From an uncultured Sphingomonadaceae bacterium (GTDB lineage: Bacteria > Pseudomonadota > Alphaproteobacteria > Sphingomonadales > Sphingomonadaceae), in assembly GCA_947488625.1 (NCBI GenBank), contig CANKZR010000001.1, positions 1,550,001 through 1,614,000 of the forward strand: 64,000 nt of DNA, read 5' to 3'. Below, piece after piece: positions 1 through 64,000 of this stretch. Every line of letters starts with the position of its first letter. Position 1 is the first letter of the stretch. The notes below the pieces were generated by a model. It was given only the letters and a program-made list of their open reading frames with translations. It searched no databases and had not been told where the DNA came from. Made by a program: the position numbers and the translations under genes.

Positions 1-574
1 GCAACAAATCCTGATCCGCCCGCGCCTGTTCAATCGCGCCTTCAGCGTCTTTCAGGGCTTCTCGCGCCGTGCGCCAGTCATCCCAGGCAGCGGCAACGCC
101 TGCCACGTCCGCACCGGCATAGCGATCGAGCAAAGCCCGGTGTCCTCGCGGATTCACCAGTCCGCGATCATCGTGCTGGCCATGCAGTTCCACCAATGCG
201 CCCGATAACGTACGCAGCAGTGCCACGCCTACGGGCTGATCGTTGACGAATGCCTTGGAGCCGCCATCGGCTTTCAGTCGTCGGCGGATGATCAGCGCTT
301 CGCCCGGTTCCATGTCCACCTCGGCATCGCCCAGCGCATCGCGCACTGACGCGGGCAGTTCGTTGAATTCGAACGTCGCGGTGACGCTCGCCTGATCCTC
401 CCCGCTGCGGACAAGCGCGGAATCGGCGCGATTGCCCAGCACGAGACCCAGGGCGTCGAGCAGGATGGACTTGCCTGCGCCCGTTTCGCCGGTCAACACG
501 CCCAGCCCCGGTCCGAAGGACAGGTCCAGCGCCTCGATCAGCACGATGTTCCGAATAGAAAGCGCGGTGAGCAT
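1..574 (-). CDS. recN: DNA repair protein RecN, N-terminal part (runs off window)
   Basis: This is the first ~191 codons of RecN, an SMC-like ATPase that acts in double-strand break repair; the gene continues beyond base 1. Translation from the ATG at 572-574 begins MLTALSIRNIVLIEALDL and shows a Walker A motif GETGAGKS near residue 30, followed by a typical RecN stretch with RRRLKADGG and LVELHGQHD. It lies downstream of bamD on the same strand, a pairing common in alphaproteobacteria, but here an oppositely oriented PilZ gene sits between them, so recN must have its own promoter or be read through that gene. The Walker B and C-terminal half are outside the window. Confidence 0.93.
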   Translation of the reverse strand, partial: MLTALSIRNIVLIEALDLSFGPGLGVLTGETGAGKSILLDALGLVLGNRADSALVRSGEDQASVTATFEFNELPASVRDALGDAEVDMEPGEALIIRRRLKADGGSKAFVNDQPVGVALLRTLSGALVELHGQHDDRGLVNPRGHRALLDRYAGADVAGVAAAWDDWRTAREALKDAEGAIEQARADQDLL

Positions 575-651
575 AGCTACCACCGGCTTTACGTGCCGGC
601 CCGGCGCAGCGCAACGATTGACGCAAGACAAAGGTGGATGTTCAGGTCTTC

Positions 652-659
652 TTAACCAT
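652..659 (+). promoter_or_regulatory. TTAACCAT half-site upstream of PilZ gene
   Basis: The octamer TTAACCAT matches the half-site recognised by the alphaproteobacterial cell-cycle regulator CtrA. It lies about 43 bp before the chosen PilZ start. The second TTAA half of the TTAA-N7-TTAA consensus is not present, so this is only a candidate site. Confidence 0.25.
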
Positions 660-702
660 TGTCTGCGTTAGTGAACGCTCGCAATTGGAGGTTCTGCCCG
701 TA

Positions 703-1038
703 ATGTCGGTGCTTACGATCAGGTCGCACAAACGATATGCCACCCGGCTGCCGGTTGAATTGCGCCGCAATGGCCGCAAGACCGCATCAGGGTTGCTGAT
801 TGAACTTTCGCAGCAAGGTGCGCGTATCAGCAACCTTGGGCGTAACAAGTTCGAGATGGGCGACGAGGTTGTTGTCGTCGTTTCCTCCGAGTTCGAAATC
901 GAAGGCACGATCCGCTGGGCTCACGATGGCCTCGCCGGCGTCCGGCTCAACCGTTCGCTTCACCTGCCCGAAATGCGTGAGCTGCTTGAAATCAACCGTC
1001 GCGAACAGTCCGACCCGGAATTGCGCTACGGCACCTGA
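703..1038 (+). CDS. PilZ domain protein (single domain)
   Basis: A 111-residue protein that is essentially one PilZ domain, the c-di-GMP receptor fold. The N-terminal part has an R-rich start (RSHKRYATRLPVELRRNG), which resembles the RxxxR c-di-GMP motif, and LLIELSQQGARISNL resembles the (D/N)xSxxG motif, with E in place of D. The start at 703 is preceded by GGAGGT at 687-692, spacing 10; the frame is open upstream to 634 but without a good ribosome site. It is encoded on the strand opposite to its neighbours bamD and recN. Two larger proteins in this window (14.9-20 kb) also end in PilZ domains, so c-di-GMP signalling is a recurring theme. Ligand binding is inferred, not shown. Confidence 0.8.
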   Translation: MSVLTIRSHKRYATRLPVELRRNGRKTASGLLIELSQQGARISNLGRNKFEMGDEVVVVVSSEFEIEGTIRWAHDGLAGVRLNRSLHLPEMRELLEINRREQSDPELRYGT

Positions 1039-1050
1039 ACCGGATTGGGA

Positions 1051-1848
1051 TCAATCCTGGATACGATCCGGGGCATGCTCCTGCATCAATTCGAACGCTT
1101 TTTCATACCATTCATTGCCCGGATAGTTGGCACCAAGCACGGCGGAATACCGCTGCGCTTCTTCGGGCACGCCCAGCGCCAGGCTGCTTTCGGTGAGACG
1201 ATAGAGTGCCTCCGGCGCGTGGCTGGTGGTCTGGTAATCGTCGACCACGTTCTGGAACCGCAACTGCGAGGCGAGCCACTGGCCGGTGCGCTGGTAGAAC
1301 CGGCCGATCTCCATTTCCTTGCCCGCCAGGTGATCGTTCACCAGATCGATCTTCAGCCGGGCATCATCGGCATAGGGGCTTTCCGGATAACGACGCACAA
1401 TCTCGGTCAAAGCCTGTAGCGCACGTTCCGTAATGGCCTGATCGCGCTCTACATCGCTGATCTGCTCGTAATAGCTGATGGCGATGAGATAATAGGCGTA
1501 GGGCGCATCGCGGTTGCCCGGATGGATCGACAGGAACCGCGACGCCGACTGGATGGCGCGCGTGTAGTCGCGCGCGGCATAGTAGGAGAACGCGCTCATC
1601 AACTGCGCACGGCGCGCCCAGGGTGAATAGGGGTGCTGGCGTTCCACCTCGTCGAAAAGACCGGCGGCCAGTTTAAGGTCACCGCGATCCAGCCGGCCCT
1701 TTGCCGCAGAATACAGCGATTCGACATCGCGCGCGACATAGGCAAGGTCAGTTTCGCCGGCAGTACTGCCGCCGCTGGCACAGCCTGTCAGCAGCATTGC
1801 GGAAGTGGCGCCCAGCAGCGCGCTACGGATGGAAAGCTTAGCGATCAT
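1051..1848 (-). CDS. bamD: Outer membrane protein assembly factor BamD (lipoprotein)
   Basis: BamD is the essential TPR lipoprotein of the BAM complex that inserts beta-barrel proteins in the outer membrane. The 265-residue product begins with a lipoprotein signal ending in the lipobox LLTGC (Cys23), followed by TPR-like helices; FDEVERQHPYSPWARRAQ and DAPYAYYLIAISYYEQI are characteristic of the BamD/ComL/YfiO family. Length fits the family. I chose the ATG at 1846-1848 because the signal peptide follows directly; an in-frame extension to 1917 would place 23 charged residues before it. recN lies downstream on the same strand, separated by the opposed PilZ gene. Confidence 0.95.
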   Translation of the reverse strand: MIAKLSIRSALLGATSAMLLTGCASGGSTAGETDLAYVARDVESLYSAAKGRLDRGDLKLAAGLFDEVERQHPYSPWARRAQLMSAFSYYAARDYTRAIQSASRFLSIHPGNRDAPYAYYLIAISYYEQISDVERDQAITERALQALTEIVRRYPESPYADDARLKIDLVNDHLAGKEMEIGRFYQRTGQWLASQLRFQNVVDDYQTTSHAPEALYRLTESSLALGVPEEAQRYSAVLGANYPGNEWYEKAFELMQEHAPDRIQD

Positions 1849-2028
1849 GGCTCGCCTATAACTAGCCTCTCGCTGAACGCCAAGTGAAGTCACCACGACT
1901 TTACCGCTTTCTCGCATGGCCGACGCTCGAATTTTCCGCAGTTACCTATCGTTTCGCAAACTGCACAAACGGCGCAGGATCGTTACGCGCGAGACCGTAT
2001 CGACATTTGTCGGGTGGAGTTGACCGGT

Positions 2029-2058
2029 GGTCGAACCCGTTCGGACTTGGTCGAACCC
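2029..2058. repeat. Two direct copies of GGTCGAACCC, 20-bp period
   Basis: GGTCGAACCC occurs at 2029-2038 and again at 2049-2058, so the copies are spaced by exactly 20 bp (about two helical turns), 120-150 bp before the UrcA gene. This spacing is typical of a regulator binding to one face of DNA; the regulator is unknown. The region 1849-2179 otherwise holds no gene that I can support. Confidence 0.45.
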
Positions 2059-2179
2059 AGCCACGGCCCCGTCGAGCAGGAGATGCTCCGACCCCGCCCT
2101 TCTCCTAAATAGGATGCATCGCTCCGGCAAACGACCCCCAAGGCAAAATGCTACCGGAGAACATCAGAGGAGGAAGACT

Positions 2180-2506
2180 ATGACCAGGATTTCAATGAAG
2201 GCCGGATTGGCCGCCGCTCTCGCCGCAAGCGCCATGATCGCTACCCCCGCCGTCGCAGGCAATGCCGAGGAGAACTCCGTACCGGTACGCTACAGCGACC
2301 TCAACCTCGCCACGCAGGATGGGCAACGCGCTCTGGAACGCCGCCTCAACCGCGCAGCGGAAAAGGTCTGCGGTATCGATCGGCGCACCTCGGGCATGGC
2401 CCTGCCCTCTTCAGAGGCGCGTAGCTGCTATCGCAAGACTATCGAAGGCTTCGAGCGGGAAATTGCCTCTCGCGTGGAGCAACAGCAGCAGCAGCAGCGC
2501 GGTTAA
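2180..2506 (+). CDS. UrcA family secreted protein
   Basis: A 108-residue exported protein. A signal peptide covers residues 1-26 with a cleavage site after AVA. The mature part contains the UrcA-family pattern: VRYSDLNLATQDGQRALERR, a Cys in KVCGIDR (C64) and a second Cys in ARSCYRK (C83), probably forming a disulfide. The tail is a run of six glutamines from a CAG-type repeat. The start is set by the strong ribosome site AGAGGAGGA just before 2180; the frame is open upstream to 2027 but lacks a signal there. UrcA proteins are known only as small secreted proteins of sphingomonads and caulobacters without a defined function. The gene is monocistronic and followed by a long-stem hairpin. Confidence 0.85.
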   Translation: MTRISMKAGLAAALAASAMIATPAVAGNAEENSVPVRYSDLNLATQDGQRALERRLNRAAEKVCGIDRRTSGMALPSSEARSCYRKTIEGFEREIASRVEQQQQQQRG

Positions 2507-2609
2507 GGCTGGAATGACCCTGTAACAATTCGATACCATGCCCGATCCGCGCGTAGGGTAAGATGCGACGCGGGCCATATCCAAACTGGCAACGGGCAAG
2601 GTATCGCAA

Positions 2610-2664
2610 TGACCCGCCGGAGATGGCCCTTCAGGGAGGAGGCCGTCACGGCGGGTCAGCTTTT
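2610..2664 (+). terminator. Long imperfect hairpin, terminator-like
   Basis: TGACCCGCCG (2610-2619) and its exact complement CGGCGGGTCA (2649-2658) enclose a 29-base loop that contains a small GGCC/GGCC inner pairing, and are followed by GCTTTT. It could end the urcA transcript or act in the leader of the following oxygenase operon. The T-run is short, so efficiency is uncertain. The 2507-2764 interval holds no gene. Confidence 0.4.
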
Positions 2665-2764
2665 GTGTCATCGCCGATTAGCCCATCGCTGCGGTTCCGT
2701 GCGACTGGGGACTGTTCGACTGGGGTCTGGCGCAAAAGGGCCCGCTTTCCTATAGCTTCGGGCC

Positions 2765-3502
2765 ATGGCCAAAGCCCTTTTCGAACTTAATCCGAACCTC
2801 GATCGCGCAGCGCTGGCAAAGCGCTTTGCCGCTGACAAGCGTATGCAGGTGGAAAACATCCTGACCGATGAAACCGCGCAAGAACTGCGCGATATCATGG
2901 TGCGGGGTACGGAATGGGGCGTTGCCCTGCAGGCGGGCGCCATGGGCGAGCCGCATGGCTGGCGCGGACGCGAACTTCGTGAACCCGCAATCGGCCGGCA
3001 GGTGGTGGAACTGGTCAAGCAAACCGACAAGGCCGCTGCTGCGCGCGATTACGCCTATCGGTCGAACCGATATTCATTGGTGGAGGGGCTACAGAAGGAA
3101 TGGCATCCCGGTGGCCCGCACGAACTGCTGCTGGAATATCTGAATGCGCCCGAGTTCATCGAATTCATGCGCGAGATTACCGGCATTCCCGAACTGGTAA
3201 AGGCCGATGGCCACGCCAGCTGCTTTGGCCCCAACCACTTCCTAGGCAAGCATAACGACAGCCACGTCGCCGAAGGCTGGCGTATTGCCTACGTGCTGAA
3301 TCTCACCATCGACGACTGGTATCCCGACTGGGGCGGCTATCTGGTGTTCTATGACGAGGCAGGCAATATAGAGACAGGCTTCATGCCGCGCTTCAATACA
3401 CTCAACCTGTTCCTCGTGCCGCAGGTCCATGCCGTGACCTATGTGCCGCCCTTTGCTCCGCGTGGGCGCTATGCCATAAGCGGGTGGCTGCGCGACCGGT
3501 GA
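2765..3502 (+). CDS. 2OG-Fe(II) oxygenase (prolyl hydroxylase-like)
   Basis: A 245-residue cytoplasmic enzyme of the 2-oxoglutarate/Fe(II) dioxygenase superfamily, closest in motif layout to proline hydroxylases. The iron triad is visible: H163 and D165 in GKHNDSH, and H222 in VPQVHAVTYV; R235 in GRYAISGW is placed to bind 2-oxoglutarate. Between them YPDWGGYLVFYD and FNTLNLF are the usual core strands. It is the first of three genes coupled by 4-bp overlaps (oxygenase, TPR-oxygenase, methyltransferase), so the three products are probably made together and may act on one substrate. The substrate is unknown; protein or peptide side-chain hydroxylation is an inference from the family and context. 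Confidence 0.85.
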   Translation: MAKALFELNPNLDRAALAKRFAADKRMQVENILTDETAQELRDIMVRGTEWGVALQAGAMGEPHGWRGRELREPAIGRQVVELVKQTDKAAAARDYAYRSNRYSLVEGLQKEWHPGGPHELLLEYLNAPEFIEFMREITGIPELVKADGHASCFGPNHFLGKHNDSHVAEGWRIAYVLNLTIDDWYPDWGGYLVFYDEAGNIETGFMPRFNTLNLFLVPQVHAVTYVPPFAPRGRYAISGWLRDR

Positions 3503-5184
3503 ACGTGTCGTCCGATCACTATCGCGCACAGGCCCAGACATTGGCCGCCGGTGGAGACGCAGCAGGCGCGCTGGAACTCCTGGAAGCCGCGCTTGTAAAG
3601 CATTGCGAAGATGCCCCGCTGGCAAACAGCGCGGGCAACCTGGCGATGAAATTGCCTGATTTACAACGTGCTGTGCGTTTCTTCGGCCAAGCTGTCGAAC
3701 TGGTGCCGACCTCGCTTGAATATACCATCAATCTTGCCATCGCGCTTTGTGCCGCAGATCGTCATGTCGAAGCGTTCGCGGCGCTGGAACCGCTGGAAAG
3801 TGCTGGAATGCAGGATGCGCGTTACTGCTCCGTTCGTGCCGGTTGCGCGCGCGGCAACGGCGATCTTGCGGAGGCCGCGAACTGGTACGATCGCAGCATT
3901 GCCCTGAACCCCGCCGGGGCGAAGGCCCTGCACGGCCGCGCACGAGTGGCGCTGGAACGCGGTACAAGCGATGCGGTGCATCGTTTCGAGCGGGTCCTGT
4001 CGATCAGCACGAGCGATGCCGAGGCATGGCTGGGACTTGCCGAGGCGCTGGATGCTGCCGGTGAGAGCCAGCGCGCGCGCGAACTGGCGGAGCAACTGGT
4101 GCAACAGGCACCGCAATGGATTGCCGCCCTGCGTTTACTGGCGCAGATCAGGCTGGGTGCTGGCGAAGACGATTTCACCAGCCATTTCGCCCAAGCCGAA
4201 AAGCGTATGCCTGAAAGTTCCGCGATTGCCCGCGAACACATTCGCGTGCTTGAACAGCATGACCTTTTTGCTGACGCGTTGGAGAAGGCGCAAAATGCCG
4301 CTCGCCGCTTCCCGCAGGATGAAACATTTGCCCTGCTTCAGGCCAGTTACGCCGGGATTATCGGCGAGGATGTCATGGCCCGGAACTTGTTCGATAGGCT
4401 TGCAATCCAGAATCCCGATCGCTGGCTGCTCGAGGCGCGATACCTTCTGGGTTGTCATGAGTACGACCGCTGCGGGGCGCTGCTGGACAAGGTGATTGCC
4501 AGCGACCCCTTGCATATAAGCGCCTGGGCGGTACGCGATTTTCTCTGGCGCCTGACAGGCGATCAGCGCGCCGAATGGCTGCATGGGCAGCAGGGACTGG
4601 TCCAGATGGTGGAACTCCCCGATGCAGAGACAGTGCTGCGCGATGCCGTGCCGTTGCTCCACCGCCTGCACAACAATTCCGCCTTTCCGCTGGGACAGTC
4701 CCTGCGCGGGGGCACACAAACGCGGGGTAATCTGTTCGACCGTGCAGAGCCGGAAATCGCCGCATTGGGTGACGCCATCGCGGTCGCCCTGGAAAGCTAT
4801 CGAGATCGACTGCCCAAGAGCGACAAGGCTCATCCCCTGCTGCGCCATCGCGATGCGCCGTGGACCTTTGCCGGTTCATGGTCCGTGCGCCTGGACGCAG
4901 GCGGCCACCACCATGCTTCCCACATCCATCCGCAAGGGATCGTTTCCTCCGCCCTCTATTGCGAATTGCCACCGGATAAGGCTGATGGATCGGACAGGAA
5001 TGGATGGATCGAACTGGGCCGCCCTCCGCCGGAAATGCGCATCGAACTGGAACCGCTCCACGCGCTGGAACCGCGCAAGGGTCACCTCGCCCTTTTTCCC
5101 AGTACGCTCTACCATGGTACCCGGCCCTTCGATGCCGGTCGCCGGATGACTGTCGCCTTTGATGTAGTAGTGAAAACACCATGA
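3499..5184 (+). CDS. TPR-repeat protein with C-terminal 2OG-Fe(II) oxygenase domain
   Basis: A ~561-residue fusion. Residues 1 to about 400 form a series of TPR-like helical repeats (for example ANWYDRSIALNPAGAKALHG), a protein or peptide binding scaffold. The last ~140 residues form a putative 2OG-Fe(II) oxygenase domain of the 2OG-FeII_Oxy_5 type: GHHHASHIHPQG near residue 475 supplies the first metal ligands, STLYHGTRPF near 539 the distal His, and RRMTVAFDV the 2OG-binding Arg. I use the GTG at 3499, giving a GTGA overlap with the stop of the preceding oxygenase; another GTG lies at 3484. The TPR part probably presents a protein substrate to the oxygenase. Similar TPR-oxygenases are often found near TonB-dependent receptor genes in sphingomonads and caulobacters. 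Confidence 0.85.
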   Translation: MNVSSDHYRAQAQTLAAGGDAAGALELLEAALVKHCEDAPLANSAGNLAMKLPDLQRAVRFFGQAVELVPTSLEYTINLAIALCAADRHVEAFAALEPLESAGMQDARYCSVRAGCARGNGDLAEAANWYDRSIALNPAGAKALHGRARVALERGTSDAVHRFERVLSISTSDAEAWLGLAEALDAAGESQRARELAEQLVQQAPQWIAALRLLAQIRLGAGEDDFTSHFAQAEKRMPESSAIAREHIRVLEQHDLFADALEKAQNAARRFPQDETFALLQASYAGIIGEDVMARNLFDRLAIQNPDRWLLEARYLLGCHEYDRCGALLDKVIASDPLHISAWAVRDFLWRLTGDQRAEWLHGQQGLVQMVELPDAETVLRDAVPLLHRLHNNSAFPLGQSLRGGTQTRGNLFDRAEPEIAALGDAIAVALESYRDRLPKSDKAHPLLRHRDAPWTFAGSWSVRLDAGGHHHASHIHPQGIVSSALYCELPPDKADGSDRNGWIELGRPPPEMRIELEPLHALEPRKGHLALFPSTLYHGTRPFDAGRRMTVAFDVVVKTP

Positions 5185-6104
5185 CCGAAACCAGCGTACA
5201 CGATGCCTGGAACACCTTCTGGGATCGCAACCAGGCCCGCGGAAACAACGGCCGCGGCGGCTGCCTGCCCGATGGCTGGCGCGGCATTGCGGATACGCAG
5301 CAGCGCGTGTGGCAAAGTTTCTCCAGGCGACTTAACAAAGGCGCGCGCTTGCTGGACCTGGCGACAGGAGACGGCGCGGTGCTGATACAAATCTCACAAG
5401 CGCGACGCGATCTCAAACTCACCGGTGTTGATCGGGCTGAAAACCTGCCCGCTGCACCCAAGGGGATCACCTTGCAAGGCGGTGTCGAAATGGAAGACCT
5501 GCCTTTTCCCGATAACCACTTTGCAGCCGTCACCAGCCAGTTTGGGTTCGAGTATGGTGACATTGCCCGGATAGCATCCGAGATTGCGCGCGTGCTGCAA
5601 CCGGGTGGCGTTCTGGGCCTTGTTACACATCGGCTGAATGGTCCTATCGTCGCCCACAACCGCAAACGGCGCGAGCAGATCCGGTGGGCAATCGACGAAC
5701 AGGGCTTGCCAGGACAGGCGCGAAGGAGCCTTGCCCTGCGCAAGGCGGGCATCGCCGCCGTTCCGCCCGCGATAGAGGATGCACCCGCAAAGGGCGCCGA
5801 GATGCATGGCGAAGGCTCCGCCGCCTGGGAGATTGCCGAAGCTATTCGACAGACATTGCATCTGGGCCGAAATGACGATTCCGACCGGGTTGCTGCGGTA
5901 CTCCATGATATCGAGGAGCAGGCCGCGAACGAGCTGGGCCGTATTGCCTCGCTTGAAGCGGCAGCCACGGTGGCAAGCGACGCCGACGGCATGATCGATG
6001 TGCTGGCCAAGGCAGGCCTGCGATTTCGCGATGAGGCGATGCTGACCGATGGCCGCTCGCCCGATCCGTTCGCCGATTACCGTACCTATACGCTGGCAGC
6101 CTAG
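5181..6104 (+). CDS. Class I SAM-dependent methyltransferase
   Basis: A 307-residue Rossmann-fold methyltransferase. Motif I is LLDLATGDGAVL (D59-G65); the acidic SAM-ribose position is in LTGVDRA; motif IV-like VTSQFGFEYGDI and the post-motif ARVLQPGGVLGLVTH complete the fold, as in Methyltransf_11/UbiE-like enzymes. The C-terminal 140 residues are helical and not recognised. The ATG overlaps the stop of the TPR-oxygenase (ATGA), so it is translationally coupled to two oxygenases. A shared terminator follows and the next gene, a TonB-dependent receptor, converges. The substrate cannot be told from sequence. Confidence 0.85.
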   Translation: MTETSVHDAWNTFWDRNQARGNNGRGGCLPDGWRGIADTQQRVWQSFSRRLNKGARLLDLATGDGAVLIQISQARRDLKLTGVDRAENLPAAPKGITLQGGVEMEDLPFPDNHFAAVTSQFGFEYGDIARIASEIARVLQPGGVLGLVTHRLNGPIVAHNRKRREQIRWAIDEQGLPGQARRSLALRKAGIAAVPPAIEDAPAKGAEMHGEGSAAWEIAEAIRQTLHLGRNDDSDRVAAVLHDIEEQAANELGRIASLEAAATVASDADGMIDVLAKAGLRFRDEAMLTDGRSPDPFADYRTYTLAA

Positions 6105-6162
6105 GCGACGGCTGGACCCACCTGCGCTAACGGGTCCGCGATAACAAATTCACTGGGTGCAT

Positions 6163-6206
6163 AAAAAAAGGCGGGAGACCCGAAGGTCCCCCGCCCCTTT
6201 TTTGCG
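6163..6206. terminator. Bidirectional rho-independent terminator
   Basis: GGCGGGAGACC, loop CGAA, then GGTCCCCCGCC form a strong stem (one A/C mismatch) flanked by a run of A on the left and a run of T on the right. It can stop both the methyltransferase operon (+) and the TonB receptor gene (-), which converge here. Confidence 0.85.
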
Positions 6207-6227
6207 AATGTTCGCCGGGTCTGCCGC

Positions 6228-9185
6228 TTAGAAGCGGAACAGAACCGATGCGAAGAAGTCGCGACCCAGCACGTCGTAGCTCGACGGGTAGGTGTTGGCC
6301 TGTTCCTGGTTATCACCCAGCAGCAGCGAGTTCGGACGATTGGTGACGACACCATTTGCATCGAACTCCGGCGTACCCGGCAAAGTGTCGAACACGTTGT
6401 TCACACCCACCGTGAAGGTGACCGTCTCACGGAAGTCGTACGACAGCGTCAGATCGATCAGGTCATAGGCACCGATACGCTCGACACCGTTGAAATCGGT
6501 GTAGTCAACCGAATCGTCGTCATCGTCCACGGCGGACAGGTGACGCCAGCGGGACGAGAAGGTCAGAGGACCATCGACATAGCTGGCACGCGCTGTCCAC
6601 TTGAACGACGGGATCGGCTCACCGCACTCTACGCCGAACCGGCCGGCACAGGTAACCAGATCTGAACCTTCGAAAGCTTCGAACTCATACTTTTCGGTCC
6701 ACGTTCCGAGGAACGAGAAGTTGAGATCCGATGCGCCGTTTCCGAGTACTGAGAACGGCAGGTCGAGACCGTAGGACACCTGAAGGTCGATACCGGACGT
6801 TGCGAGCGTCGCGATGTTCTGACCACCCAGAAGCGGCGGATTAGCCGTGGTGATGACGCCGTTTTCACGGATCGAGCCGCCACCGAAGAACGGAGCACAG
6901 ACCGTGGCGTTCTGGTCCTGCACCTGGTTGAAGCACAGGTCGAACGCCGTCGAAAGCCCGATCGTGGTGATCGCATCGTCGATGGTGATGTCGAAGTAGT
7001 CCGCCGTAACCGTCAGGCCAGGAACGGCCAACGGTTGCACCACCATACCGAAGGTATAGCTGTCGGACGTTTCTTCGAACAGATCGGGGTTACCGCCAAA
7101 CAGCGCAGGGATCTGCGTGTTGATCTGAATCCCCGTGGTGCCCAGCTGACCGGGCGAAACGCCGTTGGCAAGACACAGGTCACGAAGCGCGCCCGAGGTT
7201 GCCGCAGAACGCGTACAAGGATCGGTTGCACCCGGGAAGCCGATGGCCTGGCCGCCGAACAGTTCGGCAACGTTAGGTGCACGAACAGCGCGCTGATACT
7301 GACCACGCAGCGTGATGTCGGGGATCGGCTGAATCTCAATGCCGCCGGCATAGGTCCAGACGCCACCGATGGCATCAAGCGAGTAGTCCGAATAACGGCC
7401 TGCACCCGAAAGCTCCACGCGGAAGCCGCTTTCCGTTTCGAACGGAACGTTCAACTCGGCGAAGACTTCCTTCACGTCGTAGCTGCCCTCGGTAGCCTGG
7501 CCGGCGTTGAAGCCGATCACGTCACCCGAAGCCAGAGCCGTATCGGGAATGAACTCCGATGCAACCTTGCGGTATTCACCGCCGACAGCGAAGCCGACTG
7601 CTTCGGCAGAACCGAAAGCGAGATCGCCGAACGTGCCGGAAACCACAGCCGAGGCAACCTGCAGCGACGAGGTATCGCCATTCTGCGCGAGAATGGTGAT
7701 GGCGTCGACCTGCTCGTCGGTCAGCGTGTTGGGGCCGAAGATGTTGATCGGCGTACCGGTGCCGTCGAGACCTGCCTGGAAGGCAGAGCGCGAGATGTTA
7801 CCCTGCTGAACCTGCGAGTTGCGGGTGCGTGCATAGAGGTAATAGGCATCGTAGTTCAGGTAGTCGCCCACGGGACCGCGGACACCGCCCAGAATGCGGA
7901 AAGCGTTACGCTCGTCCAGATTCTCTCGAAGGCCGGTTTCAACAACACGACGCTGAACGAAGGTGCTGACCGTGCCGAGCTCGGCAGTCGAAAGAGGGTC
8001 GAGACCATTGGCAACACGCGCGGCGCTGGCTTCGGCTTCACGCTGGTCAAGTTCCTGGAAAGCAGCGAAAGTCGCGTCGTCCAGGAAAGGTTCAATCGTG
8101 TCGAGGTCGAGGTTGAACGTACCGGTCACTGGCGTCGCGGCAAGCGCGGCGTCAACACGGTTGTTCACGTAGGTGACTTCACCGTAAACGGTTGCGAAGT
8201 CGAACACTTCGTACTCGGCATAACCGCCGAGCAGGTAACGTTCCTGCGGAAGCTGCAGGTAGTTGACCGGTGCATAGTTGTAGAGATCACCGGCACGTGC
8301 GCGGCCAACACCGGCGGTGTCGAACACGGCATCATCGATGACGAGGCCGGCACCAAGCGGCAGCGTGTCGCCGTCAGCGTTGATGTCTACTGAACCAGGC
8401 GTGTTGATACGACCCCGAGGCAAAGTGGATGAACCGAACTGCTGCAACGGAGCCGAAGAAGTTTCGCCGCCGAGGGCGAAGTTGGAGAACGCACGGTCGC
8501 CCTGGAACAGGGATTCGCGATTGTAGTATTCACCGAACACGGTGACGTTACCGCGACCGTCGGCGAAATCGGTGCCGATTGCACCGTGGATTTCATAGCG
8601 ATCGGCATCGCCTTCCTCGGTGATCGAGTACTGGCCGCCGAGTTCGACGCCCTGTACCTGACGCAGGCGGAAGTTCACGACGCCCGAAAGAGCGTCCGAG
8701 CCGTATACGGCGGAAGCACCACCGGTCACCACGTCCACGCTTTCCAGCAGGAACTGCGGGATGGTGTTGAGGTCGACGGTCTGGTTGGTATCGAAGAACA
8801 TCCAGCGACGGCCGTTCACGAGAACCAGGTTACGGGTGGAACCCAGGCCACGCAGGTCCAGCGAAGCTGTGCCGTTGCCGGGGTTGTTGGAGTTGGAGGT
8901 GATACCCGGAACAACCTGCGGCAGGGCGTTCACGACGTTCTCGACGTTCACGGTGCCCGACAGTTCGAATTCGGCGCTGTCGACGACGGCGACAGGAGCA
9001 GCCGTTTCGACGTTGCGGCGCTGAATGCGCGAACCGGTGACGATGATCATCTCTTCGGCAGCAGCCGGCTCGAGAGAGGGATCTTCAGGCTGGACCACGT
9101 CCTGCGCGAAAGCAGGTGAAGCCACCAGCGATCCGAAGAGCACGGTGCTGGTAAGCAGCGAGGCCTTCTTCTTATTAGTAATCAT
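6228..9185 (-). CDS. TonB-dependent outer membrane receptor
   Basis: A 985-residue active transport receptor of the outer membrane. The signal peptide ends ASPAFA (residue ~27). A TonB-box-like EEMIIVTGSRI follows near residues 44-54, then the plug domain with LDLRGLGSTRNLVLVNGRR and VVTGGASAVYGSDALSGVVN, then a 22-strand barrel that ends with the expected C-terminal Phe (LGRDFFASVLFRF). The plug resembles the peptide/Oar-like receptor group abundant in sphingomonads, not siderophore receptors, but the ligand is unknown. The ribosome site AGGAG precedes ATG 9185. It converges on an operon of two oxygenases and a methyltransferase, a neighbourhood that suggests uptake of a peptide or modified ligand (inference). 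Confidence 0.95.
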   Translation of the reverse strand: MITNKKKASLLTSTVLFGSLVASPAFAQDVVQPEDPSLEPAAAEEMIIVTGSRIQRRNVETAAPVAVVDSAEFELSGTVNVENVVNALPQVVPGITSNSNNPGNGTASLDLRGLGSTRNLVLVNGRRWMFFDTNQTVDLNTIPQFLLESVDVVTGGASAVYGSDALSGVVNFRLRQVQGVELGGQYSITEEGDADRYEIHGAIGTDFADGRGNVTVFGEYYNRESLFQGDRAFSNFALGGETSSAPLQQFGSSTLPRGRINTPGSVDINADGDTLPLGAGLVIDDAVFDTAGVGRARAGDLYNYAPVNYLQLPQERYLLGGYAEYEVFDFATVYGEVTYVNNRVDAALAATPVTGTFNLDLDTIEPFLDDATFAAFQELDQREAEASAARVANGLDPLSTAELGTVSTFVQRRVVETGLRENLDERNAFRILGGVRGPVGDYLNYDAYYLYARTRNSQVQQGNISRSAFQAGLDGTGTPINIFGPNTLTDEQVDAITILAQNGDTSSLQVASAVVSGTFGDLAFGSAEAVGFAVGGEYRKVASEFIPDTALASGDVIGFNAGQATEGSYDVKEVFAELNVPFETESGFRVELSGAGRYSDYSLDAIGGVWTYAGGIEIQPIPDITLRGQYQRAVRAPNVAELFGGQAIGFPGATDPCTRSAATSGALRDLCLANGVSPGQLGTTGIQINTQIPALFGGNPDLFEETSDSYTFGMVVQPLAVPGLTVTADYFDITIDDAITTIGLSTAFDLCFNQVQDQNATVCAPFFGGGSIRENGVITTANPPLLGGQNIATLATSGIDLQVSYGLDLPFSVLGNGASDLNFSFLGTWTEKYEFEAFEGSDLVTCAGRFGVECGEPIPSFKWTARASYVDGPLTFSSRWRHLSAVDDDDDSVDYTDFNGVERIGAYDLIDLTLSYDFRETVTFTVGVNNVFDTLPGTPEFDANGVVTNRPNSLLLGDNQEQANTYPSSYDVLGRDFFASVLFRF

Positions 9186-9641
9186 TTAAATGCTCCTGGT
9201 AAATGGGAGAATCTGCCGAAAGGAGGACCGCCTCGATCCGGAAACTCCAAAGCGTTTCCGGCTGTCAGCGTCCAAACTCCGCCTTCCTGGTTTCGCGTCA
9301 AACACGAATGTCCTGCGCCGCACAACGCCCCAGTGAACAAGTTTCACAGGTGATCGTTTCGTGTGACATTTATGAAACAATCCGTACAGCCAGCCTGTTG
9401 CGAGTACCGATGGCTTCGCGACACATTATTACCACCCTTCCAGGCCGAAGCATCCGATGCTTGCGTACGGGTCTTTGGCTGTAATCCGCGGATCTGGTGT
9501 TTGCGTCAAAAGGCATGAGTATCCTCAATTCGGCCTTAACGACATCGCGAAACCGCTTTCGGAAGCGCCGCACTAACCTCTCCTGTCCATTCTGTATTAG
9601 CGGCAGTGGGGACCGTCGCATCGAAACTTGGAGACTTGGTT
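9186..9641. other. Intergenic region between TonB receptor and Flp pilin genes
   Basis: 456 bases with no supportable gene. It must contain divergent promoters for the receptor (-) and pilin (+) genes. I see a TTAAC element at 9536-9540 upstream of the first pilin gene, and an AT-richer stretch around 9350-9440. No clear -35/-10 pair stands out. Confidence 0.6.
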
Positions 9642-9815
9642 ATGCGAATTGCGCGAAAAATCCTGGCGGACCAGACCGGCGCCACCGGCATCGAATACGG
9701 TCTGATCGCTTCCTTGATAGCGATGGCCGCCATGTCCGGCTTCAACGAACTGGGCAATGTGGTAGACGGCAGTTATGGTGACACGGCAGAGCGATACGAA
9801 GACATCGTTCGCTGA
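9642..9815 (+). CDS. Flp/Fap-type pilin (short type IVb pilin)
   Basis: A 57-residue pilin subunit precursor of the Flp family. It has a short basic leader, the processing region QTGATGIEYGLIASL where the prepilin peptidase is expected to cut after Gly, the conserved Glu-Tyr pair, and one hydrophobic helix. ATG 9642 is preceded by TTGGAGA at 9628-9634, spacing 7. A second pilin gene follows within 120 bp. No tad/cpa export genes (TadA ATPase, TadV peptidase, secretin) are in the window, so the pilus machinery would have to be encoded elsewhere. The C-terminal part is acidic (DTAERYEDIVR). Confidence 0.85.
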   Translation: MRIARKILADQTGATGIEYGLIASLIAMAAMSGFNELGNVVDGSYGDTAERYEDIVR

Positions 9816-9933
9816 AGCCACGATAGCCTCGGCGCTCACCCCTGGGCCCGTCTACACTCCAAATTAACCGAACCCGGCCATTGTGGCACCGGCGGCAATG
9901 GGGATCGCCGCGTCAGGCTACGGAGACTTCAAC

Positions 9934-10104
9934 ATGGGTATAGTAAAAGCCCTTATCGCGGATGAAACAGCGGCAACCGGCATCGAATACGGGCTGCTGG
10001 CCTCTTTCCTGGCGATGACGCTATTGGGCGGCTTCCAGGTGCTGGCCAACCAGGTCGACGATTCCTTCACCGACGTAAGCGAGAAATACGAAGACGCGCA
10101 GTAA
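9934..10104 (+). CDS. Second Flp/Fap-type pilin, atypical cleavage residue
   Basis: A 56-residue paralog of the preceding pilin, with matching tail (SEKYEDAQ versus AERYEDIVR). The leader junction reads DETAATGIEYGLLASF; relative to the first pilin (QTGATGIEY) the Gly normally found before the cut is replaced by Ala. The Glu-Tyr pair and the hydrophobic helix are kept. The ribosome site CGGAGA at 9921-9926 fixes ATG 9934. A TTAACC element lies at 9864-9869, as a TTAAC element also precedes the first copy. The pair looks like a tandem duplication that has diverged; whether this copy is processed into a pilus is open. Confidence 0.8.
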   Translation: MGIVKALIADETAATGIEYGLLASFLAMTLLGGFQVLANQVDDSFTDVSEKYEDAQ

Positions 10105-10506
10105 CTGGCGCCTCGGGGTCGCAGCGCGTGAGTTGATTGGCCGTACCGCTCGCCTTTATTCATCCCCTGCGCGCATAGCGCTGGTGCGTAGGCTGGGCGT
10201 CTATAATTCCCGAAATCTCAATACACACAGGCACCACTCCTGCCGGAAGCGAACGCGGAAGCGTAGTGCTCAAAGCCAGGTTATTTTGGTCGAACGAGCG
10301 GTGCTGTAGGCGCGTTAGCCTATTTTCTTATCGCACTTCAATGACTTGAGGCCCTTTACCTGGCCATAGCCGCGCCTCTTTCGACGAAGTTTTTTAAAAC
10401 CTATTGGTCGGCTATTTGGTATTAGAGCCCCTTAGGCATCAAATTTGAGTTGCAGGAGTCAATTTTCAGGCGTCATTATCCAAAAGTTAACTAGGGGATA
10501 CGACTC
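10105..10506. other. Intergenic region before the peptide/kinase operon
   Basis: 402 bases with lower GC than the surrounding genes and no supportable gene on either strand. It separates the pilin pair from the peptide/kinase/nucleotidyltransferase operon and should contain that operon's promoter. The lower GC is compatible with an acquired segment but is not proof. Confidence 0.6.
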
Positions 10507-10800
10507 ATGGCAAATCCTGAAGCAGAGACTGGCTCGAAAACGGAAAGTGATCGCAGGGCATTCCTTGCCACGTGCGGAAAGTATGCGATTACCGTCCCAC
10601 CGGCGATGACTGTTCTTCTTTCGACGACGCTGTCTTCGCCCGCTGTTGCAAAGTCTGGTGGCGGAAACGGCAAGGGTCCAAAGGGCAACAACGGCATCGG
10701 CAACGGAGTCGACCCGCAGCCGCCCGGCAATCCGCCAGTGAATGATGCGCCAGGGACAGGTCCGGGCAATCCCGGCAACGGTGGCAAGGGTAAAATCTAG
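10507..10800 (+). CDS. Small Gly/Pro/Asn/Lys-rich protein with Tat-like leader
   Basis: A 97-residue protein. Residues 14-20 read SDRRAFL, a twin-arginine (S/T-R-R-x-F-L) motif, followed by a hydrophobic stretch to an AVA cleavage site at 46-48. The predicted mature part is 49 residues, made almost only of Gly, Pro, Asn and Lys with a C-terminal KGKI; it has one Ser (S50), one Thr and no Cys. The ribosome site AGGGG lies 9 bases before ATG 10507. It is the first gene of an apparent operon with a PqqD-like/HprK-like kinase and a nucleotidyltransferase, so it may be the substrate of those enzymes, that is a precursor peptide (inference). It could also be just a small exported low-complexity protein. 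Confidence 0.75.
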   Translation: MANPEAETGSKTESDRRAFLATCGKYAITVPPAMTVLLSTTLSSPAVAKSGGGNGKGPKGNNGIGNGVDPQPPGNPPVNDAPGTGPGNPGNGGKGKI

Positions 10801-10836
10801 GCGCGGACGCCTGGAAGGAGTGCCCGAATTCGGAAG

Positions 10837-11979
10837 ATGGCAACGATTGAGCCGCTTACGGATCGGCAGCAGCAAGTAGCGCATGAATGCCCAGACGTTC
10901 GCATCGGTTTGAGTGAACGCTTGCTTCTGCAAACGATAGAAGGACGGCAAACGGTCTTCGCCCAGAAGAGCCAACTGGTCTTTGAACCCGACGCAGCGTC
11001 TTGCGCGGTCCTGGCGCTGCTCGACACCCCCCTTCCGCTGCCCGCATTGTTCGACCAACTGTTACCGGCCTTCGGCGGCGATCGAAGAGCGGTCGCAGCC
11101 ATGCTCGTAGACTGGTCGAATGCGGGTTTGATTGATGCCTTTGCATCTGAGAATTGCGAACTCCCCTCAGCGACGGCCTGCCTGCCCGCGCTGGATGCCA
11201 CCATCGATCTACGCGTGCATGGCGAAGACACCGGTTGGTTCGATTGCTACCGCCACTTGCCCGAGCCTTCAAATTCTGGCCCATGCATTCAGATATGGCA
11301 AAGCGATGAGCTTGGCATCATCAAGGTTAACGGCGAACAGGGGCGTATCGTCCTGCGCGATATGCTCCCGGCCAGTTTCCGATATGGCCTGGTGGAATCC
11401 ATCTTGCACCGGACCGAATGCATCGTCCTCCATTGCGCAAGCCTGATCAAGGACGACCGGGCGATACTGCTGCTGGGCCAATCAGGAGCGGGCAAGTCAA
11501 CTCTTGCCATGTTTGCCAGCCAGCACGGGTTAGAACTGGGCGGAGACGATATCGCCCTGTTCGATCCGGAAAGCGGCAGTATTCTGCCCTTGGCCCTGCC
11601 GCTGACGCTTAAGCAGGGCAGTTGGCCGTTTATCAAAAGCAGTGTCTGGTGCCACGAAAGGCACGAACCCGTATTGCGCGAAGACGAGGTCGAGGTGATT
11701 TACCTGCCGCTTCCCCAGACCAACTCGCGCGCGCCTTTGCCGGTGAGAGCCCTGGTCCTGCTGGACCGCGACGATCAGACGGAGTCGGAACGATCGGCGT
11801 GGCCTAGGATCGATTGTCTGCGTCACCTCTGCAATGAATCGAGATCGCACTCGGGAACGGCCAGCGTCGAGGATATGCAGGCTTTGCTGGGAATGATGGA
11901 TAAAGCTGAAACGCTTTCCCTGCGATATGAAAACGCTGCCAAGGCGGGCGAGATGCTGGGCTGCCATTTTGGCGACTGA
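10837..11979 (+). CDS. PqqD-like domain fused to HPr kinase-like (HprK-related) domain
   Basis: A 380-residue protein. Residues ~25-105 look like a PqqD-type peptide-binding domain: a strand pair, then EPDAASCAVLALLDTPLPL, a helix, and MLVDWSNAGLID, matching the 'no-escape' pattern of PqqD/RRE domains. Residues ~120-370 resemble HprK-related kinases: VLHCASL (H199), a Walker A GQSGAGKST at 214-222, and GGDDIALFD (D237, D238), then LPLTLKQGSWPF. HprK-like kinases phosphorylate Ser or Thr on partner proteins; homologs modify lasso peptides. The linkage to an upstream Gly-rich leader peptide and a downstream nucleotidyltransferase suggests peptide tailoring (inference). GGAAGGAG at 10813-10820 is the nearest strong ribosome site. 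Confidence 0.75.
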   Translation: MATIEPLTDRQQQVAHECPDVRIGLSERLLLQTIEGRQTVFAQKSQLVFEPDAASCAVLALLDTPLPLPALFDQLLPAFGGDRRAVAAMLVDWSNAGLIDAFASENCELPSATACLPALDATIDLRVHGEDTGWFDCYRHLPEPSNSGPCIQIWQSDELGIIKVNGEQGRIVLRDMLPASFRYGLVESILHRTECIVLHCASLIKDDRAILLLGQSGAGKSTLAMFASQHGLELGGDDIALFDPESGSILPLALPLTLKQGSWPFIKSSVWCHERHEPVLREDEVEVIYLPLPQTNSRAPLPVRALVLLDRDDQTESERSAWPRIDCLRHLCNESRSHSGTASVEDMQALLGMMDKAETLSLRYENAAKAGEMLGCHFGD

Positions 11980-12997
11980 TAGAGACGCATTTGCATCCTT
12001 GTGCACGGCGCTGCAGGGGCAGGTCGCCAAAGGAACGAAATGGGAATCGCTTCTCACATTGGCCAACCGGACGCTTGTAACCCCGGCACTGGCGAACGCG
12101 CTTGCCGACAACGACCAGGTGCCTCCCGACGTGCGCGAATTTCTCGCAGCGATTGCCAGCCGCACGCTGGATCGCAACCTGGCAATGCGTCGCCAACTTT
12201 CCGAATGCTGCATGGCGCTTTCGAACTGCGGGGTCCTGCCTATCCTGATCAAAGGTGCAGCGTTCATGATTTCCGAGCCGCGCTATGTAAACGCAAGGCT
12301 CAGTACCGATCTCGATCTGGTCCTGCAGGCTGATCAGAAGGCTGCCGCGATTGCAGCGCTGCAAGCCATTGGATATGAATACGCACCGTCCAGCATTTCG
12401 CCCGACGCCGGTGTAAACCTTCAGCGCAGCAGCGACGTGGGCGGTCTCGACATCCACTACCGCCTTCGTTCGTTTCATCCCCAACGCCAATACGACGATC
12501 TTCGCCCTTACTGCGATCGCGCTTTGCTGAACGGGGCAGCGATCTGCGTGCCCTCGCGCGAACTCCAGCTGGCCATCCTGGTCGCACACGACCAGATGCA
12601 GGAGCGCGACTATTGGCGCGGACTGATTGACTTGCGGCACATGCTCGATTTGCGGGCCATCGTTTTGGCCGGTGGCAAACTGAATGAAGATATCCTGGCC
12701 GATTTGTTTCCTGAAGGGCCGCATCGCCGGGCACTGGAAACGCAACTGCTTACGCTGGAATGGGTGTTCGGTATCGCCAGGCCCATTCACGCAGATTCCG
12801 GACGCAGGGCGCGGCTGCAAGTCAGGCGGCGGCGATGGCAGATTGGCAGGGCGTGGGCTTTACCTGTTACAACGGCTGCAACCTTGATGATCGATCCAAT
12901 GCGACCACCTGATGCCGTTCTCGAAACAGGTCGGTGGCGCAGCGTTGCCCAGTATTATCGTCGGATGTTCGTGCCAGCCAAGGATACGAAGGTCTAG
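11927..12997 (+). CDS. Nucleotidyltransferase family protein (NTP_transf_5-like)
   Basis: A protein of up to 356 residues of the uncharacterised nucleotidyltransferase family. The catalytic signature is visible: LIKGAAF (K109-G110) and LSTDLDLVL, in which D128 and D130 would bind the metal. The C-terminal third is basic (RRRRWQIGRAW). The frame overlaps the kinase gene by 53 bp; the ATG at 11927 gives the longest form, and a non-ATG start nearer 11966-11995 would shorten it and lessen the overlap. Family members occur in capsule, lasso-peptide and HprK-linked clusters, usually beside a kinase as here. They are presumed to move a nucleotide or sugar-like group onto a small molecule or peptide; the reaction is not established. 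Confidence 0.75.
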   Translation: MKTLPRRARCWAAILATDRDAFASLCTALQGQVAKGTKWESLLTLANRTLVTPALANALADNDQVPPDVREFLAAIASRTLDRNLAMRRQLSECCMALSNCGVLPILIKGAAFMISEPRYVNARLSTDLDLVLQADQKAAAIAALQAIGYEYAPSSISPDAGVNLQRSSDVGGLDIHYRLRSFHPQRQYDDLRPYCDRALLNGAAICVPSRELQLAILVAHDQMQERDYWRGLIDLRHMLDLRAIVLAGGKLNEDILADLFPEGPHRRALETQLLTLEWVFGIARPIHADSGRRARLQVRRRRWQIGRAWALPVTTAATLMIDPMRPPDAVLETGRWRSVAQYYRRMFVPAKDTKV

Positions 12998-13021
12998 TCG
13001 CGAGCACGCCGACGCCCAGCC

Positions 13022-14839
13022 CTATTCCTCTCCCATCCGCAACGCAGCGATAAACGCTTCCTGCGGAATGCTCACGTTGCCGTATTCACGCATTCGGGCC
13101 TTGCCCTTCTTCTGCTTGTCCAGCAGCTTCTTCTTGCGCGAAATGTCCCCGCCGTAGCACTTGGCGGTCACGTCCTTGCGCAGGGCGGCGATGGTTTCGC
13201 GGGCGATGATCTTGCCGCCGATGGCAGCCTGGATCGGGATCTTGAACAGGTGGCGCGGGATCAGGTCTTTCAGGCGTTCGCACATGCCGCGTCCGCGCTC
13301 CTCCGCAACGGAGCGGTGGACGATCAGCGATAGCGCATCCACGGCCTCTGCATTCACCATGATGTTCATTTTCACGAGGTCGCCCTCGCGATTGCCGATC
13401 TGCTCGTAATCGAAGCTGGCATAGCCGCGGCTGATGGACTTGAGCCGGTCGTAGAAATCGAACACCACCTCGTTCAGCGGCAATTCGTAGGTCACCTGCG
13501 CGCGCCCGCCGACATAGGTGAGGTCGGTCTGGATACCGCGGCGATCCTGACACAGCTTCAGGATGGAACCCAGATGCTCGTCCGGGGTGTAGATCGTGGC
13601 CTTGATCCACGGCTCCTCGATCATCTCGATACGGTTCACGTCCGGCCAGTCGGCAGGGTTGTGAATGTCGATGACGGTGGCATCCTCGTTCTTCGTGTGA
13701 CCAAGATGTACGCGGTACACCACGCTTGGCGCAGTGGTGATCAGGTCCAGGTCGTATTCGCGACTGAGGCGTTCCTGAATGATCTCCAGATGCAGCAGGC
13801 CCAGGAAGCCGGCGCGGAAGCCGAAGCCGAGTGCGGCGCTCCATTCCATCTCGTAGCTGAAGCTGGCGTCATTCAGCCGCAGCTTGCCGATGGATTCGCG
13901 CAGCTTCTCGAAATCGGCGGCGTCGACCGGGAAAAGACCGCAGAACACCACGGGCTGCACTTCCTTGTAGCCCGCCAGCGCCTTGTCCGCCCCACCCTTC
14001 ACCGTGGTGATCGTGTCACCCACGCGGGCCTGCTCAACTTCCTTGATCTGCGCAGTGATGAAGCCGATCTCGCCAGGGCCGATCTCGGGCAGGTCGGTGC
14101 GCTTGGGGCTGAAGCAGCCAACACGGTCCACCAGGTGCTCCGTACCGCCCTGCATGAATTTAACGTTGAGGCCCTTCTTCAGCACGCCGTCCATCACGCG
14201 CACCAGGATGACCACGCCGAGGTACGGGTCGTACCAGCTATCCACCAGCATGGCCTTGAGCGGTGCGTCGCGATCGCCGGTGGGCGGGGGAATGCGCGCA
14301 ACAAGCGCTTCCAGCACGTCCTCGATACCGATGCCGCTCTTGGCACTGGTCAGCACAGCGTCGCTGGCGTCGAGGCCGATGATATCCTCGATCTCGGCCT
14401 TAACCTTCTCCGGCTCTGCGGCAGGCAGATCGATCTTGTTGATGACGCACACGATCTCGTGGTCGTGCTCTATCGACTGGTAGACATTGGCCAGCGTCTG
14501 CGCTTCCACCCCTTGCGCCGCATCCACCACCAGCAGCGCGCCTTCGCAGGCGGCCAGGCTGCGGCTCACCTCGTAGGCGAAGTCGACATGGCCGGGCGTG
14601 TCCATCAGGTTCAACTCATAAGTCTCGCCATCCTTGGCGGTGTAGTTGAGCCGCACGGTCTGCGCCTTGATGGTGATGCCCCGCTCTTTCTCGATGTCCA
14701 TGTTGTCGAGCACCTGCTCGGACATTTCGCGTTCAGTCAGGCCGCCGCAATGCTGGATCAGGCGATCCGCCAGCGTCGATTTGCCGTGGTCGATATGGGC
14801 GATGATGGAGAAATTGCGGATGCGCGACAATTCGGTCAT
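13022..14839 (-). CDS. lepA: Elongation factor 4 (LepA), back-translocating GTPase
   Basis: A 605-residue ribosome-associated translational GTPase. G1 is AHIDHGKST (residues 13-21), G2/G3 include RGITI and DTPGHVDF, G4 is NKID, and the LepA-specific C-terminal domain follows ([20 protein letters not shown]). Length and order match LepA. It lies at the end of a same-strand run with two c-di-GMP signalling genes; the 48-bp gap to the upstream gene allows co-transcription, although lepA is usually independent or with lepB. Start ATG at 14837-14839. Confidence 0.97.
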
Positions 14840-14887
14840 GGCGCGCCTTTAGCGGGGCGTCGATGAACTGTCAGCCGGAATATGCGT

Positions 14888-17125
14888 CTAGCCTGCGCGC
14901 GACGCTCCGCCGCCAACATCCACCTGCATGAAGCGGGGTCGCGTGCGGGATGTGTCGCTACCTGCGGCAGCGGCGGCAAGATGGTGCCCGCTAGGCAGCG
15001 CCTGCAGCGGCATACCGACATTGGCTAGCATGTAGGGCGATACGCGGTGCCGGGTGCAAAGCCCGCCGGCCCCGTCCGATACCAGCGGCATCTCGAATTC
15101 CAGCCCCTGCGTCGCATCCTGCGAACGGCGAACCTTGCCCACCACGATCTGCCCCTCGCCAAGATCGATCACCAGGTCCGTGCCGATGGGGACATCCAGC
15201 AGCCCTTCAATGCGCGCGCCGGTGCGCGAAAGATCCCGCAACATGGCGACGTAATGATGATCCTCGTGCACAATGCCGATACGACGGAACAATGTGCGGC
15301 GCTGGGCGCGGTGCTTGGCGGGACCGACGGGTTCGTATCGCAATTCGCCGGATTCCAGTTTCGCAACGACATCACCCTGCGATACGGCGCGAGAGAAGAT
15401 GAACCCTTGCACGGTATCCACTTCCAGCGATCCGACCGTTTCCAGTTCATCCATCGCTTCCACGCCTTCGGCAACGGTCGTCATGTCCATCGCGCGTGCA
15501 AGGCTGGCAATCGCATTGATAATGGCTCGGCCAGACTTGCCATCCTCCGCACAACCGCGAACGAAGCTCTGGTCGATCTTGATCTTGTCGAACGGGGCCT
15601 GGCGCAGATATGACAGGGAGGAATAGCCGGTGCCGAAATCGTCCAGCGCCAGCTTCACCCCCAGCTTCTTCAGCCTGGCGAACATGTCCTGTGCGCTGCC
15701 GACATCTCCCATGAAAACGCTCTCGGTGATTTCCAGCTCCAGCCGCGAAGCCGGCAGGCCGGACTCCGACAGGGCCTTTGCAACCACCGTGGGCAGGTCC
15801 TCGTTCATGAATTGTCGGGCCGACACGTTGACCGAAACAGGCAGGGTGCCCGGCCACTTTGCAGCATCCTTGCACGATTGCGTCAGCGCCCAGGCCCCAA
15901 GGCTGTCAATCAGGCTGCTTTCTTCGGCAATCGGAATGAACACGGCTGGCGATATGGCACCGTGCTCCGGATGCTCCCAACGCATCAGCGCCTCGAACCC
16001 GCGCACGATATGCAGCCGCGCGTCGACCTGGGGCTGATAGCGCATCTCCAGCTGCTCGCGCACGATGGCGTCGCGCAGATCCTCCTCGATTTCCCGGCGG
16101 TCTTCGGCGCTTTCCTTCAGGTCGTTGGAATAGAAACGGAACTGGCCGCGCCCACCTCCCTTGGCGGCGTAGAGGGCCAGGTCGGCAGCTTTCACGAGTT
16201 CGGAAGATTCGATCCCGTCGTAAGGTGCCACTGCGATGCCTACGGACGTTCCGATGATCGCGCGCCTGCCTTCGATCGAATAGGGCTGCGAGATCATCTG
16301 GATAAGGCGATTGGCGCAATCGCCCAGCTTGCCGCGATCGTCCAGATCGGGAACGATAAGCTGGAATTCATCGCCGCCGATACGGCCGATTTCCGCACCC
16401 GTGGGCGCCACGCGCTGCAAGCGCTGGCTGACCTGGCGCAGCAATTCGTCCCCGGCAGGATGTCCAAGCGTATCGTTCACTTGCTTGAACCGGTCGAGAT
16501 CGAGCATGATGATGGCGCAGCTGCGCTTCTCGATCTTGTAGGCGGTAAGCGCCGCTGTCAGACGTTGCGTCATGCGGTGGCGGTTGGAAAGACCGGTCAG
16601 CGCATCGAAAGCGGCCATGCGCGATGTCTTGCGCTTTTCCTCGTAGGTCGCGGTAATATCCCTTACCGTTCCGCGATAACCGGTAAAATCCTGCTTTTTG
16701 TTGAACTGCGGGCGCCCCGTCAGCAACCACCATTTGCGCGCGCTTTCCTTGCCCTCGTCTCCATTTATGGAAACGGCGAGTTCGGTAAAGCTCGACCTTG
16801 AACTGAGCAGATAGGAAAGTGGTTTCACCTCCTCCTGATCAGCGTCCTCGCTGGCGGTCTTCAGGATCCTGGCAACCGGCTGTCCGATGACGGGCCTGTC
16901 GTCTGCGAACTGGGTAATGGCCTTGGCAGAAAGGTACGTCAGGCGGCACTCGGCATCCGTGGCCCAGAACCAGGCCAGGTCGCTCGCCTCGACGCCTTCC
17001 AGCATCGCCAGTCGATCCCTGTCCGATACGACCGAAACCCTGGAGGCTGCCGCTTCTGCGTCGGGCACGCGAACGGGATCGACATCATTACCGCCAAACC
17101 CCTTCCAGATACCGCGAACACCCAT
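14888..17125 (-). CDS. PAS-GGDEF-EAL-PilZ c-di-GMP signalling protein
   Basis: A 745-residue protein without membrane segments. Order: a PAS-like sensor (~45-160, DLAWFWATDAECRLTYLS), GGDEF cyclase (170-330; intact GGDEF at 250-254), EAL phosphodiesterase (~345-600), then a C-terminal PilZ domain (~620-715, RRTLFRRIGIV). The EAL catalytic residues look intact: FEALMRW, ELEITES, DDFGTGYSS, KIDQSF and AEGVE. No RxxD inhibitory site precedes GGDEF. It may therefore make and degrade c-di-GMP and sense it through PilZ. I used ATG 17125 after AGAGAG; the frame extends to 17167. It is a paralog of the gene upstream, lacking that protein's membrane part. Confidence 0.92.
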   Translation of the reverse strand: MGVRGIWKGFGGNDVDPVRVPDAEAAASRVSVVSDRDRLAMLEGVEASDLAWFWATDAECRLTYLSAKAITQFADDRPVIGQPVARILKTASEDADQEEVKPLSYLLSSRSSFTELAVSINGDEGKESARKWWLLTGRPQFNKKQDFTGYRGTVRDITATYEEKRKTSRMAAFDALTGLSNRHRMTQRLTAALTAYKIEKRSCAIIMLDLDRFKQVNDTLGHPAGDELLRQVSQRLQRVAPTGAEIGRIGGDEFQLIVPDLDDRGKLGDCANRLIQMISQPYSIEGRRAIIGTSVGIAVAPYDGIESSELVKAADLALYAAKGGGRGQFRFYSNDLKESAEDRREIEEDLRDAIVREQLEMRYQPQVDARLHIVRGFEALMRWEHPEHGAISPAVFIPIAEESSLIDSLGAWALTQSCKDAAKWPGTLPVSVNVSARQFMNEDLPTVVAKALSESGLPASRLELEITESVFMGDVGSAQDMFARLKKLGVKLALDDFGTGYSSLSYLRQAPFDKIKIDQSFVRGCAEDGKSGRAIINAIASLARAMDMTTVAEGVEAMDELETVGSLEVDTVQGFIFSRAVSQGDVVAKLESGELRYEPVGPAKHRAQRRTLFRRIGIVHEDHHYVAMLRDLSRTGARIEGLLDVPIGTDLVIDLGEGQIVVGKVRRSQDATQGLEFEMPLVSDGAGGLCTRHRVSPYMLANVGMPLQALPSGHHLAAAAAGSDTSRTRPRFMQVDVGGGASRAG

Positions 17126-17245
17126 GCATTGACTCTCTATTGACGGCCGATCGGCCTGCCAGCGCACCGCGCTGCATTTGTCCGCACCATGCTAAACATT
17201 TAGCCTTACCAAACCGCTAAGGGGTTTCCCTTGGATGAAGTGAGA

Positions 17246-20050
17246 TCAGCCCGCCTTCTTCATCTCCACGACCTTGACCGGCCCTGGCGCCGCCCCTTCG
17301 ATGGCAACGATTCGCCCGGCTTCATCGCGTTCGAGTGCATTGGCGAACTCGACGCCCATGCGGTCTTCCTCGCTCCAGCGAGTGGTGCAGGTGACGGTTC
17401 GGCTTTGCGAAATCTGTACCTTGAAGATCGTGCCTACCGGAACGTTCCAGAGACCTTCGATCATCGCCCCGGTTGTGGAGACATTGCGGATCGTGCCGTT
17501 ATAGAGGTGGCCACTGTGGTCCATCACCACCTTGCGCAGCATGGTCTGGCGCGGCGCTCTGCTGCAACGCGGTCCACGCGCCACCGCGTCCAGTCCGGCG
17601 GCAAGGCGCGCATCGGCCTGCCTTGCATCGAGGGGCCGCTCGTAAATGTAACCTTGCACGTGGCTGCACCCGTGCATGCGCACCAGGTCAAGCTCGTCCA
17701 TCGTTTCCACGCCTTCCGCCGTCGTCTCCATACCCAGCGAATTTGCGAGACTGGTGATGGAGGCAATGATGGCGCCATTCCGGCTGCCCTGGTCTGTAAT
17801 GCCGCGCACGAAGCTCTGGTCGATCTTGATCTTGTCGAACGGCGCTTTTCGTAAATAGCCAAGGGAGGAATAGCCGGTGCCGAAATCATCCAGCGCCAGG
17901 CGAATGCCCAGGTTTTTCAGCGAATTGAACATTGCTTCCGTGCCCGCGCTATCCTGCAGGAAGACCGTTTCGGTGATTTCCAGTTCCAGCTGCGATGCCT
18001 TGATCCCCGAATGGGCAATGGCGTTCGCCACGATACCCGGCAACTGAGGATTGGCGAACTGCAACGGAGACACATTTACCGCGACGCGGATTTCCTTTGG
18101 CCACTTTGCCAACTGCTCGCACGCCTGACGCAGCGCCCATTCGCCCAGTTGCTGGATCATCCCGGTGTCTTCGGCAGACTCGATGAAACGGTGGGGAGAG
18201 ATCCAGCCCTTGATCGGATGTTGCCAGCGCATCAGCGCCTCGAACCCTGTGATGCTGTCCGTCGCCGTCGATACTATCGGCTGGTAGAACATCTCCAATT
18301 CGCCCTTGGTCAGGGCATCGCGCAAGTCCTCTTCCATCTGCGAGCGCGCCTCCGCATCTGCGTGCAGGTCTTGCGAGTAGAAATGGTAACGGCCACGCCC
18401 GCCGTCCTTTGCGGCATACAGCGCAAGGTCGGCATTGCGGATGATGTCTTCGCTGGAAGCGCCATCGTCGGGCGCGATCGCGATGCCGGTCGACGCGCCG
18501 ATGATCACGCGCTGACCGTCGATGGAATAGGGTTGTGAAATCGAATTGATGATATCCCGGCCGAGCCCGGCCAGCGTCTCGCGATCCACGCGCGTCGGAA
18601 TGATGACCTGGAACTCATCGCCGCCGAGACGGCCGACCTGTCCCATCTTGCCAACCGCACGTTGCAGGCGTTGGGCAACCTGTTTCAGCAAGGCATCGCC
18701 TGCTGGGTGGCCCATGGTGTCATTCACCTGCTTGAAACGGTCGAGATCGAGCAGGAAAACCGTACAATTGCGGTTGGATTGATGCGGCGCCGCGAGGATT
18801 TTTTCCAATGCCTGGCTCATCTGGAAGCGGTTGGCGAGGCCGGTAAGCGAATCGTAGCGCGCCAGCCGCGTGGCGTTTTCCTGGCTGCGCTTTCGCTCCG
18901 TCAGATCGGTTCCCGATCCGCGAAAACCGATGAAGTTGTCGAAATGATCGTAAAGCGGGCGCCCCGAAACGGACCACCAGCGCTCCTCGTCTGCTATGGC
19001 CGCACGCACGGACAATTCGCTGAATGATGACCGCGCCGAGAGGTGAAACAGCAGCGTGCGCTCACCCTCCTCGCCAGTATCGGCAAGATCGAATAGCCTC
19101 GTCAACGGCTGCCCCACCAGTCTGCCCGGGCTGATCCGCAGGGCCTGCGCCACGGGCGGAGAGATATATGTGAGCAAAGATCGCCGATCGGTTTCCCAGA
19201 ACCAGCCCTGCCCCGTCTCCTCGTAGTCGGTCAGGATGTCCTGCGCGCGAGTGGCGATACGTTCCTGCGCGCGCTTGTGCCTGGTTTCCTTCGCCTTCTG
19301 GATCATCTGCTCTCGCGTCACCATCACGGCAACGCCCAGTCCGCCCAGCACGGCGATTGCGCCCGCCAACGAGCCCGAAGCCACCACGGCAGCTGACCAT
19401 ATCGCGAACTGCGCAGCGAAGATCATGGCGGGCTGGCGGCGCAGGTACACCACTACAATCGTACTGACGCCCAACAAGGCCGCGACGGTCACGTCCCACG
19501 CGATGCCATCTTCCATAGTCCAGCGGATCATCCCGAAGCCGAACATGAACAACGGCACGACCACCACCAGAGCGGCCCCAGCCGCCCTGATCGCCAAGCT
19601 GCGCGCTGCAACCGCCTTCCACACTCGCCTGACGGGCAGGACACCGGCAACCGACAGCACGAGCGCCAGGCCCGGCAACAGATTGGGTAACATTTCGGCA
19701 GCATTCGCCGCAGCGAGAATTGCACCGATCAGCGCCATCACCAGAAATGGCCATGAACGCGGAAAAAGCTCACGCTCGATCAACGCGTTAAGCGGTGGCC
19801 CAGCCTGCCGGCTGCGCTGCGCCTCGCGCCGCTCAGCGCGGCGTCGATTGGCGCCCGTGGAACCGGTCGTCGAAGCGGTGGCCGTGGAGGGTTCGGTGTT
19901 CTCCCCCTCGACCCCTCCCGCCCTAGCCACGGGTGATGGAGATGGCTGGAGCTGTGGCGCTGGCAAGGGGGATTGCTGCTGCGCAGGCGCAGCCGCTCTC
20001 CTGACTCTTTCGATGACCTTGCCTGATGGACGATCCATGCGCGGGTACAT
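17246..20050 (-). CDS. Membrane-bound PAS-GGDEF-EAL-PilZ c-di-GMP signalling protein
   Basis: A 934-residue paralog of the downstream gene with an added N-terminus: a disordered Pro/Ala/Gln-rich segment (20-65), a basic patch, then about five or six membrane helices (101-245). A PAS-like domain (275-385), GGDEF (395-555, motif at 476-480), EAL (565-815, FEALMRW at 603-609) and PilZ (835-915) follow. EAL residues are intact (DDFGTGYSS, KIDQSF, AEGVE). The PilZ motif is QTMLRKVV followed by RNVSTTGAMIEG. It probably links a membrane or redox signal to c-di-GMP turnover. ATG 20050 is used; the next in-frame ATG is at 20038 and neither has a good ribosome site. The gene diverges from the ferredoxin reductase gene. 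Confidence 0.92.
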   Translation of the reverse strand: MYPRMDRPSGKVIERVRRAAAPAQQQSPLPAPQLQPSPSPVARAGGVEGENTEPSTATASTTGSTGANRRRAERREAQRSRQAGPPLNALIERELFPRSWPFLVMALIGAILAAANAAEMLPNLLPGLALVLSVAGVLPVRRVWKAVAARSLAIRAAGAALVVVVPLFMFGFGMIRWTMEDGIAWDVTVAALLGVSTIVVVYLRRQPAMIFAAQFAIWSAAVVASGSLAGAIAVLGGLGVAVMVTREQMIQKAKETRHKRAQERIATRAQDILTDYEETGQGWFWETDRRSLLTYISPPVAQALRISPGRLVGQPLTRLFDLADTGEEGERTLLFHLSARSSFSELSVRAAIADEERWWSVSGRPLYDHFDNFIGFRGSGTDLTERKRSQENATRLARYDSLTGLANRFQMSQALEKILAAPHQSNRNCTVFLLDLDRFKQVNDTMGHPAGDALLKQVAQRLQRAVGKMGQVGRLGGDEFQVIIPTRVDRETLAGLGRDIINSISQPYSIDGQRVIIGASTGIAIAPDDGASSEDIIRNADLALYAAKDGGRGRYHFYSQDLHADAEARSQMEEDLRDALTKGELEMFYQPIVSTATDSITGFEALMRWQHPIKGWISPHRFIESAEDTGMIQQLGEWALRQACEQLAKWPKEIRVAVNVSPLQFANPQLPGIVANAIAHSGIKASQLELEITETVFLQDSAGTEAMFNSLKNLGIRLALDDFGTGYSSLGYLRKAPFDKIKIDQSFVRGITDQGSRNGAIIASITSLANSLGMETTAEGVETMDELDLVRMHGCSHVQGYIYERPLDARQADARLAAGLDAVARGPRCSRAPRQTMLRKVVMDHSGHLYNGTIRNVSTTGAMIEGLWNVPVGTIFKVQISQSRTVTCTTRWSEEDRMGVEFANALERDEAGRIVAIEGAAPGPVKVVEMKKAG

Positions 20051-20192
20051 GGCCCAAAAGGCTTTGAGGAACGGTTAACTCCTCCGACCGGCCAGCCAGG
20101 TTTTTCCCAATTGTCGCAGGGGAACGCATTGCCGGACGGGGTTAATTCGCTAAACATCCGATGGCGCCCTGATCGTTCGGGAGTAACCTTGG

Positions 20193-21509
20193 ATGCGACA
20201 TATTGCCATTATTGGCTCCGGTCCCGCCGGATATTACACGGCAGAAGCTGCGCAAAAGGAATTTGGCGAGGGTGTTCGGGTCGATATTTTCGACAAGCTT
20301 CCCGTCCCATACGGCCTGATCCGCACAGGCGTGGCGCCCGATCACCAGTCGATCAAGGGTGTTTCCCGCCGATATGAAAAGACCGCGCTAACCGAAAATG
20401 TCCGCTTCGTGGGTAATGTCGCGGTGGGCGAGGATATATCCATCGCGCAGATGCAGGACATGTACGATGCCGTCGTTCTGGCAACCGGCGCGCCCCAGGA
20501 CAGGGAACTGGATATTCCGGGAGAAGACCTGGCCAACACCTTCGGCAGCGCTGCCTTCGTTGGCTGGTACAACGGACATCCGCAATTCGCCGATCTCGAT
20601 CCTGACCTCTCCGGCACCAATGCAGTGGTAATCGGCATGGGCAACGTCGCACTGGATGTTGCGCGCATGCTGTCGAAGAAAGAGCAGGAATTCGATGGTT
20701 CCGATATCGTAGGTCACGCGCTGAATGCACTGGGCGCCAGCAATATCGACCGGGTCATCCTGCTGGGCCGTCGCGGGCCGCACCAGATCATGATGACGCC
20801 CAAGGAACTGGGCGAACTGGGCCAGTTGGACCATGCTGCACCACATATCGACCCACGGGACCTTCCCGATCAGGCGGAAGATGCCATCCTCGAACCGGGG
20901 CTGCGTAAATCAGTAGCCATCCTGCGTGAATTTGCCGCGACGCCCGAACATATCCGCGCTGAAAAACGCATCGCCGTGGAATTCGCCTTCTTCGCCCAAC
21001 CCAGGGCCCTGATCGGCGATGGCAAGGTGGAGGCAGTGGAAGTAGAGCGCACACGCCTTGAACGAGGTCGCGCCGTTGGCACGGGCGAGGTGGAACGATT
21101 GCCCGCAGACCTTGTCATAAGCTGCATTGGCTACCGCACGACGCCCATCCCCGGCGTGCCATTCGACGAGCGCGCCGGACGCTTCGCCAATGACGAGGGT
21201 CGCATCCTGCCCGGCCTCTATTGCGTAGGCTGGGCCCGGCGTGGCCCTTCCGGCACGATCGGCACGAACAAGCCTGATGGCTTTGGAATCATAGAGAAAA
21301 TCGCCGCAGACATGACCGACGGCACGCTACAGAGCAAGGGCAAGAAAGGGCGCGAGGCTTTCGACGCATTTGCCGCCGAAAAGGGCATCGATGTCGTCAC
21401 TTTCCGCGACTGGAAAAGGATCGAGGAAGCCGAAGTCAAGGCTGCCCGCGAAGGTGCCCCGCGCGAAAAATTCGTCGATATCGAAGCGATGATCAAAGCG
21501 GTGAATTAG
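20193..21509 (+). CDS. Ferredoxin--NADP reductase, adrenodoxin reductase-like (FprA type)
   Basis: A 438-residue FAD- and NADP-binding flavoprotein that passes electrons between NADPH and ferredoxin. The FAD Rossmann motif GSGPAG is at residues 8-13; PVPYGLIRTGVAPDHQ is diagnostic of the adrenodoxin reductase/FprA family; the NADP site is VVIGMGNVALDVAR near 150; GWARRGPSGTIGTNK closes the FAD site. Length fits FprA (~440). The ATG at 20191-20193 region follows GGAGTAACC. It is transcribed alone, divergent from a c-di-GMP gene and convergent with dnaN. It may supply electrons to ferredoxin-dependent P450 or Fe-S assembly systems. Confidence 0.9.
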   Translation: MRHIAIIGSGPAGYYTAEAAQKEFGEGVRVDIFDKLPVPYGLIRTGVAPDHQSIKGVSRRYEKTALTENVRFVGNVAVGEDISIAQMQDMYDAVVLATGAPQDRELDIPGEDLANTFGSAAFVGWYNGHPQFADLDPDLSGTNAVVIGMGNVALDVARMLSKKEQEFDGSDIVGHALNALGASNIDRVILLGRRGPHQIMMTPKELGELGQLDHAAPHIDPRDLPDQAEDAILEPGLRKSVAILREFAATPEHIRAEKRIAVEFAFFAQPRALIGDGKVEAVEVERTRLERGRAVGTGEVERLPADLVISCIGYRTTPIPGVPFDERAGRFANDEGRILPGLYCVGWARRGPSGTIGTNKPDGFGIIEKIAADMTDGTLQSKGKKGREAFDAFAAEKGIDVVTFRDWKRIEEAEVKAAREGAPREKFVDIEAMIKAVN

Positions 21510-21514
21510 GGCCC

Positions 21515-21542
21515 CGTCATCCCGGACTGCTCCGGGACGACG
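21515..21542. terminator. Hairpin between convergent fprA-type gene and dnaN
   Basis: CGTCATCCCGG (21515-21525), loop ACTGCT, CGGGACGACG-type arm (to 21542) form a strong stem with one A/C mismatch. It sits exactly between two convergent genes, as a bidirectional terminator would, but there is no T-run on either side, so it may instead be a REP-like palindrome. Confidence 0.35.
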
Positions 21543-21561
21543 GCATGACCGTAAACCCGCA

Positions 21562-22689
21562 CTAAACCCGCATCGGCATCAGCACGTAAAGCGCCGGGCT
21601 AGCTTCATCCTTGCGGATCAGCGTCGGGGCGCCCGCGTCGGCAAAGTGCATTTCCACCGTGTCGGAGTCGATCTGGTGAAGAATGTCCTTCAGGTAACCG
21701 GCGTTGAATCCGATTTCCATCGCGTCGGACCCGTATTGCGATGAAACCTCTTCCACGGCATTTCCGTTGTCCGGGCTGGTGACGGTTAGCGTGACCTTGT
21801 CGTTTTCCAGGCCCATCTTCACGGCGCGCGTCTTCTCGGTGGCGATGGTAGCCACGCGGTCCACGCCGGAGAACAGCGACTTGGGATCGACTTTCAGCAG
21901 CTTGTCGTTGCCGGTGGGAATCACGCGGCTGTAATCGGGGAAGGTGCCGTCGATCAGCTTGCTGGTAAGGACCACGCCGCCCTCCCCGCCTAGGGCAAAG
22001 CGGATCTTCGAGGGGCTGAGGTCGATGGCGACGTTGCCTTCCATGGCCTCCTCCAGCAGCTTGCGCAGTTCGGCCACGGCTTTGCGCGGCACGATGACAT
22101 CGGGCATGCCTTCTGCGCCCGCGGGACGCTCGAGCGTGTAGCGCGCGAGGCGGTGGCCATCGGTGGCCGCTGCCTTCAACACGCCGCCATCCTCGTCCGC
22201 AACGTGGAAGAAGATGCCGTTCAAATAATAGCGGGTTTCCTCGGTAGAGATGGCGAAGCGGGTGCGGTCGATCAGTTCGGCAAGCGTCTTTGCAGACAGT
22301 TCGAAACTGGTCGGCAGGTCGCCTTCCACGATTACCGGGAAATCGTCGCGCGGCAGGGTGGGCAGTGAGAAGCGGCTGCGCCCGGCCTTGATGGTCATGC
22401 GGTTTTCCGCCGTTTCCAGCGAAACCTCGCTACCATCGGGCAGCTTGCGCGCAATGTCGAACAGCAGGTGCGCCGAAACGGTAATCGCGCCGCCACTTTC
22501 CACGCTGTTGGCTTCCAGGCTTTCGACCACCTGCAGATCGAGATCGGTTGCCATCACTTTTACATGGCCGCCCTCGTCCGCTTCGATCAGGACATTCGAA
22601 AGAATCGGGATGGTGTTGCGCCGCTCCACCACCGACTGGACGTGAGACAGGCAGCGCAGCAATTTCGCGCGTTCGATGGTGGCCTTCAT
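21562..22689 (-). CDS. dnaN: DNA polymerase III sliding clamp (beta subunit)
   Basis: A 375-residue beta clamp that tethers the replicative polymerase to DNA. Start MKATIERAKLLRCLSHVQSV, then three repeated clamp domains, with FPDYSRVIP in domain 3 and the C-terminal hydrophobic pocket strand YVLMPMRV. Length is standard. The gene stands alone between the ferredoxin reductase and fabG, not beside dnaA. ATG at 22687-22689. Confidence 0.97.
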   Translation of the reverse strand: MKATIERAKLLRCLSHVQSVVERRNTIPILSNVLIEADEGGHVKVMATDLDLQVVESLEANSVESGGAITVSAHLLFDIARKLPDGSEVSLETAENRMTIKAGRSRFSLPTLPRDDFPVIVEGDLPTSFELSAKTLAELIDRTRFAISTEETRYYLNGIFFHVADEDGGVLKAAATDGHRLARYTLERPAGAEGMPDVIVPRKAVAELRKLLEEAMEGNVAIDLSPSKIRFALGGEGGVVLTSKLIDGTFPDYSRVIPTGNDKLLKVDPKSLFSGVDRVATIATEKTRAVKMGLENDKVTLTVTSPDNGNAVEEVSSQYGSDAMEIGFNAGYLKDILHQIDSDTVEMHFADAGAPTLIRKDEASPALYVLMPMRV

Positions 22690-22846
22690 GGCAATCTAAT
22701 CCCCAAACTCTGACGCTACGGTGCCGGGAAAACCCGGATTCGCATGGCTGCGCCGGTCAATAATGCGATACTACCCTTAGCGCAGGCGTATTTGCGGGCA
22801 AGGATTCGGAAGCGACTGGACGGATTCCTTGGGGAAAAGTTGTTCT

Positions 22847-23611
22847 TTACCCCAGCATAGCCATGCCGCCGTTCACATGCAGCACCTGACCGGTGACGTA
22901 ATTCGCCTCTTTCGATGCAAGGTAGGCGACGGCCGCGCCGATATCGTCGCCCTCGCCCATGCGGCCCATCGGGATGCGGCCATTGATCGCATCCTTCTGC
23001 TTGTCGTCGAGCGCGTCCGTCATCGCAGAGCGGATGAAGCCGGGGGCAACGCAGTTCACGGTGATGCCGCGCGCGGCCAGTTCCTGCGCCATGGAGCGGC
23101 TCATGCCGACGACGCCTGCCTTGGCGGCGCAATAGTTCATCTGCCCAGGATTGCCCGTGGCGCCCACCACGCTCGTGATATTGATGATGCGGCCAAAGCG
23201 GGCCTTCATCATGGGGCGGGCGCTGGCGCGCATCAGGCGGAAGGTGGATTCAAGATTGATCTTAATAACCTCGTCCCACTCCTCGTCCTTCATGCGCATC
23301 GCCAGGTTGTCGCGCGTGATGCCGGCGTTGTTCACCAGGATATCGACGCTGCCCAGCGTATCGATGGCGGCAGGGATGAGTTCTTCCACCTGCGTGGTGT
23401 TGGAGAGGTTGCAGGTGATTTCGACATGCCCGTCGTTATCGGGGTGCGGCACTTCCTCGTTCAATTGCTCGCGAAAGGCGCGCAGCTTGCTACCGTTGGA
23501 GCCGGACAGCGCCAGCCGCGCACCCTGCCGCGCCAGCGCATAGGCTATGGAGGAGCCGATGCCGCCACTTGCGCCGGTAACCAGCGCCTTCATTCCTTCG
23601 AGTGAAAACAT
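22847..23611 (-). CDS. fabG: 3-oxoacyl-[ACP] reductase FabG
   Basis: A 254-residue short-chain dehydrogenase that reduces beta-ketoacyl-ACP with NADPH in fatty acid synthesis. The cofactor motif TGASGGIG lies near residues 12-19; NNAG and the catalytic set Ser (INITSVVG), Tyr and Lys (MNYCAAKAG) are present; LHVNGGMAM is the FabG-type C-terminus. I chose ATG 23611, 7-8 bases after AGGAAG; another in-frame ATG is at 23617. It follows fabD directly on the same strand with a start/stop overlap region, so the two are co-translated; acpP and fabF are not adjacent here. Confidence 0.95.
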   Translation of the reverse strand: MFSLEGMKALVTGASGGIGSSIAYALARQGARLALSGSNGSKLRAFREQLNEEVPHPDNDGHVEITCNLSNTTQVEELIPAAIDTLGSVDILVNNAGITRDNLAMRMKDEEWDEVIKINLESTFRLMRASARPMMKARFGRIINITSVVGATGNPGQMNYCAAKAGVVGMSRSMAQELAARGITVNCVAPGFIRSAMTDALDDKQKDAINGRIPMGRMGEGDDIGAAVAYLASKEANYVTGQVLHVNGGMAMLG

Positions 23612-23613
23612 GG

Positions 23614-24546
23614 TCATACTTCCTTTGCCAAAGCCTCGATATCGTCCATTGTCACCACGCTGGTGGCGGTGGCATCGGGCGCGATCTTGCGGATCATGGG
23701 GCCAAGCACCTTGCCGCCAATCTCGATGAAATGCGTGACGCCTGCATCCTGCATCGCCAGCACGCTTTCGCGCCAGCGCACGCGGCCCGTGATCTGTTCG
23801 ACAAGCAGGTCCCTCTCCGTCGCCGGATCGGTGACTTCGGCTGCCGTGACATTGGCGTAGAGCGGCAGGCGGAAGGCCTGAGGGGGCGTGTCCTTCAGCG
23901 CAAAGTCCATGCGCTGCGCCGCAGGCTGCATCAGCGAGCAATGGAACGGCGCCGAAACCGGCAGCTTCACCGCGCGCTTGCAGCCGTGATCCTTGGCCAT
24001 GGCAACGGCGCGGTCGATGGCCTCGGCGTGGCCGGACAGCACCACCTGCCCCGGATCGTTGTCGTTCGCCACTTCGCAAACCTGTCCTTCGGCGGCAGCA
24101 TCGGCCAGCGCTTGGGCCTTTTCAAGGTCTGCCCCCAGCAAGGCACACATCGAACCAAGGCCGATGGGCACGGCATCCTGCATGGCAATGCCGCGCGTAC
24201 GCAGCAGTTTTGCCGTGTCCGTCAGGCTGAAGGCGCCGACGGCGGCCAGCGCGGAATATTCGCCCAGCGAGTGCCCTGCGACGGCGTCGCCTTTCTCCGA
24301 CAGGGAGAAGCCACCGTCTTCAAGAATACGCGCAACGGCAATGGCATTGGCCATGATCGCGGGCTGCGCGTTGGCTGTCATCGTCAGTTCGGATTCCGGT
24401 CCTTCGGCCATCAGCCGGGCCAGGTTCTGGCTCAGCGCCTCGTCCACCTCGCCAAACACCTCGCGGGCGACGCTGCTGGCTTCGGCAAGGTCCACGCCCA
24501 TGCCGATCTTCTGGCTTCCCTGTCCGGGAAAAACGAATGCAATCAT
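23614..24546 (-). CDS. fabD: Malonyl-CoA:ACP transacylase FabD
   Basis: A 310-residue enzyme that loads malonate on acyl carrier protein. Oxyanion loop GQGSQ is near residue 9, the nucleophile is in GHSLGEYSAL (Ser ~94), the malonate-binding Arg region is TRGIAMQDA, and the catalytic His is in VSAPFHCSLM. Start ATG 24546 follows AAGGAG with spacing 6-7. The gene precedes fabG on the same strand; together they are the initiation and reduction steps of fatty acid synthesis. Confidence 0.95.
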   Translation of the reverse strand: MIAFVFPGQGSQKIGMGVDLAEASSVAREVFGEVDEALSQNLARLMAEGPESELTMTANAQPAIMANAIAVARILEDGGFSLSEKGDAVAGHSLGEYSALAAVGAFSLTDTAKLLRTRGIAMQDAVPIGLGSMCALLGADLEKAQALADAAAEGQVCEVANDNDPGQVVLSGHAEAIDRAVAMAKDHGCKRAVKLPVSAPFHCSLMQPAAQRMDFALKDTPPQAFRLPLYANVTAAEVTDPATERDLLVEQITGRVRWRESVLAMQDAGVTHFIEIGGKVLGPMIRKIAPDATATSVVTMDDIEALAKEV

Positions 24547-24572
24547 TGTGACTCCTTCTCTCCGGCGCGGGA

Positions 24573-25403
24573 CTATGCCCCCAATGCGCCTTGCGCAACA
24601 CCGAAGGGCACTATCGCGTTGGCCGCATCGTGGCCGATATCGGCGCGGCCAAGGTAGGGAATGCCGCTGCGCTCGCACCAGTAGCGCGCGATTTCCTCCT
24701 CGGTCATGCCGAAAGGACGGTCATTTTCCGGGACGTGGCTCACGCGTCCCAGCCGCAAGCCCGCGATGCCGCGCAAATGCTGGCTGATGTGGAAAAACAA
24801 TCGGTCGGTAGCATAGAGGTGCTCTGCCACTTCCTCCACCAGCACAACATGGCCGGTCAGGTCGGGCATCAGGTCCGTTCCGCACAGCATGGCTAGCGTC
24901 ATCAGGTTGAAAGCGACGGCGGGCCGCTCATCCAGCCCGGCCTCCAGCGGTACGCCCTCTCCCGAAAGGAAACGCAGCACACGGCGGGCTGCATCCTCGC
25001 CGCCATCACGCCGGATATCGCCCGCAAGCGGTCCGTGTACAGGTCTACCGATATTGTTGCGATAGAGCGCGCCCAGCATGGTTCCGGCGTCGGAATAGCC
25101 GAGATAGGTCTTGTTCCGGGCAGGCTGGGTAAGTGCGGCAATCGCAGGCGCGGCGATGCGGTTGGAGCCATATCCGCCCATGGCGAACCAGATTGCATCA
25201 ACATCCGGATCATTGGCCGTAGCGACAAAGGCGTCGCGCCGCGTCGCGTCGTCTCCAGCGAAATGGCCATGCACTTCGAAACATTGCGGGTGAAAGGAGA
25301 GGTCCACCTGCGGAAATTCTGCGGTGGCCAGCGCCATCACGGCCTCCGCACGTTCGCGGCGAATGGGCTTTCCGGGACAAAGGCAGGTAATGCGGGTTTT
25401 CAT
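24573..25403 (-). CDS. LD-carboxypeptidase (peptidase S66 family)
   Basis: A 276-residue S66 serine peptidase, LdcA-like, which removes the terminal D-Ala from murein tetrapeptides. The oxyanion loop is MGGYGSNR, the nucleophile Ser is S104 in GYSDAGTM, the acid is E190/E191 in LVEEVAEHLY, and the His is H258 in ADIGHDA. No signal peptide is seen, so it acts in the cytoplasm, as in peptidoglycan recycling. ATG 25403 follows GAGGGA with spacing ~6; the frame extends to 25430. It diverges from a Mur ligase of the Mpl type, the enzyme that would use the tripeptide LdcA makes, and sits 26 bp upstream of fabD. Confidence 0.88.
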   Translation of the reverse strand: MKTRITCLCPGKPIRRERAEAVMALATAEFPQVDLSFHPQCFEVHGHFAGDDATRRDAFVATANDPDVDAIWFAMGGYGSNRIAAPAIAALTQPARNKTYLGYSDAGTMLGALYRNNIGRPVHGPLAGDIRRDGGEDAARRVLRFLSGEGVPLEAGLDERPAVAFNLMTLAMLCGTDLMPDLTGHVVLVEEVAEHLYATDRLFFHISQHLRGIAGLRLGRVSHVPENDRPFGMTEEEIARYWCERSGIPYLGRADIGHDAANAIVPFGVAQGALGA

Positions 25404-25438
25404 CGAATATCCCTCTAACATCCGCTTCACAAAGTGCC

Positions 25439-26878
25439 ATGGGCCGCATAGTCACTTCCCCCATGAATGAATCGAACAGCGCCCTTGCCCCGTCCTACTT
25501 CTTTTGCGGTATCGGAGGGTCGGGCATGCTGCCGCTTGCCCAGATCGTGAAGGGCCTGGGCGCCGAGGTAGGCGGGTCGGACCGCAGTCGCGATCAGGGG
25601 CGCACGACGGAGAAGTTCGACTGGCTGGAATCGCGCGGCTTCCAGCTTTTTCCGCAGGATGGCAGCGGATTGAACAGCGGTGAACAGGTGCTGGTGGCGA
25701 GTGCCGCCATCGAAGATACCGTGCCGGAAATCGTTCGCGCAAAGGCCCTGGGCTGCCCCCGTCTCACCCGCGCGGAACTGCTTTCCCGCCTGTTCAACGC
25801 CGCGCCATGCTCCCTGGCAATCGGCGGTACCAGCGGCAAATCCACCACCACTGCAATGCTGGGCTGGATCATGGAGTATACGGGGCGCAAGCCCACGATC
25901 ATGAATGGCGCGGTGATGAAGAACTTCGCCAGCCCCGCCAATCCCTTTGCCAGCGCAGTCGTGGGCAGGGGCAACGTCTTCGTCAGCGAAGTGGACGAAA
26001 GCGACGGCTCCATCGCGCTGTACGATCCCACCGTGGCGGTGTTGCTGAATGTCAGCCTCGATCACAAGAGCATGGAGGAACTGCGCCAGCTCTTCGGCGA
26101 TTTCCTGCGCCGGGCAGAAACGGCGGTCGTCAATCTGGACGATGACGATGCGCAATATCTGGCGCGCAAATGCGAGAAAGTGATCTCTTTCGGAATTGAC
26201 AACCCCAAGGCGACCATCGGCATCGAACCCGGCACGATGGTCGAAAGCGAAGACGAGACAGATGCCCTGCTGGTGGATCGTCGCACGGATGTTGGCCATT
26301 CGCTGCGCCTGCCCATGCCGGGGCGACATAACCTGGAAAACGCGCTGGCCGCTATCTCGGCAGCGGTGGCCACGGGTATAGGCGTGCACGATGCGGCAAT
26401 GGCACTGGCCAGTTTCAAGGGGCTTGCCCGCCGTTTCGACGTGGTCGGCACCAGCGATAGCGGCGTGACTGTTATCGACGATTTTGGACACAATCCGGAA
26501 AAAGCCCGCGCCACCTTGCGTACGCTGAAATCGCAGGAAGGCCGCGTCATCGCGTTCTTCCAGCCGCATGGATATGGTCCACTCAAACAGATGGGCGCCG
26601 AGCTTGCGCAAACCTTCGCGCAGGAATTGGGGCCAGACGATATCACGATCATGTGTGCACCTGTCTATTTCGGCGGCACGGTGGATCGCAGCGTCGGCAG
26701 CGAACGTATCGTGCAGCTTATCAACGATGCGGGCGGCAACGCAGAGTACCACGAGACGCGCGAACAATGCGGGGATCGGATCGTGGAGCTGGCGAAATCC
26801 GGAGATCGCGTAGCAGTGATGGGCGCGCGCGATGATACGCTGACAGTATTTGCGCAAGGTCTGCTGAAGCGGATGTGA
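25439..26878 (+). CDS. Mur ligase family protein, probably Mpl-type murein tripeptide ligase
   Basis: A 479-residue Mur ligase. The N-terminal Rossmann part reads FFCGIGGSGMLPLA, as in MurC and Mpl; the ATP loop is GGTSGKSTTTAM (129-140); FVSEVDESDG and MPGRHNLENALAA are Mur signatures; the C-terminal domain starts VIDDFGHNPEKA, where MurC has DYAHHP. Mpl attaches recycled L-Ala-D-Glu-mDAP to UDP-MurNAc. The choice of Mpl over MurC rests on the divergent LD-carboxypeptidase and on separation from the dcw cluster. DFGHNP deviates from both families, so the exact substrate is uncertain. Start 25439 or 25463; neither has a good ribosome site. Confidence 0.75.
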   Translation: MGRIVTSPMNESNSALAPSYFFCGIGGSGMLPLAQIVKGLGAEVGGSDRSRDQGRTTEKFDWLESRGFQLFPQDGSGLNSGEQVLVASAAIEDTVPEIVRAKALGCPRLTRAELLSRLFNAAPCSLAIGGTSGKSTTTAMLGWIMEYTGRKPTIMNGAVMKNFASPANPFASAVVGRGNVFVSEVDESDGSIALYDPTVAVLLNVSLDHKSMEELRQLFGDFLRRAETAVVNLDDDDAQYLARKCEKVISFGIDNPKATIGIEPGTMVESEDETDALLVDRRTDVGHSLRLPMPGRHNLENALAAISAAVATGIGVHDAAMALASFKGLARRFDVVGTSDSGVTVIDDFGHNPEKARATLRTLKSQEGRVIAFFQPHGYGPLKQMGAELAQTFAQELGPDDITIMCAPVYFGGTVDRSVGSERIVQLINDAGGNAEYHETREQCGDRIVELAKSGDRVAVMGARDDTLTVFAQGLLKRM

Positions 26879-27171
26879 GTACCTACGCCAAAGCCTGGAT
26901 ATTCAATGGCGTCTGGACGCTGTTCGCATTGTGCGGCCTTGTAGGGCTTTACTATCAATGGGCTAGAGGAGAGGACGCCCCTCTCCCGTTACTTATAGGT
27001 ATTGCGGGGTATCTAGCCTGCTTCTTCCTTGCTGGCTCTTTCCCTAAATGTCCGAACTGCGATGAACCGGTAAATGACGCTCATATCGCCGGGGACAGCA
27101 AAAATGGCCACGTCGTGCGCCCTGACCGACCGCCGCAGACCTGCGGTTTTTGTGGGTACAATCTGACATGA
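26875..27171 (+). CDS. Small membrane protein with C-terminal zinc-ribbon-like cysteines
   Basis: A 98-residue protein not assigned to a family. Two hydrophobic segments (about 8-29 and 37-55) are followed by a soluble tail with two Cys pairs, KCPNCDEP and CGFCGYN, spaced like a zinc ribbon. The GTG start overlaps the stop of the Mur ligase gene (GTGA), so translation is probably coupled. There is no further clue to role; a membrane-anchored metal-binding protein is the most that can be said. Confidence 0.6.
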   Translation: MSTYAKAWIFNGVWTLFALCGLVGLYYQWARGEDAPLPLLIGIAGYLACFFLAGSFPKCPNCDEPVNDAHIAGDSKNGHVVRPDRPPQTCGFCGYNLT

Positions 27172-27243
27172 AAGCCTTTGGCAACGGTTACGCTCTAAAG
27201 TCGTCGACACATTGCAGACAACGAAGGGCATCTGGGACATAAC

Positions 27244-27546
27244 ATGCAGAAAAGTTACCGCCAGTCAGGCGTCGGTATGCTGGATGCGGCACCCGGCACC
27301 TACATGGTGCACGCCTATTTCGACGATAACCAAGTAGAGCTGATCAAGAGCAACGTGATCGGCTGGCAGGTTGCGCAGGACAGACGGTTGACCCCGCTGG
27401 TGCTGGATCCGCGCGCCGTGGACGATGAAGGCTGGGTCATCCTCCATCCCGATGGCCGTATCGAAGCCGAGGACGGGCGCAACTGGCCCAGCGAGGACGC
27501 GTGGCTGATGAGCCGGCGGCGCGAAAAACGGCGCGACGCAGCCTAG
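27244..27546 (+). CDS. Conserved-looking hypothetical protein (100 aa)
   Basis: A 100-residue soluble protein that I do not recognise. It has no signal or membrane segment; the middle is a beta-like stretch (NVIGWQVAQDRRLTPLVLDP), and DDEGWVILHPDGRIEAEDG looks like a small strand-turn module. The tail is very basic (RRREKRRDAA). Codon use is like its neighbours. It converges on the DUF808 gene with 21 bp between them. A coding role is likely from length, start and lack of any competing frame; function is unknown. Confidence 0.6.
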   Translation: MQKSYRQSGVGMLDAAPGTYMVHAYFDDNQVELIKSNVIGWQVAQDRRLTPLVLDPRAVDDEGWVILHPDGRIEAEDGRNWPSEDAWLMSRRREKRRDAA

Positions 27547-27567
27547 ACCAGCCTCAGTGCCCCAGCC

Positions 27568-28515
27568 TCAGTGCCCTGCCCCGGTCTCGTGATTCAGGCC
27601 CAGCACCTTGTGCAACACGAAGACAATCACCGCGCCCAGCAGCAGGCCTGTCAGCGCCGATAGCCCGGCGAAGGTCAGCCAGCCGAACAGGCCGCCCGCA
27701 ATGGCGGACACACCGTGCTCGATGCCCTCAACCCAGTGTTCCGGCCCGGAAATGCCGATCTCGGCAAGGCCGTGCAGGATGATACCGCCACCGACCCATA
27801 GCATTGCAATGGTGCCGATGAAGGAGAGCGCCACCAGCAGCTTCGGCATGGCGGACAGCAACAACTGCCCGAATCGACGGCCCCCGCTTGTCCTGCCCTC
27901 CGTCTTAAGGTGCAGTCCGATATCGTCCATCTTCACGATCAGGCCGACGGCACCATAGACGAACACCGTCACGGCAATGCCCACGACGGCCAGCACGCCC
28001 GCACGGGTAATCAGGTCTTCAGCGGCAACCTCGTTCAACGTGATGGCCATGATCTCTGCCGACAAGATGAGGTCGGTACGGATCGCGCCGGACGTTCGCT
28101 GTTTTTCGAAAGCGACGGGATCATCGATCTCGTCCTCCAGCGTCTTGCCGTGCTTCTCGCCGCCCAGCTTCTCGATCACCTTTTCTGCGCCCTCGTAGGA
28201 GAGGTAGGCCCCGCCCAGCATCAGGATGAAGACGATGGCGCCGGGCAGGAACTCGCTGAGCAGCAAGGCACCGGGCAACAGGATCAGCAGCTTGTTCTTC
28301 AGGCTGCCCTTGGTGATATTCCAGATGATCGGCAATTCGCGCGCCGGGGAAAGACCGGTGACGTAGCTTGGCGTCACCGCTGCATCGTCGATCACCACGC
28401 CAGCCGTCTTCGAACCTGCCCGCCCTGCGGCAGCGGCAATATCGTCCACGCTGGCGGAAGCGGTGCGGGCGATGATCGAAACGTCGTCTAGCAGGGCTAC
28501 GAGGCCACCTGGCAT
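27568..28515 (-). CDS. DUF808 family membrane protein (YedI-like)
   Basis: A 315-residue inner-membrane protein of the DUF808 family, whose E. coli member is YedI. The family N-terminus is clear: MPGGLVALLDDVSIIARTAS and SKTAGVVIDDAAVTP. Several membrane helices follow (LLILLPGALLLSEFLPGAIV; VFILMLGGAYLSYEGAEKV; MPKLLVALSFIGTIAMLWVG; and the last ~30 residues). The function is unknown; transport has been proposed for the family. ATG 28515 follows CGGAGAA. The gene diverges from the ribosomal protein operon rpsF-rpsR-rplI. Confidence 0.88.
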   Translation of the reverse strand: MPGGLVALLDDVSIIARTASASVDDIAAAAGRAGSKTAGVVIDDAAVTPSYVTGLSPARELPIIWNITKGSLKNKLLILLPGALLLSEFLPGAIVFILMLGGAYLSYEGAEKVIEKLGGEKHGKTLEDEIDDPVAFEKQRTSGAIRTDLILSAEIMAITLNEVAAEDLITRAGVLAVVGIAVTVFVYGAVGLIVKMDDIGLHLKTEGRTSGGRRFGQLLLSAMPKLLVALSFIGTIAMLWVGGGIILHGLAEIGISGPEHWVEGIEHGVSAIAGGLFGWLTFAGLSALTGLLLGAVIVFVLHKVLGLNHETGAGH

Positions 28516-28643
28516 GGAATTCTCCGGTTCAGTTTGTGCAAAGCCTGCTTGCCAACGCATCGAAGGCTTGGGAAGTGCCCGCGACATCTATTCCACGCGG
28601 TAGATGGGTCGATGATGCAATTCGCGTTCCGGCGCAACGTCTG

Positions 28644-28672
28644 CTTGCATTCCACCCCGATTTCGCTATGTG
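28644..28672 (+). promoter_or_regulatory. Candidate promoter for rpsF-rpsR-rplI
   Basis: CTTGCA (28644-28649) and TATGTG (28667-28672) are separated by 17 bases, matching the alphaproteobacterial housekeeping consensus CTTGAC-N17-TATAAT in part. The site is about 125 bp before rpsF, leaving a leader that contains the hairpin at 28741. Confidence 0.35.
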
Positions 28673-28740
28673 CGCGCCTTCCGCAGTACCCGGGCCAGAT
28701 GCGCCCAATCGCGGGAATTTGAAGAAAGCCGGAGGGACGC

Positions 28741-28758
28741 GCACGGAATTCGCCGTGC
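28741..28758 (+). promoter_or_regulatory. Hairpin in the rpsF leader
   Basis: GCACGG, loop AATTCG, CCGTGC form a perfect 6-bp stem 38 bases before the rpsF start. rpsF-rpsR leaders in many bacteria bind the S6:S18 complex for autoregulation through a stem-loop with a CCG element; this hairpin contains CCG but in the stem, so the match is only partial. Confidence 0.3.
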
Positions 28759-28796
28759 CAATGTCAGCGATCGGCATAAATTGAAAGGAAGCGCGC

Positions 28797-29162
28797 ATGG
28801 CTCTTTATGAGCATGTATTCCTCGCGCGTCAGGATCTGAGCCAGGCTCAGGTCGATGCGCTTGCCTCGGCCGCCACGGAAATCGTGGAAGCCAACGATGG
28901 CAAGGTCGTGAAGACCGAGACCTGGGGCCTGAAGTCCCTCGCATACAAGATCGACCGTAACCGCAAGGCGCATTTCGTAATGCTCAACATCGAGGGACCC
29001 GGCTCCCTCGTGGCCGAGCTGGAGCGTCAGAACCGCATCAACGAAGACGTGATCCGCTGGCTCACCATCGCCGTTGAAGAGCATGAAGACGGCCCGTCCG
29101 CCATGATGCGCAAGAACGACCGCGACAAGAAGCGCCGTTCCGACCGTGAGGAGCGCAACTGA
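28797..29162 (+). CDS. rpsF: 30S ribosomal protein S6
   Basis: A 121-residue small-subunit protein that pairs with S18 on the platform. [18 protein letters not shown] at the start and [16 protein letters not shown] in the middle are S6 hallmarks; the last ~25 residues are a charged tail ([16 protein letters not shown]). AAAGGAAG precedes the ATG. First gene of rpsF-rpsR-rplI; its stop overlaps the rpsR start by one base. Confidence 0.97.
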
Positions 29163-29386
29163 TGGCCCGCCCGTTTTACCGTCGTCGCAAGTCCTGCCCG
29201 TTCAACGGCAAGGACGCCCCCGTCATCGATTACAAGGACGTGCGCCTGCTGCAGGGCTTCATGTCCGAACGTGGCAAGATCGTGCCCAGCCGTATCACCG
29301 CCGTTTCTGCCAAAAAGCAGCGTGAACTGGCCAAGGCGATCAAGCGCGCCCGCCACCTGGGCCTGCTGCCCTACATCGTGAAGTAG
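29162..29386 (+). CDS. rpsR: 30S ribosomal protein S18
   Basis: A 74-residue S18 protein. [20 protein letters not shown] and [20 protein letters not shown] are the family signatures. The ATG overlaps the rpsF stop (TGATG), so the two assembly partners are translationally coupled. rplI follows after 13 bp. Confidence 0.97.
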
Positions 29387-29399
29387 AGGAGAATACATC

Positions 29400-30047
29400 A
29401 TGGATATCATCCTCCTCCAACGCATCGGCAATCTCGGCCAGATCGGTGACATCGTCACCGTGAAGGACGGTTATGCCCGCAACTTCCTGCTGCCGCAGAA
29501 GAAAGCCTTGCGCGCCAATGAGGCGAACAAGAAGGTTTTCGAAGCGAACCGCGAGAAGCTGGAAGCCGAAAACGCCGAGAAGCGCACCGAAGCCCAGAAG
29601 CAGGGCGAAAAGGTTGAAGGCACCGAGATCGTCCTGATCCGCGCCGCCTCCAACGCCGGCCAGCTGTACGGTTCGGTCAACGTGCGTGACGTTGCGGCCG
29701 GTCTGGTGGCCAAGGGCCACGACATCGACAAGAAGCAGGTCATCATGGGCGCGCCCATCAAGACCATCGGCATGTTCGATGTCACCATCGCGCTGCACGC
29801 CGAGGTTGAAGTCACGATCAAGGCCAACGTCGCCCGCTCCGAAGATGAAGCCGAACTGCAGAGCCAGGGTATCGACATCCTCGCGCAGGCTGCCGAAGAA
29901 GAAACCCGCGCCATCGCTGGCGAAGGCTTTCAGGAAGAGCTCGACCCCGACCGTGAACTGGGCGATCTGCCCAGCGCGGAAGAAGGCGAAGAAGTTCTTG
30001 CTGAAGACGCCGCAGCCGAAGATGCCGAAGGCGAAGAAAACGCCTGA
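29400..30047 (+). CDS. rplI: 50S ribosomal protein L9 with extended acidic C-terminus
   Basis: L9 binds 23S rRNA at the base of the L1 stalk. The N-terminal domain begins MDIILLQRIGNLGQIGD and contains VKDGYARNFLLPQKKAL; the long connecting helix and C-terminal domain follow (HDIDKKQVIMGAPIKTIG). At 215 residues it is some 65 longer than E. coli L9; the extra part is an acidic Glu/Ala-rich tail (DLPSAEEGEEVLAEDAA and beyond). Ribosome site AGGAG is followed by ATG 29400. A terminator follows. Confidence 0.97.
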   Translation: MDIILLQRIGNLGQIGDIVTVKDGYARNFLLPQKKALRANEANKKVFEANREKLEAENAEKRTEAQKQGEKVEGTEIVLIRAASNAGQLYGSVNVRDVAAGLVAKGHDIDKKQVIMGAPIKTIGMFDVTIALHAEVEVTIKANVARSEDEAELQSQGIDILAQAAEEETRAIAGEGFQEELDPDRELGDLPSAEEGEEVLAEDAAAEDAEGEENA

Positions 30048-30068
30048 GGCACTGCTGGTTGAAACAAG

Positions 30069-30106
30069 AAAAGGGGTGCTACCGGCGATGGTAGCGCCCC
30101 TTTTTC
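30069..30106. terminator. Rho-independent terminator after rplI
   Basis: AAAAGGGGTGCTACC, loop GGCGAT, GGTAGCGCCCCTTTTT form a long stem with a T-run on the plus strand and an A-run on the left, so it can also serve the converging TPR gene. Confidence 0.85.
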
Positions 30107-30151
30107 GTATCTGGTGCAGGTCGACGTCCGAAACCGTCGCACAGGTAGAAG

Positions 30152-31564
30152 CTAGCCGTGGCCGAACCAGAGCCGCGACATGACAGGATCGAACACGCGC
30201 GGGTTCAATTCGCGGGCCTTTTCCGCCGCCTCACCCGACGCACGGGCATTGCCCAGCATTTCTTCCGCTTCGGAAAGGCGGGCGTAAAGCGGCGCACTGC
30301 GCCACCCTTGCGCTTCGGCTTCGAGGAGATGGGTCCGCGCCTCCGCCGGTCTGTCCGTAGCCAGCAAGGCTTCCGCCACAAGGATATGGGCATCGCCATA
30401 AGGCCTGTGCGCAAGGTTCTCGCGCGCGAGGTGCAGGGCCCGCTCCGGATCACCGAAGGCCAGTTCGTTCTCGAAAGTATGCGCCGTGTAGGCGACCGGC
30501 ATGGCTTGCGCCCTCGCCCGCCAGATCGCAGCGGAGCGCTGCGTCAACCGGTATGCCGACCGTTCGTCACCCTGCGCAAGGTATAGCGAGGCAGCCGCGT
30601 CCAGCGCTTGGGGATCGCCTTTCTCGCGCGCGATGCGTTCCTGAACCGCAATGGCCTCTTCATAATTGCCAGCCACGCCTTGCGCTTCGGCAATGTAGAG
30701 TTCGATCAGCCAGTGACCGGGAAACAGCCTGTCGGCCTGCGCGTAGCGTTCCGATGCTTCTTCGAAGTTCCCTCGCGCGCTTTCGATCATACCGATCTGC
30801 AAGGCATAGGAAGCCAGTCCGCGCGGTGTGCGCAGGCTGTCCCGTCGCGCCGCCTCTGCCACAAGGCGGATAGCCTCGTCGAAGCGGCCTTGCGAGCGTG
30901 CGAGAAGCGCCCGGCGTATGGCGGTGCCCGATGTCGGCACGATCGCGTCCGCTGCGCTGTAGGCGCTGGCAGCAGCGGCCATATCCCCCCGATAGAAAGC
31001 GATATCGCCCCGCAATGCGGTGGCTTCCGCACGTTCGGCTGCGGATGGTGCGACGGCGACGTTTTGCAATCGGTCGAGGTGCTGTTCAGCCGCAGCCAAA
31101 TCGTGACCAGCCATCGCGATTTCTGCTGCGGTGAGTATCGGACCGGATGCTGCAGGAGCAGCGGTCTGCGAAAGCTCCAGACTGATCATGGCCTGTGCCA
31201 GCTCGTCCGGATCGGCGGTGAGTTTGAACCGGGCAAGCTCGGCCCGTGCCAACCCTTCCAGTGGCAGCCACTGTTCGGGCGCATTGGCCACGCGTTCGCG
31301 CGCCAGGGAAAGCTGGCGGTCTGCTGCCGCCAGTTCTTCTGCGAAATTGCCGGGGCCGAAACCAGCAGTGGGAAGGGCCGTGGCAGCGGTGGCTGTTTCG
31401 CCGCCGCTCCACATGGCTTCGACCCCGACAAAGACGAGGACTGCCGCCCCTGAAAGGGCAAGCGCGCGCGGCGCTACACCCTTCCAGCGACGTGATCCCC
31501 AGTCGGCAGCGGCGGGTACGTCCCCTGTTGCTCCGCCGCCAACCATCAGCTTGGAACCGCGCAA
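30152..31564 (-). CDS. TPR-repeat protein with N-terminal membrane anchor
   Basis: A 470-residue protein. One hydrophobic segment near residues 35-55 (ALALSGAAVLVFVGVEAM) is followed by about eight helix-pair repeats of TPR type (for example NFEEASERYAQADRLFPGHW and NYEEAIAVQERIAREKGD). The repeats probably lie in the periplasm. It is the last gene of an operon with the two DUF4331-type genes; its start overlaps the preceding gene by 19 bp. TPR proteins next to DUF4331 and an ECF sigma/anti-sigma pair recur in bacteria, but the common role is not established. Start may be M1 or M7. Confidence 0.8.
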   Translation of the reverse strand: MRGSKLMVGGGATGDVPAAADWGSRRWKGVAPRALALSGAAVLVFVGVEAMWSGGETATAATALPTAGFGPGNFAEELAAADRQLSLARERVANAPEQWLPLEGLARAELARFKLTADPDELAQAMISLELSQTAAPAASGPILTAAEIAMAGHDLAAAEQHLDRLQNVAVAPSAAERAEATALRGDIAFYRGDMAAAASAYSAADAIVPTSGTAIRRALLARSQGRFDEAIRLVAEAARRDSLRTPRGLASYALQIGMIESARGNFEEASERYAQADRLFPGHWLIELYIAEAQGVAGNYEEAIAVQERIAREKGDPQALDAAASLYLAQGDERSAYRLTQRSAAIWRARAQAMPVAYTAHTFENELAFGDPERALHLARENLAHRPYGDAHILVAEALLATDRPAEARTHLLEAEAQGWRSAPLYARLSEAEEMLGNARASGEAAEKARELNPRVFDPVMSRLWFGHG

Positions 31565-32280
31565 GGCGTGAGCCCTGCGCCCGTCAGATCGTCCGCCAAT
31601 GCCTCCGTCAGCCCGGTGAGCTGTTCCGAAAGCTCAGGCACGAACTCTCCGGTGGCATCGATCTGCGGGCTCGCATCGTTGTACGGAATTTTCTGATCCG
31701 ATCCGATCAGCACCGTGGCGACTGCGGGCATGCCCATGCGATCCACCCTTGCATATGCAGGAGGAGGGTCGTTCCTGAAGGTGAAGTTCGTCCCGCCCGA
31801 AGATGCGATGGGGGGCGACCCTTGTGGCGGTGCCAGGAACGGGAAACCGCTCTGGAAAGCCACGTCGTTTTCAGGCGGGTTCAGCGGCAAATTGGCAAAG
31901 GTCAACGGACTGTGCGTAGACAGGTCAAGGAAGATCACCGCCAGTGTCACGTCGATCACCGGATCGCGCAGCAAACGACCGTTGGGGAAGCCTGCAGGGG
32001 CGTTGACGTTGATCGTCAGCGTATCCGGGATCACCGCATCGGCCACGGTAAAGCCGCCGGTACCCGGAATCTCCTGCTGGAGACATGGCCCAACATCGAA
32101 ACTCGCGGACGAGGGAGTAGGCGTGGGTGTCGGAGCAGGCGTCGGCGCAGGAGTGGGAGCGACAATAATGTCATCATCATCGTCATCATCGTCCCCGAAG
32201 CAGCCCGGAAGCATGGCAAGCGCCACGAAAGCCGGAGCCATTGCGACTGCGCGGAGGCGCTTATTATTGGCAAAGGTCAT
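31546..32280 (-). CDS. DUF4331-type lipoprotein (second half-like)
   Basis: A 244-residue lipoprotein: signal with lipobox LAMLPGC (Cys27), then a run of eight Asp and a Pro-Thr/Ala-Pro spacer, which lift the domain from the membrane. The globular part has FRNDPPPAYARVDRMGMP AVAT-like sequence that resembles the C-terminal half of DUF4331 proteins, in which an RxG(N/M)P motif occurs. The start ATG overlaps the stop of the upstream DUF4331 gene by one base (TAATG). Function unknown. Together with its partner it may represent DUF4331 split over two polypeptides. Confidence 0.7.
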   Translation of the reverse strand: MTFANNKRLRAVAMAPAFVALAMLPGCFGDDDDDDDDIIVAPTPAPTPAPTPTPTPSSASFDVGPCLQQEIPGTGGFTVADAVIPDTLTINVNAPAGFPNGRLLRDPVIDVTLAVIFLDLSTHSPLTFANLPLNPPENDVAFQSGFPFLAPPQGSPPIASSGGTNFTFRNDPPPAYARVDRMGMPAVATVLIGSDQKIPYNDASPQIDATGEFVPELSEQLTGLTEALADDLTGAGLTPCAVPS

Positions 32281-32945
32281 TAGAGCTGTCCTCCAAAGCG
32301 TGCGGTTTCGGCCCAGACATCGATCAGTTGATCGCCGTTGGCGATGCGATCGAGAGGAATGGAGATGACAACGGCCGTCAGGTTCTGGCCGGCAAAGAAA
32401 TCGCGATCCTCCATGAAGCTGAGATCGCCTGTATCCTTGGTTTCCATGAAGCCCTGAAGGTCGAAGAAGAACGGATCGTCGAACAGCCCGGCGTGAACCA
32501 TCACACCGTCCTTGCTGATATCGGTTTCGACGGGGCCGACGATTGCTCCGCTAACGCCCGGCACGTTGGAAACCTGAACGCCGAACTCGTCGGTCGCGGC
32601 GCCGGTGCCGAAGCGGACGCGGATCGGTATCTCTGTATTGATGCGGCTGCCAGCATTGGAAATGTTGATCGAGTAGAGCACGTCGGGATCGTATGTGGCA
32701 GGCTCATCCGTCGCCTGCGGGCCGGAGAAGGTCAAGATCACATTGAACTTGTCGTCAGTGTGCCACGCGTAGATGTCGGCGATATCGGCAGCCCTGTCTG
32801 GCGTGCTATCAACGCTGGGGTCGGTTCGCCCTGGTGGATCGAGGTGGTCTGCAGCGGTAAGTCCCATACCGGGCAGAACCTGCGTGGCGGCAACCGCAAG
32901 GACTAGCCCTGCAGCGCCCGCCATGAACTTGGCATTTCTTCTCAT
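32280..32945 (-). CDS. DUF4331 family exported protein (N-terminal half-like)
   Basis: A 221-residue secreted protein. A signal peptide (residues ~1-29) is followed directly by the DUF4331 hallmark ADHLDPPGRTDP and ADIADIYAWH; LTFSGPQATDEPATYDPDV and an acidic FEDPFF-like segment (GLFDDPFFFDLQG) fit the family. Single-gene DUF4331 proteins are about twice this length; here the rest seems to be in the next gene. ATG 32945 follows GGGAGA, spacing 6; the frame is open to 33062. The gene diverges from an ECF sigma factor gene across 182 bp, so the sigma factor may control it (inference). Confidence 0.8.
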   Translation of the reverse strand: MRRNAKFMAGAAGLVLAVAATQVLPGMGLTAADHLDPPGRTDPSVDSTPDRAADIADIYAWHTDDKFNVILTFSGPQATDEPATYDPDVLYSINISNAGSRINTEIPIRVRFGTGAATDEFGVQVSNVPGVSGAIVGPVETDISKDGVMVHAGLFDDPFFFDLQGFMETKDTGDLSFMEDRDFFAGQNLTAVVISIPLDRIANGDQLIDVWAETARFGGQL

Positions 32946-33127
32946 GGATGTCTCCCAACTTTCAGCGCGCGAGGGCGCTTGGGAACGGGATGATTCTTCC
33001 CGCTCATTCATCAATACGAAAGATTTGCCCGGACGGATTTTACTTTTTGAAAACTTTTTCACGGAGATACACGCGAGTTATCCGCGAGCCGGGTGGAACA
33101 AACTTACGCGCGGTGCAATTGGTTTGC

Positions 33128-33688
33128 ATGGCAAAGCCTGATTCCGACGAATCCCTTACTGAACAGCTCGCGCGTATCGCGCGTCGGGACATGTCGGTCT
33201 TTCCGAAGTTCTACGACGCGACCTCCGGACGGCTTTTTGCCAACATTCTCGGCATCGTTAAAAACCGCGAGGCGGCCGAGGACGTATTACAAGAGACCTA
33301 TATCAAGGTTCTTAACCGCGCCCACGCCTTCGATTCCGATCGGGGCAAGCCGTGGCCGTGGCTGGTTCTGATGGCCCGCAACACGGCTATCGATCGCGTG
33401 AGGGCCCGCGGCAGGCGGGCCAATCTGGATGGAGAGAAATTCCTCATCGCGATGGACGACAATGACCAGCCGCCTGTCGATGAAACCCTCGCCACGCACG
33501 GCGAAGGGGTGCGGGCGATGGATGAAGTAAGCAAGTATGACGCTGCTTGTACCGAATGCATCCGGGCGGCCTTTTATGACGGCCTGACCTATTCCGAAAT
33601 AGCCGAGCGGGAGAACCTTCCGCTCGGTACCGTAAAAAGCCGCATCCGCCGCGGCCTGAAATTCCTGAAGTCCAGACTGGATCGATGA
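33128..33688 (+). CDS. ECF-type RNA polymerase sigma factor
   Basis: A 186-residue sigma-70 family factor of the extracytoplasmic function type. Region 2 is near residues 20-90 (LFANILGIVKNREAAEDVLQ; KPWPWLVLMARNTAIDRVRA) and region 4 near 125-180 (AFYDGLTYSEIAERENLPLG; TVKSRIRRGLKFLK). No region 3 is present. ATG 33128 was chosen because the alignable part begins just after it; the frame extends to 32948. The next gene, overlapping by ATGA, is its RskA-type anti-sigma factor. Likely targets are its own operon and the divergent DUF4331 operon. Confidence 0.92.
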   Translation: MAKPDSDESLTEQLARIARRDMSVFPKFYDATSGRLFANILGIVKNREAAEDVLQETYIKVLNRAHAFDSDRGKPWPWLVLMARNTAIDRVRARGRRANLDGEKFLIAMDDNDQPPVDETLATHGEGVRAMDEVSKYDAACTECIRAAFYDGLTYSEIAERENLPLGTVKSRIRRGLKFLKSRLDR

Positions 33689-34452
33689 CAGACAGCCGAC
33701 CTCTTGATGCGGAACGCACCATGCTTGCAGCCGAATATGCTCTTGGCCTGCTGGAAGGGGCAGAGCGTGCCGAATGTGAGCGGCTGTACGCCTCCGATCC
33801 TGCATTTGCGCAAGAAGTGGACCGTTGGGTGGGCGAAGCGGAGAGCTGGAACGAAGAACAGCAAACCGCCAGCCCATCGCGCCATTTCTACCAGCGAGTT
33901 GCGACCGCCGTCGGCGTCGAAAATATGGGCCGTCCGGTTGAAACCAATGATAACCGGGCAGCCTCCGGACCGGGCATGTGGCGGCCACTTGCTCTGGCTG
34001 CGTCACTGGCCGCAGTCGTATTCGCTGGCCTGTGGCTTCTGGATCGTCCGACAGACCCCGATCCCTCGATCGCGCGTGGCGAAGCGCCCGCACTGCCCGA
34101 TCAGCAGGACAATTTCAGCATTGCGCAAATCACTTCCGGCGATGCGACATCGCTGGTTTCCGCTCTCTATGATAGCGACACCGGCACCTTGTACGTCAAA
34201 CTCTCAGATATCCCCGATGCCGAGCGCGTGCCGCAACTGTGGCTGCTCGACAGTGCCGGGACACCGCGCTCATTGGGCTTTGGGACGCGCAGCGCAAATA
34301 CCCGCATCGCCTTGACGCCAGAACAGCGGGAAATCGCCAGTGAAGGCGGGACACTGGCAATTTCGCTCGAACAACCGGCAGCGCAGCCGCATGAAACCCC
34401 CAGCGACGTGCTGGGCGCAGCGCAACTCGCCCACCTCGATATCGAACGCTGA
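33685..34452 (+). CDS. RskA-type anti-sigma factor, membrane bound
   Basis: A 255-residue single-pass inner-membrane protein. The N-terminal cytoplasmic part has the anti-sigma pattern LAAEYALGLLEGAERAE; one membrane helix covers residues ~99-119 (MWRPLALAASLAAVVFAGLW); the periplasmic part is the RskA domain (LYVKLSDIPD; PQLWLLD). No zinc-binding HxxxCxxC motif is present, as in RskA. It should hold the ECF sigma factor inactive until a periplasmic signal triggers proteolysis. Start overlaps the sigma gene stop (ATGA). Confidence 0.9.
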   Translation: MTDSRPLDAERTMLAAEYALGLLEGAERAECERLYASDPAFAQEVDRWVGEAESWNEEQQTASPSRHFYQRVATAVGVENMGRPVETNDNRAASGPGMWRPLALAASLAAVVFAGLWLLDRPTDPDPSIARGEAPALPDQQDNFSIAQITSGDATSLVSALYDSDTGTLYVKLSDIPDAERVPQLWLLDSAGTPRSLGFGTRSANTRIALTPEQREIASEGGTLAISLEQPAAQPHETPSDVLGAAQLAHLDIER

Positions 34453-34502
34453 TCACTGAGGGTGGCACCCGGTATTCTTTCTGCAAAGAAAACCGATGCT
34501 GC

Positions 34503-35522
34503 CTAGTCCACCACCGCCAGTCCGTCTCCACCGGGCCCCGTGGGCAGGCGACGAAGCACCTCTCCGCTGGCAAAATCGATTTCGGCGATACTGTCGGCAG
34601 CCGTTTCCGCCGCGTAAAGGCGATCACCGTCTTCGCTGAATACCAGCGTCACCTGCACGGCATCGCTGCTGCCTGAAACGGGGATGGTGCGCACGAGATC
34701 ACCCGTCGCGGTATCGATAACCGAAAGGTCACCCCCGCCAAAATTGCTGCTGACCATAAAGTCCCCCGAAGGGTGCATGGCAAGGCGAATGGGCACGTTG
34801 CCTGTCGGCACTTCCTCGCGGGTTTCCAGCGTTTCGGGATCAAGGCGATAGGCAATGTAGGCGGAATTGGAAGAAACCCACAAGTCCGCGCCATCGGGCG
34901 ATAGCGCAATGGCCTCTATATCTTCGCCCACCTTGCGCCGGACAGCTTCCGTTTTCGCGCCAAGATCGTATCGCACCACCTCTCCTGTCGGGATGATCGT
35001 ACCCCACGCGAATTGGCCGGTATTGTCGACGGCAACCAGGTGCGCGCCGGGCGCGAATGGTGGACCGTCACCGCCGATCTCGGTGACGACGGGGCGGGGT
35101 GATCCTGCGCCGTCAATCACGAACAGCGATCCCCGCCCCTCGCCGCCAGCGACGACGCGGCCATCGTCCAGCCAGATTGCGGAATGCACACGCGCATTCT
35201 GGCCCAGTTCAATTTCACTTACGAAGGCAAGATCCTGCGCGGCAAACACCTGTACCGAAGTGCCCGAATAGCACGCGACCATCACCATGCTTTCGTCAGG
35301 GGAGACGGTTAGTTCGTGCGGGTTCTCGCAGGTGTCTGCGCGCTGCATTTCCTCGCCATTGGCGATATCGATGCGCGACAGGCTGGCCCCGCGCTTGTTG
35401 GCGACGAACAAGATGCCCTGGCTTCCATGCTGGGCCATGACCGGGCCGGGAATTTCAGGGTCGGCAGTCTGGCTGCAAGCGGCAAGCGTTGCGGCAGTAA
35501 GGGTGGCAATCGCTAGGCGCAT
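34503..35522 (-). CDS. YncE-like beta-propeller lipoprotein
   Basis: A 339-residue lipoprotein: signal with lipobox LAAC (Cys16), then a seven-bladed beta-propeller of the YVTN/YncE type, with repeats such as GILFVANKRGASLSRIDIAN, SVIDTATGDLVRTIPVSGSS and EIDFASGEVLRRLPTG. Such propellers often have periplasmic binding or scaffolding roles; the ligand is unknown. The gene converges on the anti-sigma gene. Downstream of the start the blades alternate regularly with no frameshift. Confidence 0.85.
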   Translation of the reverse strand: MRLAIATLTAATLAACSQTADPEIPGPVMAQHGSQGILFVANKRGASLSRIDIANGEEMQRADTCENPHELTVSPDESMVMVACYSGTSVQVFAAQDLAFVSEIELGQNARVHSAIWLDDGRVVAGGEGRGSLFVIDGAGSPRPVVTEIGGDGPPFAPGAHLVAVDNTGQFAWGTIIPTGEVVRYDLGAKTEAVRRKVGEDIEAIALSPDGADLWVSSNSAYIAYRLDPETLETREEVPTGNVPIRLAMHPSGDFMVSSNFGGGDLSVIDTATGDLVRTIPVSGSSDAVQVTLVFSEDGDRLYAAETAADSIAEIDFASGEVLRRLPTGPGGDGLAVVD

Positions 35523-35569
35523 TTCTGGCTCCCGGTGTGGTGTACGGGTGGCAGCCTATCACCGCGGTA

Positions 35570-36325
35570 TCAGGAAAGGAATTGCAGGATCGCGCGGCCC
35601 ATGTCCGGCTTCGTGACGCTGCCCATGTGATTGCCCGGCACCACCGCCAGCGTTGCATCGGGCAAGGCATCGCGCAGCTTCTCCGGCGAACCGTTGTCGC
35701 GGTCCTCGTCCCCGATCAGCACCAGCGTGGGCATGGTTATACGAGCAAGCTGCGCGATCTCGATGTCCTCCACGCCCTGCGTCAACAACAGGCGCGCAGC
35801 CACGCGATCAATGTCCTGCCCTTTCATGAAGCTTTTCGCGAAGAACGCCGGATCACCACGCTCGATCTCATCGAACCTGTCGATCATGTCGACGAAGAAG
35901 GCGCTGCGCTTCTGCCAGTTTGAAAGCCCTTCGATGCCCATGCCACCCAGCACAAGCTTGCGCGGCGAAAGCCCTTCGATCACCGCGCTGGTGGCCGTGC
36001 GCGCGCCCAGCGAAAAGCCGACGAGGTCGTAATCCTCCAGCCCCAGTGTCTCGACAATATGCAGCGCATCGCGGACCAGCACGCCGGGCGAATAGAGCGC
36101 CGGGTCGGTTGGCGCTTCGCTATCGCCGTGCACGCGCCAGTCGGGCATGATGCATTCGAACCCGTTGTCCGCCAGCAACCTGGCATGGCCGAACTTGATC
36201 CAGTTCATCTGCGCGCTGGAAAACAGCCCGTGCAGCATGAGGACCGGACGCCCTTTGCCCATGCGATGCACGGCAACCTGCGTACCGTCCGGAACGGTGA
36301 TGGTTGTCACGCTGGAAGCGCTCAT
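35570..36325 (-). CDS. Alpha/beta-fold hydrolase
   Basis: A 251-residue hydrolase. The oxyanion HG motif is MLHGLFSS, the nucleophile elbow GFSLGA carries Ser105, the acid is likely Asp in LIGDEDRDNG and the catalytic His is in VVPGNHMGSV near the C-terminus. A cap segment lies between about 130 and 190. No signal peptide, so cytoplasmic. The ATG overlaps the stop of the upstream lipoprotein gene (ATGA), which in turn follows asd. Substrate unknown; esterase-like activity is the general expectation. Confidence 0.88.
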   Translation of the reverse strand: MSASSVTTITVPDGTQVAVHRMGKGRPVLMLHGLFSSAQMNWIKFGHARLLADNGFECIMPDWRVHGDSEAPTDPALYSPGVLVRDALHIVETLGLEDYDLVGFSLGARTATSAVIEGLSPRKLVLGGMGIEGLSNWQKRSAFFVDMIDRFDEIERGDPAFFAKSFMKGQDIDRVAARLLLTQGVEDIEIAQLARITMPTLVLIGDEDRDNGSPEKLRDALPDATLAVVPGNHMGSVTKPDMGRAILQFLS

Positions 36326-36882
36326 CGCGCGATGCAGTTTTCGCCTGCCCACAGCGCCTGCACGCCTGCATCGTCGCCCTCGCCATCGAACAGGCCGCCG
36401 ATGTCAGGCACTTCTGCCGCGCCCATGACGAATTCTTCGCCCACGGTGCTGTCTTCGATCAAGGAGATATTCTCGTCCGCCAACATGGCCGCGCGGGTGG
36501 TTTCGGGCACGTAGGGAGATTCCGCCCAATAGCCGACGAACTGGCCATCGCGGAAGTTCAGGCTCAGGCCGTCATAGGCGGTGTAGGTCAATCCGCAGTC
36601 GTTGGGCGTATTGCTCTCGTCCACGGCGCTGCCAAGCACGTTACCCAGCGTTGCCTCGGTCGGCGCGCGGGCGGAACCGAAGGGTACGGCCAGTTCCTCG
36701 AACCCGGCCTGGGCGGGAATGACGATCCCGGTGCCCTGCAATTCGATCGTGGCATCCGCAAGGGGGTTCTCGTCGCCAGCAGCCGTGTCCGCGACCTGCC
36801 CGGTTCCGTCGTCAGTACCGTCGGATGAATCACCGCAGGCGGCCAGCAGCAATGGAAGGGCGATAAGAGCGAGACGGCGCAT
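36322..36882 (-). CDS. Hypothetical lipoprotein
   Basis: A 186-residue lipoprotein: signal with lipobox LLAAC (Cys16), an Asp/Gly-rich linker (DSSDGTDDGTGQVADTAAGD), then a globular part with two Cys near residues 95 and 183 that could pair. No family recognised. It sits 5 bp downstream of asd and overlaps the hydrolase gene by 4 bp, so the three are co-transcribed. There is no obvious link to lysine/threonine biosynthesis; the position next to asd can mislead annotation. Confidence 0.7.
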   Translation of the reverse strand: MRRLALIALPLLLAACGDSSDGTDDGTGQVADTAAGDENPLADATIELQGTGIVIPAQAGFEELAVPFGSARAPTEATLGNVLGSAVDESNTPNDCGLTYTAYDGLSLNFRDGQFVGYWAESPYVPETTRAAMLADENISLIEDSTVGEEFVMGAAEVPDIGGLFDGEGDDAGVQALWAGENCIAR

Positions 36883-36887
36883 GGGCG

Positions 36888-37913
36888 TTATCCTTTCTGC
36901 AAGTGACGACGACCGAGAAGCTCGGCAATCTGGACCGCGTTCAGTGCAGCCCCTTTGCGCAGATTGTCCGAGACGCACCACAGGATCAAGCCGTTATCCA
37001 CGGTGGAATCCTCGCGCACGCGGCTGATGTAGGTGGCACCATCGCCAGCAGCCTCGACCGGGGTGACGTATCCACCGTCCTCGCGCTTGTCGACCAGCAT
37101 GATGCCGGGCGCCTCGCGCAGGATGTCCTGAGCCTCCGTGGCGGAAATCTCGTTCTCGAACTCGATGCTGATCGCTTCGGAATGGCCGACGAACACCGGC
37201 ACGCGGACGCAAGTGACCGAGACCTTCACCTTGGGGTCGAGGATCTTCTTGGTTTCCACCACCATCTTCCACTCTTCCTTGGTGGAGCCATCATCCATGA
37301 ACACGTCGATATGCGGGATGACGTTGAAGGCGATCTGCTTGGTAAAGGTGCGCGCCTCTACCTGGTCACCCACGAAGATGGCGCGGCTCTGTTCGAACAG
37401 TTCGTCCATGCCCGATTTGCCCGCACCGGAAACCGACTGGTAGGTGGATACGACGACGCGCTTGATCTTGGCAGCATCGTGGAGCGGCTTGAGCGCCACC
37501 ACCATTTGCGCGGTGGAGCAGTTGGGATTGGCGATGATATTGCGCTTCTTGTAGCCGTCGATGGCATCCGGGTTCACCTCGGGCACGATCAACGGCACAT
37601 CCGGGTCCATCCGGTAAAGGCTGGAGTTGTCGATCACCACGCAACCCGCAGCAGCGGCTTTTGGCGCGTATTCCTTGGTGGCAGCACTGCCGCAGGCGAA
37701 CAGGGCGATATCCCAACCGGCAAAATCGAAATGCTCGAGATTTTTGCACTTTATCATCTTGCCGCTGTCGCCGACTTCGACTTCCGCACCGGTGGACCGG
37801 GAGGAAGCGACGGCTGCCACCTCGTCCATCGGAAATTCCCGTTCGGCGAGGATGGCAAGCATCTCGCGCCCGACATTTCCCGTCGCTCCGACAACTGCAA
37901 CACGGTAACCCAT
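36888..37913 (-). CDS. asd: Aspartate-semialdehyde dehydrogenase
   Basis: A 341-residue NADPH enzyme of the aspartate pathway (lysine/mDAP, threonine, methionine). The cofactor loop is VVGATGNVGRE near residue 7-16; the catalytic Cys is in IIANPNCSTAQ; the substrate site TYQSVSGAGK and the His in FVGHSEAISIE fit the family. ATG 37913 follows TGGAG; a TTG at 37919 would add two residues. It heads the asd-lipoprotein-hydrolase run. Confidence 0.96.
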   Translation of the reverse strand: MGYRVAVVGATGNVGREMLAILAEREFPMDEVAAVASSRSTGAEVEVGDSGKMIKCKNLEHFDFAGWDIALFACGSAATKEYAPKAAAAGCVVIDNSSLYRMDPDVPLIVPEVNPDAIDGYKKRNIIANPNCSTAQMVVALKPLHDAAKIKRVVVSTYQSVSGAGKSGMDELFEQSRAIFVGDQVEARTFTKQIAFNVIPHIDVFMDDGSTKEEWKMVVETKKILDPKVKVSVTCVRVPVFVGHSEAISIEFENEISATEAQDILREAPGIMLVDKREDGGYVTPVEAAGDGATYISRVREDSTVDNGLILWCVSDNLRKGAALNAVQIAELLGRRHLQKG

Positions 37914-38047
37914 TTCCAAATCACTCCATTGAACAACGCGCGCTAGCTAACGCGCCTTTGCGCACTTGCAACAGCAAAGGCGGTTTCATACGATACCGAG
38001 CCGTGCCCGCAGCTGGGTCGCGGACCCGGACCAACGTCGACACGAAT

Positions 38048-38090
38048 GAAAAAGGGGCGGCTTCCAGTTACCGGGAAGCCGCCCCTTTTG
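38048..38090. terminator. Rho-independent terminator after rplS
   Basis: AAAAGGGGCGGCTTCC, a short loop, and GGGAAGCCGCCCCTTTT form a 16-bp stem with A- and T-runs on both sides. It ends the ribosomal/trmD operon on the minus strand and separates it from asd. Confidence 0.88.
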
Positions 38091-38115
38091 GTGTGGGGTT
38101 GGAAGAACGCAGTCC

Positions 38116-38487
38116 TTACTTGGCCACGTTGTCCCGACGTTCGGCGATACGTGCGCGCTTGCCGGTGCGGCCGCGCAGGTAGTACAGCTTTGCACGACGC
38201 ACGATACCGCGGCGGACCACGGTGATGCTGTCGATGTTGGGCGAGTACAGCGGGAACACACGTTCCACGCCTTCACCAAAGCTGATCTTGCGAACGGTGA
38301 AATTCGAGTTGATCGAACGGTTCGAACGCGCAATCACAACGCCTTCGAAGTTCTGTACGCGGGTGCGCTGACCCTCGACGACGCGAACGCCGACGCGGAC
38401 CGTGTCACCGGCGCGGAAGTCAGGGATTTCCTTTCCCTCTTTGAGTGCTGCGATGGCTTCCGCCTCGAGCTCTTGAATCAGACCCAT
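38116..38487 (-). CDS. rplS: 50S ribosomal protein L19
   Basis: A 123-residue large-subunit protein at the subunit interface. [31 protein letters not shown] and the C-terminal [19 protein letters not shown] are L19 signatures. The start lies 3 bp after the trmD stop, with AAGGAT inside the trmD end, so it is the last gene of the operon. Confidence 0.97.
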
Positions 38488-38490
38488 TGG

Positions 38491-39231
38491 TCAATCCTTA
38501 TCTTTTTGCCGCGCATCAGAGGCAGACTGGCCCGGAGCTCCACCATGGCGCTCCCATAGGTCCGGCCTGCGTAACCGTGTATCTTCCTCGCTGCGTTGCT
38601 TGCGCCACGCCGCGATCTTCGCATGATCCCCCGATCGCAGCACTTCAGGGATCGTGCGCCCTTCCCATTCCGGAGGTCGGGTATATTGCGGATACTCGAG
38701 CAGGCCGTCCTCGAACGACTCCTCGGTACCGCTGGAAGCCGCGCCCATTACGCCGGGAAGCAGCCGAATGCAAGCATCGAGTATGGCCAGCGCGGCAGGT
38801 TCACCGCCCGAAAGCACGATGTCGGCCAGCGATACCTGCTCAATCTGCGGGCGGGCTTCGAACAATCGCTCGTCAAAGCCCTCGAAACGACCGCACAGCA
38901 TGGTGACCCCCGGCCCCGACGCGATCTCGCGAATCCGCGCCTGGGTAATGGGCGTGCCGCGCGGTGTCATGGCGAGGATCGGAACCTTGGGCTGTTGCCG
39001 GATGGCGTGATCCACCGCCGCACCCAGCACGTCTGCCTTGAGCACCATACCTGCTCCGCCACCTGCGGGGGTATCATCCACCGTGCGGTGCTTGTCCGTG
39101 GCGAAATCGCGGATCTGGATGGTGTCGATGGACCACTTCTGCTCCTCCAGCGCGCGACCCGCGATAGACTGTCGCAAGGGTCCGGGAAACATCTCCGGAT
39201 AGAGGGTGAGAATCGTGGCGGAGAAGGTCAC
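38491..39231 (-). CDS. trmD: tRNA (guanine37-N1)-methyltransferase TrmD
   Basis: A 246-residue SPOUT methyltransferase that methylates G37 of tRNAs reading CNN codons. The knot region shows [12 protein letters not shown] and [27 protein letters not shown] is the TrmD flap; the tail has [11 protein letters not shown]. Start is a GTG at 39231 that overlaps the stop of the upstream membrane-protein gene (GTGA). In most proteobacteria trmD follows rimM directly; here five unrelated genes intervene. Confidence 0.96.
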
Positions 39232-39557
39232 CCCTCCCTCCCCTCAGCCCGCCGCCGTGCATAGGCGTCGCCCAGCAGTCCGACGCCAAAGCCGGTAACG
39301 CCAGTCAGTACCCCGATCACGAAGAAGGCCATCAGCCACAGCTGCGCCATGTTCTCGCACGGCCCTTCGACAGGGCAACTCAAGTCCTGCGTCAGCGCGA
39401 TCCAGAGGGCGTAGGCAAAGCATGGCAGCGATATCGGGATCGCGGCAAGCAGGGCGTTCTTCATCGGCTTGCTGCGGGGGCGGTAGTGCGCCAGCGCGAA
39501 GCCGATGGGGAACGGGATCACGATAACCGCGATGAAGATGAGATACTGGTCGATCAT
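39228..39557 (-). CDS. Small membrane protein, three helices
   Basis: A 109-residue protein with membrane segments at about 4-23 ([20 protein letters not shown]), 33-53 and 72-96. A short loop holds two Cys ([13 protein letters not shown]) that could form a disulfide. No family recognised. It overlaps trmD by 4 bp and so is probably co-translated with it. One of five genes between rimM and trmD. Confidence 0.65.
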
Positions 39558-39636
39558 ATGCCAGCGTTAGGCAGGAAAACGCCGCCGTGCAATTCGCATG
39601 GCTACAGCGATTACGCTTCGCAGCAGCGAAGTGTCG

Positions 39637-40452
39637 CTAGCCTCCGCAACCACCGCAGCCGCCGCCGCCGCATCCTCCGGCGCCCTCGCTGCCGCCGCCG
39701 GTGCCGCAACCGCCCTTGCCGTACTTCGCAGCGTGAAGGGGAGCATAGGGTGTACCCATCAGAACAGCAGTGCCGAACAAGCCCACAGCCAACCCCGCCT
39801 CGCCCGAAGTGGTTGCGCGGCGCAGTCGCTGCGCGTCTGTCGTCGCCGCGATCAGGATAGCATCGCCCGCTTGCGTTCGTTGATTGAACTTCAACAACCG
39901 GACCGCTCCCAGAACAACAACCAGGATCATCAACATGGAAAGATAACCCACTGGTTCGCCGTCGGCATACCCCGCCTGCCAACGAAACGCGCCAAGCAGC
40001 AGCAGGAAAGCATAGGGAAGCGCAGGCAGCAGTCGGAACACCAGCCTGCTGGAGCGCGGGATAAGCTGTCCCTTCCGACTCAGGTTTTGATCGATCGCAT
40101 CGGCATGGGTTACCAGCCTTACCCTCGCCTCGCTCAAGCCGAGGTCATCAACTTGTCGTAATAGATCTTTCTCGGCGCTGGTATGGCCTTGTGCCCCTTC
40201 GACCTTGATGATGGCCTTCTTGTTGATCCGAAGCGCCTTGCGTGCAAACAGTGCTGCGATCACGCTGTCAGCGAAGCGGGTGGTGCCTCCCGCAAGATAG
40301 GCGAGTTCCTCGTGATCGGCTGTTTGTGAAGACTTGCCGACTGGGCGCAATGCGGCGGGGATCCAAACACCCGCGACAATCGCCGCGACTATCAGCAAGC
40401 CGTAGAACAGCAGAAAATCCGCACCCGTATAGCTGGCAAAGCCGATTTCCAC
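39637..40452 (-). CDS. TIGR04222-type membrane protein with Cys/Gly-rich tail
   Basis: A 271-residue membrane protein. An N-terminal helix (residues ~8-28) is followed by a soluble helical domain (SVIAALFARKALRINKKA; TSAEKDLLRQVDDLGLSEAR), two central helices, another near 230, and a C-terminal tail that ends in a Gly/Cys repeat (GGCGGGGCGGCGG). This layout is that of the TIGR04222 family. The tail recalls membrane-anchored or lipid-modified ends but its role is unknown. GTG 40452 follows GGGAGGG and is 4 bp after the stop of the His-rich gene upstream; the two often occur together. Confidence 0.75.
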   Translation of the reverse strand: MEIGFASYTGADFLLFYGLLIVAAIVAGVWIPAALRPVGKSSQTADHEELAYLAGGTTRFADSVIAALFARKALRINKKAIIKVEGAQGHTSAEKDLLRQVDDLGLSEARVRLVTHADAIDQNLSRKGQLIPRSSRLVFRLLPALPYAFLLLLGAFRWQAGYADGEPVGYLSMLMILVVVLGAVRLLKFNQRTQAGDAILIAATTDAQRLRRATTSGEAGLAVGLFGTAVLMGTPYAPLHAAKYGKGGCGTGGGSEGAGGCGGGGCGGCGG

Positions 40453-40456
40453 TTCG

Positions 40457-41038
40457 CTACCCTCCCACAACCACGCCCAGCGCAAAACCCATGCCCAGCA
40501 GGACAGTACCCGCGAATATGGCGCTCGCAATACCGCCGAAGTCCTTCAGGAATATAACCTGCGAGGGGCGGATACGGAAGGCGCGTGGGTGATCGCCGAA
40601 CCGCTCTGCGGCCGGCGACCAGATGTCTTCAGGCGGCGCTTCACCAAATGCCTGCTGATAGCTTTTCAGCGTTTGCGCATACTGCTCGTAATAGCGTGTG
40701 CGTTCGCCCTGCCCTCCGGCGGTAGGGCCGTGATGGAGGGGCATGCCCAGAATGTCCGGACAAAAGCGGTGCCAGTAATCGCGCGTGTAGGTGAGATGCA
40801 GATGCCAGGCCTGATCCACCTGATCGGATGGCGTCACCTCGTGCCCGGCAGTGATCGCGAGGAAGCAGAAGCGGTAATATTCGCGGATTACGCGTTTGGC
40901 GTAGGAGGGTGTCCAGCGGTTCTCGCGTGCCAGTCGATCAGCAAATGAAAGAACTGCGGTTTCCGGCCCTATCGCGTAGGTGAACAATCGCGCACGCAGC
41001 GCGTCATGCTCGGATTTCGCGGTAACCTTCCCGTCCAT
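40457..41038 (-). CDS. Glycine-rich-domain-protein-like (GRDP-like) protein
   Basis: A 193-residue protein. The central part has the pattern seen in GRDP-like/PF07173-type proteins: DQAWHLHLTYTRDYWHRFC, then GMPLHHGPTAGGQGERTRYY, rich in His, Trp and Tyr. The C-terminus has one membrane helix (IASAIFAGTVLLGMGFALGV). The clustered His and Trp suggest metal or aromatic ligand binding, but no function is known. It precedes the TIGR04222 gene by 4 bp and follows a lipoprotein gene by 12 bp. Confidence 0.75.
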   Translation of the reverse strand: MDGKVTAKSEHDALRARLFTYAIGPETAVLSFADRLARENRWTPSYAKRVIREYYRFCFLAITAGHEVTPSDQVDQAWHLHLTYTRDYWHRFCPDILGMPLHHGPTAGGQGERTRYYEQYAQTLKSYQQAFGEAPPEDIWSPAAERFGDHPRAFRIRPSQVIFLKDFGGIASAIFAGTVLLGMGFALGVVVGG

Positions 41039-41050
41039 CCATGCAGCCTA

Positions 41051-41764
41051 TCACCCGCATCTGATGAACTCCACACCATCGCCCTCAACAGGATTACCGG
41101 CGACCTCCACAGCCTCGTATTCGGCATCGGTCGCGGGTCGCAGGATGGCAAGTCCATCGGGACCACGGCTTTCGATAGGCATGTCCGGAAGGGGATCGTC
41201 CCAGTCGATGCGCGGATAGTCGCCCAGCACGACGCGGCCGGTCTCCGGTACGCCGTTGACGCTTGTTTCGATGACGAGCGTTTCCGAGGGGCTGGAGGTG
41301 ATCTGGAAATCGGGCCGATCACAATCGGCCTCGAGGCCGGGCGCGGTCCAGCTGCCGGTGACGTAGCTTTCGGTCAGCGCCACCCCGCCGGCCCGTGCGG
41401 GATCCCTGTCGGCGGCGGGCGGCTGCAGTGCGCCGATGTGTTGAGGGATCAGTGTGCCCTCGCCTTCCATGCAGAAGCTGGCGTCGGCGCGCTCGCCCCT
41501 GATCTCGACGTAATCGCCCGGTCCGAACTCGCCCGCGTCCGATATCGCCCAGCGCTCGCCATCCGGCGAGTGCAGCACGAGACATTCGGTGCCCTGCTCC
41601 AGACGTCCTTCCAGCGCGAGTGTCGCCGGTTGGTCGGCAGGCCGGGTGCCGGCGAAATCATCGTTCTGCGACTGGGGGGATGCCGGATTATCTCCGCCGC
41701 CCGAACAGGCGGCCAGTACGAGCAGCGAACCTACGGCAGCGGTGCTTGCAAAAATTTTTCTCAT
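41051..41764 (-). CDS. Hypothetical lipoprotein
   Basis: A 237-residue lipoprotein with lipobox VLAAC (Cys20), a Gly/Asn/Ser linker, then a beta-rich domain with four Cys (GTECLVLHS; DASFCMEGE; EADCDRPD; EFIRCG) that could form two disulfides. ATLALEGRLEQGTECLVL resembles an OB-like strand set. No family named with confidence. It is transcribed with the GRDP-like and TIGR04222 genes. Confidence 0.7.
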   Translation of the reverse strand: MRKIFASTAAVGSLLVLAACSGGGDNPASPQSQNDDFAGTRPADQPATLALEGRLEQGTECLVLHSPDGERWAISDAGEFGPGDYVEIRGERADASFCMEGEGTLIPQHIGALQPPAADRDPARAGGVALTESYVTGSWTAPGLEADCDRPDFQITSSPSETLVIETSVNGVPETGRVVLGDYPRIDWDDPLPDMPIESRGPDGLAILRPATDAEYEAVEVAGNPVEGDGVEFIRCG

Positions 41765-41799
41765 GGCAAATCAACACCGAGAGAATGAGAAGTTCCCGA

Positions 41800-42153
41800 T
41801 CAACCCTCTATCAGGTCAGGTTCGTTGGCGTCCAGTTCGGGCGTTTTGCCCTTGTCGCGTGCCAGGCTGGTGGTGGCCCAATAGGCGGGCGGCAGGCAGC
41901 AGACGGAAAGGATCAGGATGCTGAGCAGCACCAGCGCTATCGTGCTGATCCAGAACTCATCGCCGCTGACATTGGCCTCCATGAAGAAACCGCCGAAGGC
42001 CAGGCTCATGGGAAGAAAGGCGGCAAGGCCGGAAGCCCACAGGATGCGCGCGCGTTCAGTCGAGCGCGGGAACAGCAGGTGCATCCCCAGTGCAAGTCCG
42101 GCGGACATGCCCGCGATAAGTGCAATGCCCAGCACAACCCACAAAAGCCACAT
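41800..42153 (-). CDS. Small membrane protein, three helices
   Basis: A 117-residue inner-membrane protein with hydrophobic segments at about 3-27, 38-58 and 69-92 and a charged C-terminal tail (DKGKTPELDANEPDLIEG). GAGGGATT precedes the ATG at 42151-42153; the frame extends to 42216 without a ribosome site. Not recognised. First of the five genes that separate rimM from trmD. Confidence 0.65.
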   Translation of the reverse strand: MWLLWVVLGIALIAGMSAGLALGMHLLFPRSTERARILWASGLAAFLPMSLAFGGFFMEANVSGDEFWISTIALVLLSILILSVCCLPPAYWATTSLARDKGKTPELDANEPDLIEG

Positions 42154-42224
42154 GGTGTTCAATCCCTCGCTTATCGTCCCGCCAGGTGTATTAACGAGGT
42201 AGGACGGTGGCTGCAAGGAGAGCG

Positions 42225-42731
42225 TTACTGGTCGGAGAAATCTTCCGATATGGTGATTGTATCGCCATCCCAGCCGGGTACGGCCTCGATGCGCATGGGC
42301 ACCATGAAGGTCTTGCCCGGTCTGCTATCCTGCGCCGGACGCTGGATTTCGATCACGTCGCCCGCGCCGAAATTGTGCACGGCGATCACCTCGCCCAGCG
42401 CTTCTCCGGCGGTTGACGCGGCGGCAAGCCCGACCAGGTCAGCGTGGTAGTATTCGCCCTCCGGCAAGGGCGGCAGGGCTTCACGCGGGACGGTGAGCGT
42501 GGTGCCGCGCAACTTCTCGGCGGCGGAACGGCTATCCACCTCGGCAAGACGTGCGATGGCACCGCCCTTCCCGTCGTCGCGCACCTTTTTCAGCGTGAAG
42601 GCGCCATCGTTGAAGACCTTGTGGCCTTTCAGCGATTCGACGCCTTCGCCAAACAGTTTCAGACGCACTTCACCCGTCACGCCGTGCGCGCCGATAACGG
42701 CGGCCAGGGTGACGGGTGAGGTATTGGTCAT
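42225..42731 (-). CDS. rimM: Ribosome maturation factor RimM
   Basis: A 168-residue factor for 30S head assembly that binds S19. The N-terminal barrel reads VIGAHGVTGEVRLKLF; the PRC-like C-terminal domain has EYYHADLVGL, GEVIAVHNFGAGDVIEI and MVPMRIEAV. It follows rpsP by 23 bp in the ffh-rpsP-rimM order. Confidence 0.95.
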   Translation of the reverse strand: MTNTSPVTLAAVIGAHGVTGEVRLKLFGEGVESLKGHKVFNDGAFTLKKVRDDGKGGAIARLAEVDSRSAAEKLRGTTLTVPREALPPLPEGEYYHADLVGLAAASTAGEALGEVIAVHNFGAGDVIEIQRPAQDSRPGKTFMVPMRIEAVPGWDGDTITISEDFSDQ

Positions 42732-42754
42732 ATCAGCGCGCCTGATGCGTCAGG

Positions 42755-43297
42755 TCAGCCTTCCGACTTTTCTTCGCTCGAAGCTTCCTCGGCAGGAGCG
42801 TCTTCCTTGGCTTCCTCGGCAGCGTCCGCAGCTTCGGTAGCGGCACCTTCGTCGGTCGCAGCTTCCTCGATGGGGGCTTCCTCTGCGGGAGCTTCTTCGG
42901 CGGGGGCCTTTGCAGCTTCCTCGGCTTCGGCCTTGGCGGCTTCTTCAGCTTCCTTGGCTTCGGCGGCCTTGGTAGCCTTTTCCTCGGCGCGTTCCTTGGC
43001 CTTTTCGCCAGGTTCTGCCTTGTTCGGGTTGTTGCGTGCTTCACGCTCCATGATGCCGGCTGCATCGAGGAAGCGCAGAACGCGGTCGCTCGGCTGTGCG
43101 CCAACGCCCAGCCAGTAGCGGATGCGGTCTTCGTTCAGCTTCACGCGCTCTTCGGAATCCTTGGGCAGCATCGGGTTGTAGGTGCCCAGCTGCTCCAGAT
43201 ACTTGCCGTCACGCGCACGGCGGCTATCGGCAGCCACGATACGATAGTAAGGGCGCTTCTTGGCACCGCCGCGCGAGAGACGAAGTGAAATTGCCAT
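42755..43297 (-). CDS. rpsP: 30S ribosomal protein S16 with long Ala/Glu tail
   Basis: S16 is an early-binding 30S protein. Residues 1-80 are standard: [54 protein letters not shown]. The total of 180 residues is about twice the usual length; the rest is a low-complexity Ala/Glu/Lys tail (for example [20 protein letters not shown]). AAAGGT precedes the ATG. Such tails occur in several alphaproteobacterial S16 proteins and are probably disordered. Confidence 0.96.
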
Positions 43298-43334
43298 TGT
43301 AGATTACCTTTCCAGTCCAAATTCTTGAATAAAC

Positions 43335-44810
43335 TTATTTCTTCTTGAGAAAATCCTGCATTTCCGGGGGTATCTGCCCACCCGGAAGGCCCGGCATGCC
43401 GCCGCCGGGAAGACCCGGCGCACCGCTGGGCGCACCGCCCATGGCACCACCCCCGCCTGCGCCGAACATGGCAGCGAGGCCTTTCATGCCGCCCATCTTC
43501 TTAATCTGCTTCATGGCGCGGCCCATTTCCTGGTGCATCTTGAGGATCTTGTTCACCTCCTGCACGCTGCGCCCGCTGCCTGCTGCAATACGCTTCTTGC
43601 GCTTGGCGTTGAGCAGCGCGGGGTTGGCGCGCTCCTTCGCCGTCATGGAGGAAATGACAGCATCCATGTGCACCAGCACCTTGTCGTCGATGTCGGCATT
43701 GGCCATCGCTGCCTTGGCCTTCTTCATGCCGGGCATCATGCCTGCCAGCATGCCGAGGCCGCCCATGTTCTGCATCTGCTGCAACTGCTTGCGAAGGTCG
43801 TTCAGGTCGAACTTGCCCTTCATCATGCGATTGGCGAGTTCTTCGGCCTCCTCGGCCTTGATGCTTTCGGCAGCCTTCTCCACCAGGCTGACGACATCGC
43901 CCATGCCAAGAATGCGATCGGCCACGCGCGAGGGATGGAACCGCTCGATCGCGTCCAGCTTTTCGCCCGTACCGGCAAACTTGATCGGCTTACCCGTGAC
44001 AGCGCGCATCGAAAGCGCCGCGCCGCCGCGCGCATCGCCATCCATACGCGTAAGCACGACACCAGTCAGCGGCACTTCATCGGTGAAGCTTTGCGCGACG
44101 TTGACCGCGTCCTGACCCGTCAGCGCGTCCACCACCAGCAGCACTTCGGCAGGATCGGAAACGCCGGCGACGGCCTTCATTTCCGCCATCAGCGCTTCGT
44201 CGACGTGCAGGCGTCCCGCAGTATCCAGCAGCAGGACATCGACGTTCTGCAGCTTCGCGCTTTCCAGCGCGCGCTTGGCAATATCCACCGGCTGCTGACC
44301 CTGAACGATCGGCAGGGTGGCGACACCCGCCTGTTCGCCCAGAATAGCCAATTGTTCCTGCGCCGCCGGACGATTGACGTCGAGCGAAGCCATCAGCGGC
44401 TTCTTGCCCTGCTTTTCCTTGAGCAGCTTGGCGATCTTGGCGGTGCTGGTGGTCTTGCCCGAACCCTGCAGACCGACCATCATCACCACGGCAGGCGGCT
44501 TTACATCAAGGTTGATGGGCGAGGCGTCGCCAGCCCCATCATCCTCGCCACCGAGCATGGTGACCAGTTCGTCGTTGACGATCTTGATGACCTGCTGGCC
44601 GGGTGTGACCGACTTCAGGACTTCCTGCCCGACCGCGCGTTCGGTTACGCGAGCGATAAAATCGCGCGCGACAGGTAGCGCCACGTCGGCTTCGAGCAGC
44701 GCAACGCGCACTTCGCGCATGGCGTCACGCACATCCTGTTCGCCCAGGGCCCCGCGACCGCGCAGGCGGTCAAAGACACTATTCAGGCGATCGGACAGCG
44801 TATCGAACAT
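43335..44810 (-). CDS. ffh: Signal recognition particle protein Ffh
   Basis: A 491-residue SRP GTPase that targets nascent membrane proteins. The N domain is followed by the G domain with GLQGSGKTT, LDVNRPAAQEQL, LLDTAGRL and LTRMDGDARGG; the M domain has the RNA-binding GSGRSVQEVNKILKMH and Met-rich helices, then a Gly/Pro-rich tail. First gene of the operon with rpsP and rimM. ATG at 44808-44810. Confidence 0.97.
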   Translation of the reverse strand: MFDTLSDRLNSVFDRLRGRGALGEQDVRDAMREVRVALLEADVALPVARDFIARVTERAVGQEVLKSVTPGQQVIKIVNDELVTMLGGEDDGAGDASPINLDVKPPAVVMMVGLQGSGKTTSTAKIAKLLKEKQGKKPLMASLDVNRPAAQEQLAILGEQAGVATLPIVQGQQPVDIAKRALESAKLQNVDVLLLDTAGRLHVDEALMAEMKAVAGVSDPAEVLLVVDALTGQDAVNVAQSFTDEVPLTGVVLTRMDGDARGGAALSMRAVTGKPIKFAGTGEKLDAIERFHPSRVADRILGMGDVVSLVEKAAESIKAEEAEELANRMMKGKFDLNDLRKQLQQMQNMGGLGMLAGMMPGMKKAKAAMANADIDDKVLVHMDAVISSMTAKERANPALLNAKRKKRIAAGSGRSVQEVNKILKMHQEMGRAMKQIKKMGGMKGLAAMFGAGGGGAMGGAPSGAPGLPGGGMPGLPGGQIPPEMQDFLKKK

Positions 44811-44851
44811 GCGCTAATCTACTCCAAACCGGACCAAATGGCCCAAACGCG

Positions 44852-44882
44852 AAAAACGCCGGCGAACGAGAACTCGTTGGCC
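44852..44882 (-). terminator. Rho-independent terminator of tRNA-Ala
   Basis: Read on the minus strand, GGCCAACGAG, loop TT, CTCGTTCGCC form a stem with one C/C mismatch, followed by GGCGTTTTT. It lies 70 bases after the tRNA and just before ffh. Confidence 0.7.
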
Positions 44883-44951
44883 AGCGTGAGCCCGAAGGCC
44901 CGCTAAAATTGTGCGCCCTGCCTGATGGCGAGGCGGTATTTCAAATTTCGA

Positions 44952-45027
44952 TGGTGGAGCCTAGCGGGATCGAACCGCTGACCTCAACACTGCCAGTGTT
45001 GCGCTCTCCCAGCTGAGCTAAGGCCCC
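44952..45027 (-). tRNA. tRNA-Ala (anticodon GGC)
   Basis: The minus strand folds into a full 76-base cloverleaf including encoded CCA. Acceptor GGGGCCT pairs with AGGCTCC and contains the G3:U70 pair, the alanine identity element. D arm GCTC-AGCTGGGA-GAGC, anticodon stem CAACA/TGTTG with loop CTGGCAG (anticodon GGC, reading GCC/GCU), and T arm AGCGGTTCGATCCCGCT are all standard. Confidence 0.96.
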
Positions 45028-45447
45028 TTGTCCATCGATGTATCCGCATCATACCAGATGCGGTTTCCCTGTGCCAGTGGTTGCCCATCGGCGTCGGGAG
45101 GTGGCCCTTTATGGCGGGGCCGAAATTTGTGCAACCCCTTTTTGGCTTTACCCTGTTTGGTCGGACCAGGTTTGGTCGAGCCGGGGTTTACGGGATTGTT
45201 TGCTTTTCGATCCGGCCTCCGCCGGATCATCCTCGGTGCTATTCGCTCCGCTTCGCTGCGCGGCATCTGCGGGCGGCCATTCGGCCTTGCGGCCCGCTAG
45301 GCGCGGACCGTGTCCCGCCCTCATTGCGAGCCGACGAGTCTCGGGCGCGAAGCGACCGCAAGCGCGAACGCGCGCCCGAGCTCATGCGAGGAAAGCCAAG
45401 CAGCGCGGACGCGCTGCGCCCGGCGCCTGAGGGCTAAACAAAAAAGC
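45028..45447. other. Inverted-repeat-rich non-coding stretch
   Basis: 420 bases without a gene I can support. It contains several perfect hairpins: CCGCATC/GATGCGG (45044-45063), GATCCGGC/GCCGGATC with loop CTCC (45209-45228), and GCAGCG/CGCTGC near 45395-45412. The stretch 45240-45440 is very GC-rich with recurring GCGAAGC/GCGCGC words. It may be repeat-derived or hold an undetected small RNA. Confidence 0.45.
45048..45076 (-). promoter_or_regulatory. Candidate promoter of tRNA-Ala
   Basis: On the minus strand TATGAT (plus-strand 45048-45053) is a good -10 box placed about 20 bases before the tRNA; a weak -35 TGGCAC lies 17 bases further upstream (45071-45076). The -10 box lies inside the inverted repeat CCGCATC/GATGCGG (45044-45063). 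Confidence 0.35.
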
Positions 45448-45771
45448 CTAGCTATCGTCTTCCTTTTCGTCATCGGCGGTTTTCACGCCGAGATCGTCAT
45501 CGCCGCCAAGGTCGACATCATTGTCAGGCGAATCGTCGTCGTCATCGACGTCGATATCCAGATCGTCATCGGCGAGATCGGAATCGGCTTCCTTCTTCTC
45601 GTCCTTCTTCTCTTCCTCGAACGGGATCGGCTGCTTGGACTTGAGCACGGGCTCCGGCGTCCATTCGTTGCCGCATTCGATGCAGGTGACGGGGTCGTCC
45701 TTGTTCAGGTCGTAAAAACGTTCACCGCACTTGGGGCAGGTGCGCTTGGTGCCCCATTCTGGCTTAACCAT
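45448..45771 (-). CDS. FYDLN acid domain protein (TIGR02300-type)
   Basis: A 107-residue protein. The first ~45 residues form a zinc ribbon with two Cys pairs (KRTCPKCGERFYDLN and TCIECGNEW) containing the family-naming FYDLN; the remaining ~60 residues are a Glu/Asp-rich acidic tail. ATG 45771 follows AAGGAC; the frame extends upstream to 45975 over the divergent aroA promoter region, which is unlikely. Function unknown; the family is almost confined to alphaproteobacteria. Confidence 0.88.
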   Translation of the reverse strand: MVKPEWGTKRTCPKCGERFYDLNKDDPVTCIECGNEWTPEPVLKSKQPIPFEEEKKDEKKEADSDLADDDLDIDVDDDDDSPDNDVDLGGDDDLGVKTADDEKEDDS

Positions 45772-45935
45772 GTGTATGTCCTTAATCTCGTCCGGAAGGT
45801 TTTCCGGGAAAAATTCTGTGCTTTCCGCGCCCCACGGTGTTCGAGCAGGTTGCGGAATCGCAAGCGGGCGCGCCTTGCCATAGGGCCATGCCGCTGTCAA
45901 AGCGCCTGCTTCACCAAGACCAGATAGGCAGAGCC

Positions 45936-47279
45936 TTGAGCCATTCCAACCCGCCCTCCCCCAAACGCTTTTCAAGGCAAGGCGCGCTGACCGGACGTAT
46001 TCGCGTTCCAGGTGACAAGTCGATGAGCCACCGCTCCATCATGCTGGGTGCCCTGGCGGTGGGGGAAACGCACATTAGTGGCCTGCTGGAAGGCGAGGAC
46101 GTGCTGGCCACCGCCGCCGCCATGCGCGCAATGGGCGCATCGGTGGAGCGCGACAAGGACGGCACCTGGCGCATCAACGGCGTGGGCGTGGGATCGCTGC
46201 TGCAACCGGACCGTGCGCTGGACATGGGTAACAGCGGCACCAGTACGCGGCTGTTGATGGGGCTTGTCGCCAGCCATCCGATCACCGCGATGTTTACCGG
46301 CGACGCCAGCCTGTCAAAACGCCCTATGGGCCGCGTGATCGATCCGCTTTCGCAGATGGGCGCTTCGTTCGAGGCGTCACCGGGCGGCACGCTGCCGCTG
46401 ATGCTGCGCGGTATTTCTCCCGCTGTGCCGATAACCTATCGCCTTCCCGTTGCCTCTGCCCAGGTGAAAAGCGCGGTATTGCTGGCGGGGCTCAACACTG
46501 CTGGCATCACCCGCGTGATCGAACCTGTCCCAACGCGCGACCATTCCGAACGCATGCTTCGCGGTTTCGGCGCGAAGCTGGAATTTGGTGAGGAAAATGG
46601 CGAACGTGTGATCGCGATCCATGGCGAGGCGGATTTGCAGCCCCAGGACATCGTGGTGCCGGGCGATCCTTCGTCTGCCGCCTTCTTCGCCGTTGCCGCG
46701 CTGCTGGTGGAAGGCAGCGATCTCGTGATCGAGAACGTCGGCCTCAACCCCACCCGCGCCGCCTTGTTCGATGTTCTGCGCGACATGGGCGGCGATATCG
46801 GGGAACTGGACAGACGCGAGGTCGGCGGAGAGCCGGTGGCCGATCTTCGCGTTCGCCATTCAGACTTGAGAGGTGTGAAGGTCGATCCTGCAGTAGTGCC
46901 CGCCATGGTGGACGAATTTCCAGTCCTGTTCGTCGCCGCCGCAATGGCGAAAGGAACCACGATCACAACCGGCCTTGAAGAATTGCGGGTGAAGGAATCG
47001 GATCGTCTCGCTGCCATGGCTGCCGCATTGAAACTTGCCGGCGCGCGGGTGGAGGAGCGCGAGGATGGGTTGGTGATCGAAGGCACCTGTGGCGATCCCC
47101 TGTGCGGCACTCCCGAAGGCGCGGAAGTCATCACCCACCTCGACCACCGCATTGCCATGAGCATGGCCGTGGCGGGTCTCGCCAGTGTCAGCGGCGTGGC
47201 GGTGGACGACACCGCGCCCATCGCGACGAGTTTCCCCACCTTCGAAGCCTTGCTGGATAAGGCTGCAGCCACCAGCTAG
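45936..47279 (+). CDS. aroA: 3-phosphoshikimate 1-carboxyvinyltransferase (EPSP synthase)
   Basis: The sixth step of the shikimate pathway. From the TTG at 45936 the protein is 447 residues, starting (M)SHSNPPSPKRFSRQ. Family motifs: GDKSMSHRSIML near residue 28, LDMGNSGTSTRLLMGL, PVASAQVKSAVLLAGL and LRVKESDRLAAMA. Earlier in-frame starts exist (ATG 45888, 45837) but the alignable part begins after 45936; none has a strong ribosome site, so the start is uncertain. The gene diverges from the FYDLN gene and heads the aroA-cmk-rpsA block. Confidence 0.95.
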   Translation: MSHSNPPSPKRFSRQGALTGRIRVPGDKSMSHRSIMLGALAVGETHISGLLEGEDVLATAAAMRAMGASVERDKDGTWRINGVGVGSLLQPDRALDMGNSGTSTRLLMGLVASHPITAMFTGDASLSKRPMGRVIDPLSQMGASFEASPGGTLPLMLRGISPAVPITYRLPVASAQVKSAVLLAGLNTAGITRVIEPVPTRDHSERMLRGFGAKLEFGEENGERVIAIHGEADLQPQDIVVPGDPSSAAFFAVAALLVEGSDLVIENVGLNPTRAALFDVLRDMGGDIGELDRREVGGEPVADLRVRHSDLRGVKVDPAVVPAMVDEFPVLFVAAAMAKGTTITTGLEELRVKESDRLAAMAAALKLAGARVEEREDGLVIEGTCGDPLCGTPEGAEVITHLDHRIAMSMAVAGLASVSGVAVDDTAPIATSFPTFEALLDKAAATS

Positions 47280-47308
47280 GCTCAAGTCACCAACCAGAAA
47301 GATTGCCG

Positions 47309-47761
47309 ATGACCAACTTCGCCGCTCGCCGTTTTGTCGCACCTTTCCTGCTGTCCCTCGCTGCATGTTCCAGCGCGGCGCAGGCGGCCACCTATACGAT
47401 GTTCAAGGACCCCAACTGCGGCTGCTGCGATCACTGGGCCGATCATGTGCGCGAGGACTTGGCAACGGACGTCGCCGTCAACCAGAGCAGTGACATGGCC
47501 ACCGTGAAGGATGAGCGAGGCGTACCCGCACAGCTTCGATCCTGTCACACGATGATCGTCGATGGCTACGTCATAGAAGGCCACGTGCCCGCCGCCGATA
47601 TCGCCCGCTTGCTGGCAGAGCGTCTCGAAGGCGTGCGCGGACTTGCCGTTCCCGGAATGCCCATCGGCTCCCCCGGTATGGAGATGGGAGATCGGACCCA
47701 GCCTTATCAAGTGATCGCTTTCGGAGAAGCCGGCCTGTCCGTCTTCGCCAGTTACGAATAG
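47309..47761 (+). CDS. DUF411 family exported metal-binding protein
   Basis: A 150-residue secreted protein. A signal peptide (~1-26, AAQA cut) precedes TYTMFKDPNCGCCDHWADHV; the CGCC motif with nearby His is the DUF411 hallmark and probably binds copper. SCHTMIVDGYVIEGHVPAADI is the second conserved block with Cys and His. DUF411 proteins occur beside copper-resistance genes, but none is here; instead the gene sits between aroA and cmk. It may serve periplasmic metal handling (inference). Confidence 0.85.
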   Translation: MTNFAARRFVAPFLLSLAACSSAAQAATYTMFKDPNCGCCDHWADHVREDLATDVAVNQSSDMATVKDERGVPAQLRSCHTMIVDGYVIEGHVPAADIARLLAERLEGVRGLAVPGMPIGSPGMEMGDRTQPYQVIAFGEAGLSVFASYE

Positions 47762-47773
47762 GGACGAGAGCCG

Positions 47774-48052
47774 GTGAACAGCGAACTAGACGTCTACAGC
47801 TACATTGGTTTTGCCGGCATGATATGCATTATCGGTGCCTATCTGTACCTGACTGCCAGTGACAAACCCAACCCCTTCCTGTTGCATGGCACCAACCTTG
47901 TCGGCGCATCGCTGCTTACCGTTTCGCTGGTGGTTCACACCAACTGGCCCAGCCTGATGCTGGAAGGGTTCTGGGCGCTGATTGCCCTGTGGGGCCTCAG
48001 CAAGGCCGTTCGGGGGCGCAGGCGCAGTGAAGAAGGCGCGAGAGAAGCATGA
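47774..48052 (+). CDS. CBU_0592-like small membrane protein
   Basis: A 92-residue protein with three hydrophobic helices: about 8-28 (YIGFAGMICIIGAYLYLTAS), 37-55 and 62-80, and a basic tail. The pattern resembles the small CBU_0592 family of membrane proteins, of unknown role. GTG start at 47774; its stop overlaps the cmk start (ATGA), so it is translationally coupled to cmk. Confidence 0.7.
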   Translation: MNSELDVYSYIGFAGMICIIGAYLYLTASDKPNPFLLHGTNLVGASLLTVSLVVHTNWPSLMLEGFWALIALWGLSKAVRGRRRSEEGAREA

Positions 48053-48684
48053 TCATCGCGGTCGATGGCCCGACAGCCAGTGGCAAGGGCACCATTGCCA
48101 AGGCGCTGGCGCAGCGTTTCGGTCTGCCGCATCTGGATACCGGATTGCTTTACCGCGCAGTGGGCTATCAGGTCGCGCAGTATGAAGGCGATCCGGACGA
48201 CCCGTCCGAAGCGCTCTTCGCTACCAACTTTCCGAACGAACTGCTCGGTCACCCCGAATTGCGCAGCGAGGCGACGGGCGGGCTGGCCAGTCGCGTGTCG
48301 GTGCATCCGGGCGTACGCAAGGCGCTGCTCCAGCGGCAACAGGCTTTCGCGGGCCAGCCCGGCGGCGCGGTGCTGGACGGGCGCGATATCGGCACGGTGA
48401 TCGCGCCCAATGCAGACGTGAAACTGTTCGTCACCGCCAGCGTGGAGGCGCGGGCGAAGCGGCGCTGGCAGGAAATGCGCGACCGGGGCGAAAGCCATAC
48501 TTTGCTGGAGATCGAGGAAGACCTGCGCCGCCGCGACGAGCGTGACCGCAACCGCGAAACCGCCCCGCTGACGGTGGCTCAGGATGCATTCGTGCTTGAA
48601 ACCACCGCGCTGGACAAGGACGCCAGCATTGCTGCCGCTATCGACGCGGTGCTGGAAGCGACCGGGCAGAAGCCCTGCCCTTGA
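48049..48684 (+). CDS. cmk: (d)CMP kinase
   Basis: A 211-residue kinase that phosphorylates CMP and dCMP. P-loop DGPTASGKGTIAK at residues 6-18; LPHLDTGLLYRAVGY and the substrate site VLDGRDIGTVI are CMP-kinase specific; the lid RRDERDRNRETAPL carries the Arg residues. Overlaps the membrane-protein gene before it and the DUF2238 gene after it by 4 bp each. Confidence 0.96.
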   Translation: MIIAVDGPTASGKGTIAKALAQRFGLPHLDTGLLYRAVGYQVAQYEGDPDDPSEALFATNFPNELLGHPELRSEATGGLASRVSVHPGVRKALLQRQQAFAGQPGGAVLDGRDIGTVIAPNADVKLFVTASVEARAKRRWQEMRDRGESHTLLEIEEDLRRRDERDRNRETAPLTVAQDAFVLETTALDKDASIAAAIDAVLEATGQKPCP

Positions 48685-49295
48685 ATTACTCGTCTGCCCT
48701 CGCGGTGTTATCGGCGATCTGGGCCGCGATACTGCTGTGGTCCGGATGGGCACCTTTCGACCGCGCGACGTGGCTGATGGAAGTGGCACCCGTGTTGATC
48801 GCACTGCCGATCCTGTGGCTGACGCGAAATGCATTCCCGCTTACACCTTTGGCTCTCACGCTGATCGGCGTTCACGGCATGGTGCTGATGCTGGGCGGCG
48901 CCTACACCTATGCGCGCGTGCCGATCGGTTTCGAAATGCAGGAATGGCTGGGCCTGGCGCGTAACCCTTACGACCGGTTCGGGCATCTGATTCAGGGATT
49001 TGTCCCCGCTATCGTGTTTAGGGAAATGCTGCTGCGCCTGTCCCCTCTTCGACCCGGCTGGCTGCTCACCGCGCTTCTGCTGGCCTGCTGTCTGGCCGTC
49101 AGCGCCGGTTACGAGCTGATCGAGTTCAGCGCAGCCATGGCTCTGGGCCAGGGGGCGGAAGAATTCCTCGGCACACAGGGCGATCAGTGGGACACGCAAT
49201 GGGACATGCTAATGTGCCTCATCGGCGCAGGTCTGGCGCTGCTGCTGCTTTCGCGCTGGCACGATCGCCAGCTGGCGCGACTTGAAGGCGCCTAG
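48681..49295 (+). CDS. DUF2238 family membrane protein (YjdF-like)
   Basis: A 204-residue inner-membrane protein with about six helices. The DUF2238 core is recognisable: RNPYDRFGHLIQGFVPAIVF, AVSAGYELIEFSAAMALG, and DQWDTQWDMLMCLIGAGLAL, with conserved Asp, His, Glu and Trp facing the membrane. Function unknown. The TTG start overlaps the cmk stop (TTGA). It converges on the Mpo1-like gene by 4 bp. Confidence 0.82.
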   Translation: MNYSSALAVLSAIWAAILLWSGWAPFDRATWLMEVAPVLIALPILWLTRNAFPLTPLALTLIGVHGMVLMLGGAYTYARVPIGFEMQEWLGLARNPYDRFGHLIQGFVPAIVFREMLLRLSPLRPGWLLTALLLACCLAVSAGYELIEFSAAMALGQGAEEFLGTQGDQWDTQWDMLMCLIGAGLALLLLSRWHDRQLARLEGA

Positions 49296-49771
49296 CCGTC
49301 CACCTGTCGTTGCAGGTCTTTCATAAGGCCGAGCGCGAACAACCCTTCCACCACCACGAACAGCGGCCCGACAAGGAAGCTGCGAAGATCGTCGACGAAA
49401 GCGGGTTTGCGGCCTTCGAACTTGTGCCCGACCAGCTGGAAAATCCAACCCACTACGAACAGGCCAATACCGCTGACCAGCCATACTGCGGTGGAGGATT
49501 GCGCGATCTGGTGACCAAGCGTGACGAACAACGCCAGCAGCCCCGTCATGATAAGGCCGGTGCGCAGGTCCAGGCGCAGATACCAGAGCGAGGCCAGAAC
49601 TCCTGCGACCATGGCCGGAGTGAAAGCGAAGCCCGCCAGATCCAGCATTGGTCGGGACAGCAGCGTGGTGATGCCCAGAACGATCATCGGAATGCCTACC
49701 GCGTGGGTCAGCACGTTGCGATGATCGTGGTGATACTCGCGGTATGTCGCCAGTTGCTGTGCAATGCTCAT
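49292..49771 (-). CDS. Mpo1/DUF962 family membrane protein
   Basis: A 159-residue membrane protein of the DUF962/Mpo1 family; the yeast member is a 2-hydroxy fatty acid dioxygenase. The His-rich N-terminus YREYHHDHRNVLTHAVGIP and the second block GHKFEGRKPAFVDDLRSFL supply the conserved His residues that would bind iron. Four hydrophobic helices. Such an enzyme could act on the 2-hydroxy fatty acids of sphingomonad sphingolipids (inference). The stop lies inside the end of the DUF2238 gene. Confidence 0.8.
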   Translation of the reverse strand: MSIAQQLATYREYHHDHRNVLTHAVGIPMIVLGITTLLSRPMLDLAGFAFTPAMVAGVLASLWYLRLDLRTGLIMTGLLALFVTLGHQIAQSSTAVWLVSGIGLFVVGWIFQLVGHKFEGRKPAFVDDLRSFLVGPLFVVVEGLFALGLMKDLQRQVDG

Positions 49772-50235
49772 CCCGCTTCCCTACACCAGTTCGCGGCGGG
49801 TAAAAAGTCGCCATGGAATCCGCTCAGCAACCCGGCGCCACCCTCGTTCTAGTCAATGGAATGCAAGGCCTTGGCTTTTCCGACCAGGACAGTGTTCCAT
49901 GTGTTCCACATTACAGCAGGCGGCCGGCCTGCAAAAGCGCTTTGGCCTTGCCTTCCGCGCCGTTTTCGCATAGGCGCGCGTCCGTTCGATGGACGGATTA
50001 CATGTCCGCGAATGCCAAGCCAGCATGGTCGGCTTTCCACCGGGGCGCAACGACGCTCATGCCATGATGGTTTTCGCATTCGCAGGCCTGCTGTTCAAAG
50101 AATGCCTGTGTCGGCACGAGGTCGCACGGGCAGTTCGGCCCTTTGGCCCGCTTCTCGCAATCCCGCGGGGCGCGGAGACAAGACCCCCAGATAAACTGGG
50201 TGGCCGGTAAAATGATTGATTAGGAACACCAACAC
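49772..50235. other. Intergenic region upstream of rpsA
   Basis: 464 bases with no gene I can support; open frames here are short and of shadow-like composition. It contains a near-direct repeat (TGTTCCATGTGTTCCACA near 49891-49908) and a hairpin GCAGGC-GGCCG-GCCTGC near 49916-49932. It should contain the rpsA promoter and a long leader. Confidence 0.5.
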
Positions 50236-51939
50236 ATGGCTACTTCTGCCAATCCGAGCCGCGACGATTTCGCGGCAATGCTTGACGAACAACTCGGCGG
50301 TGCCGAGGGCGGCTTCGAAGGTCGCGTCGTCAAGGGAACCGTCACCGCAATCGAAAACGGCATGGCGGTCGTCGACGTGGGCCTCAAGAGCGAAGGCCGC
50401 GTCAATCTCAAGGAATTCTCCCGCGTCGATGGCGAGCATGGTCTCAGCGTCGGCAGCGAAGTCGAAGTTTTCGTCGACCGCGTTGAAAACGCCGACGGCG
50501 AAGCGATGCTCAGCCGCGACCGCGCCCGCCGCGAAGCTGCCTGGGACAAGCTGGAAAACGAATTCGGCGAAGGCAAGCGCGTGGAAGGCCGTATCTTCGG
50601 CCGCGTGAAGGGCGGTTTCACCGTCGATCTCGACGGCGCCGTGGCATTCCTGCCCGGTTCGCAGGTCGACATCCGGCCCGTGCGTGACGTGACCCCGCTG
50701 ATGGATGTGCCTCAGCCCTTCCAGATCCTGAAGATGGATCGTCGCCGCGGCAATATCGTCGTCTCGCGTCGTGCCGTGCTGGAAGAAACCCGTGCGGAAC
50801 AGCGCAGCGAGCTGATCGACAAGCTGGCAGAAGGCCAGATCACCGATGGCGTGGTGAAGAACATCACCGATTACGGTGCCTTCGTGGACCTGGGCGGCAT
50901 CGACGGCCTGCTCCACGTCACGGACATGAGCTACAAGCGCGTGAACCACCCCAGCGAAGTGATCGAGATCGGCCAGACCGTGACCGTGCAGATCATCCGC
51001 ATCAATGCCGAAACGCAGCGTATCTCGCTGGGTATGAAGCAGCTGGAAAGCGATCCGTGGGAAGGCGTTGGCGCCAAGTATCCGGTGGGTGCAAAGGTCA
51101 CCGGCCAGGTTACCAACATCACCGAATACGGTGCTTTCGTGGAACTGGAGCCGGGCATCGAAGGCCTGGTCCACGTGTCCGAAATGAGCTGGACCAAGAA
51201 GAACGTGCATCCGGGCAAGATCGTTTCCACCTCGCAGGAAGTGGAAGTGATGGTTCTGGAAGTGGATTCCGAGAAGCGTCGCATTTCGCTGGGCCTGAAG
51301 CAGGCCCAGTCGAACCCGTGGGACGATTTCGCAGAGAAGTTCCCGGTTGGTTCCACCGTCCAGGGCGAAGTCAAGAACGCCACCGAGTTCGGCCTGTTCA
51401 TCGGCCTGCCCGGCGACGTGGACGGCATGGTTCACATGTCCGACATCGCCTGGGGTATCTCGGGTGAAGACGCCCTCGCCCTGCACCGCAAGGGTGAAGA
51501 AGTCGAAGCCGTGGTTCTTGATGTCGATGTCGACAAGGAACGCATCAGCCTTGGCATGAAGCAGCTTGAAAAGGGTGCTCCCTCGGCTGAAGGCGCTGCT
51601 GGCGCGGGTTCGCTGCGTCGCGGCGAAGTCGTCACCGTCACCGTTCTGGAAGTCCGCGATGGCGGCCTGGAAGTTCAGGTTGGCGATGACGGCGCAACCG
51701 GCTTCATCAAGCGTTCGGACCTGGGCCGCGACCGTGACGAACAGCGTCCCGATCGTTTCCAGACCGGCCAGAAGGTGGATGCCATGGTTACCGGCTTCGA
51801 CCGTTCGAAGAAGCCCAACTTCTCCATCAAGGCGCACCAGATCGCCGAAGAGAAGGAAGCCGTGGCACAGTTCGGTTCCGCCGACTCCGGCGCATCGCTG
51901 GGCGACATCCTGGGCGAGGCCCTGAAGAAGAACGACTAA
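50236..51939 (+). CDS. rpsA: 30S ribosomal protein S1
   Basis: A 567-residue mRNA-binding protein of the 30S subunit. Six S1 repeats of OB fold are visible, each with a G-x-F/V core: KGTVTAIENGMAVVDVG, EGRIFGRVKGGFTVDLDGAV, DGVVKNITDYGAFVDLGGID, TGQVTNITEYGAFVELEPGI, QGEVKNATEFGLFIGLPGDV, and a divergent last one. Length and number match alphaproteobacterial S1. Preceded by TAGGAAC before ATG 50236; followed by a strong terminator. Confidence 0.97.
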   Translation: MATSANPSRDDFAAMLDEQLGGAEGGFEGRVVKGTVTAIENGMAVVDVGLKSEGRVNLKEFSRVDGEHGLSVGSEVEVFVDRVENADGEAMLSRDRARREAAWDKLENEFGEGKRVEGRIFGRVKGGFTVDLDGAVAFLPGSQVDIRPVRDVTPLMDVPQPFQILKMDRRRGNIVVSRRAVLEETRAEQRSELIDKLAEGQITDGVVKNITDYGAFVDLGGIDGLLHVTDMSYKRVNHPSEVIEIGQTVTVQIIRINAETQRISLGMKQLESDPWEGVGAKYPVGAKVTGQVTNITEYGAFVELEPGIEGLVHVSEMSWTKKNVHPGKIVSTSQEVEVMVLEVDSEKRRISLGLKQAQSNPWDDFAEKFPVGSTVQGEVKNATEFGLFIGLPGDVDGMVHMSDIAWGISGEDALALHRKGEEVEAVVLDVDVDKERISLGMKQLEKGAPSAEGAAGAGSLRRGEVVTVTVLEVRDGGLEVQVGDDGATGFIKRSDLGRDRDEQRPDRFQTGQKVDAMVTGFDRSKKPNFSIKAHQIAEEKEAVAQFGSADSGASLGDILGEALKKND

Positions 51940-51967
51940 GCTCTTCTTTCCCGATACGGGATTTGGA

Positions 51968-52001
51968 AAAGGCCCGTCCGGAGCGATCCGGGCGGGCCTT
52001 T
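51968..52001 (+). terminator. Rho-independent terminator after rpsA
   Basis: AAAGGCCCGTCCGGA, loop GCGA, TCCGGGCGGGCCTTT form a 15-bp stem with one mismatch, 28 bp after the rpsA stop, ending in TTT. Confidence 0.85.
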
Positions 52002-52033
52002 CCTACATCTGGCGCTCGTGTAGAATGGGCACC

Positions 52034-52795
52034 ATGACATTACAGGTTCACCAGTTCCCCTGCCTCTCCGACAATTACGGTTTCCTGCTGCACGATCCCG
52101 ACAGCGGCGAAACCGCTTGTATCGATACGCCCGACGCGGACGAGTATCTGGAACAGGCCAAGGCCAAGAAGTGGACGATCACCCAGATCTGGAACACGCA
52201 CTGGCACCCCGATCACGCAGGGGGGAACGAGGCGATCAAGGCCGCCACCGGCTGCAAGGTCACGGCCCCGCTGCTGGACGCCGAAAAGATCGCCGCTGTA
52301 GACCGCACGGTGCGCGACGGCGATTATGTGAAGCTGGGCAATCACACCGCATGGGTCATCGACGTAAGCGGCCACACCATGGGCCACATTGCCTATCACC
52401 TACCTGAAAGCCGCATGGCCTTCGTTGGCGATAGCGTGTTTGCTTTGGGATGCGGGCGAATGTTCGAAGGCACCGCGCCCCAGTTCTGGGACAGCCTTGC
52501 CCGGATCAAGCGTCTGCCATCGAATACGACCCTCTATTGCGCGCATGAGTACACAAAGGCGAATGCCGCTTTCGCGCTGCATGCAGACCCCGAAAACGCC
52601 GCGTTGCAATCCTACGCCCGAGAGATCGAGCAGAAACGCGCGGCGGACGAGCCGACCGTGCCCTTCACTCTCGGTCGCGAACTGGAAACCAACCCGTTTC
52701 TGCGCGCAGATGACCCCGCCATGCAATCGCGCTGGGGCGGAGATGCGCCGCATGAAACATTTGCTGCGCTGAGGGCGGCAAAGGACGATTTTTAG
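52034..52795 (+). CDS. gloB: Hydroxyacylglutathione hydrolase (glyoxalase II)
   Basis: A 253-residue metallo-beta-lactamase-fold enzyme that hydrolyses S-D-lactoylglutathione in methylglyoxal detoxification. The metal motif is THWHPDHAGG; further ligands are in SGHTMGH and FVGDSVFALGCGRMFEG; the C-terminal glutathione-binding part has YCAHEYTKANAAFA and a helix with LETNPFLR. ATG 52034 gives the family start MTLQVHQFPCL; an ATG at 52025 would add three residues. Single gene behind the rpsA terminator. Confidence 0.94.
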   Translation: MTLQVHQFPCLSDNYGFLLHDPDSGETACIDTPDADEYLEQAKAKKWTITQIWNTHWHPDHAGGNEAIKAATGCKVTAPLLDAEKIAAVDRTVRDGDYVKLGNHTAWVIDVSGHTMGHIAYHLPESRMAFVGDSVFALGCGRMFEGTAPQFWDSLARIKRLPSNTTLYCAHEYTKANAAFALHADPENAALQSYAREIEQKRAADEPTVPFTLGRELETNPFLRADDPAMQSRWGGDAPHETFAALRAAKDDF

Positions 52796-52964
52796 CGACC
52801 GTACATGTGCCGGACCAAGGAACGGACGCCGAACCAGAGCGCCGATTTTGCTAGCCGCGCGATGCTTTGCGAAAGTCTGAATCGCTCCGCTGTCGTACAC
52901 GCTGACAGCAACGGGCTGACGAACGTTACCAGTGTTTTTCGGAACATGCGGGGCTGCTTAAGTA

Positions 52965-52989
52965 TTTCTCCTAGTGGTAACAGGAGAAA
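52965..52989 (+). promoter_or_regulatory. Hairpin that masks a ribosome binding site
   Basis: TTTCTCCT (52965-52972), loop of nine bases, AGGAGAAA (52982-52989): a perfect 8-bp stem in which the whole ribosome binding site AGGAG of the next gene is paired. The ATG is 5 bases after the stem. Such a layout can act as an RNA thermometer or other translational switch. Confidence 0.5.
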
Positions 52990-52993
52990 CTGA

Positions 52994-53392
52994 ATGAAGA
53001 TCCCCGCCATCCTTTCGTTGGCCTTTGCGGCAACACTTCCGGCTTGCGTCCCCTATGTAGGCGCAACGGGAGAACCCGTCCCGGCTTCGGAGATCGAACC
53101 CTATTCCAGCTGGCCTGCTGAACTCGAAGGGCGGACCGTCGATATCGTTACGCAGGACGGGATCGAAAACCGGATCAATTTCCAGCCAGGCGGTGAGATG
53201 GAAATACTGGTGGAGCAAGGCGGCCCCGTTATCGATGGCGTTTGGGGCTACCGCGACGCGGATACCCTTTGCGTTGCTTTCGCGCCCCGCGGGGAAGAAT
53301 GCTGGCCCTACGAACCCATGATGGTGGGCGAGACGCAGACCGTGACAAGCGATCGCGGCCAAACTCTACGGGTCACCATGATCGACCGCTAG
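52994..53392 (+). CDS. Hypothetical lipoprotein
   Basis: A 132-residue lipoprotein: signal with lipobox TLPAC (Cys18) and a beta-rich domain with two further Cys (DTLCVAFAP and EECWPYEP) that may pair. SWPAELEGRTVDIVTQDG begins the conserved-looking part, which resembles small secreted beta-barrel domains; no family named. ATG 52994 follows AGGAG. This ribosome site is inside a perfect hairpin, so translation may be conditional. Terminator follows; the F0 operon converges. Confidence 0.7.
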   Translation: MKIPAILSLAFAATLPACVPYVGATGEPVPASEIEPYSSWPAELEGRTVDIVTQDGIENRINFQPGGEMEILVEQGGPVIDGVWGYRDADTLCVAFAPRGEECWPYEPMMVGETQTVTSDRGQTLRVTMIDR

Positions 53393-53416
53393 GCATCACG
53401 TTCGTCACGTGCAAAA

Positions 53417-53458
53417 GAAAAGGCGCCGCACTCCTCCATCGGAACGCGGCGCCTTTTT
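53417..53458. terminator. Bidirectional rho-independent terminator
   Basis: AAAAGGCGCCGC and GCGGCGCCTTTTT form a 12-bp stem around a 17-base loop, with A- and T-runs on the two sides. It ends both the lipoprotein gene (+) and the F0 ATP synthase operon (-). Confidence 0.85.
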
Positions 53459-53496
53459 AATTTCGTGCGTCCCGGCCCGGTGTCCAGGCCAACCAA

Positions 53497-54081
53497 TCAG
53501 ATGTTGGCAATAACCTCGTCAGCCAGCGCCTTGTCGGCGGCGGCATCGTGGTTCCTGGCAATCAGTTGCGCAGCAGCCGCGGTGGAGGCATCGGCAGCCC
53601 GCGCGCGAAGATCGGCCAGAGCCTGACGTTCGGCAGCGGCGATCTTGTCCTGCGCCATGCGTTCACGGCGTGCGACCATCGCGGCAGTATCTTCCTCCGC
53701 CTTGGCTACGATCCCGTCGGCTTCGCGGCGGGCGTTGTCGAGCATGGCCTCGGCATCTTTCTCGGCACCCGCGATCTTGGCGGCGTATTCCTCGCGCAAG
53801 GCTTCCGCCTCGGCGCGAAGCTGCTTTGCCTCGTCCAGATTGTCACGGATAGCCTTGATCTTGTTATCCAGGCCGCCAGCGATGGTCTTGTGAACCTTGG
53901 CGCCGACAAAGGCGATCAGCAGCAGCACAAGCATCGCAATCGACACCCACTGGTACGGCGCCAGGCCGAGCAGTTCAGGCTCTGCATGGGTAGCACCGGC
54001 GTGATCGTCGGCAACCTCGATCTGTGCCTGTTCCGTGGCGAAGACTTCGGGCAAGTCCTGGGTCGTGGTCGGATTAGCCAT
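53497..54081 (-). CDS. atpF: ATP synthase F0 subunit b
   Basis: A 194-residue peripheral stalk subunit. A soluble N-terminal lead of ~40 residues, one membrane helix (YQWVSIAMLVLLLIAFVGAK), then a long Ala/Glu-rich coiled coil (EAKQLRAEAEALREEYAAKI). The C-terminus contacts F1 delta. Last of the F0 genes; overlaps the b' gene by 8 bp. Which of the two b-type genes is b and which b' is inferred from order. Confidence 0.9.
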   Translation of the reverse strand: MANPTTTQDLPEVFATEQAQIEVADDHAGATHAEPELLGLAPYQWVSIAMLVLLLIAFVGAKVHKTIAGGLDNKIKAIRDNLDEAKQLRAEAEALREEYAAKIAGAEKDAEAMLDNARREADGIVAKAEEDTAAMVARRERMAQDKIAAAERQALADLRARAADASTAAAAQLIARNHDAAADKALADEVIANI

Positions 54082-54568
54082 GAGCCATTGCCTTCTTCAC
54101 TGCCGAGCGGGCCTCGGTCTTGGTGACATTGATGTTGGCGAGACGCAGCGAGATGTCCTGCGCCGCTTCGGCGGCAACGGTCTCGATCTCGGCAGCAGCT
54201 TCCGCGCGGCTTGCATCGATGCGAGCTTCGGCGTCGGCCAGTTCCGCATCGATGCGCGATTGCACCGTTGCAAGCTTGCTTTCGGTGGACACCTGCGCCT
54301 TGGCTTTCGCCTCGTTCACCAGTGCTTGCGCCGCTTCACGATTGGCGTTCTCACGCTGACGCCAGGCTTCTTCGGCCTCATCGGAAGCGTCACGTGCCGC
54401 TTGCGCGGCAGCCAGATCGTCCGCGATCTGCTTGTCGCGAAGACCCACGGTATCCATCACACGCGGCACCATGCCGCGACCGATGACGAAATAGACAAAG
54501 CCGAAGATCAACAGCAGCCAGAAGATCTGGCTGGCATAGGTTTCGGCCAATTGGGCTATCTGGGGCAT
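54074..54568 (-). CDS. ATP synthase F0 subunit b'
   Basis: A 164-residue second b-type stalk subunit, as found in alphaproteobacteria and photosynthetic bacteria where b and b' form a heterodimer. MPQIAQLAETYASQIFWLLL with the membrane helix to about residue 30 (FGFVYFVIGRG), then a coiled coil (ARDASDEAEEAWRQRENANR). Its start is downstream of atpE and its end overlaps the b gene. Confidence 0.9.
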   Translation of the reverse strand: MPQIAQLAETYASQIFWLLLIFGFVYFVIGRGMVPRVMDTVGLRDKQIADDLAAAQAARDASDEAEEAWRQRENANREAAQALVNEAKAKAQVSTESKLATVQSRIDAELADAEARIDASRAEAAAEIETVAAEAAQDISLRLANINVTKTEARSAVKKAMAHG

Positions 54569-54653
54569 GGACGGATTCCGCCTATCTGCGCGAGATTACA
54601 AAAATTGAAAACCAGCCGGACGTGTATCGCCCGGCCGGATTTCGGCAAGTCGA

Positions 54654-54881
54654 TCAGGCGACGAAGATCAGGATCATCGCGACGACGAACGCCAGCAGGC
54701 CGAGAAGCTCGGCAGCGGCGAAGCCGATGAACAGGCGACCCTGCTGGCCGTCGGCGGCACCGGGGTTGCGCAGGGCGCTTTCGAGGAACGAGCCGAACAC
54801 GTTACCCACACCGATGGCGGCCATACCCGCACCGATAGCAGCAAGACCGGCACCGATCAGCTTGGCAGCTTCCATTTCCAT
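54654..54881 (-). CDS. atpE: ATP synthase F0 subunit c
   Basis: A 75-residue proteolipid of two helices that forms the rotor ring. The Gly-rich helix 1 (GAGLAAIGAGMAAIGVGNVF), the polar loop (RNPGAADGQ) and the proton-carrying Glu58 in FAAAELLGLLAF are all present. AAGGA precedes the ATG at 54879-54881. Confidence 0.96.
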   Translation of the reverse strand: MEMEAAKLIGAGLAAIGAGMAAIGVGNVFGSFLESALRNPGAADGQQGRLFIGFAAAELLGLLAFVVAMILIFVA

Positions 54882-54927
54882 GAGATTATCCTTTCAAGAG
54901 AATTCGTTAGGGAGAGTTGTTGTGAAC

Positions 54928-55719
54928 TTAGTGCAGGTTCTCTGCGTCGTTGATGTACAGCGACGAGAGAAGTGCGAAAACGTAGGCCTGGATGGCTGCG
55001 ACGAGGATTTCCAGCGCGCAGATGCCGATCATCAGCAGGAAGCTGGGTACGCCCACAAGAAGGCCAAAGCCGGCGCCGGCGTTCCAGCCGTCGATCACGA
55101 AGCTGGACAGGACTTCCAGAAGCACGTGACCGGCCATCATGGCGACGAACAGTCGCAGGCCGAGGCTGAAGGGGCGCACGAGGAAAGAGATAAGCTCGAT
55201 CGGGAAGATGATCGGGATCATGGGCAGCGGCGTGCCGTGCGGCACGAACAGGCTGAAGAAATGGAAGCCGTGCTTCCAGAAACCCACCAGCAGCACGATG
55301 GAGAACGAAATGATCGCCAGCACGCCGGTAACAGTAAAGTGGCTGGTGAAGGTAAAGGGGTGCACGCCAACGATACCCAGCGGCAGCAGGCCCAGCAGGT
55401 TGGCAAACAGGATGAACATGAACAGGCTGAAGATATAGGGCACGTACTTGCGCCCCGCCTTGCCCACGTTGGCTTCCAGCATATCGTCGATGAAGCCGGT
55501 GAAGCTTTCCACCGTCATCTGCCAGCGACCGGGTACCAGTTCGCGCTTCATGCCGCCCAGCATGAAGATCCACAGCACGACGGCCGTGATCATCATCCAC
55601 AAGGCGGAGTTGGTGAACGCAATATTGTATCCCGCAATGTCCATGTTCTCACCCAGCAGAGGCTGGATGGTGAACTGGTACATCGGATCGACCTTGGCCG
55701 TTTCGCCTGCGACTGCCAC
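54928..55719 (-). CDS. atpB: ATP synthase F0 subunit a
   Basis: A 263-residue proton channel subunit with five to six helices. The essential Arg is in PFSLGLRLFVAMMAGH; helix 5 is LMIGICALEILVAAIQAYVF with the conserved Gln. N-terminal DPMYQFTIQPLL is typical of alphaproteobacteria. The start is a GTG at 55719 with a weak ribosome site; a start at an inner Met (DPMYQF) is possible. Follows the AtpI/Z gene. Confidence 0.94.
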   Translation of the reverse strand: MAVAGETAKVDPMYQFTIQPLLGENMDIAGYNIAFTNSALWMMITAVVLWIFMLGGMKRELVPGRWQMTVESFTGFIDDMLEANVGKAGRKYVPYIFSLFMFILFANLLGLLPLGIVGVHPFTFTSHFTVTGVLAIISFSIVLLVGFWKHGFHFFSLFVPHGTPLPMIPIIFPIELISFLVRPFSLGLRLFVAMMAGHVLLEVLSSFVIDGWNAGAGFGLLVGVPSFLLMIGICALEILVAAIQAYVFALLSSLYINDAENLH

Positions 55720-55748
55720 GTCTGTGTAAACCCTTGCGTTTTATCCGC

Positions 55749-56072
55749 TCAATCGCCCGAAGGCGGCTGTTTGGATGCCCGAATAATATTCCTGAAGGCG
55801 ACCACTATTCCAAGGAACAGTCCCACCAACAGACCCCAGGGATTGACGTCGAACAACCAACCAACGGTCCATCCGACAACAACCCCGCCGAAAAGCCCAC
55901 CGATCAGGTCCGTCAGAGCACGGCTGCCAGCCTTGTCGCTGGCGCCAGCTCCCCTAACCTGCGGCGCGTTGCGCTTCTCTTCTCGCTCGCGTGCGGTTTT
56001 CAGCCGCTCCTCGAGCGCGTCGATCCGCGCATCTTCGCCGATGGGTTCCCGTGCAGGTTTGTCGTCACTCAT
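55749..56072 (-). CDS. AtpI/AtpZ-type protein of the F0 operon
   Basis: A 107-residue protein with a charged N-terminal half (DARIDALEERLKTAREREEK) and two helices with Gly-rich packing (GGLFGGVVVGWTVGWLFD; PWGLLVGLFLGIVVAF). This is the AtpI/AtpZ layout; such proteins lead F0 operons and are thought to help c-ring assembly or ion supply. ATG 56072 follows AGAGAGA; the frame extends to 56162. Confidence 0.85.
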   Translation of the reverse strand: MSDDKPAREPIGEDARIDALEERLKTAREREEKRNAPQVRGAGASDKAGSRALTDLIGGLFGGVVVGWTVGWLFDVNPWGLLVGLFLGIVVAFRNIIRASKQPPSGD

Positions 56073-56299
56073 GCCGATCTCTCTAGGTGAGGAAAATGAC
56101 ACACGCAACGCGCTACCCGCCGAGGGCGCCGCCCCCTTAGAAGGGGGGTGTTTTAGAGTCAACCGGTGGGGCGATGTTAAAGGGGAATTGGGCGAACGTG
56201 GAATGGGTTGGCTGTGCGTGAGCTCGAATGGCAGGAATTGGGGTGGGAAGCGGGCCGCGCTTCAGCGTTGGGTGAGTTAGGAAGCCTCGGCTACGATCT

Positions 56300-56548
56300 T
56301 TACGGTAGATAATTGCGGTCGTCGTTGGCCTTCGTTTCAAAGCGGGCTTCGCCTACTTCATCCCAGTTATTCGCGAAAAAACGAGAGAGCACAAAAGCTC
56401 CGATGACCAAACCCAAGAGAATTAGTCCCATCAGCACCTTCAAGCCTGTGGGCGCTTCACTGCCAAATTCACGAAAAAGCGGTATCGCGATCAGCAAAGC
56501 CAAGCTGGCGACAACGTATGGCGAACCTTTCCATTTGTCTTCGCTCAA
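56300..56548 (-). CDS. Small two-helix membrane protein
   Basis: An 82-residue protein with hydrophobic segments at about 11-25 (VVASLALLIAIPLF) and 36-60 (LKVLMGLILLGLVIGAFVLS) and a charged tail. The start is a TTG (SEDKWKG follows) with GAAGGTGA upstream, so it is plausible but not certain. Not recognised. It lies alone between the F0 operon and ydbL; 56073-56299 holds nothing else. Confidence 0.5.
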   Translation of the reverse strand: MSEDKWKGSPYVVASLALLIAIPLFREFGSEAPTGLKVLMGLILLGLVIGAFVLSRFFANNWDEVGEARFETKANDDRNYLP

Positions 56549-56642
56549 AGTTCACCTTCCGAATGCTATGTCGACTGCATCGTGGATGGCAGTTCATGGT
56601 GGGGTCCGCAATGGGGTCGGAAGCCGACGCTCTCAGATCAAT

Positions 56643-57029
56643 TTACGGACAGCGCGGATCGCGCTGCGGTGCGCCATTCCCACGGCGCTGCCACGAGCCA
56701 TCGGGCGCCTGATACATTTCGCCAGGAGATGTGCGTGAAATGGCGAGGCAGCCGGCGGTGAAGGCATATTCCTCCAGCGTGGCATTGTTGGCCTGCGCCT
56801 GCTCTGCGTAAACGGCGCGGCGGCGGATATTGATGTCGTCCACCAGGCGGCGAAGATCGGGTGTGGCAGCGCCGACGATGCCGAGGTAGCCGTCCATCTT
56901 CTCTCCCACCTGCCCGCTTTCGCGCGCAGACTGGTACGCGGGATCGCGCTGGGCCTGGGCGGGAGAGGCGAGCATGCCCAGCATCGCGGCGGCTCCGGCG
57001 ATTTTCAGGAAAGTCTTGCCATTCGTCAT
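56643..57029 (-). CDS. YdbL family (DUF1318) exported protein
   Basis: A 128-residue periplasmic protein. Signal peptide with cut after AQA (~27), then the YdbL pattern: DPAYQSARESGQVGEKMDGY, LRRLVDDINIRRRAVYAEQA, and NNATLEEYAFTAGCLAIS. It is the third gene of the ydbH-ynbE-ydbL module, in which YdbH is a bridge protein between inner and outer membrane for phospholipids and YnbE its outer-membrane lipoprotein partner; YdbL is thought to modulate their interaction. Confidence 0.88.
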   Translation of the reverse strand: MTNGKTFLKIAGAAAMLGMLASPAQAQRDPAYQSARESGQVGEKMDGYLGIVGAATPDLRRLVDDINIRRRAVYAEQAQANNATLEEYAFTAGCLAISRTSPGEMYQAPDGSWQRRGNGAPQRDPRCP

Positions 57030-57055
57030 TGTTCTCGCTCCTCGCGATACGCCTG

Positions 57056-57238
57056 TCAGAAGATCGAGGCGTTTTCGTCAATCGTATTGCTGGCGTCTTC
57101 GGCCAGGCGGTAAATCACTTCCTGCGTGATGTTGATATTGAGTTCGATCACGATCGGCTCGTCAGGTGCTTCAAGGGTGATGCACCCTGCAAGCGGGACC
57201 AGACCCACCATCGCCATCATTGCGGCCCTTTTGCGCAT
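57056..57238 (-). CDS. YnbE-like outer-membrane lipoprotein
   Basis: A 60-residue lipoprotein with lipobox PLAGC (Cys19). The short mature part has EPIVIELNINITQEVIYRL, the YnbE hallmark strand thought to extend the YdbH beta-structure at the outer membrane. Start 57238 follows AGGGGGC closely; 57250 is an alternative. Lies between ydbH and ydbL in the usual order. Confidence 0.85.
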   Translation of the reverse strand: MRKRAAMMAMVGLVPLAGCITLEAPDEPIVIELNINITQEVIYRLAEDASNTIDENASIF

Positions 57239-57297
57239 TCGCCCCCTCATGGGAGACTTATGCGCGCGACAGGCGCAATTCGTCAATTTCGCATGCA

Positions 57298-60200
57298 TCA
57301 TGGCATGGCCTCGCTTTCCTGGGGCTGAATATCGGTTTCGTCGTTGTCTGGATCATCGCCTAGCGAATCGAGCGCCTCGAGCAGTTCACGCTGCTCCTCC
57401 GCTTCTGCGGCAGCATCGCGTTCGTCCACGGTTTGCTGGTCCACCGCATCGCGCAGGATATCCCCGTCGCTGCCCAGCAGGCCAAGATCGCGCGGATCGC
57501 GCACGGCGCTGGGATCGTAGAGCGCGCGAATGGAAGTGATGAGCTTGTAGAACGGCGCGCGGATGTTGATGCGCAGTTCGATTGGCAAGTCGGCAATTGC
57601 GCGCGTTACGATGTTGCTTTCGGCAGTTTCACCCTGCCCGATCCCCTCGAACCGGACCTGCGTTACCAGTTCGCCGGTCAACGGGCCGTCCATGGCAATC
57701 GCCATGCTGTCATAGCTGAGGTCGCGCAAGGCGGAGAAAGCGAGATTGCCGAAGAACCCGATATCTTCGTACGTCAGTTCCCCCACGTAGGAGACATGGC
57801 CACCCGGCGGCCGCGAGGTGAGGATGCCGTTCTCCAACCTGCCATTGCCCAGCTCGTCGAAGATAATTGGCACGGTACCATCGAAAATTCCCGATGCGGC
57901 AAGGTTGCCCAGTTCCATCTGCTCCACGAAGCGGGCGGCTTCGAGCCCCTCTATGACGAGGATATAGCTGCGCACCTCCTCCACGCCGAATCGGATATCC
58001 ACGGGGCGAAGAGTGAGAGTTCCGCCCATGAAGGGCCATGTGCCGCCTTGCAGTGCCAGCAACTCGCCGTTGCGCAGCTGGAAGGAAATTTCGCCATTCA
58101 GCACCTCGATACCAGGGTTAACCGCCTCGATGGCAATGCGCTGGTCCGGCGCGGTGGTCAAACTGAGAAGGTCGGTGAATACCACCGTGCCGCTTGCGCC
58201 CTGGACCGGGCCGAAGGCCGCGGCGAGATCGAGCGAATCGCTGCTGAACTGGCCGCTGGAGGTCGCTCCCGCCTCGTTCCAGTCGATGCGGCCGGTGCCC
58301 GTTACGGTACCCTCTACATTGCTGACCACGCCTAGCGCCCGACACGTCAGCCCGCGAGGGTACTGCGAGACGGCGACCGGGCTATCGAGGCACTGGGCTG
58401 CCGTGGGCGCAGGCTGAAGGTCGTCGTCGAAGGTAATGCCGCGCACGTTCAGATCGGCATGGCCCGTGCCTGTGCCAAGATCATGAGCGATCCGCACATC
58501 GCTGATCGCGCGGCCCGTCACCGGTTCGCGAAGCACCCCATCAACTTCTATCCGATTGTCGAACAGCGACAGCAACGCATCGCGGACCTTCAGTGGTTCG
58601 AACCGGTCGTTCTCCTGCCGGTCCTCGACCCGCAGGTCTCCTTGCTCAATCGACAATCGATCATTGACGTAAGTCCAGTTGCCCGAAGCATCGAAGATAT
58701 CGAGCGGCACGGAAGCGAGGAAAACATCCGCTCCTGAAAATTCGCCCCCGATGGCCTTGGATGAAAGGTCGGCGCGAAGGTCCGTTATGGTGAAACGCTG
58801 TGCGCTACCCGTCGGCCCCAGGACGATATCCAGATCGCGTGCGGCAAGCGCGCCCGGCCAGGCAAATCCTATCGGGCCGGAGCGCAATTGGATCGGCGTT
58901 TGAGCAAGCGTGCCGGAAAGGTCCAACGCGTTGGTGCCGGCGGCAATGCGTAAGCCGCCGCTGCCATAGCGCAGGATCGGTCGCCCGGATTGCGGGCAGA
59001 GCGTGAGCGACTGGCGCTGCAGCGTGACATTGGCGACGGCAAGCCTGTCGAACCGCAGGTCGCGACATCCGCGCCACAGGGCAAGCTCGCCAGCGGGCGA
59101 AATCGTCGCATCCAGTGGCAAGTCGAGGTTCGACACAAACCCGCCAGGAAGTGCGCCGCTGGCAAGAACCCTGCCATCCAGCGTGATACGCCCGCCTACC
59201 CCCTGGGCCATACGCAATTGGGGCAAGGCGATGCTGGCGCTTCCCGCAGCATATTCGCGCATCGCCATGCGCAGTTCCAGCGCGCCATTGGCCGCCTGCT
59301 CCATCCTGCCGGAGATATTGGGGAGCCCGGGGCCGCCGGTCTGGAAGTTGCCGGAAAATAGCGGAATGCCGGTTCCATCGGCTTCACCCAAAGCCAGCTG
59401 CCCGCGCGACAGCGACAGCAACATTGCACCGCTGCCGCCCCGCAGCGCTGCCTGCGGGATGGAAATGCTGGTGCGACTTTCCAGTCGCCGCGCGGTGAAG
59501 CTGGCGGATATCGTGCTCGCGCGAAGTTCGCGGCCGAGAGCTTGCTGCAACTTGGCGAGAAGAGGTTGCAGCATGGTGCCATCGCTTGCCAAACGCGCAT
59601 CGGAAAGTCCGGCAAGCAATTGCCCGCCCATCCGCAGGTTCTCTCCGGCAAGATCGCCGTCGAGTTCCACCCGCTGAAAATTTTCCAGGGCGCGCACTCG
59701 CCCCTCAAGGGCAAGCGAACCGATAGCTGCATAGGGCGTCTCGGCATCGCTGGCGCTAACATCATAACGGATGTTGAGATCGTCGTCGCGCCAGGTGAAA
59801 CGCCCGTTGCCGCGCATTGCTGCTTCCACGTTCGCGATGCCGACCGAACCGGATACGAAAGCGATGTCGCCTTCATATTCGACCAGATTCCGCTCTGCCT
59901 GCAAATCCAGTTCGATGCCCGTGTCGCGGATGGCAAGGCCACTTTCCTCGCAGTCCAGCGCGGCAAAGCGTACAGGACCGTGGAATTCGGGACGCTCTGC
60001 ATCGATCGCAACATTGCCGAACAAGGTTACATCATCGCCGGTACAGCCACCGCCCGAAAGATCGGGTGCAACCGCAGCCAGCGTGCCGGAGAATCCACCG
60101 CGCAAGTGGCCACTTCCGCTCAGCTTCAGACCAACACGGCCATAGTCGGTTTCCATCAGCGCGCGGCCATCCTCGATGGCGAGGTTCAGATCGGGGAACT

Positions 60201-60636
60201 CGAATGGCCCCTCCCCTTCTGTAAACACCAGCGGATCAAGAGCGCCAAAACTGGGCACGCCATCGCGCAAGGTTCCGAACAGGCGTGGCCTTATGAGCCG
60301 GACTTCGGTGATGTCGGGCAGACCGAAACGCGGCGTGATCAGCACCTCGATACGCTCTACAGTAAGGTCTGGTCTGTCGGGATTTCCGATTACAATATCA
60401 GACAGCACCTGCCTGTTCGGCGTTATACTGTCGATGGTATAGGTGGCCGACACGCCGCGCTCGGCCAAGGTGTCTGCGATCACATTGTCGGCGATCCGCT
60501 CGCGCTGGAACCACGCGACCACGATAACCGCGAGAATCAGCAGGATGGAAAGCCAGAATGCGTTGCGCAAGATGCGACGCTTGCGCCCGCGCGGGCGCGA
60601 TTCAACCGTCTCTTGCGAACCCTGCGCCATTGCCAT
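57298..60636 (-). CDS. YdbH family AsmA-like intermembrane lipid transport protein
   Basis: A ~1112-residue protein. One membrane helix near residues 25-45 (AFWLSILLILAVIVVAWF), then a very long run of amphipathic beta strands, as in AsmA/YdbH/TamB bridge proteins that carry phospholipids across the periplasm. The C-terminal block with LLALQGGTWPFMGGTLTLRP, FVEQMELGNLAASGIFDGTV and RPPGGHVSYVG is the YdbH (dicarboxylate-transport-like) domain. A Glu-rich tail ends it. Start 60636 or 60630; the frame extends to 60687 but that Met precedes a hydrophobic stretch. Heads ydbH-ynbE-ydbL and diverges from radC. Confidence 0.88.
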   Translation of the reverse strand: MAMAQGSQETVESRPRGRKRRILRNAFWLSILLILAVIVVAWFQRERIADNVIADTLAERGVSATYTIDSITPNRQVLSDIVIGNPDRPDLTVERIEVLITPRFGLPDITEVRLIRPRLFGTLRDGVPSFGALDPLVFTEGEGPFEFPDLNLAIEDGRALMETDYGRVGLKLSGSGHLRGGFSGTLAAVAPDLSGGGCTGDDVTLFGNVAIDAERPEFHGPVRFAALDCEESGLAIRDTGIELDLQAERNLVEYEGDIAFVSGSVGIANVEAAMRGNGRFTWRDDDLNIRYDVSASDAETPYAAIGSLALEGRVRALENFQRVELDGDLAGENLRMGGQLLAGLSDARLASDGTMLQPLLAKLQQALGRELRASTISASFTARRLESRTSISIPQAALRGGSGAMLLSLSRGQLALGEADGTGIPLFSGNFQTGGPGLPNISGRMEQAANGALELRMAMREYAAGSASIALPQLRMAQGVGGRITLDGRVLASGALPGGFVSNLDLPLDATISPAGELALWRGCRDLRFDRLAVANVTLQRQSLTLCPQSGRPILRYGSGGLRIAAGTNALDLSGTLAQTPIQLRSGPIGFAWPGALAARDLDIVLGPTGSAQRFTITDLRADLSSKAIGGEFSGADVFLASVPLDIFDASGNWTYVNDRLSIEQGDLRVEDRQENDRFEPLKVRDALLSLFDNRIEVDGVLREPVTGRAISDVRIAHDLGTGTGHADLNVRGITFDDDLQPAPTAAQCLDSPVAVSQYPRGLTCRALGVVSNVEGTVTGTGRIDWNEAGATSSGQFSSDSLDLAAAFGPVQGASGTVVFTDLLSLTTAPDQRIAIEAVNPGIEVLNGEISFQLRNGELLALQGGTWPFMGGTLTLRPVDIRFGVEEVRSYILVIEGLEAARFVEQMELGNLAASGIFDGTVPIIFDELGNGRLENGILTSRPPGGHVSYVGELTYEDIGFFGNLAFSALRDLSYDSMAIAMDGPLTGELVTQVRFEGIGQGETAESNIVTRAIADLPIELRINIRAPFYKLITSIRALYDPSAVRDPRDLGLLGSDGDILRDAVDQQTVDERDAAAEAEEQRELLEALDSLGDDPDNDETDIQPQESEAMP

Positions 60637-60700
60637 CGACACTTGCGCGAGTGCGGTGACAAAGGCAATGAAAGCTTGAAGGGGCAAGAGGGGCCGCGCG

Positions 60701-61411
60701 GTGCAGGACGTTCAAAAAACTGAAAATTCGGCTCCCACACGATCTGGTGCGGCGGGTCACCGCGCGCGATTGCGGGAGCGGCTGCTGAACGGCGGGGCGG
60801 AAGCCCTGGCCGATTACGAGGTGCTCGAATACCTGCTGTTCGGCGCGCTGGCGCGGGGTGACACCAAGCCGATGGCCAAGGCGCTGCTAGCGCGTTTCGG
60901 TACGCTAGCGGGCGTGCTGAATGCAGAACCGCCCGCCTTGAAACAGGTGAAAGGCATCAGCGATGCCAGCGTCGCCCAGATTAAGATCGCGGCGCTAGTT
61001 GCCCGGCGCATGGCCCGCAGCGAAGTGCAGAACAAGCCGGTACTGGGAAGCTGGCAGGCGCTGCTGGATTACCTCGCAATCGATATGGCGCACCTGCACA
61101 CCGAACGTGTGCGCGTCCTGTATCTCAACTCGAAGAACCGTCTGCTGCTGGATCATCACTTCGGCGATGGCACGGTGGACGAGGCCGCCATCCATCCGCG
61201 AGAGGTGATCAAGCGGGGGCTGGACCTTGGCGCATCGGCCATGATCCTGGTTCACAACCATCCCAGCGGCAATCCGGAACCCAGCCGCGCCGACATTCAG
61301 ATTACAAAGCACATTGCCGAGGCAGGCAGGCCGCTGGGCATCATGGTGCACGATCACGTGATCGTTGGACGGGAGGGGCATGTCTCTTTGCGCGCAAAGG
61401 GTTTGATCTAG
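60701..61411 (+). CDS. radC: RadC family JAB-domain protein
   Basis: A 236-residue protein. The N-terminal helix-hairpin-helix part (DYEVLEYLLFGA; LKQVKGISDASVAQIKIAAL) precedes an MPN/JAB domain with the metal motif VHNHPSGNPEPSRAD and the upstream Glu. Earlier assigned to DNA repair; its real activity is unclear. GTG start at 60701. The gene stands alone between ydbH (divergent) and purB. Confidence 0.9.
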   Translation: MQDVQKTENSAPTRSGAAGHRARLRERLLNGGAEALADYEVLEYLLFGALARGDTKPMAKALLARFGTLAGVLNAEPPALKQVKGISDASVAQIKIAALVARRMARSEVQNKPVLGSWQALLDYLAIDMAHLHTERVRVLYLNSKNRLLLDHHFGDGTVDEAAIHPREVIKRGLDLGASAMILVHNHPSGNPEPSRADIQITKHIAEAGRPLGIMVHDHVIVGREGHVSLRAKGLI

Positions 61412-61530
61412 GATCAGAGCTCCATCGCAATCAACGCAAATGGAATGCGTGATGCCCGGCATCTTGCCAATCGCAGGCTCAGCGCCTAGCCGCGCTGCCA
61501 TCTTCCAAACCCAATTTCTCGGAGTTCACG

Positions 61531-62844
61531 ATGGTCCCCCGTTACGCCCGCCCCGCCATGACCGCGATCTGGGAACCCGAAACCAAGTACGAGATCTGGT
61601 TCCTCATCGAAGCCCACGCCACGCAGAAGCTGGCCGAACTGGGCGTGGTGCCCCAGAGTGGGGCCAAGGCGCTGTGGGATTGGTGGGAAACCAAGCCGAA
61701 GATCGACGTTGACGCCATCGACGAAAAGGAACGCGTGCTCAAACATGACGTGATCGCCTTCCTCGACTGGGTGGCCGATCAGGTGGGCCCGGAAGCGCGC
61801 TTCATGCACCAGGGCATGACCAGCTCCGACGTGCTGGACACCACGCTGGCGGTGCAGCTTACCCGCGCCACCGATATCCTGCTGGAAGATCTGGACGCGC
61901 TGCTCGACGCGCTGAAGCGCCGTGCGCAAGAGCACAAATACACCGCCACCATCGGTCGCAGCCACGGTATCCACGCGGAACCCACCACCTTCGGCCTGAA
62001 ACTGGCGCAGGCCTATGCCGAGTTCGACCGTTGCCGCAGCCGACTGCAAGCTGCCCGCGTCGAAATCGCCACCTGCGCCATATCGGGCGCGGTGGGCACA
62101 TTTGCCAATATCGATCCTTCAGTGGAAGAATATGTGGCTGAGAAGCTGGGCCTGACGGTCGAGCCCGTTTCTACGCAGGTGATCCCACGCGATCGCCATG
62201 CCATGTACTTCAGCGTGCTGGCCGTAATCGCCTCTTCAATGGAGCGGCTGGCGGTGGAAGTGCGCCATCTGCAACGCACCGAAGTGCTGGAGGCCGAAGA
62301 GTATTTCTCACCCGGCCAGAAGGGTTCGTCGGCCATGCCACACAAGCGCAACCCGATCCTTACGGAGAACCTGACCGGCCAGGCCCGCATGATCCGCGGC
62401 TATGCCCTCCCCGCCTTGGAAAACGTGGCGCTGTGGCACGAGCGCGATATCTCGCACTCCAGCGTCGAGCGGTTCATCGGCCCCGATGCCACCATCACGC
62501 TGGATTTCGCGCTCGCCCGCCTTACCGGCGTTGTGGACAAGCTGCTGGTCTACCCGGAGCGGATGCAGAAGAACCTCGACAAGATGGGTGGCCTTGTTCA
62601 CTCGCAGCGTGTTTTGCTGGCGCTGACGCAAGCAGGCATCACCCGCGACAATGCCTACAGGCTGGTGCAGCGCAATGCGATGAAGGTGTGGGAATCGGAC
62701 GGTCAGATGTCGCTTCTGGAACTGCTGAAGGCGGACGATGAGGTGAAAGCCGCCATGACCAGCGAACAGCTCGAAGAGAAATTCAATCTCGATTACCATT
62801 TCAAGCATGTCGACACGATTTTCGATCGCGTATTCCCGAACTGA
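61531..62844 (+). CDS. purB: Adenylosuccinate lyase
   Basis: A 437-residue fumarase-superfamily lyase that acts twice in purine synthesis. The superfamily signature is GQKGSSAMPHKRNPI; the catalytic His regions are SDVLDTTLAVQL and GRSHGIHAEPT; WHERDISHSS contains a further active-site Ser/His. Ribosome site CGGAG with spacing 6. Length standard for the alphaproteobacterial/Bacillus-type enzyme. Confidence 0.96.
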   Translation: MVPRYARPAMTAIWEPETKYEIWFLIEAHATQKLAELGVVPQSGAKALWDWWETKPKIDVDAIDEKERVLKHDVIAFLDWVADQVGPEARFMHQGMTSSDVLDTTLAVQLTRATDILLEDLDALLDALKRRAQEHKYTATIGRSHGIHAEPTTFGLKLAQAYAEFDRCRSRLQAARVEIATCAISGAVGTFANIDPSVEEYVAEKLGLTVEPVSTQVIPRDRHAMYFSVLAVIASSMERLAVEVRHLQRTEVLEAEEYFSPGQKGSSAMPHKRNPILTENLTGQARMIRGYALPALENVALWHERDISHSSVERFIGPDATITLDFALARLTGVVDKLLVYPERMQKNLDKMGGLVHSQRVLLALTQAGITRDNAYRLVQRNAMKVWESDGQMSLLELLKADDEVKAAMTSEQLEEKFNLDYHFKHVDTIFDRVFPN

Positions 62845-62917
62845 CTGACGCACCCTTCCCAAGGCGGAAGCTAGCGCCTAGCATCGTCTGCAAAAGGTCA
62901 AGGACAGGAACTGAAAC

Positions 62918-63316
62918 ATGCAAATCGTTCGCACAGTTATCTGGGTGCTGCTGCTGGTAGGCCTGCTGCTGTTCTCCATCGCCAACTGGGACCCTACCGT
63001 GACCGTGCGGATCTGGCAGGGGATCGTGGTGGATACCAAGATACCGGCCATCGTGATCGTGTCCTTCGCCATCGGCTTTGTGCCGATGTGGCTGTATCAC
63101 CGCGCCAGCAAGTGGCGACTCCAGCGCAAGATCCAGAGCCTGGAGAATGCCGCGCGCACTACCGCCGCAACACCCGTGGCAAAGCACAACAGCGATGATG
63201 AAGTTGCGACGGATCACCGGGCGACGGAAACGCCTCTGCAATCTTCAAGCGATGACGGTTACACCGGCGTTTCAGCGCGACCTGGCCATTACGGCGAGGA
63301 TGATACAAGGGCATGA
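62918..63316 (+). CDS. LapA/DUF1049 domain membrane protein
   Basis: A 132-residue inner-membrane protein with two helices: residues 5-24 (RTVIWVLLLVGLLLFSIANW) and ~42-62 (IPAIVIVSFAIGFVPMWLYH), then a coiled coil and a polar, low-complexity tail. This is the LapA (lipopolysaccharide assembly protein A, DUF1049) layout. LapA in E. coli works with LapB in LPS control; here it lies before pyrF, as in other bacteria, overlapping it by 4 bp. Confidence 0.82.
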   Translation: MQIVRTVIWVLLLVGLLLFSIANWDPTVTVRIWQGIVVDTKIPAIVIVSFAIGFVPMWLYHRASKWRLQRKIQSLENAARTTAATPVAKHNSDDEVATDHRATETPLQSSSDDGYTGVSARPGHYGEDDTRA

Positions 63317-63987
63317 GCAACCCTGTTTTTCTGGCCGTCGACGTGCCCCAGCTGGAAGCGGCCAAGGATCTGGTAAGCAAGGTCAAGGGCCATATCGGCG
63401 GGGTGAAGCTGGGTCTGGAATTCTTCTGCGCCCACGGTACCCATGGCGTGCATGAAATAGCCCATCTTGGTCTTCCCGTCTTCCTTGACCTGAAGCTGCA
63501 CGATATCCCGAACACTGTCGCCGCCGCGATGCAATCGCTGAACGTGCTGGAACCGTCCATCATGACGGTACATGCCAGCGGCGGCCGCGCGATGATGGAA
63601 GATGCCAAGGCCGCTGCGGGCGAGAATACGAAAGTCGTGGCCGTCACCATGCTCACCAGCCTCGATGAGCGAGACCTTGAACGAACAGGTGTTTCCGGCA
63701 CGCCGCACGACCACGTGATGCGTCTGGCCGAACTTGCGCAAGCGAGCGGGCTGGACGGTATCGTATGCTCGGGGCAGGAAGTGGGCGCCGTACACAAGCA
63801 ATGGAAGAACGGGTTTTTCGTCGTTCCCGGCTTGCGCCCCGGCGGCAAGTCGGCTGGCGATCAAAAACGTGTTGTCACACCGCGAAAGGCGCGGGACGAT
63901 GGCGCCTCCGTGCTGGTGATCGGTCGCCCGATCAGCCGTGCGGACGACCCGTTGCAGGCTGCGCGCGATATCGAGGCGACGCTTTAA
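63313..63987 (+). CDS. pyrF: Orotidine 5'-phosphate decarboxylase
   Basis: A 224-residue TIM-barrel enzyme, last step of UMP synthesis. The catalytic set is FLDLKLHDIPNTVAAAM (D-K-x-x-D), and the phosphate loop is VVPGLRPGG and VIGRPISRADDP near the C-terminus. Length matches type 1 enzymes. ATG overlaps the LapA gene stop (ATGA). A T-run begins right after the stop (63993-63998) at the window edge. Confidence 0.96.
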   Translation: MSNPVFLAVDVPQLEAAKDLVSKVKGHIGGVKLGLEFFCAHGTHGVHEIAHLGLPVFLDLKLHDIPNTVAAAMQSLNVLEPSIMTVHASGGRAMMEDAKAAAGENTKVVAVTMLTSLDERDLERTGVSGTPHDHVMRLAELAQASGLDGIVCSGQEVGAVHKQWKNGFFVVPGLRPGGKSAGDQKRVVTPRKARDDGASVLVIGRPISRADDPLQAARDIEATL

Positions 63988-64000
63988 ATAGTTTTTTCAA

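What the first reader, a model, noticed from the sequence alone, without database searches (positions are those of the whole stretch)
10507..12997. Candidate uncharacterised peptide-tailoring operon: Tat-leader Gly-rich peptide, PqqD-HprK kinase, nucleotidyltransferase
Seen: three genes in a row on one strand, the first a 97-residue peptide with SDRRAFL leader and a Gly/Pro/Asn/Lys-only mature part, the second a P-loop kinase with a PqqD-like N-terminus, the third a DxD nucleotidyltransferase; the last two overlap by up to 53 bp. Known: HprK-like kinases and nucleotidyltransferases of this type occur in lasso-peptide clusters, and PqqD-like domains bind RiPP leaders. HprK-related kinases with PqqD partners have been noted as a genomic association without function. 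Inference: the peptide is the substrate and is phosphorylated or nucleotidylated, then exported by Tat, without a lasso cyclase.
Basis: partly seen in the sequence, partly recalled or inferred. Interest (0 to 1): 0.75.

Follow-up and report, generated by a model that had tools for sequence, protein, structure and literature searches.

The report
Tat-leader peptide with a fused RRE-kinase
A small operon encodes a glycine-rich peptide with an export-type leader and two enzymes that probably phosphorylate and then further decorate it, and the same set recurs, apparently undescribed, in many soil and plant-associated Alphaproteobacteria.

Summary
Window 10507-12997 carries a 97-aa peptide, a 380-aa kinase and a 356-aa nucleotidyltransferase (PF14907) on one strand. 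Of 57 named loci fetched with the nucleotidyltransferase, 57 hold the kinase (one cut by a contig end) and 55 a peptide with the same leader; gene order varies. The leader is conserved (mean identity 64%), the core is not (30%). In 74 of 74 counted leaders RR.F, G24, P32 and one Ser are invariant; that Ser is core residue 2 after a predicted AxA site. AlphaFold (pLDDT 91) gives a PqqD-type element at residues 21-95 before an HprK-type kinase. None of the window's eight scanned neighbours is a lasso gene.

Best reading: a RiPP pathway in which the kinase docks the Tat-type leader through its own RRE and phosphorylates that Ser, the nucleotidyltransferase elaborates it, and Tat exports it. It works like Bacillota linear polyphosphorylated peptides (PMC13381572), whose kinase modifies core Ser3, but with a different leader and a fused RRE, and without a dedicated peptidase or exporter found. 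Modification and export are inferred. In Mesorhizobium the module lies in a polysaccharide-type locus.

The parts
10507..10800 (+). precursor peptide gene, 97 aa
   Evidence: leader family found in 55 of 57 named loci
10507..10650 (+). leader, residues 1-48, ending in a predicted AxA (AVA) cleavage site
   Evidence: A46 and A48 both present in 69 of 74 counted leaders; cleavage not shown
10552..10566 (+). RRAFL, Tat-type twin-arginine motif (residues 16-20)
   Evidence: RRxF[LIM] in 74 of 74 counted leaders
10654..10656 (+). Ser50, predicted core position 2, predicted phospho-acceptor
   Evidence: the only invariant hydroxyl residue: 74 of 74
10651..10797 (+). Gly-rich core (49 aa)
   Evidence: cores vary strongly between loci
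10837..11979 (+). PqqD(RRE)-HprK-type kinase, 380 aa
   Evidence: H199, K220, D237, D238 in 49 of 49
10897..11121 (+). PqqD-like RRE part (residues 21-95; strands then three helices)
   Evidence: AlphaFold pLDDT 94-97 per ten-residue block; PF05402 in 20 of 49 relatives; hhalign to the genome's own PqqD, E 5.7e-6, probability 85.5
11431..11550 (+). kinase active-site stretch: His199, P-loop Lys220, Asp237-Asp238
   Evidence: 49 of 49
11927..12997 (+). nucleotidyltransferase, PF14907 (NTP_transf_5), 356 aa
   Evidence: K109, G110, D128, D130 in 49 of 49

Best explanation
A RiPP-type (leader-guided) peptide modification and export operon. (1) The ribosome makes a precursor with a conserved Tat-type leader and a variable Gly-rich core. 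(2) The N-terminal PqqD-like RRE of the kinase binds the leader. (3) The fused HprK-type kinase phosphorylates the invariant Ser at core position 2, possibly more than once. (4) The PF14907 nucleotidyltransferase adds to the phosphate (a nucleotide, or a sugar as reported for PsmN). (5) The peptide crosses the inner membrane by Tat and housekeeping signal peptidase I cuts after AxA, leaving a linear modified peptide. Shown by computation here: gene linkage, leader conservation, the invariant Ser, the predicted folds, the conserved active-site residues. Inferred: leader binding, both chemical steps, the acceptor residue, cleavage and Tat export.
For: 55 of 57 named loci hold leader, kinase and nucleotidyltransferase, with the peptide in varying positions. 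Leader 64% versus core 30% mean identity over 74 peptides; dN/dS over 45 pairs from 10 Mesorhizobium loci 0.08 leader, 0.21 core. Ser50 in 74 of 74; the next hydroxyl positions are T35 (68 T, 4 S), S44 (67 S, 1 T), S41 (66 S, 2 T), T40 (66 T). Extra leader peptides lie away from the pair in genomes with one PqqD-fused kinase: G394, G447, G363, G876. PqqD-like then HprK-like architecture, pLDDT 91.2; His-Lys-Asp-Asp in 49 of 49, the set reported as catalytic in lasso-peptide kinases (passages of PMC9266682). In the Bacillota LPP system an HprK kinase phosphorylates core Ser3 (section of PMC13381572), and LPP clusters often lie in capsular polysaccharide loci, as this module does in Mesorhizobium. 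The host encodes TatC.
Against: No biochemical datum was found for this family. The Tat model TIGR01409 hits only 6 of 27 peptides, best E 0.013. Of the 9 leader-bearing genomes of the class sample, G610 shows no kinase at E 1e-10 and G618 only a short HprK-type match; the kinase-bearing contig of G575 (6.7 kb) shows no leader. L093 has both enzymes but no leader was found in 12.9 kb, L095 is cut by a contig end. Polysaccharide-type genes recur beside the module in Mesorhizobium, so the enzymes could serve a polysaccharide there. Leader-kinase distance correlation (r 0.82, 42 loci) also follows from shared descent, and many of the 74 peptides come from close relatives. A diverged Rhodobacterales peptide (L197), outside the 74, has a changed cleavage region. 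In LPP, deleting the nucleotidyltransferase changed no detectable product, so step 4 is the weakest.
Confidence: 0.6

Rival explanations
1. The kinase and nucleotidyltransferase modify something else (for example a surface polysaccharide or its lipid carrier) and the Gly-rich peptide is an exported companion protein whose leader is an ordinary signal peptide.
For: PF14907 is an uncharacterised family; cores look like structural Gly-rich sequence (G 37% of core residues). In Mesorhizobium and relatives neighbours recur that include a bacterial sugar transferase (PF02397), an O-antigen ligase-type protein (PF04932) and a large cadherin-domain protein; a lipopolysaccharide biosynthesis gene is annotated near the Parasedimentitalea locus.
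Against: A peptide-binding PqqD-type part is fused to the kinase. The leader's hydrophobic stretch and Ser50 are conserved residue by residue across orders. The polysaccharide-type neighbours were not seen among the window's eight scanned neighbours, and the largest recurring neighbour clusters in Sinorhizobium/Ensifer and Novosphingobium are other, smaller ones (not all annotated).
Confidence: 0.2
2. The modification falls on variable core residues (Ser/Thr/Asp/Lys of the core), with the conserved leader and Ser50 serving only recognition and cleavage.
For: Core motifs recur within clades (GNNGxGNG in 26 of 74 cores; GDxNH in 20 of 74).
Against: No core residue after Ser50 is universal: Ser occurs in 57, Thr in 44 and Asp in 65 of 74 cores, and one core (L125) has no Ser, Thr or Tyr.
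Confidence: 0.15
3. The pathway is as proposed but export is by Sec (or another route), the RR.FL motif belonging to the RRE-binding determinant rather than to Tat.
For: Weak Tat model scores; the residue before RR is mostly Asp (37) or Ala (32 of 74); a Pro-Pro pair lies inside the hydrophobic stretch.
Against: RRxF[LIM] in 74 of 74 fits the SRRxFLK consensus (words of the abstract of PMC3712460 as shown in the listing); AxA site in 69 of 74; TatC present.
Confidence: 0.25

Closest known systems
Linear polyphosphorylated peptides (LPP, lpp clusters) of Bacillota, PMC13381572 (outline, passages and sections 4, 6, 7, 12 seen)
   Same: HprK-like kinase, an NTP transferase and an RRE; no macrolactam cyclase; precursors with conserved N-terminus and variable C-terminus, sometimes several per cluster; acceptor Ser a few residues after the leader cleavage site (Ser3 there, Ser at core position 2 predicted here); patchy distribution; in some hosts next to polysaccharide genes; a separate lasso-type cluster with kinase in the same genome here too.
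   Different: LPP leader is YxxPxVLxHQxIxFETxxS; here RRxFL..[C/A]G[R/K][F/Y]A....PP.....STS...AxAxS. LPP RRE is a separate protein, here fused to the kinase. LPP has its own SipW-like peptidase and an MsbA-like exporter; none was found beside the window's operon. LPP is described as restricted to Bacillota; this is in Alphaproteobacteria.
Paeninodin-type lasso peptides with kinase and nucleotidyltransferase (PadeK, ThcoK, SyanK, PsmK/PsmN; passages of PMC9266682 seen)
   Same: HprK-type kinase with His-Lys-Asp-Asp, in some clusters a nucleotidyltransferase partner, PqqD-type RRE.
   Different: No B2 peptidase or cyclase found in the module; phospho-acceptor there is the C-terminal Ser; the RRE is separate.
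HPr-rel-A system models of NCBIfam (TIGR04352 kinase, TIGR04353 PqqD_rel_X)
   Same: TIGR04352 is the nearest named model of the kinase region (E 3.8e-14); 16 of 16 kinases of alignment A5 match it at E 0.01.
   Different: The window kinase scores 52.5 bits against a cut-off of 200; PqqD is fused; a defined leader peptide is present.

Membership tests
LPP (linear polyphosphorylated peptides) | HprK-like kinase | tested here: met
LPP (linear polyphosphorylated peptides) | NTP transferase gene | tested here: met
   PF14907 in 49 of 49; whether LppN is the same family was not tested
LPP (linear polyphosphorylated peptides) | discrete RRE protein | tested here: not met
   the RRE is the N-terminal part of the kinase
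LPP (linear polyphosphorylated peptides) | [Y/W]xxPx[L/V/I/F/A] leader motif | tested here: not met
   0 of 74 leaders
LPP (linear polyphosphorylated peptides) | SpI (SipW-like) peptidase and MsbA-like exporter in the cluster | tested here: not met
   window: none among eight neighbours by Pfam. Relatives: 20 neighbour clusters present in 3 or more of 57 loci, 10 representatives scanned, none such; the other 10 were not scanned
LPP (linear polyphosphorylated peptides) | conserved N-terminus, variable C-terminus in precursors | tested here: met
   64% versus 30%
LPP (linear polyphosphorylated peptides) | phosphate on a Ser near the core N-terminus | not testable with these tools
   an invariant Ser is there; chemistry not measured
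Lasso peptide cluster | macrolactam cyclase (C) and B2 peptidase next to the precursor | tested here: not met
   none among the window's eight neighbours; PF13471 in this genome on C2 and C4 only, the window being on C1
HPr-rel-A system (NCBIfam) | TIGR04352 above its curated cut-off | tested here: not met
   52.5 bits against 200 for the window kinase
Tat substrate | twin-arginine motif RRxFL(K) in the N-region | tested here: met
   RRxF[LIM] in 74 of 74; K follows in 44 of 74
Tat substrate | recognised by a Tat signal model | tested here: inconclusive
   TIGR01409 weak in 6 of 27, best E 0.013, not in the window peptide
PqqD / RRE domain | PqqD-type fold and profile match | tested here: met
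   (PF05402 in 20 of 49; window protein itself below threshold)

The most novel reading that the evidence does not exclude
A new RiPP class in which one segment is both the RRE-docking leader and a Tat signal peptide: the kinase's PqqD part holds the leader like a Tat-signal proofreading chaperone, and release to Tat happens only after Ser at core position 2 has been phosphorylated and capped, so that modification gates export. The pathway is spread through Sphingomonadales, rhizobia and other Alphaproteobacteria with freely varying Gly-rich cores, and orphan precursors elsewhere in the genome are served in trans.
Probability: 0.4. Interest if true: 0.85.

Novelty: new variant of a known kind. 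Interest (0 to 1): 0.7.

Why it matters
It would put phosphorylated, lasso-free RiPPs, which the one paper found describes only in Bacillota, into Gram-negative plant symbionts and environmental bacteria. It names the likely acceptor residue. It would also be a case of Tat export of a modified RiPP; the two listings I saw for that combination (2 papers; 20 listed of 164; none opened) showed no title of the kind. The fused RRE-kinase and the single invariant Ser make the idea directly testable with two genes in a laboratory strain.

Tried and rejected
Lasso peptide cluster: rejected for this locus (no B2 or cyclase among eight neighbours; the genome holds a separate lasso-type cluster on contig C2). 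Families for the window peptide: none in Pfam or NCBIfam even at E 10; among 27 relatives only scattered weak matches besides TIGR01409. IMG/VR scan for the nucleotidyltransferase: 3 stretches matched a pattern, none confirmed, so a phage origin has no support. Core motif sought in 149 family genomes: 5 matched, namely the window peptide itself, three operon peptides of relatives, and one weak hit in G117 that looks unrelated. PDB sequence search: one weak P-loop match for the kinase (4eun, E 0.0012), none for the nucleotidyltransferase. Paper searches: no paper on this family seen in the listings (15, 75, 76 and 87 returned none; one gave the LPP paper; the library is open-licence PMC only). 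A leader-kinase complex was not modelled: both prediction jobs went to the two enzymes and a job folds one chain.
Full report
What is there. The window carries three co-directional genes at 10507-12997: a 97-aa peptide, a 380-aa P-loop kinase 36 bp downstream, and a 356-aa nucleotidyltransferase overlapping the kinase by up to 53 bp. Upstream lie two Flp-type pilin ORFs (PF04964, one just over and one just under the Pfam cut-off) and a TonB-dependent receptor; downstream, convergent, lepA and two GGDEF-EAL proteins; of eight neighbours scanned none is a lasso, signal peptidase or ABC transporter gene. Pfam gives PF14907 for the third gene (E 4.5e-22) and only weak P-loop and Hpr_kinase_C matches for the second. 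NCBIfam puts the second nearest to HprK-related kinase A, at 52.5 bits against a cut-off of 200. The peptide matches nothing.

Conservation. A kinase search over 199 family genomes matched 77 at E 1e-5, mostly over the kinase part only; besides the window four matched over most of the length, and each of these has a leader-type peptide upstream and the nucleotidyltransferase downstream. A leader profile matched 8 of 396 genomes of the order and 9 of 385 of the class. In all 8 of the order a peptide lies beside the enzyme pair. In the class sample 6 of 9 have it beside the kinase (in G863 only a kinase fragment at a contig end is seen); G854 has the pair about 50 kb from two of its three leader copies; in G610 no kinase was found at E 1e-10 and in G618 only a short HprK-type match. 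A named collection, one genome for each of 84,980 species, gave 57 loci by the nucleotidyltransferase: Qipengyuania, Allopontixanthobacter, Novosphingobium, Sphingobium, Sphingosinicella, Sphingomonas, Sinorhizobium/Ensifer, Mesorhizobium, Inquilinus, Amaricoccus, Microvirga and others. All 57 have the kinase (cut by the contig end in L095; in L132 the nucleotidyltransferase is split over two frames) and 55 have the leader peptide; in L093 and L095 none was found. The nucleotidyltransferase was the bait, so only the kinase and peptide counts are results. The peptide is first in 17 loci, between nucleotidyltransferase and kinase in 2 (Microvirga), last on the same strand in most of the rest, and on the opposite strand in L090, L098 and L132, with a second, opposite-strand copy in L101 and L113 (the script's label 'first' counts 19 because it includes the two Microvirga loci, and its 'middle' for L110 is an ORF-boundary artefact).

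Co-occurrence. In the same 385 genomes the kinase profile matched 11 at E 1e-40; two (G091, G504) match only from residue 104 or 112 on, so lack the PqqD part, and were set aside. Of the 9 left (G863 counted although split over two contigs) 7 carry the leader. In G807 a cut-off leader begins just after the kinase at the contig end (E 1.4e-4), which would make 8. Fisher p is 5e-12 for 7 and 4e-14 for 8, without phylogenetic correction.

The peptide. From 87 collected peptides I counted 74 after dropping 13; many are from close relatives. R16, R17, F19, G24, P32 and S50 are invariant; L20 is in 72, P31 in 73, A46 in 72, A48 in 71. C23 is C in 47, A in 26 and T in 1. S50 follows AxA by one residue and is the only invariant hydroxyl. 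The distance P32 to S50 is 18 in 73 of 74. The cores are Gly-rich (37% G), 16-113 residues long, and differ: GNNGxGNG in 26, GDxNH in 20. Mean pairwise identity is 64% in the leader and 30% in the core. dN/dS is 0.08 in the leader and 0.21 in the core over 45 pairs from 10 Mesorhizobium loci, and 0.05 and 0.24 in the one usable Ensifer pair, so these are real genes and the leader is the more constrained part. Several genomes carry further copies of the leader with other cores away from the pair (G394, G447, G363, G876), as expected if one enzyme pair serves several precursors.

The enzymes. AlphaFold models from 49-row alignments are confident (kinase mean pLDDT 91.2; nucleotidyltransferase 93.5). 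The kinase shows strands at 21-49 and helices at 53-95, a PqqD-type element, ahead of a part that Foldseek matches to PEP carboxykinase (E 3.8e-8, TM-score about 0.45) and HPr kinase (E 7e-4), and at E 6e-3 to ThcOx (that ThcOx bears an RRE is recalled, and which part aligned was not shown). PF05402 is reached by 20 of 49 relatives and the profile aligns to the genome's own lasso-type PqqD. H199, K220, D237, D238 are in 49 of 49, matching the His-Lys-Asp-Asp set described for lasso kinases. The nucleotidyltransferase resembles LnuA and ANT(2'')-Ia folds only weakly (best E 1.1e-3) and keeps K109-G110 and D128-x-D130 in 49 of 49, with D in 31 and E in 18 at position 175.

Genomic setting. In the genus, lepA was found in 38 of 40 genomes; of the 30 lepA loci handed out, 3 (window, G324, G881) have the nucleotidyltransferase within the 1.5 kb next to lepA. 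In L170, L171 and L174 the pilin region lies close to lepA with the operon missing. So the module is patchy, at one site in this genus. G324 has two leader peptides in tandem. In the 57 named loci the neighbours differ between clades. In Mesorhizobium and relatives several neighbour families recur (the largest in 24 loci, which include one Sphingobium and Amaricoccus); scanned representatives are a cadherin-domain protein, a bacterial sugar transferase (PF02397), an O-antigen ligase-type protein (PF04932), an APS kinase, an ATP sulfurylase, a sulfotransferase and Na/H exchangers; 10 of the 20 clusters with 3 or more loci were scanned. In those species the module therefore sits in a polysaccharide-type region, as LPP clusters often do in Bacilli. 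This keeps the polysaccharide rival alive. The window's genome has a separate lasso-type cluster on contig C2 with PqqD, B2, an HprK-type kinase and its own PF14907 gene, which parallels the co-occurrence of LPP and paeninodin clusters reported for Bacilli.

Mechanism and comparison. In LPP clusters of Bacillota the kinase LppK places one to four phosphates on core Ser3, a stand-alone RRE recruits the precursor, a SipW-like peptidase cuts, and an NTP transferase of unknown role is present (PMC13381572, sections seen). The present module has the kinase, the NTP transferase and a Ser two residues into the predicted core, but a wholly different leader (0 of 74 fit the [Y/W]xxP motif), a fused RRE, and no peptidase or exporter gene found beside the window's operon. 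The twin-arginine leader with AxA offers housekeeping Tat and signal peptidase I in their place. It works like an LPP pathway and is not filed as a member. Tat dependence, leader binding, phosphorylation and the second step are predictions. Confidence: substrate relationship about 0.75, Ser50 as acceptor about 0.6, Tat about 0.65, further transfer by PF14907 about 0.5.

Noticed in passing
genome contig C2, L001 and L162 (C2 about 351.4-356.5 kb): A separate lasso-type cluster in the same genome: PqqD, B2-like protein (PF13471), HprK-type kinase, an asparagine-synthase-like ORF (my reading) and a second PF14907 nucleotidyltransferase.
   Followed up: partly
L064:4697-7141 (G363): A more distant HprK/nucleotidyltransferase pair (18% identical to the window in both) lies convergent, within about 50 bp, to an extra leader peptide, hinting that other HprK systems may also use this leader.
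   Followed up: partly
L108-L137, Mesorhizobium and relatives: Many cores in these loci share a motif of the form GNGWGDKNHxHxGPPG, their leaders have Ala or Thr where others have Cys23, and the module lies among sugar transferase, O-antigen ligase-type, sulfotransferase and cadherin-domain genes.
   Followed up: partly
L108:3658-4692 and L111:3698-4732: Just upstream of the kinase a 344-aa protein begins with another twin-arginine-like stretch (MDRRSFMG...); not analysed.
   Followed up: no
L197:3360-3656 (Parasedimentitalea plasmid): A diverged relative of the leader peptide before a kinase and nucleotidyltransferase on a 58-kb plasmid; its cleavage region differs.
   Followed up: partly
window 9606-9815 and 9883-10104: Two tandem small Flp-type pilin ORFs (PF04964) directly upstream of the operon.
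   Followed up: partly
L170, L171, L174 beside lepA: Sites in the genus where the operon is absent and the pilin region lies close to lepA.
   Followed up: partly
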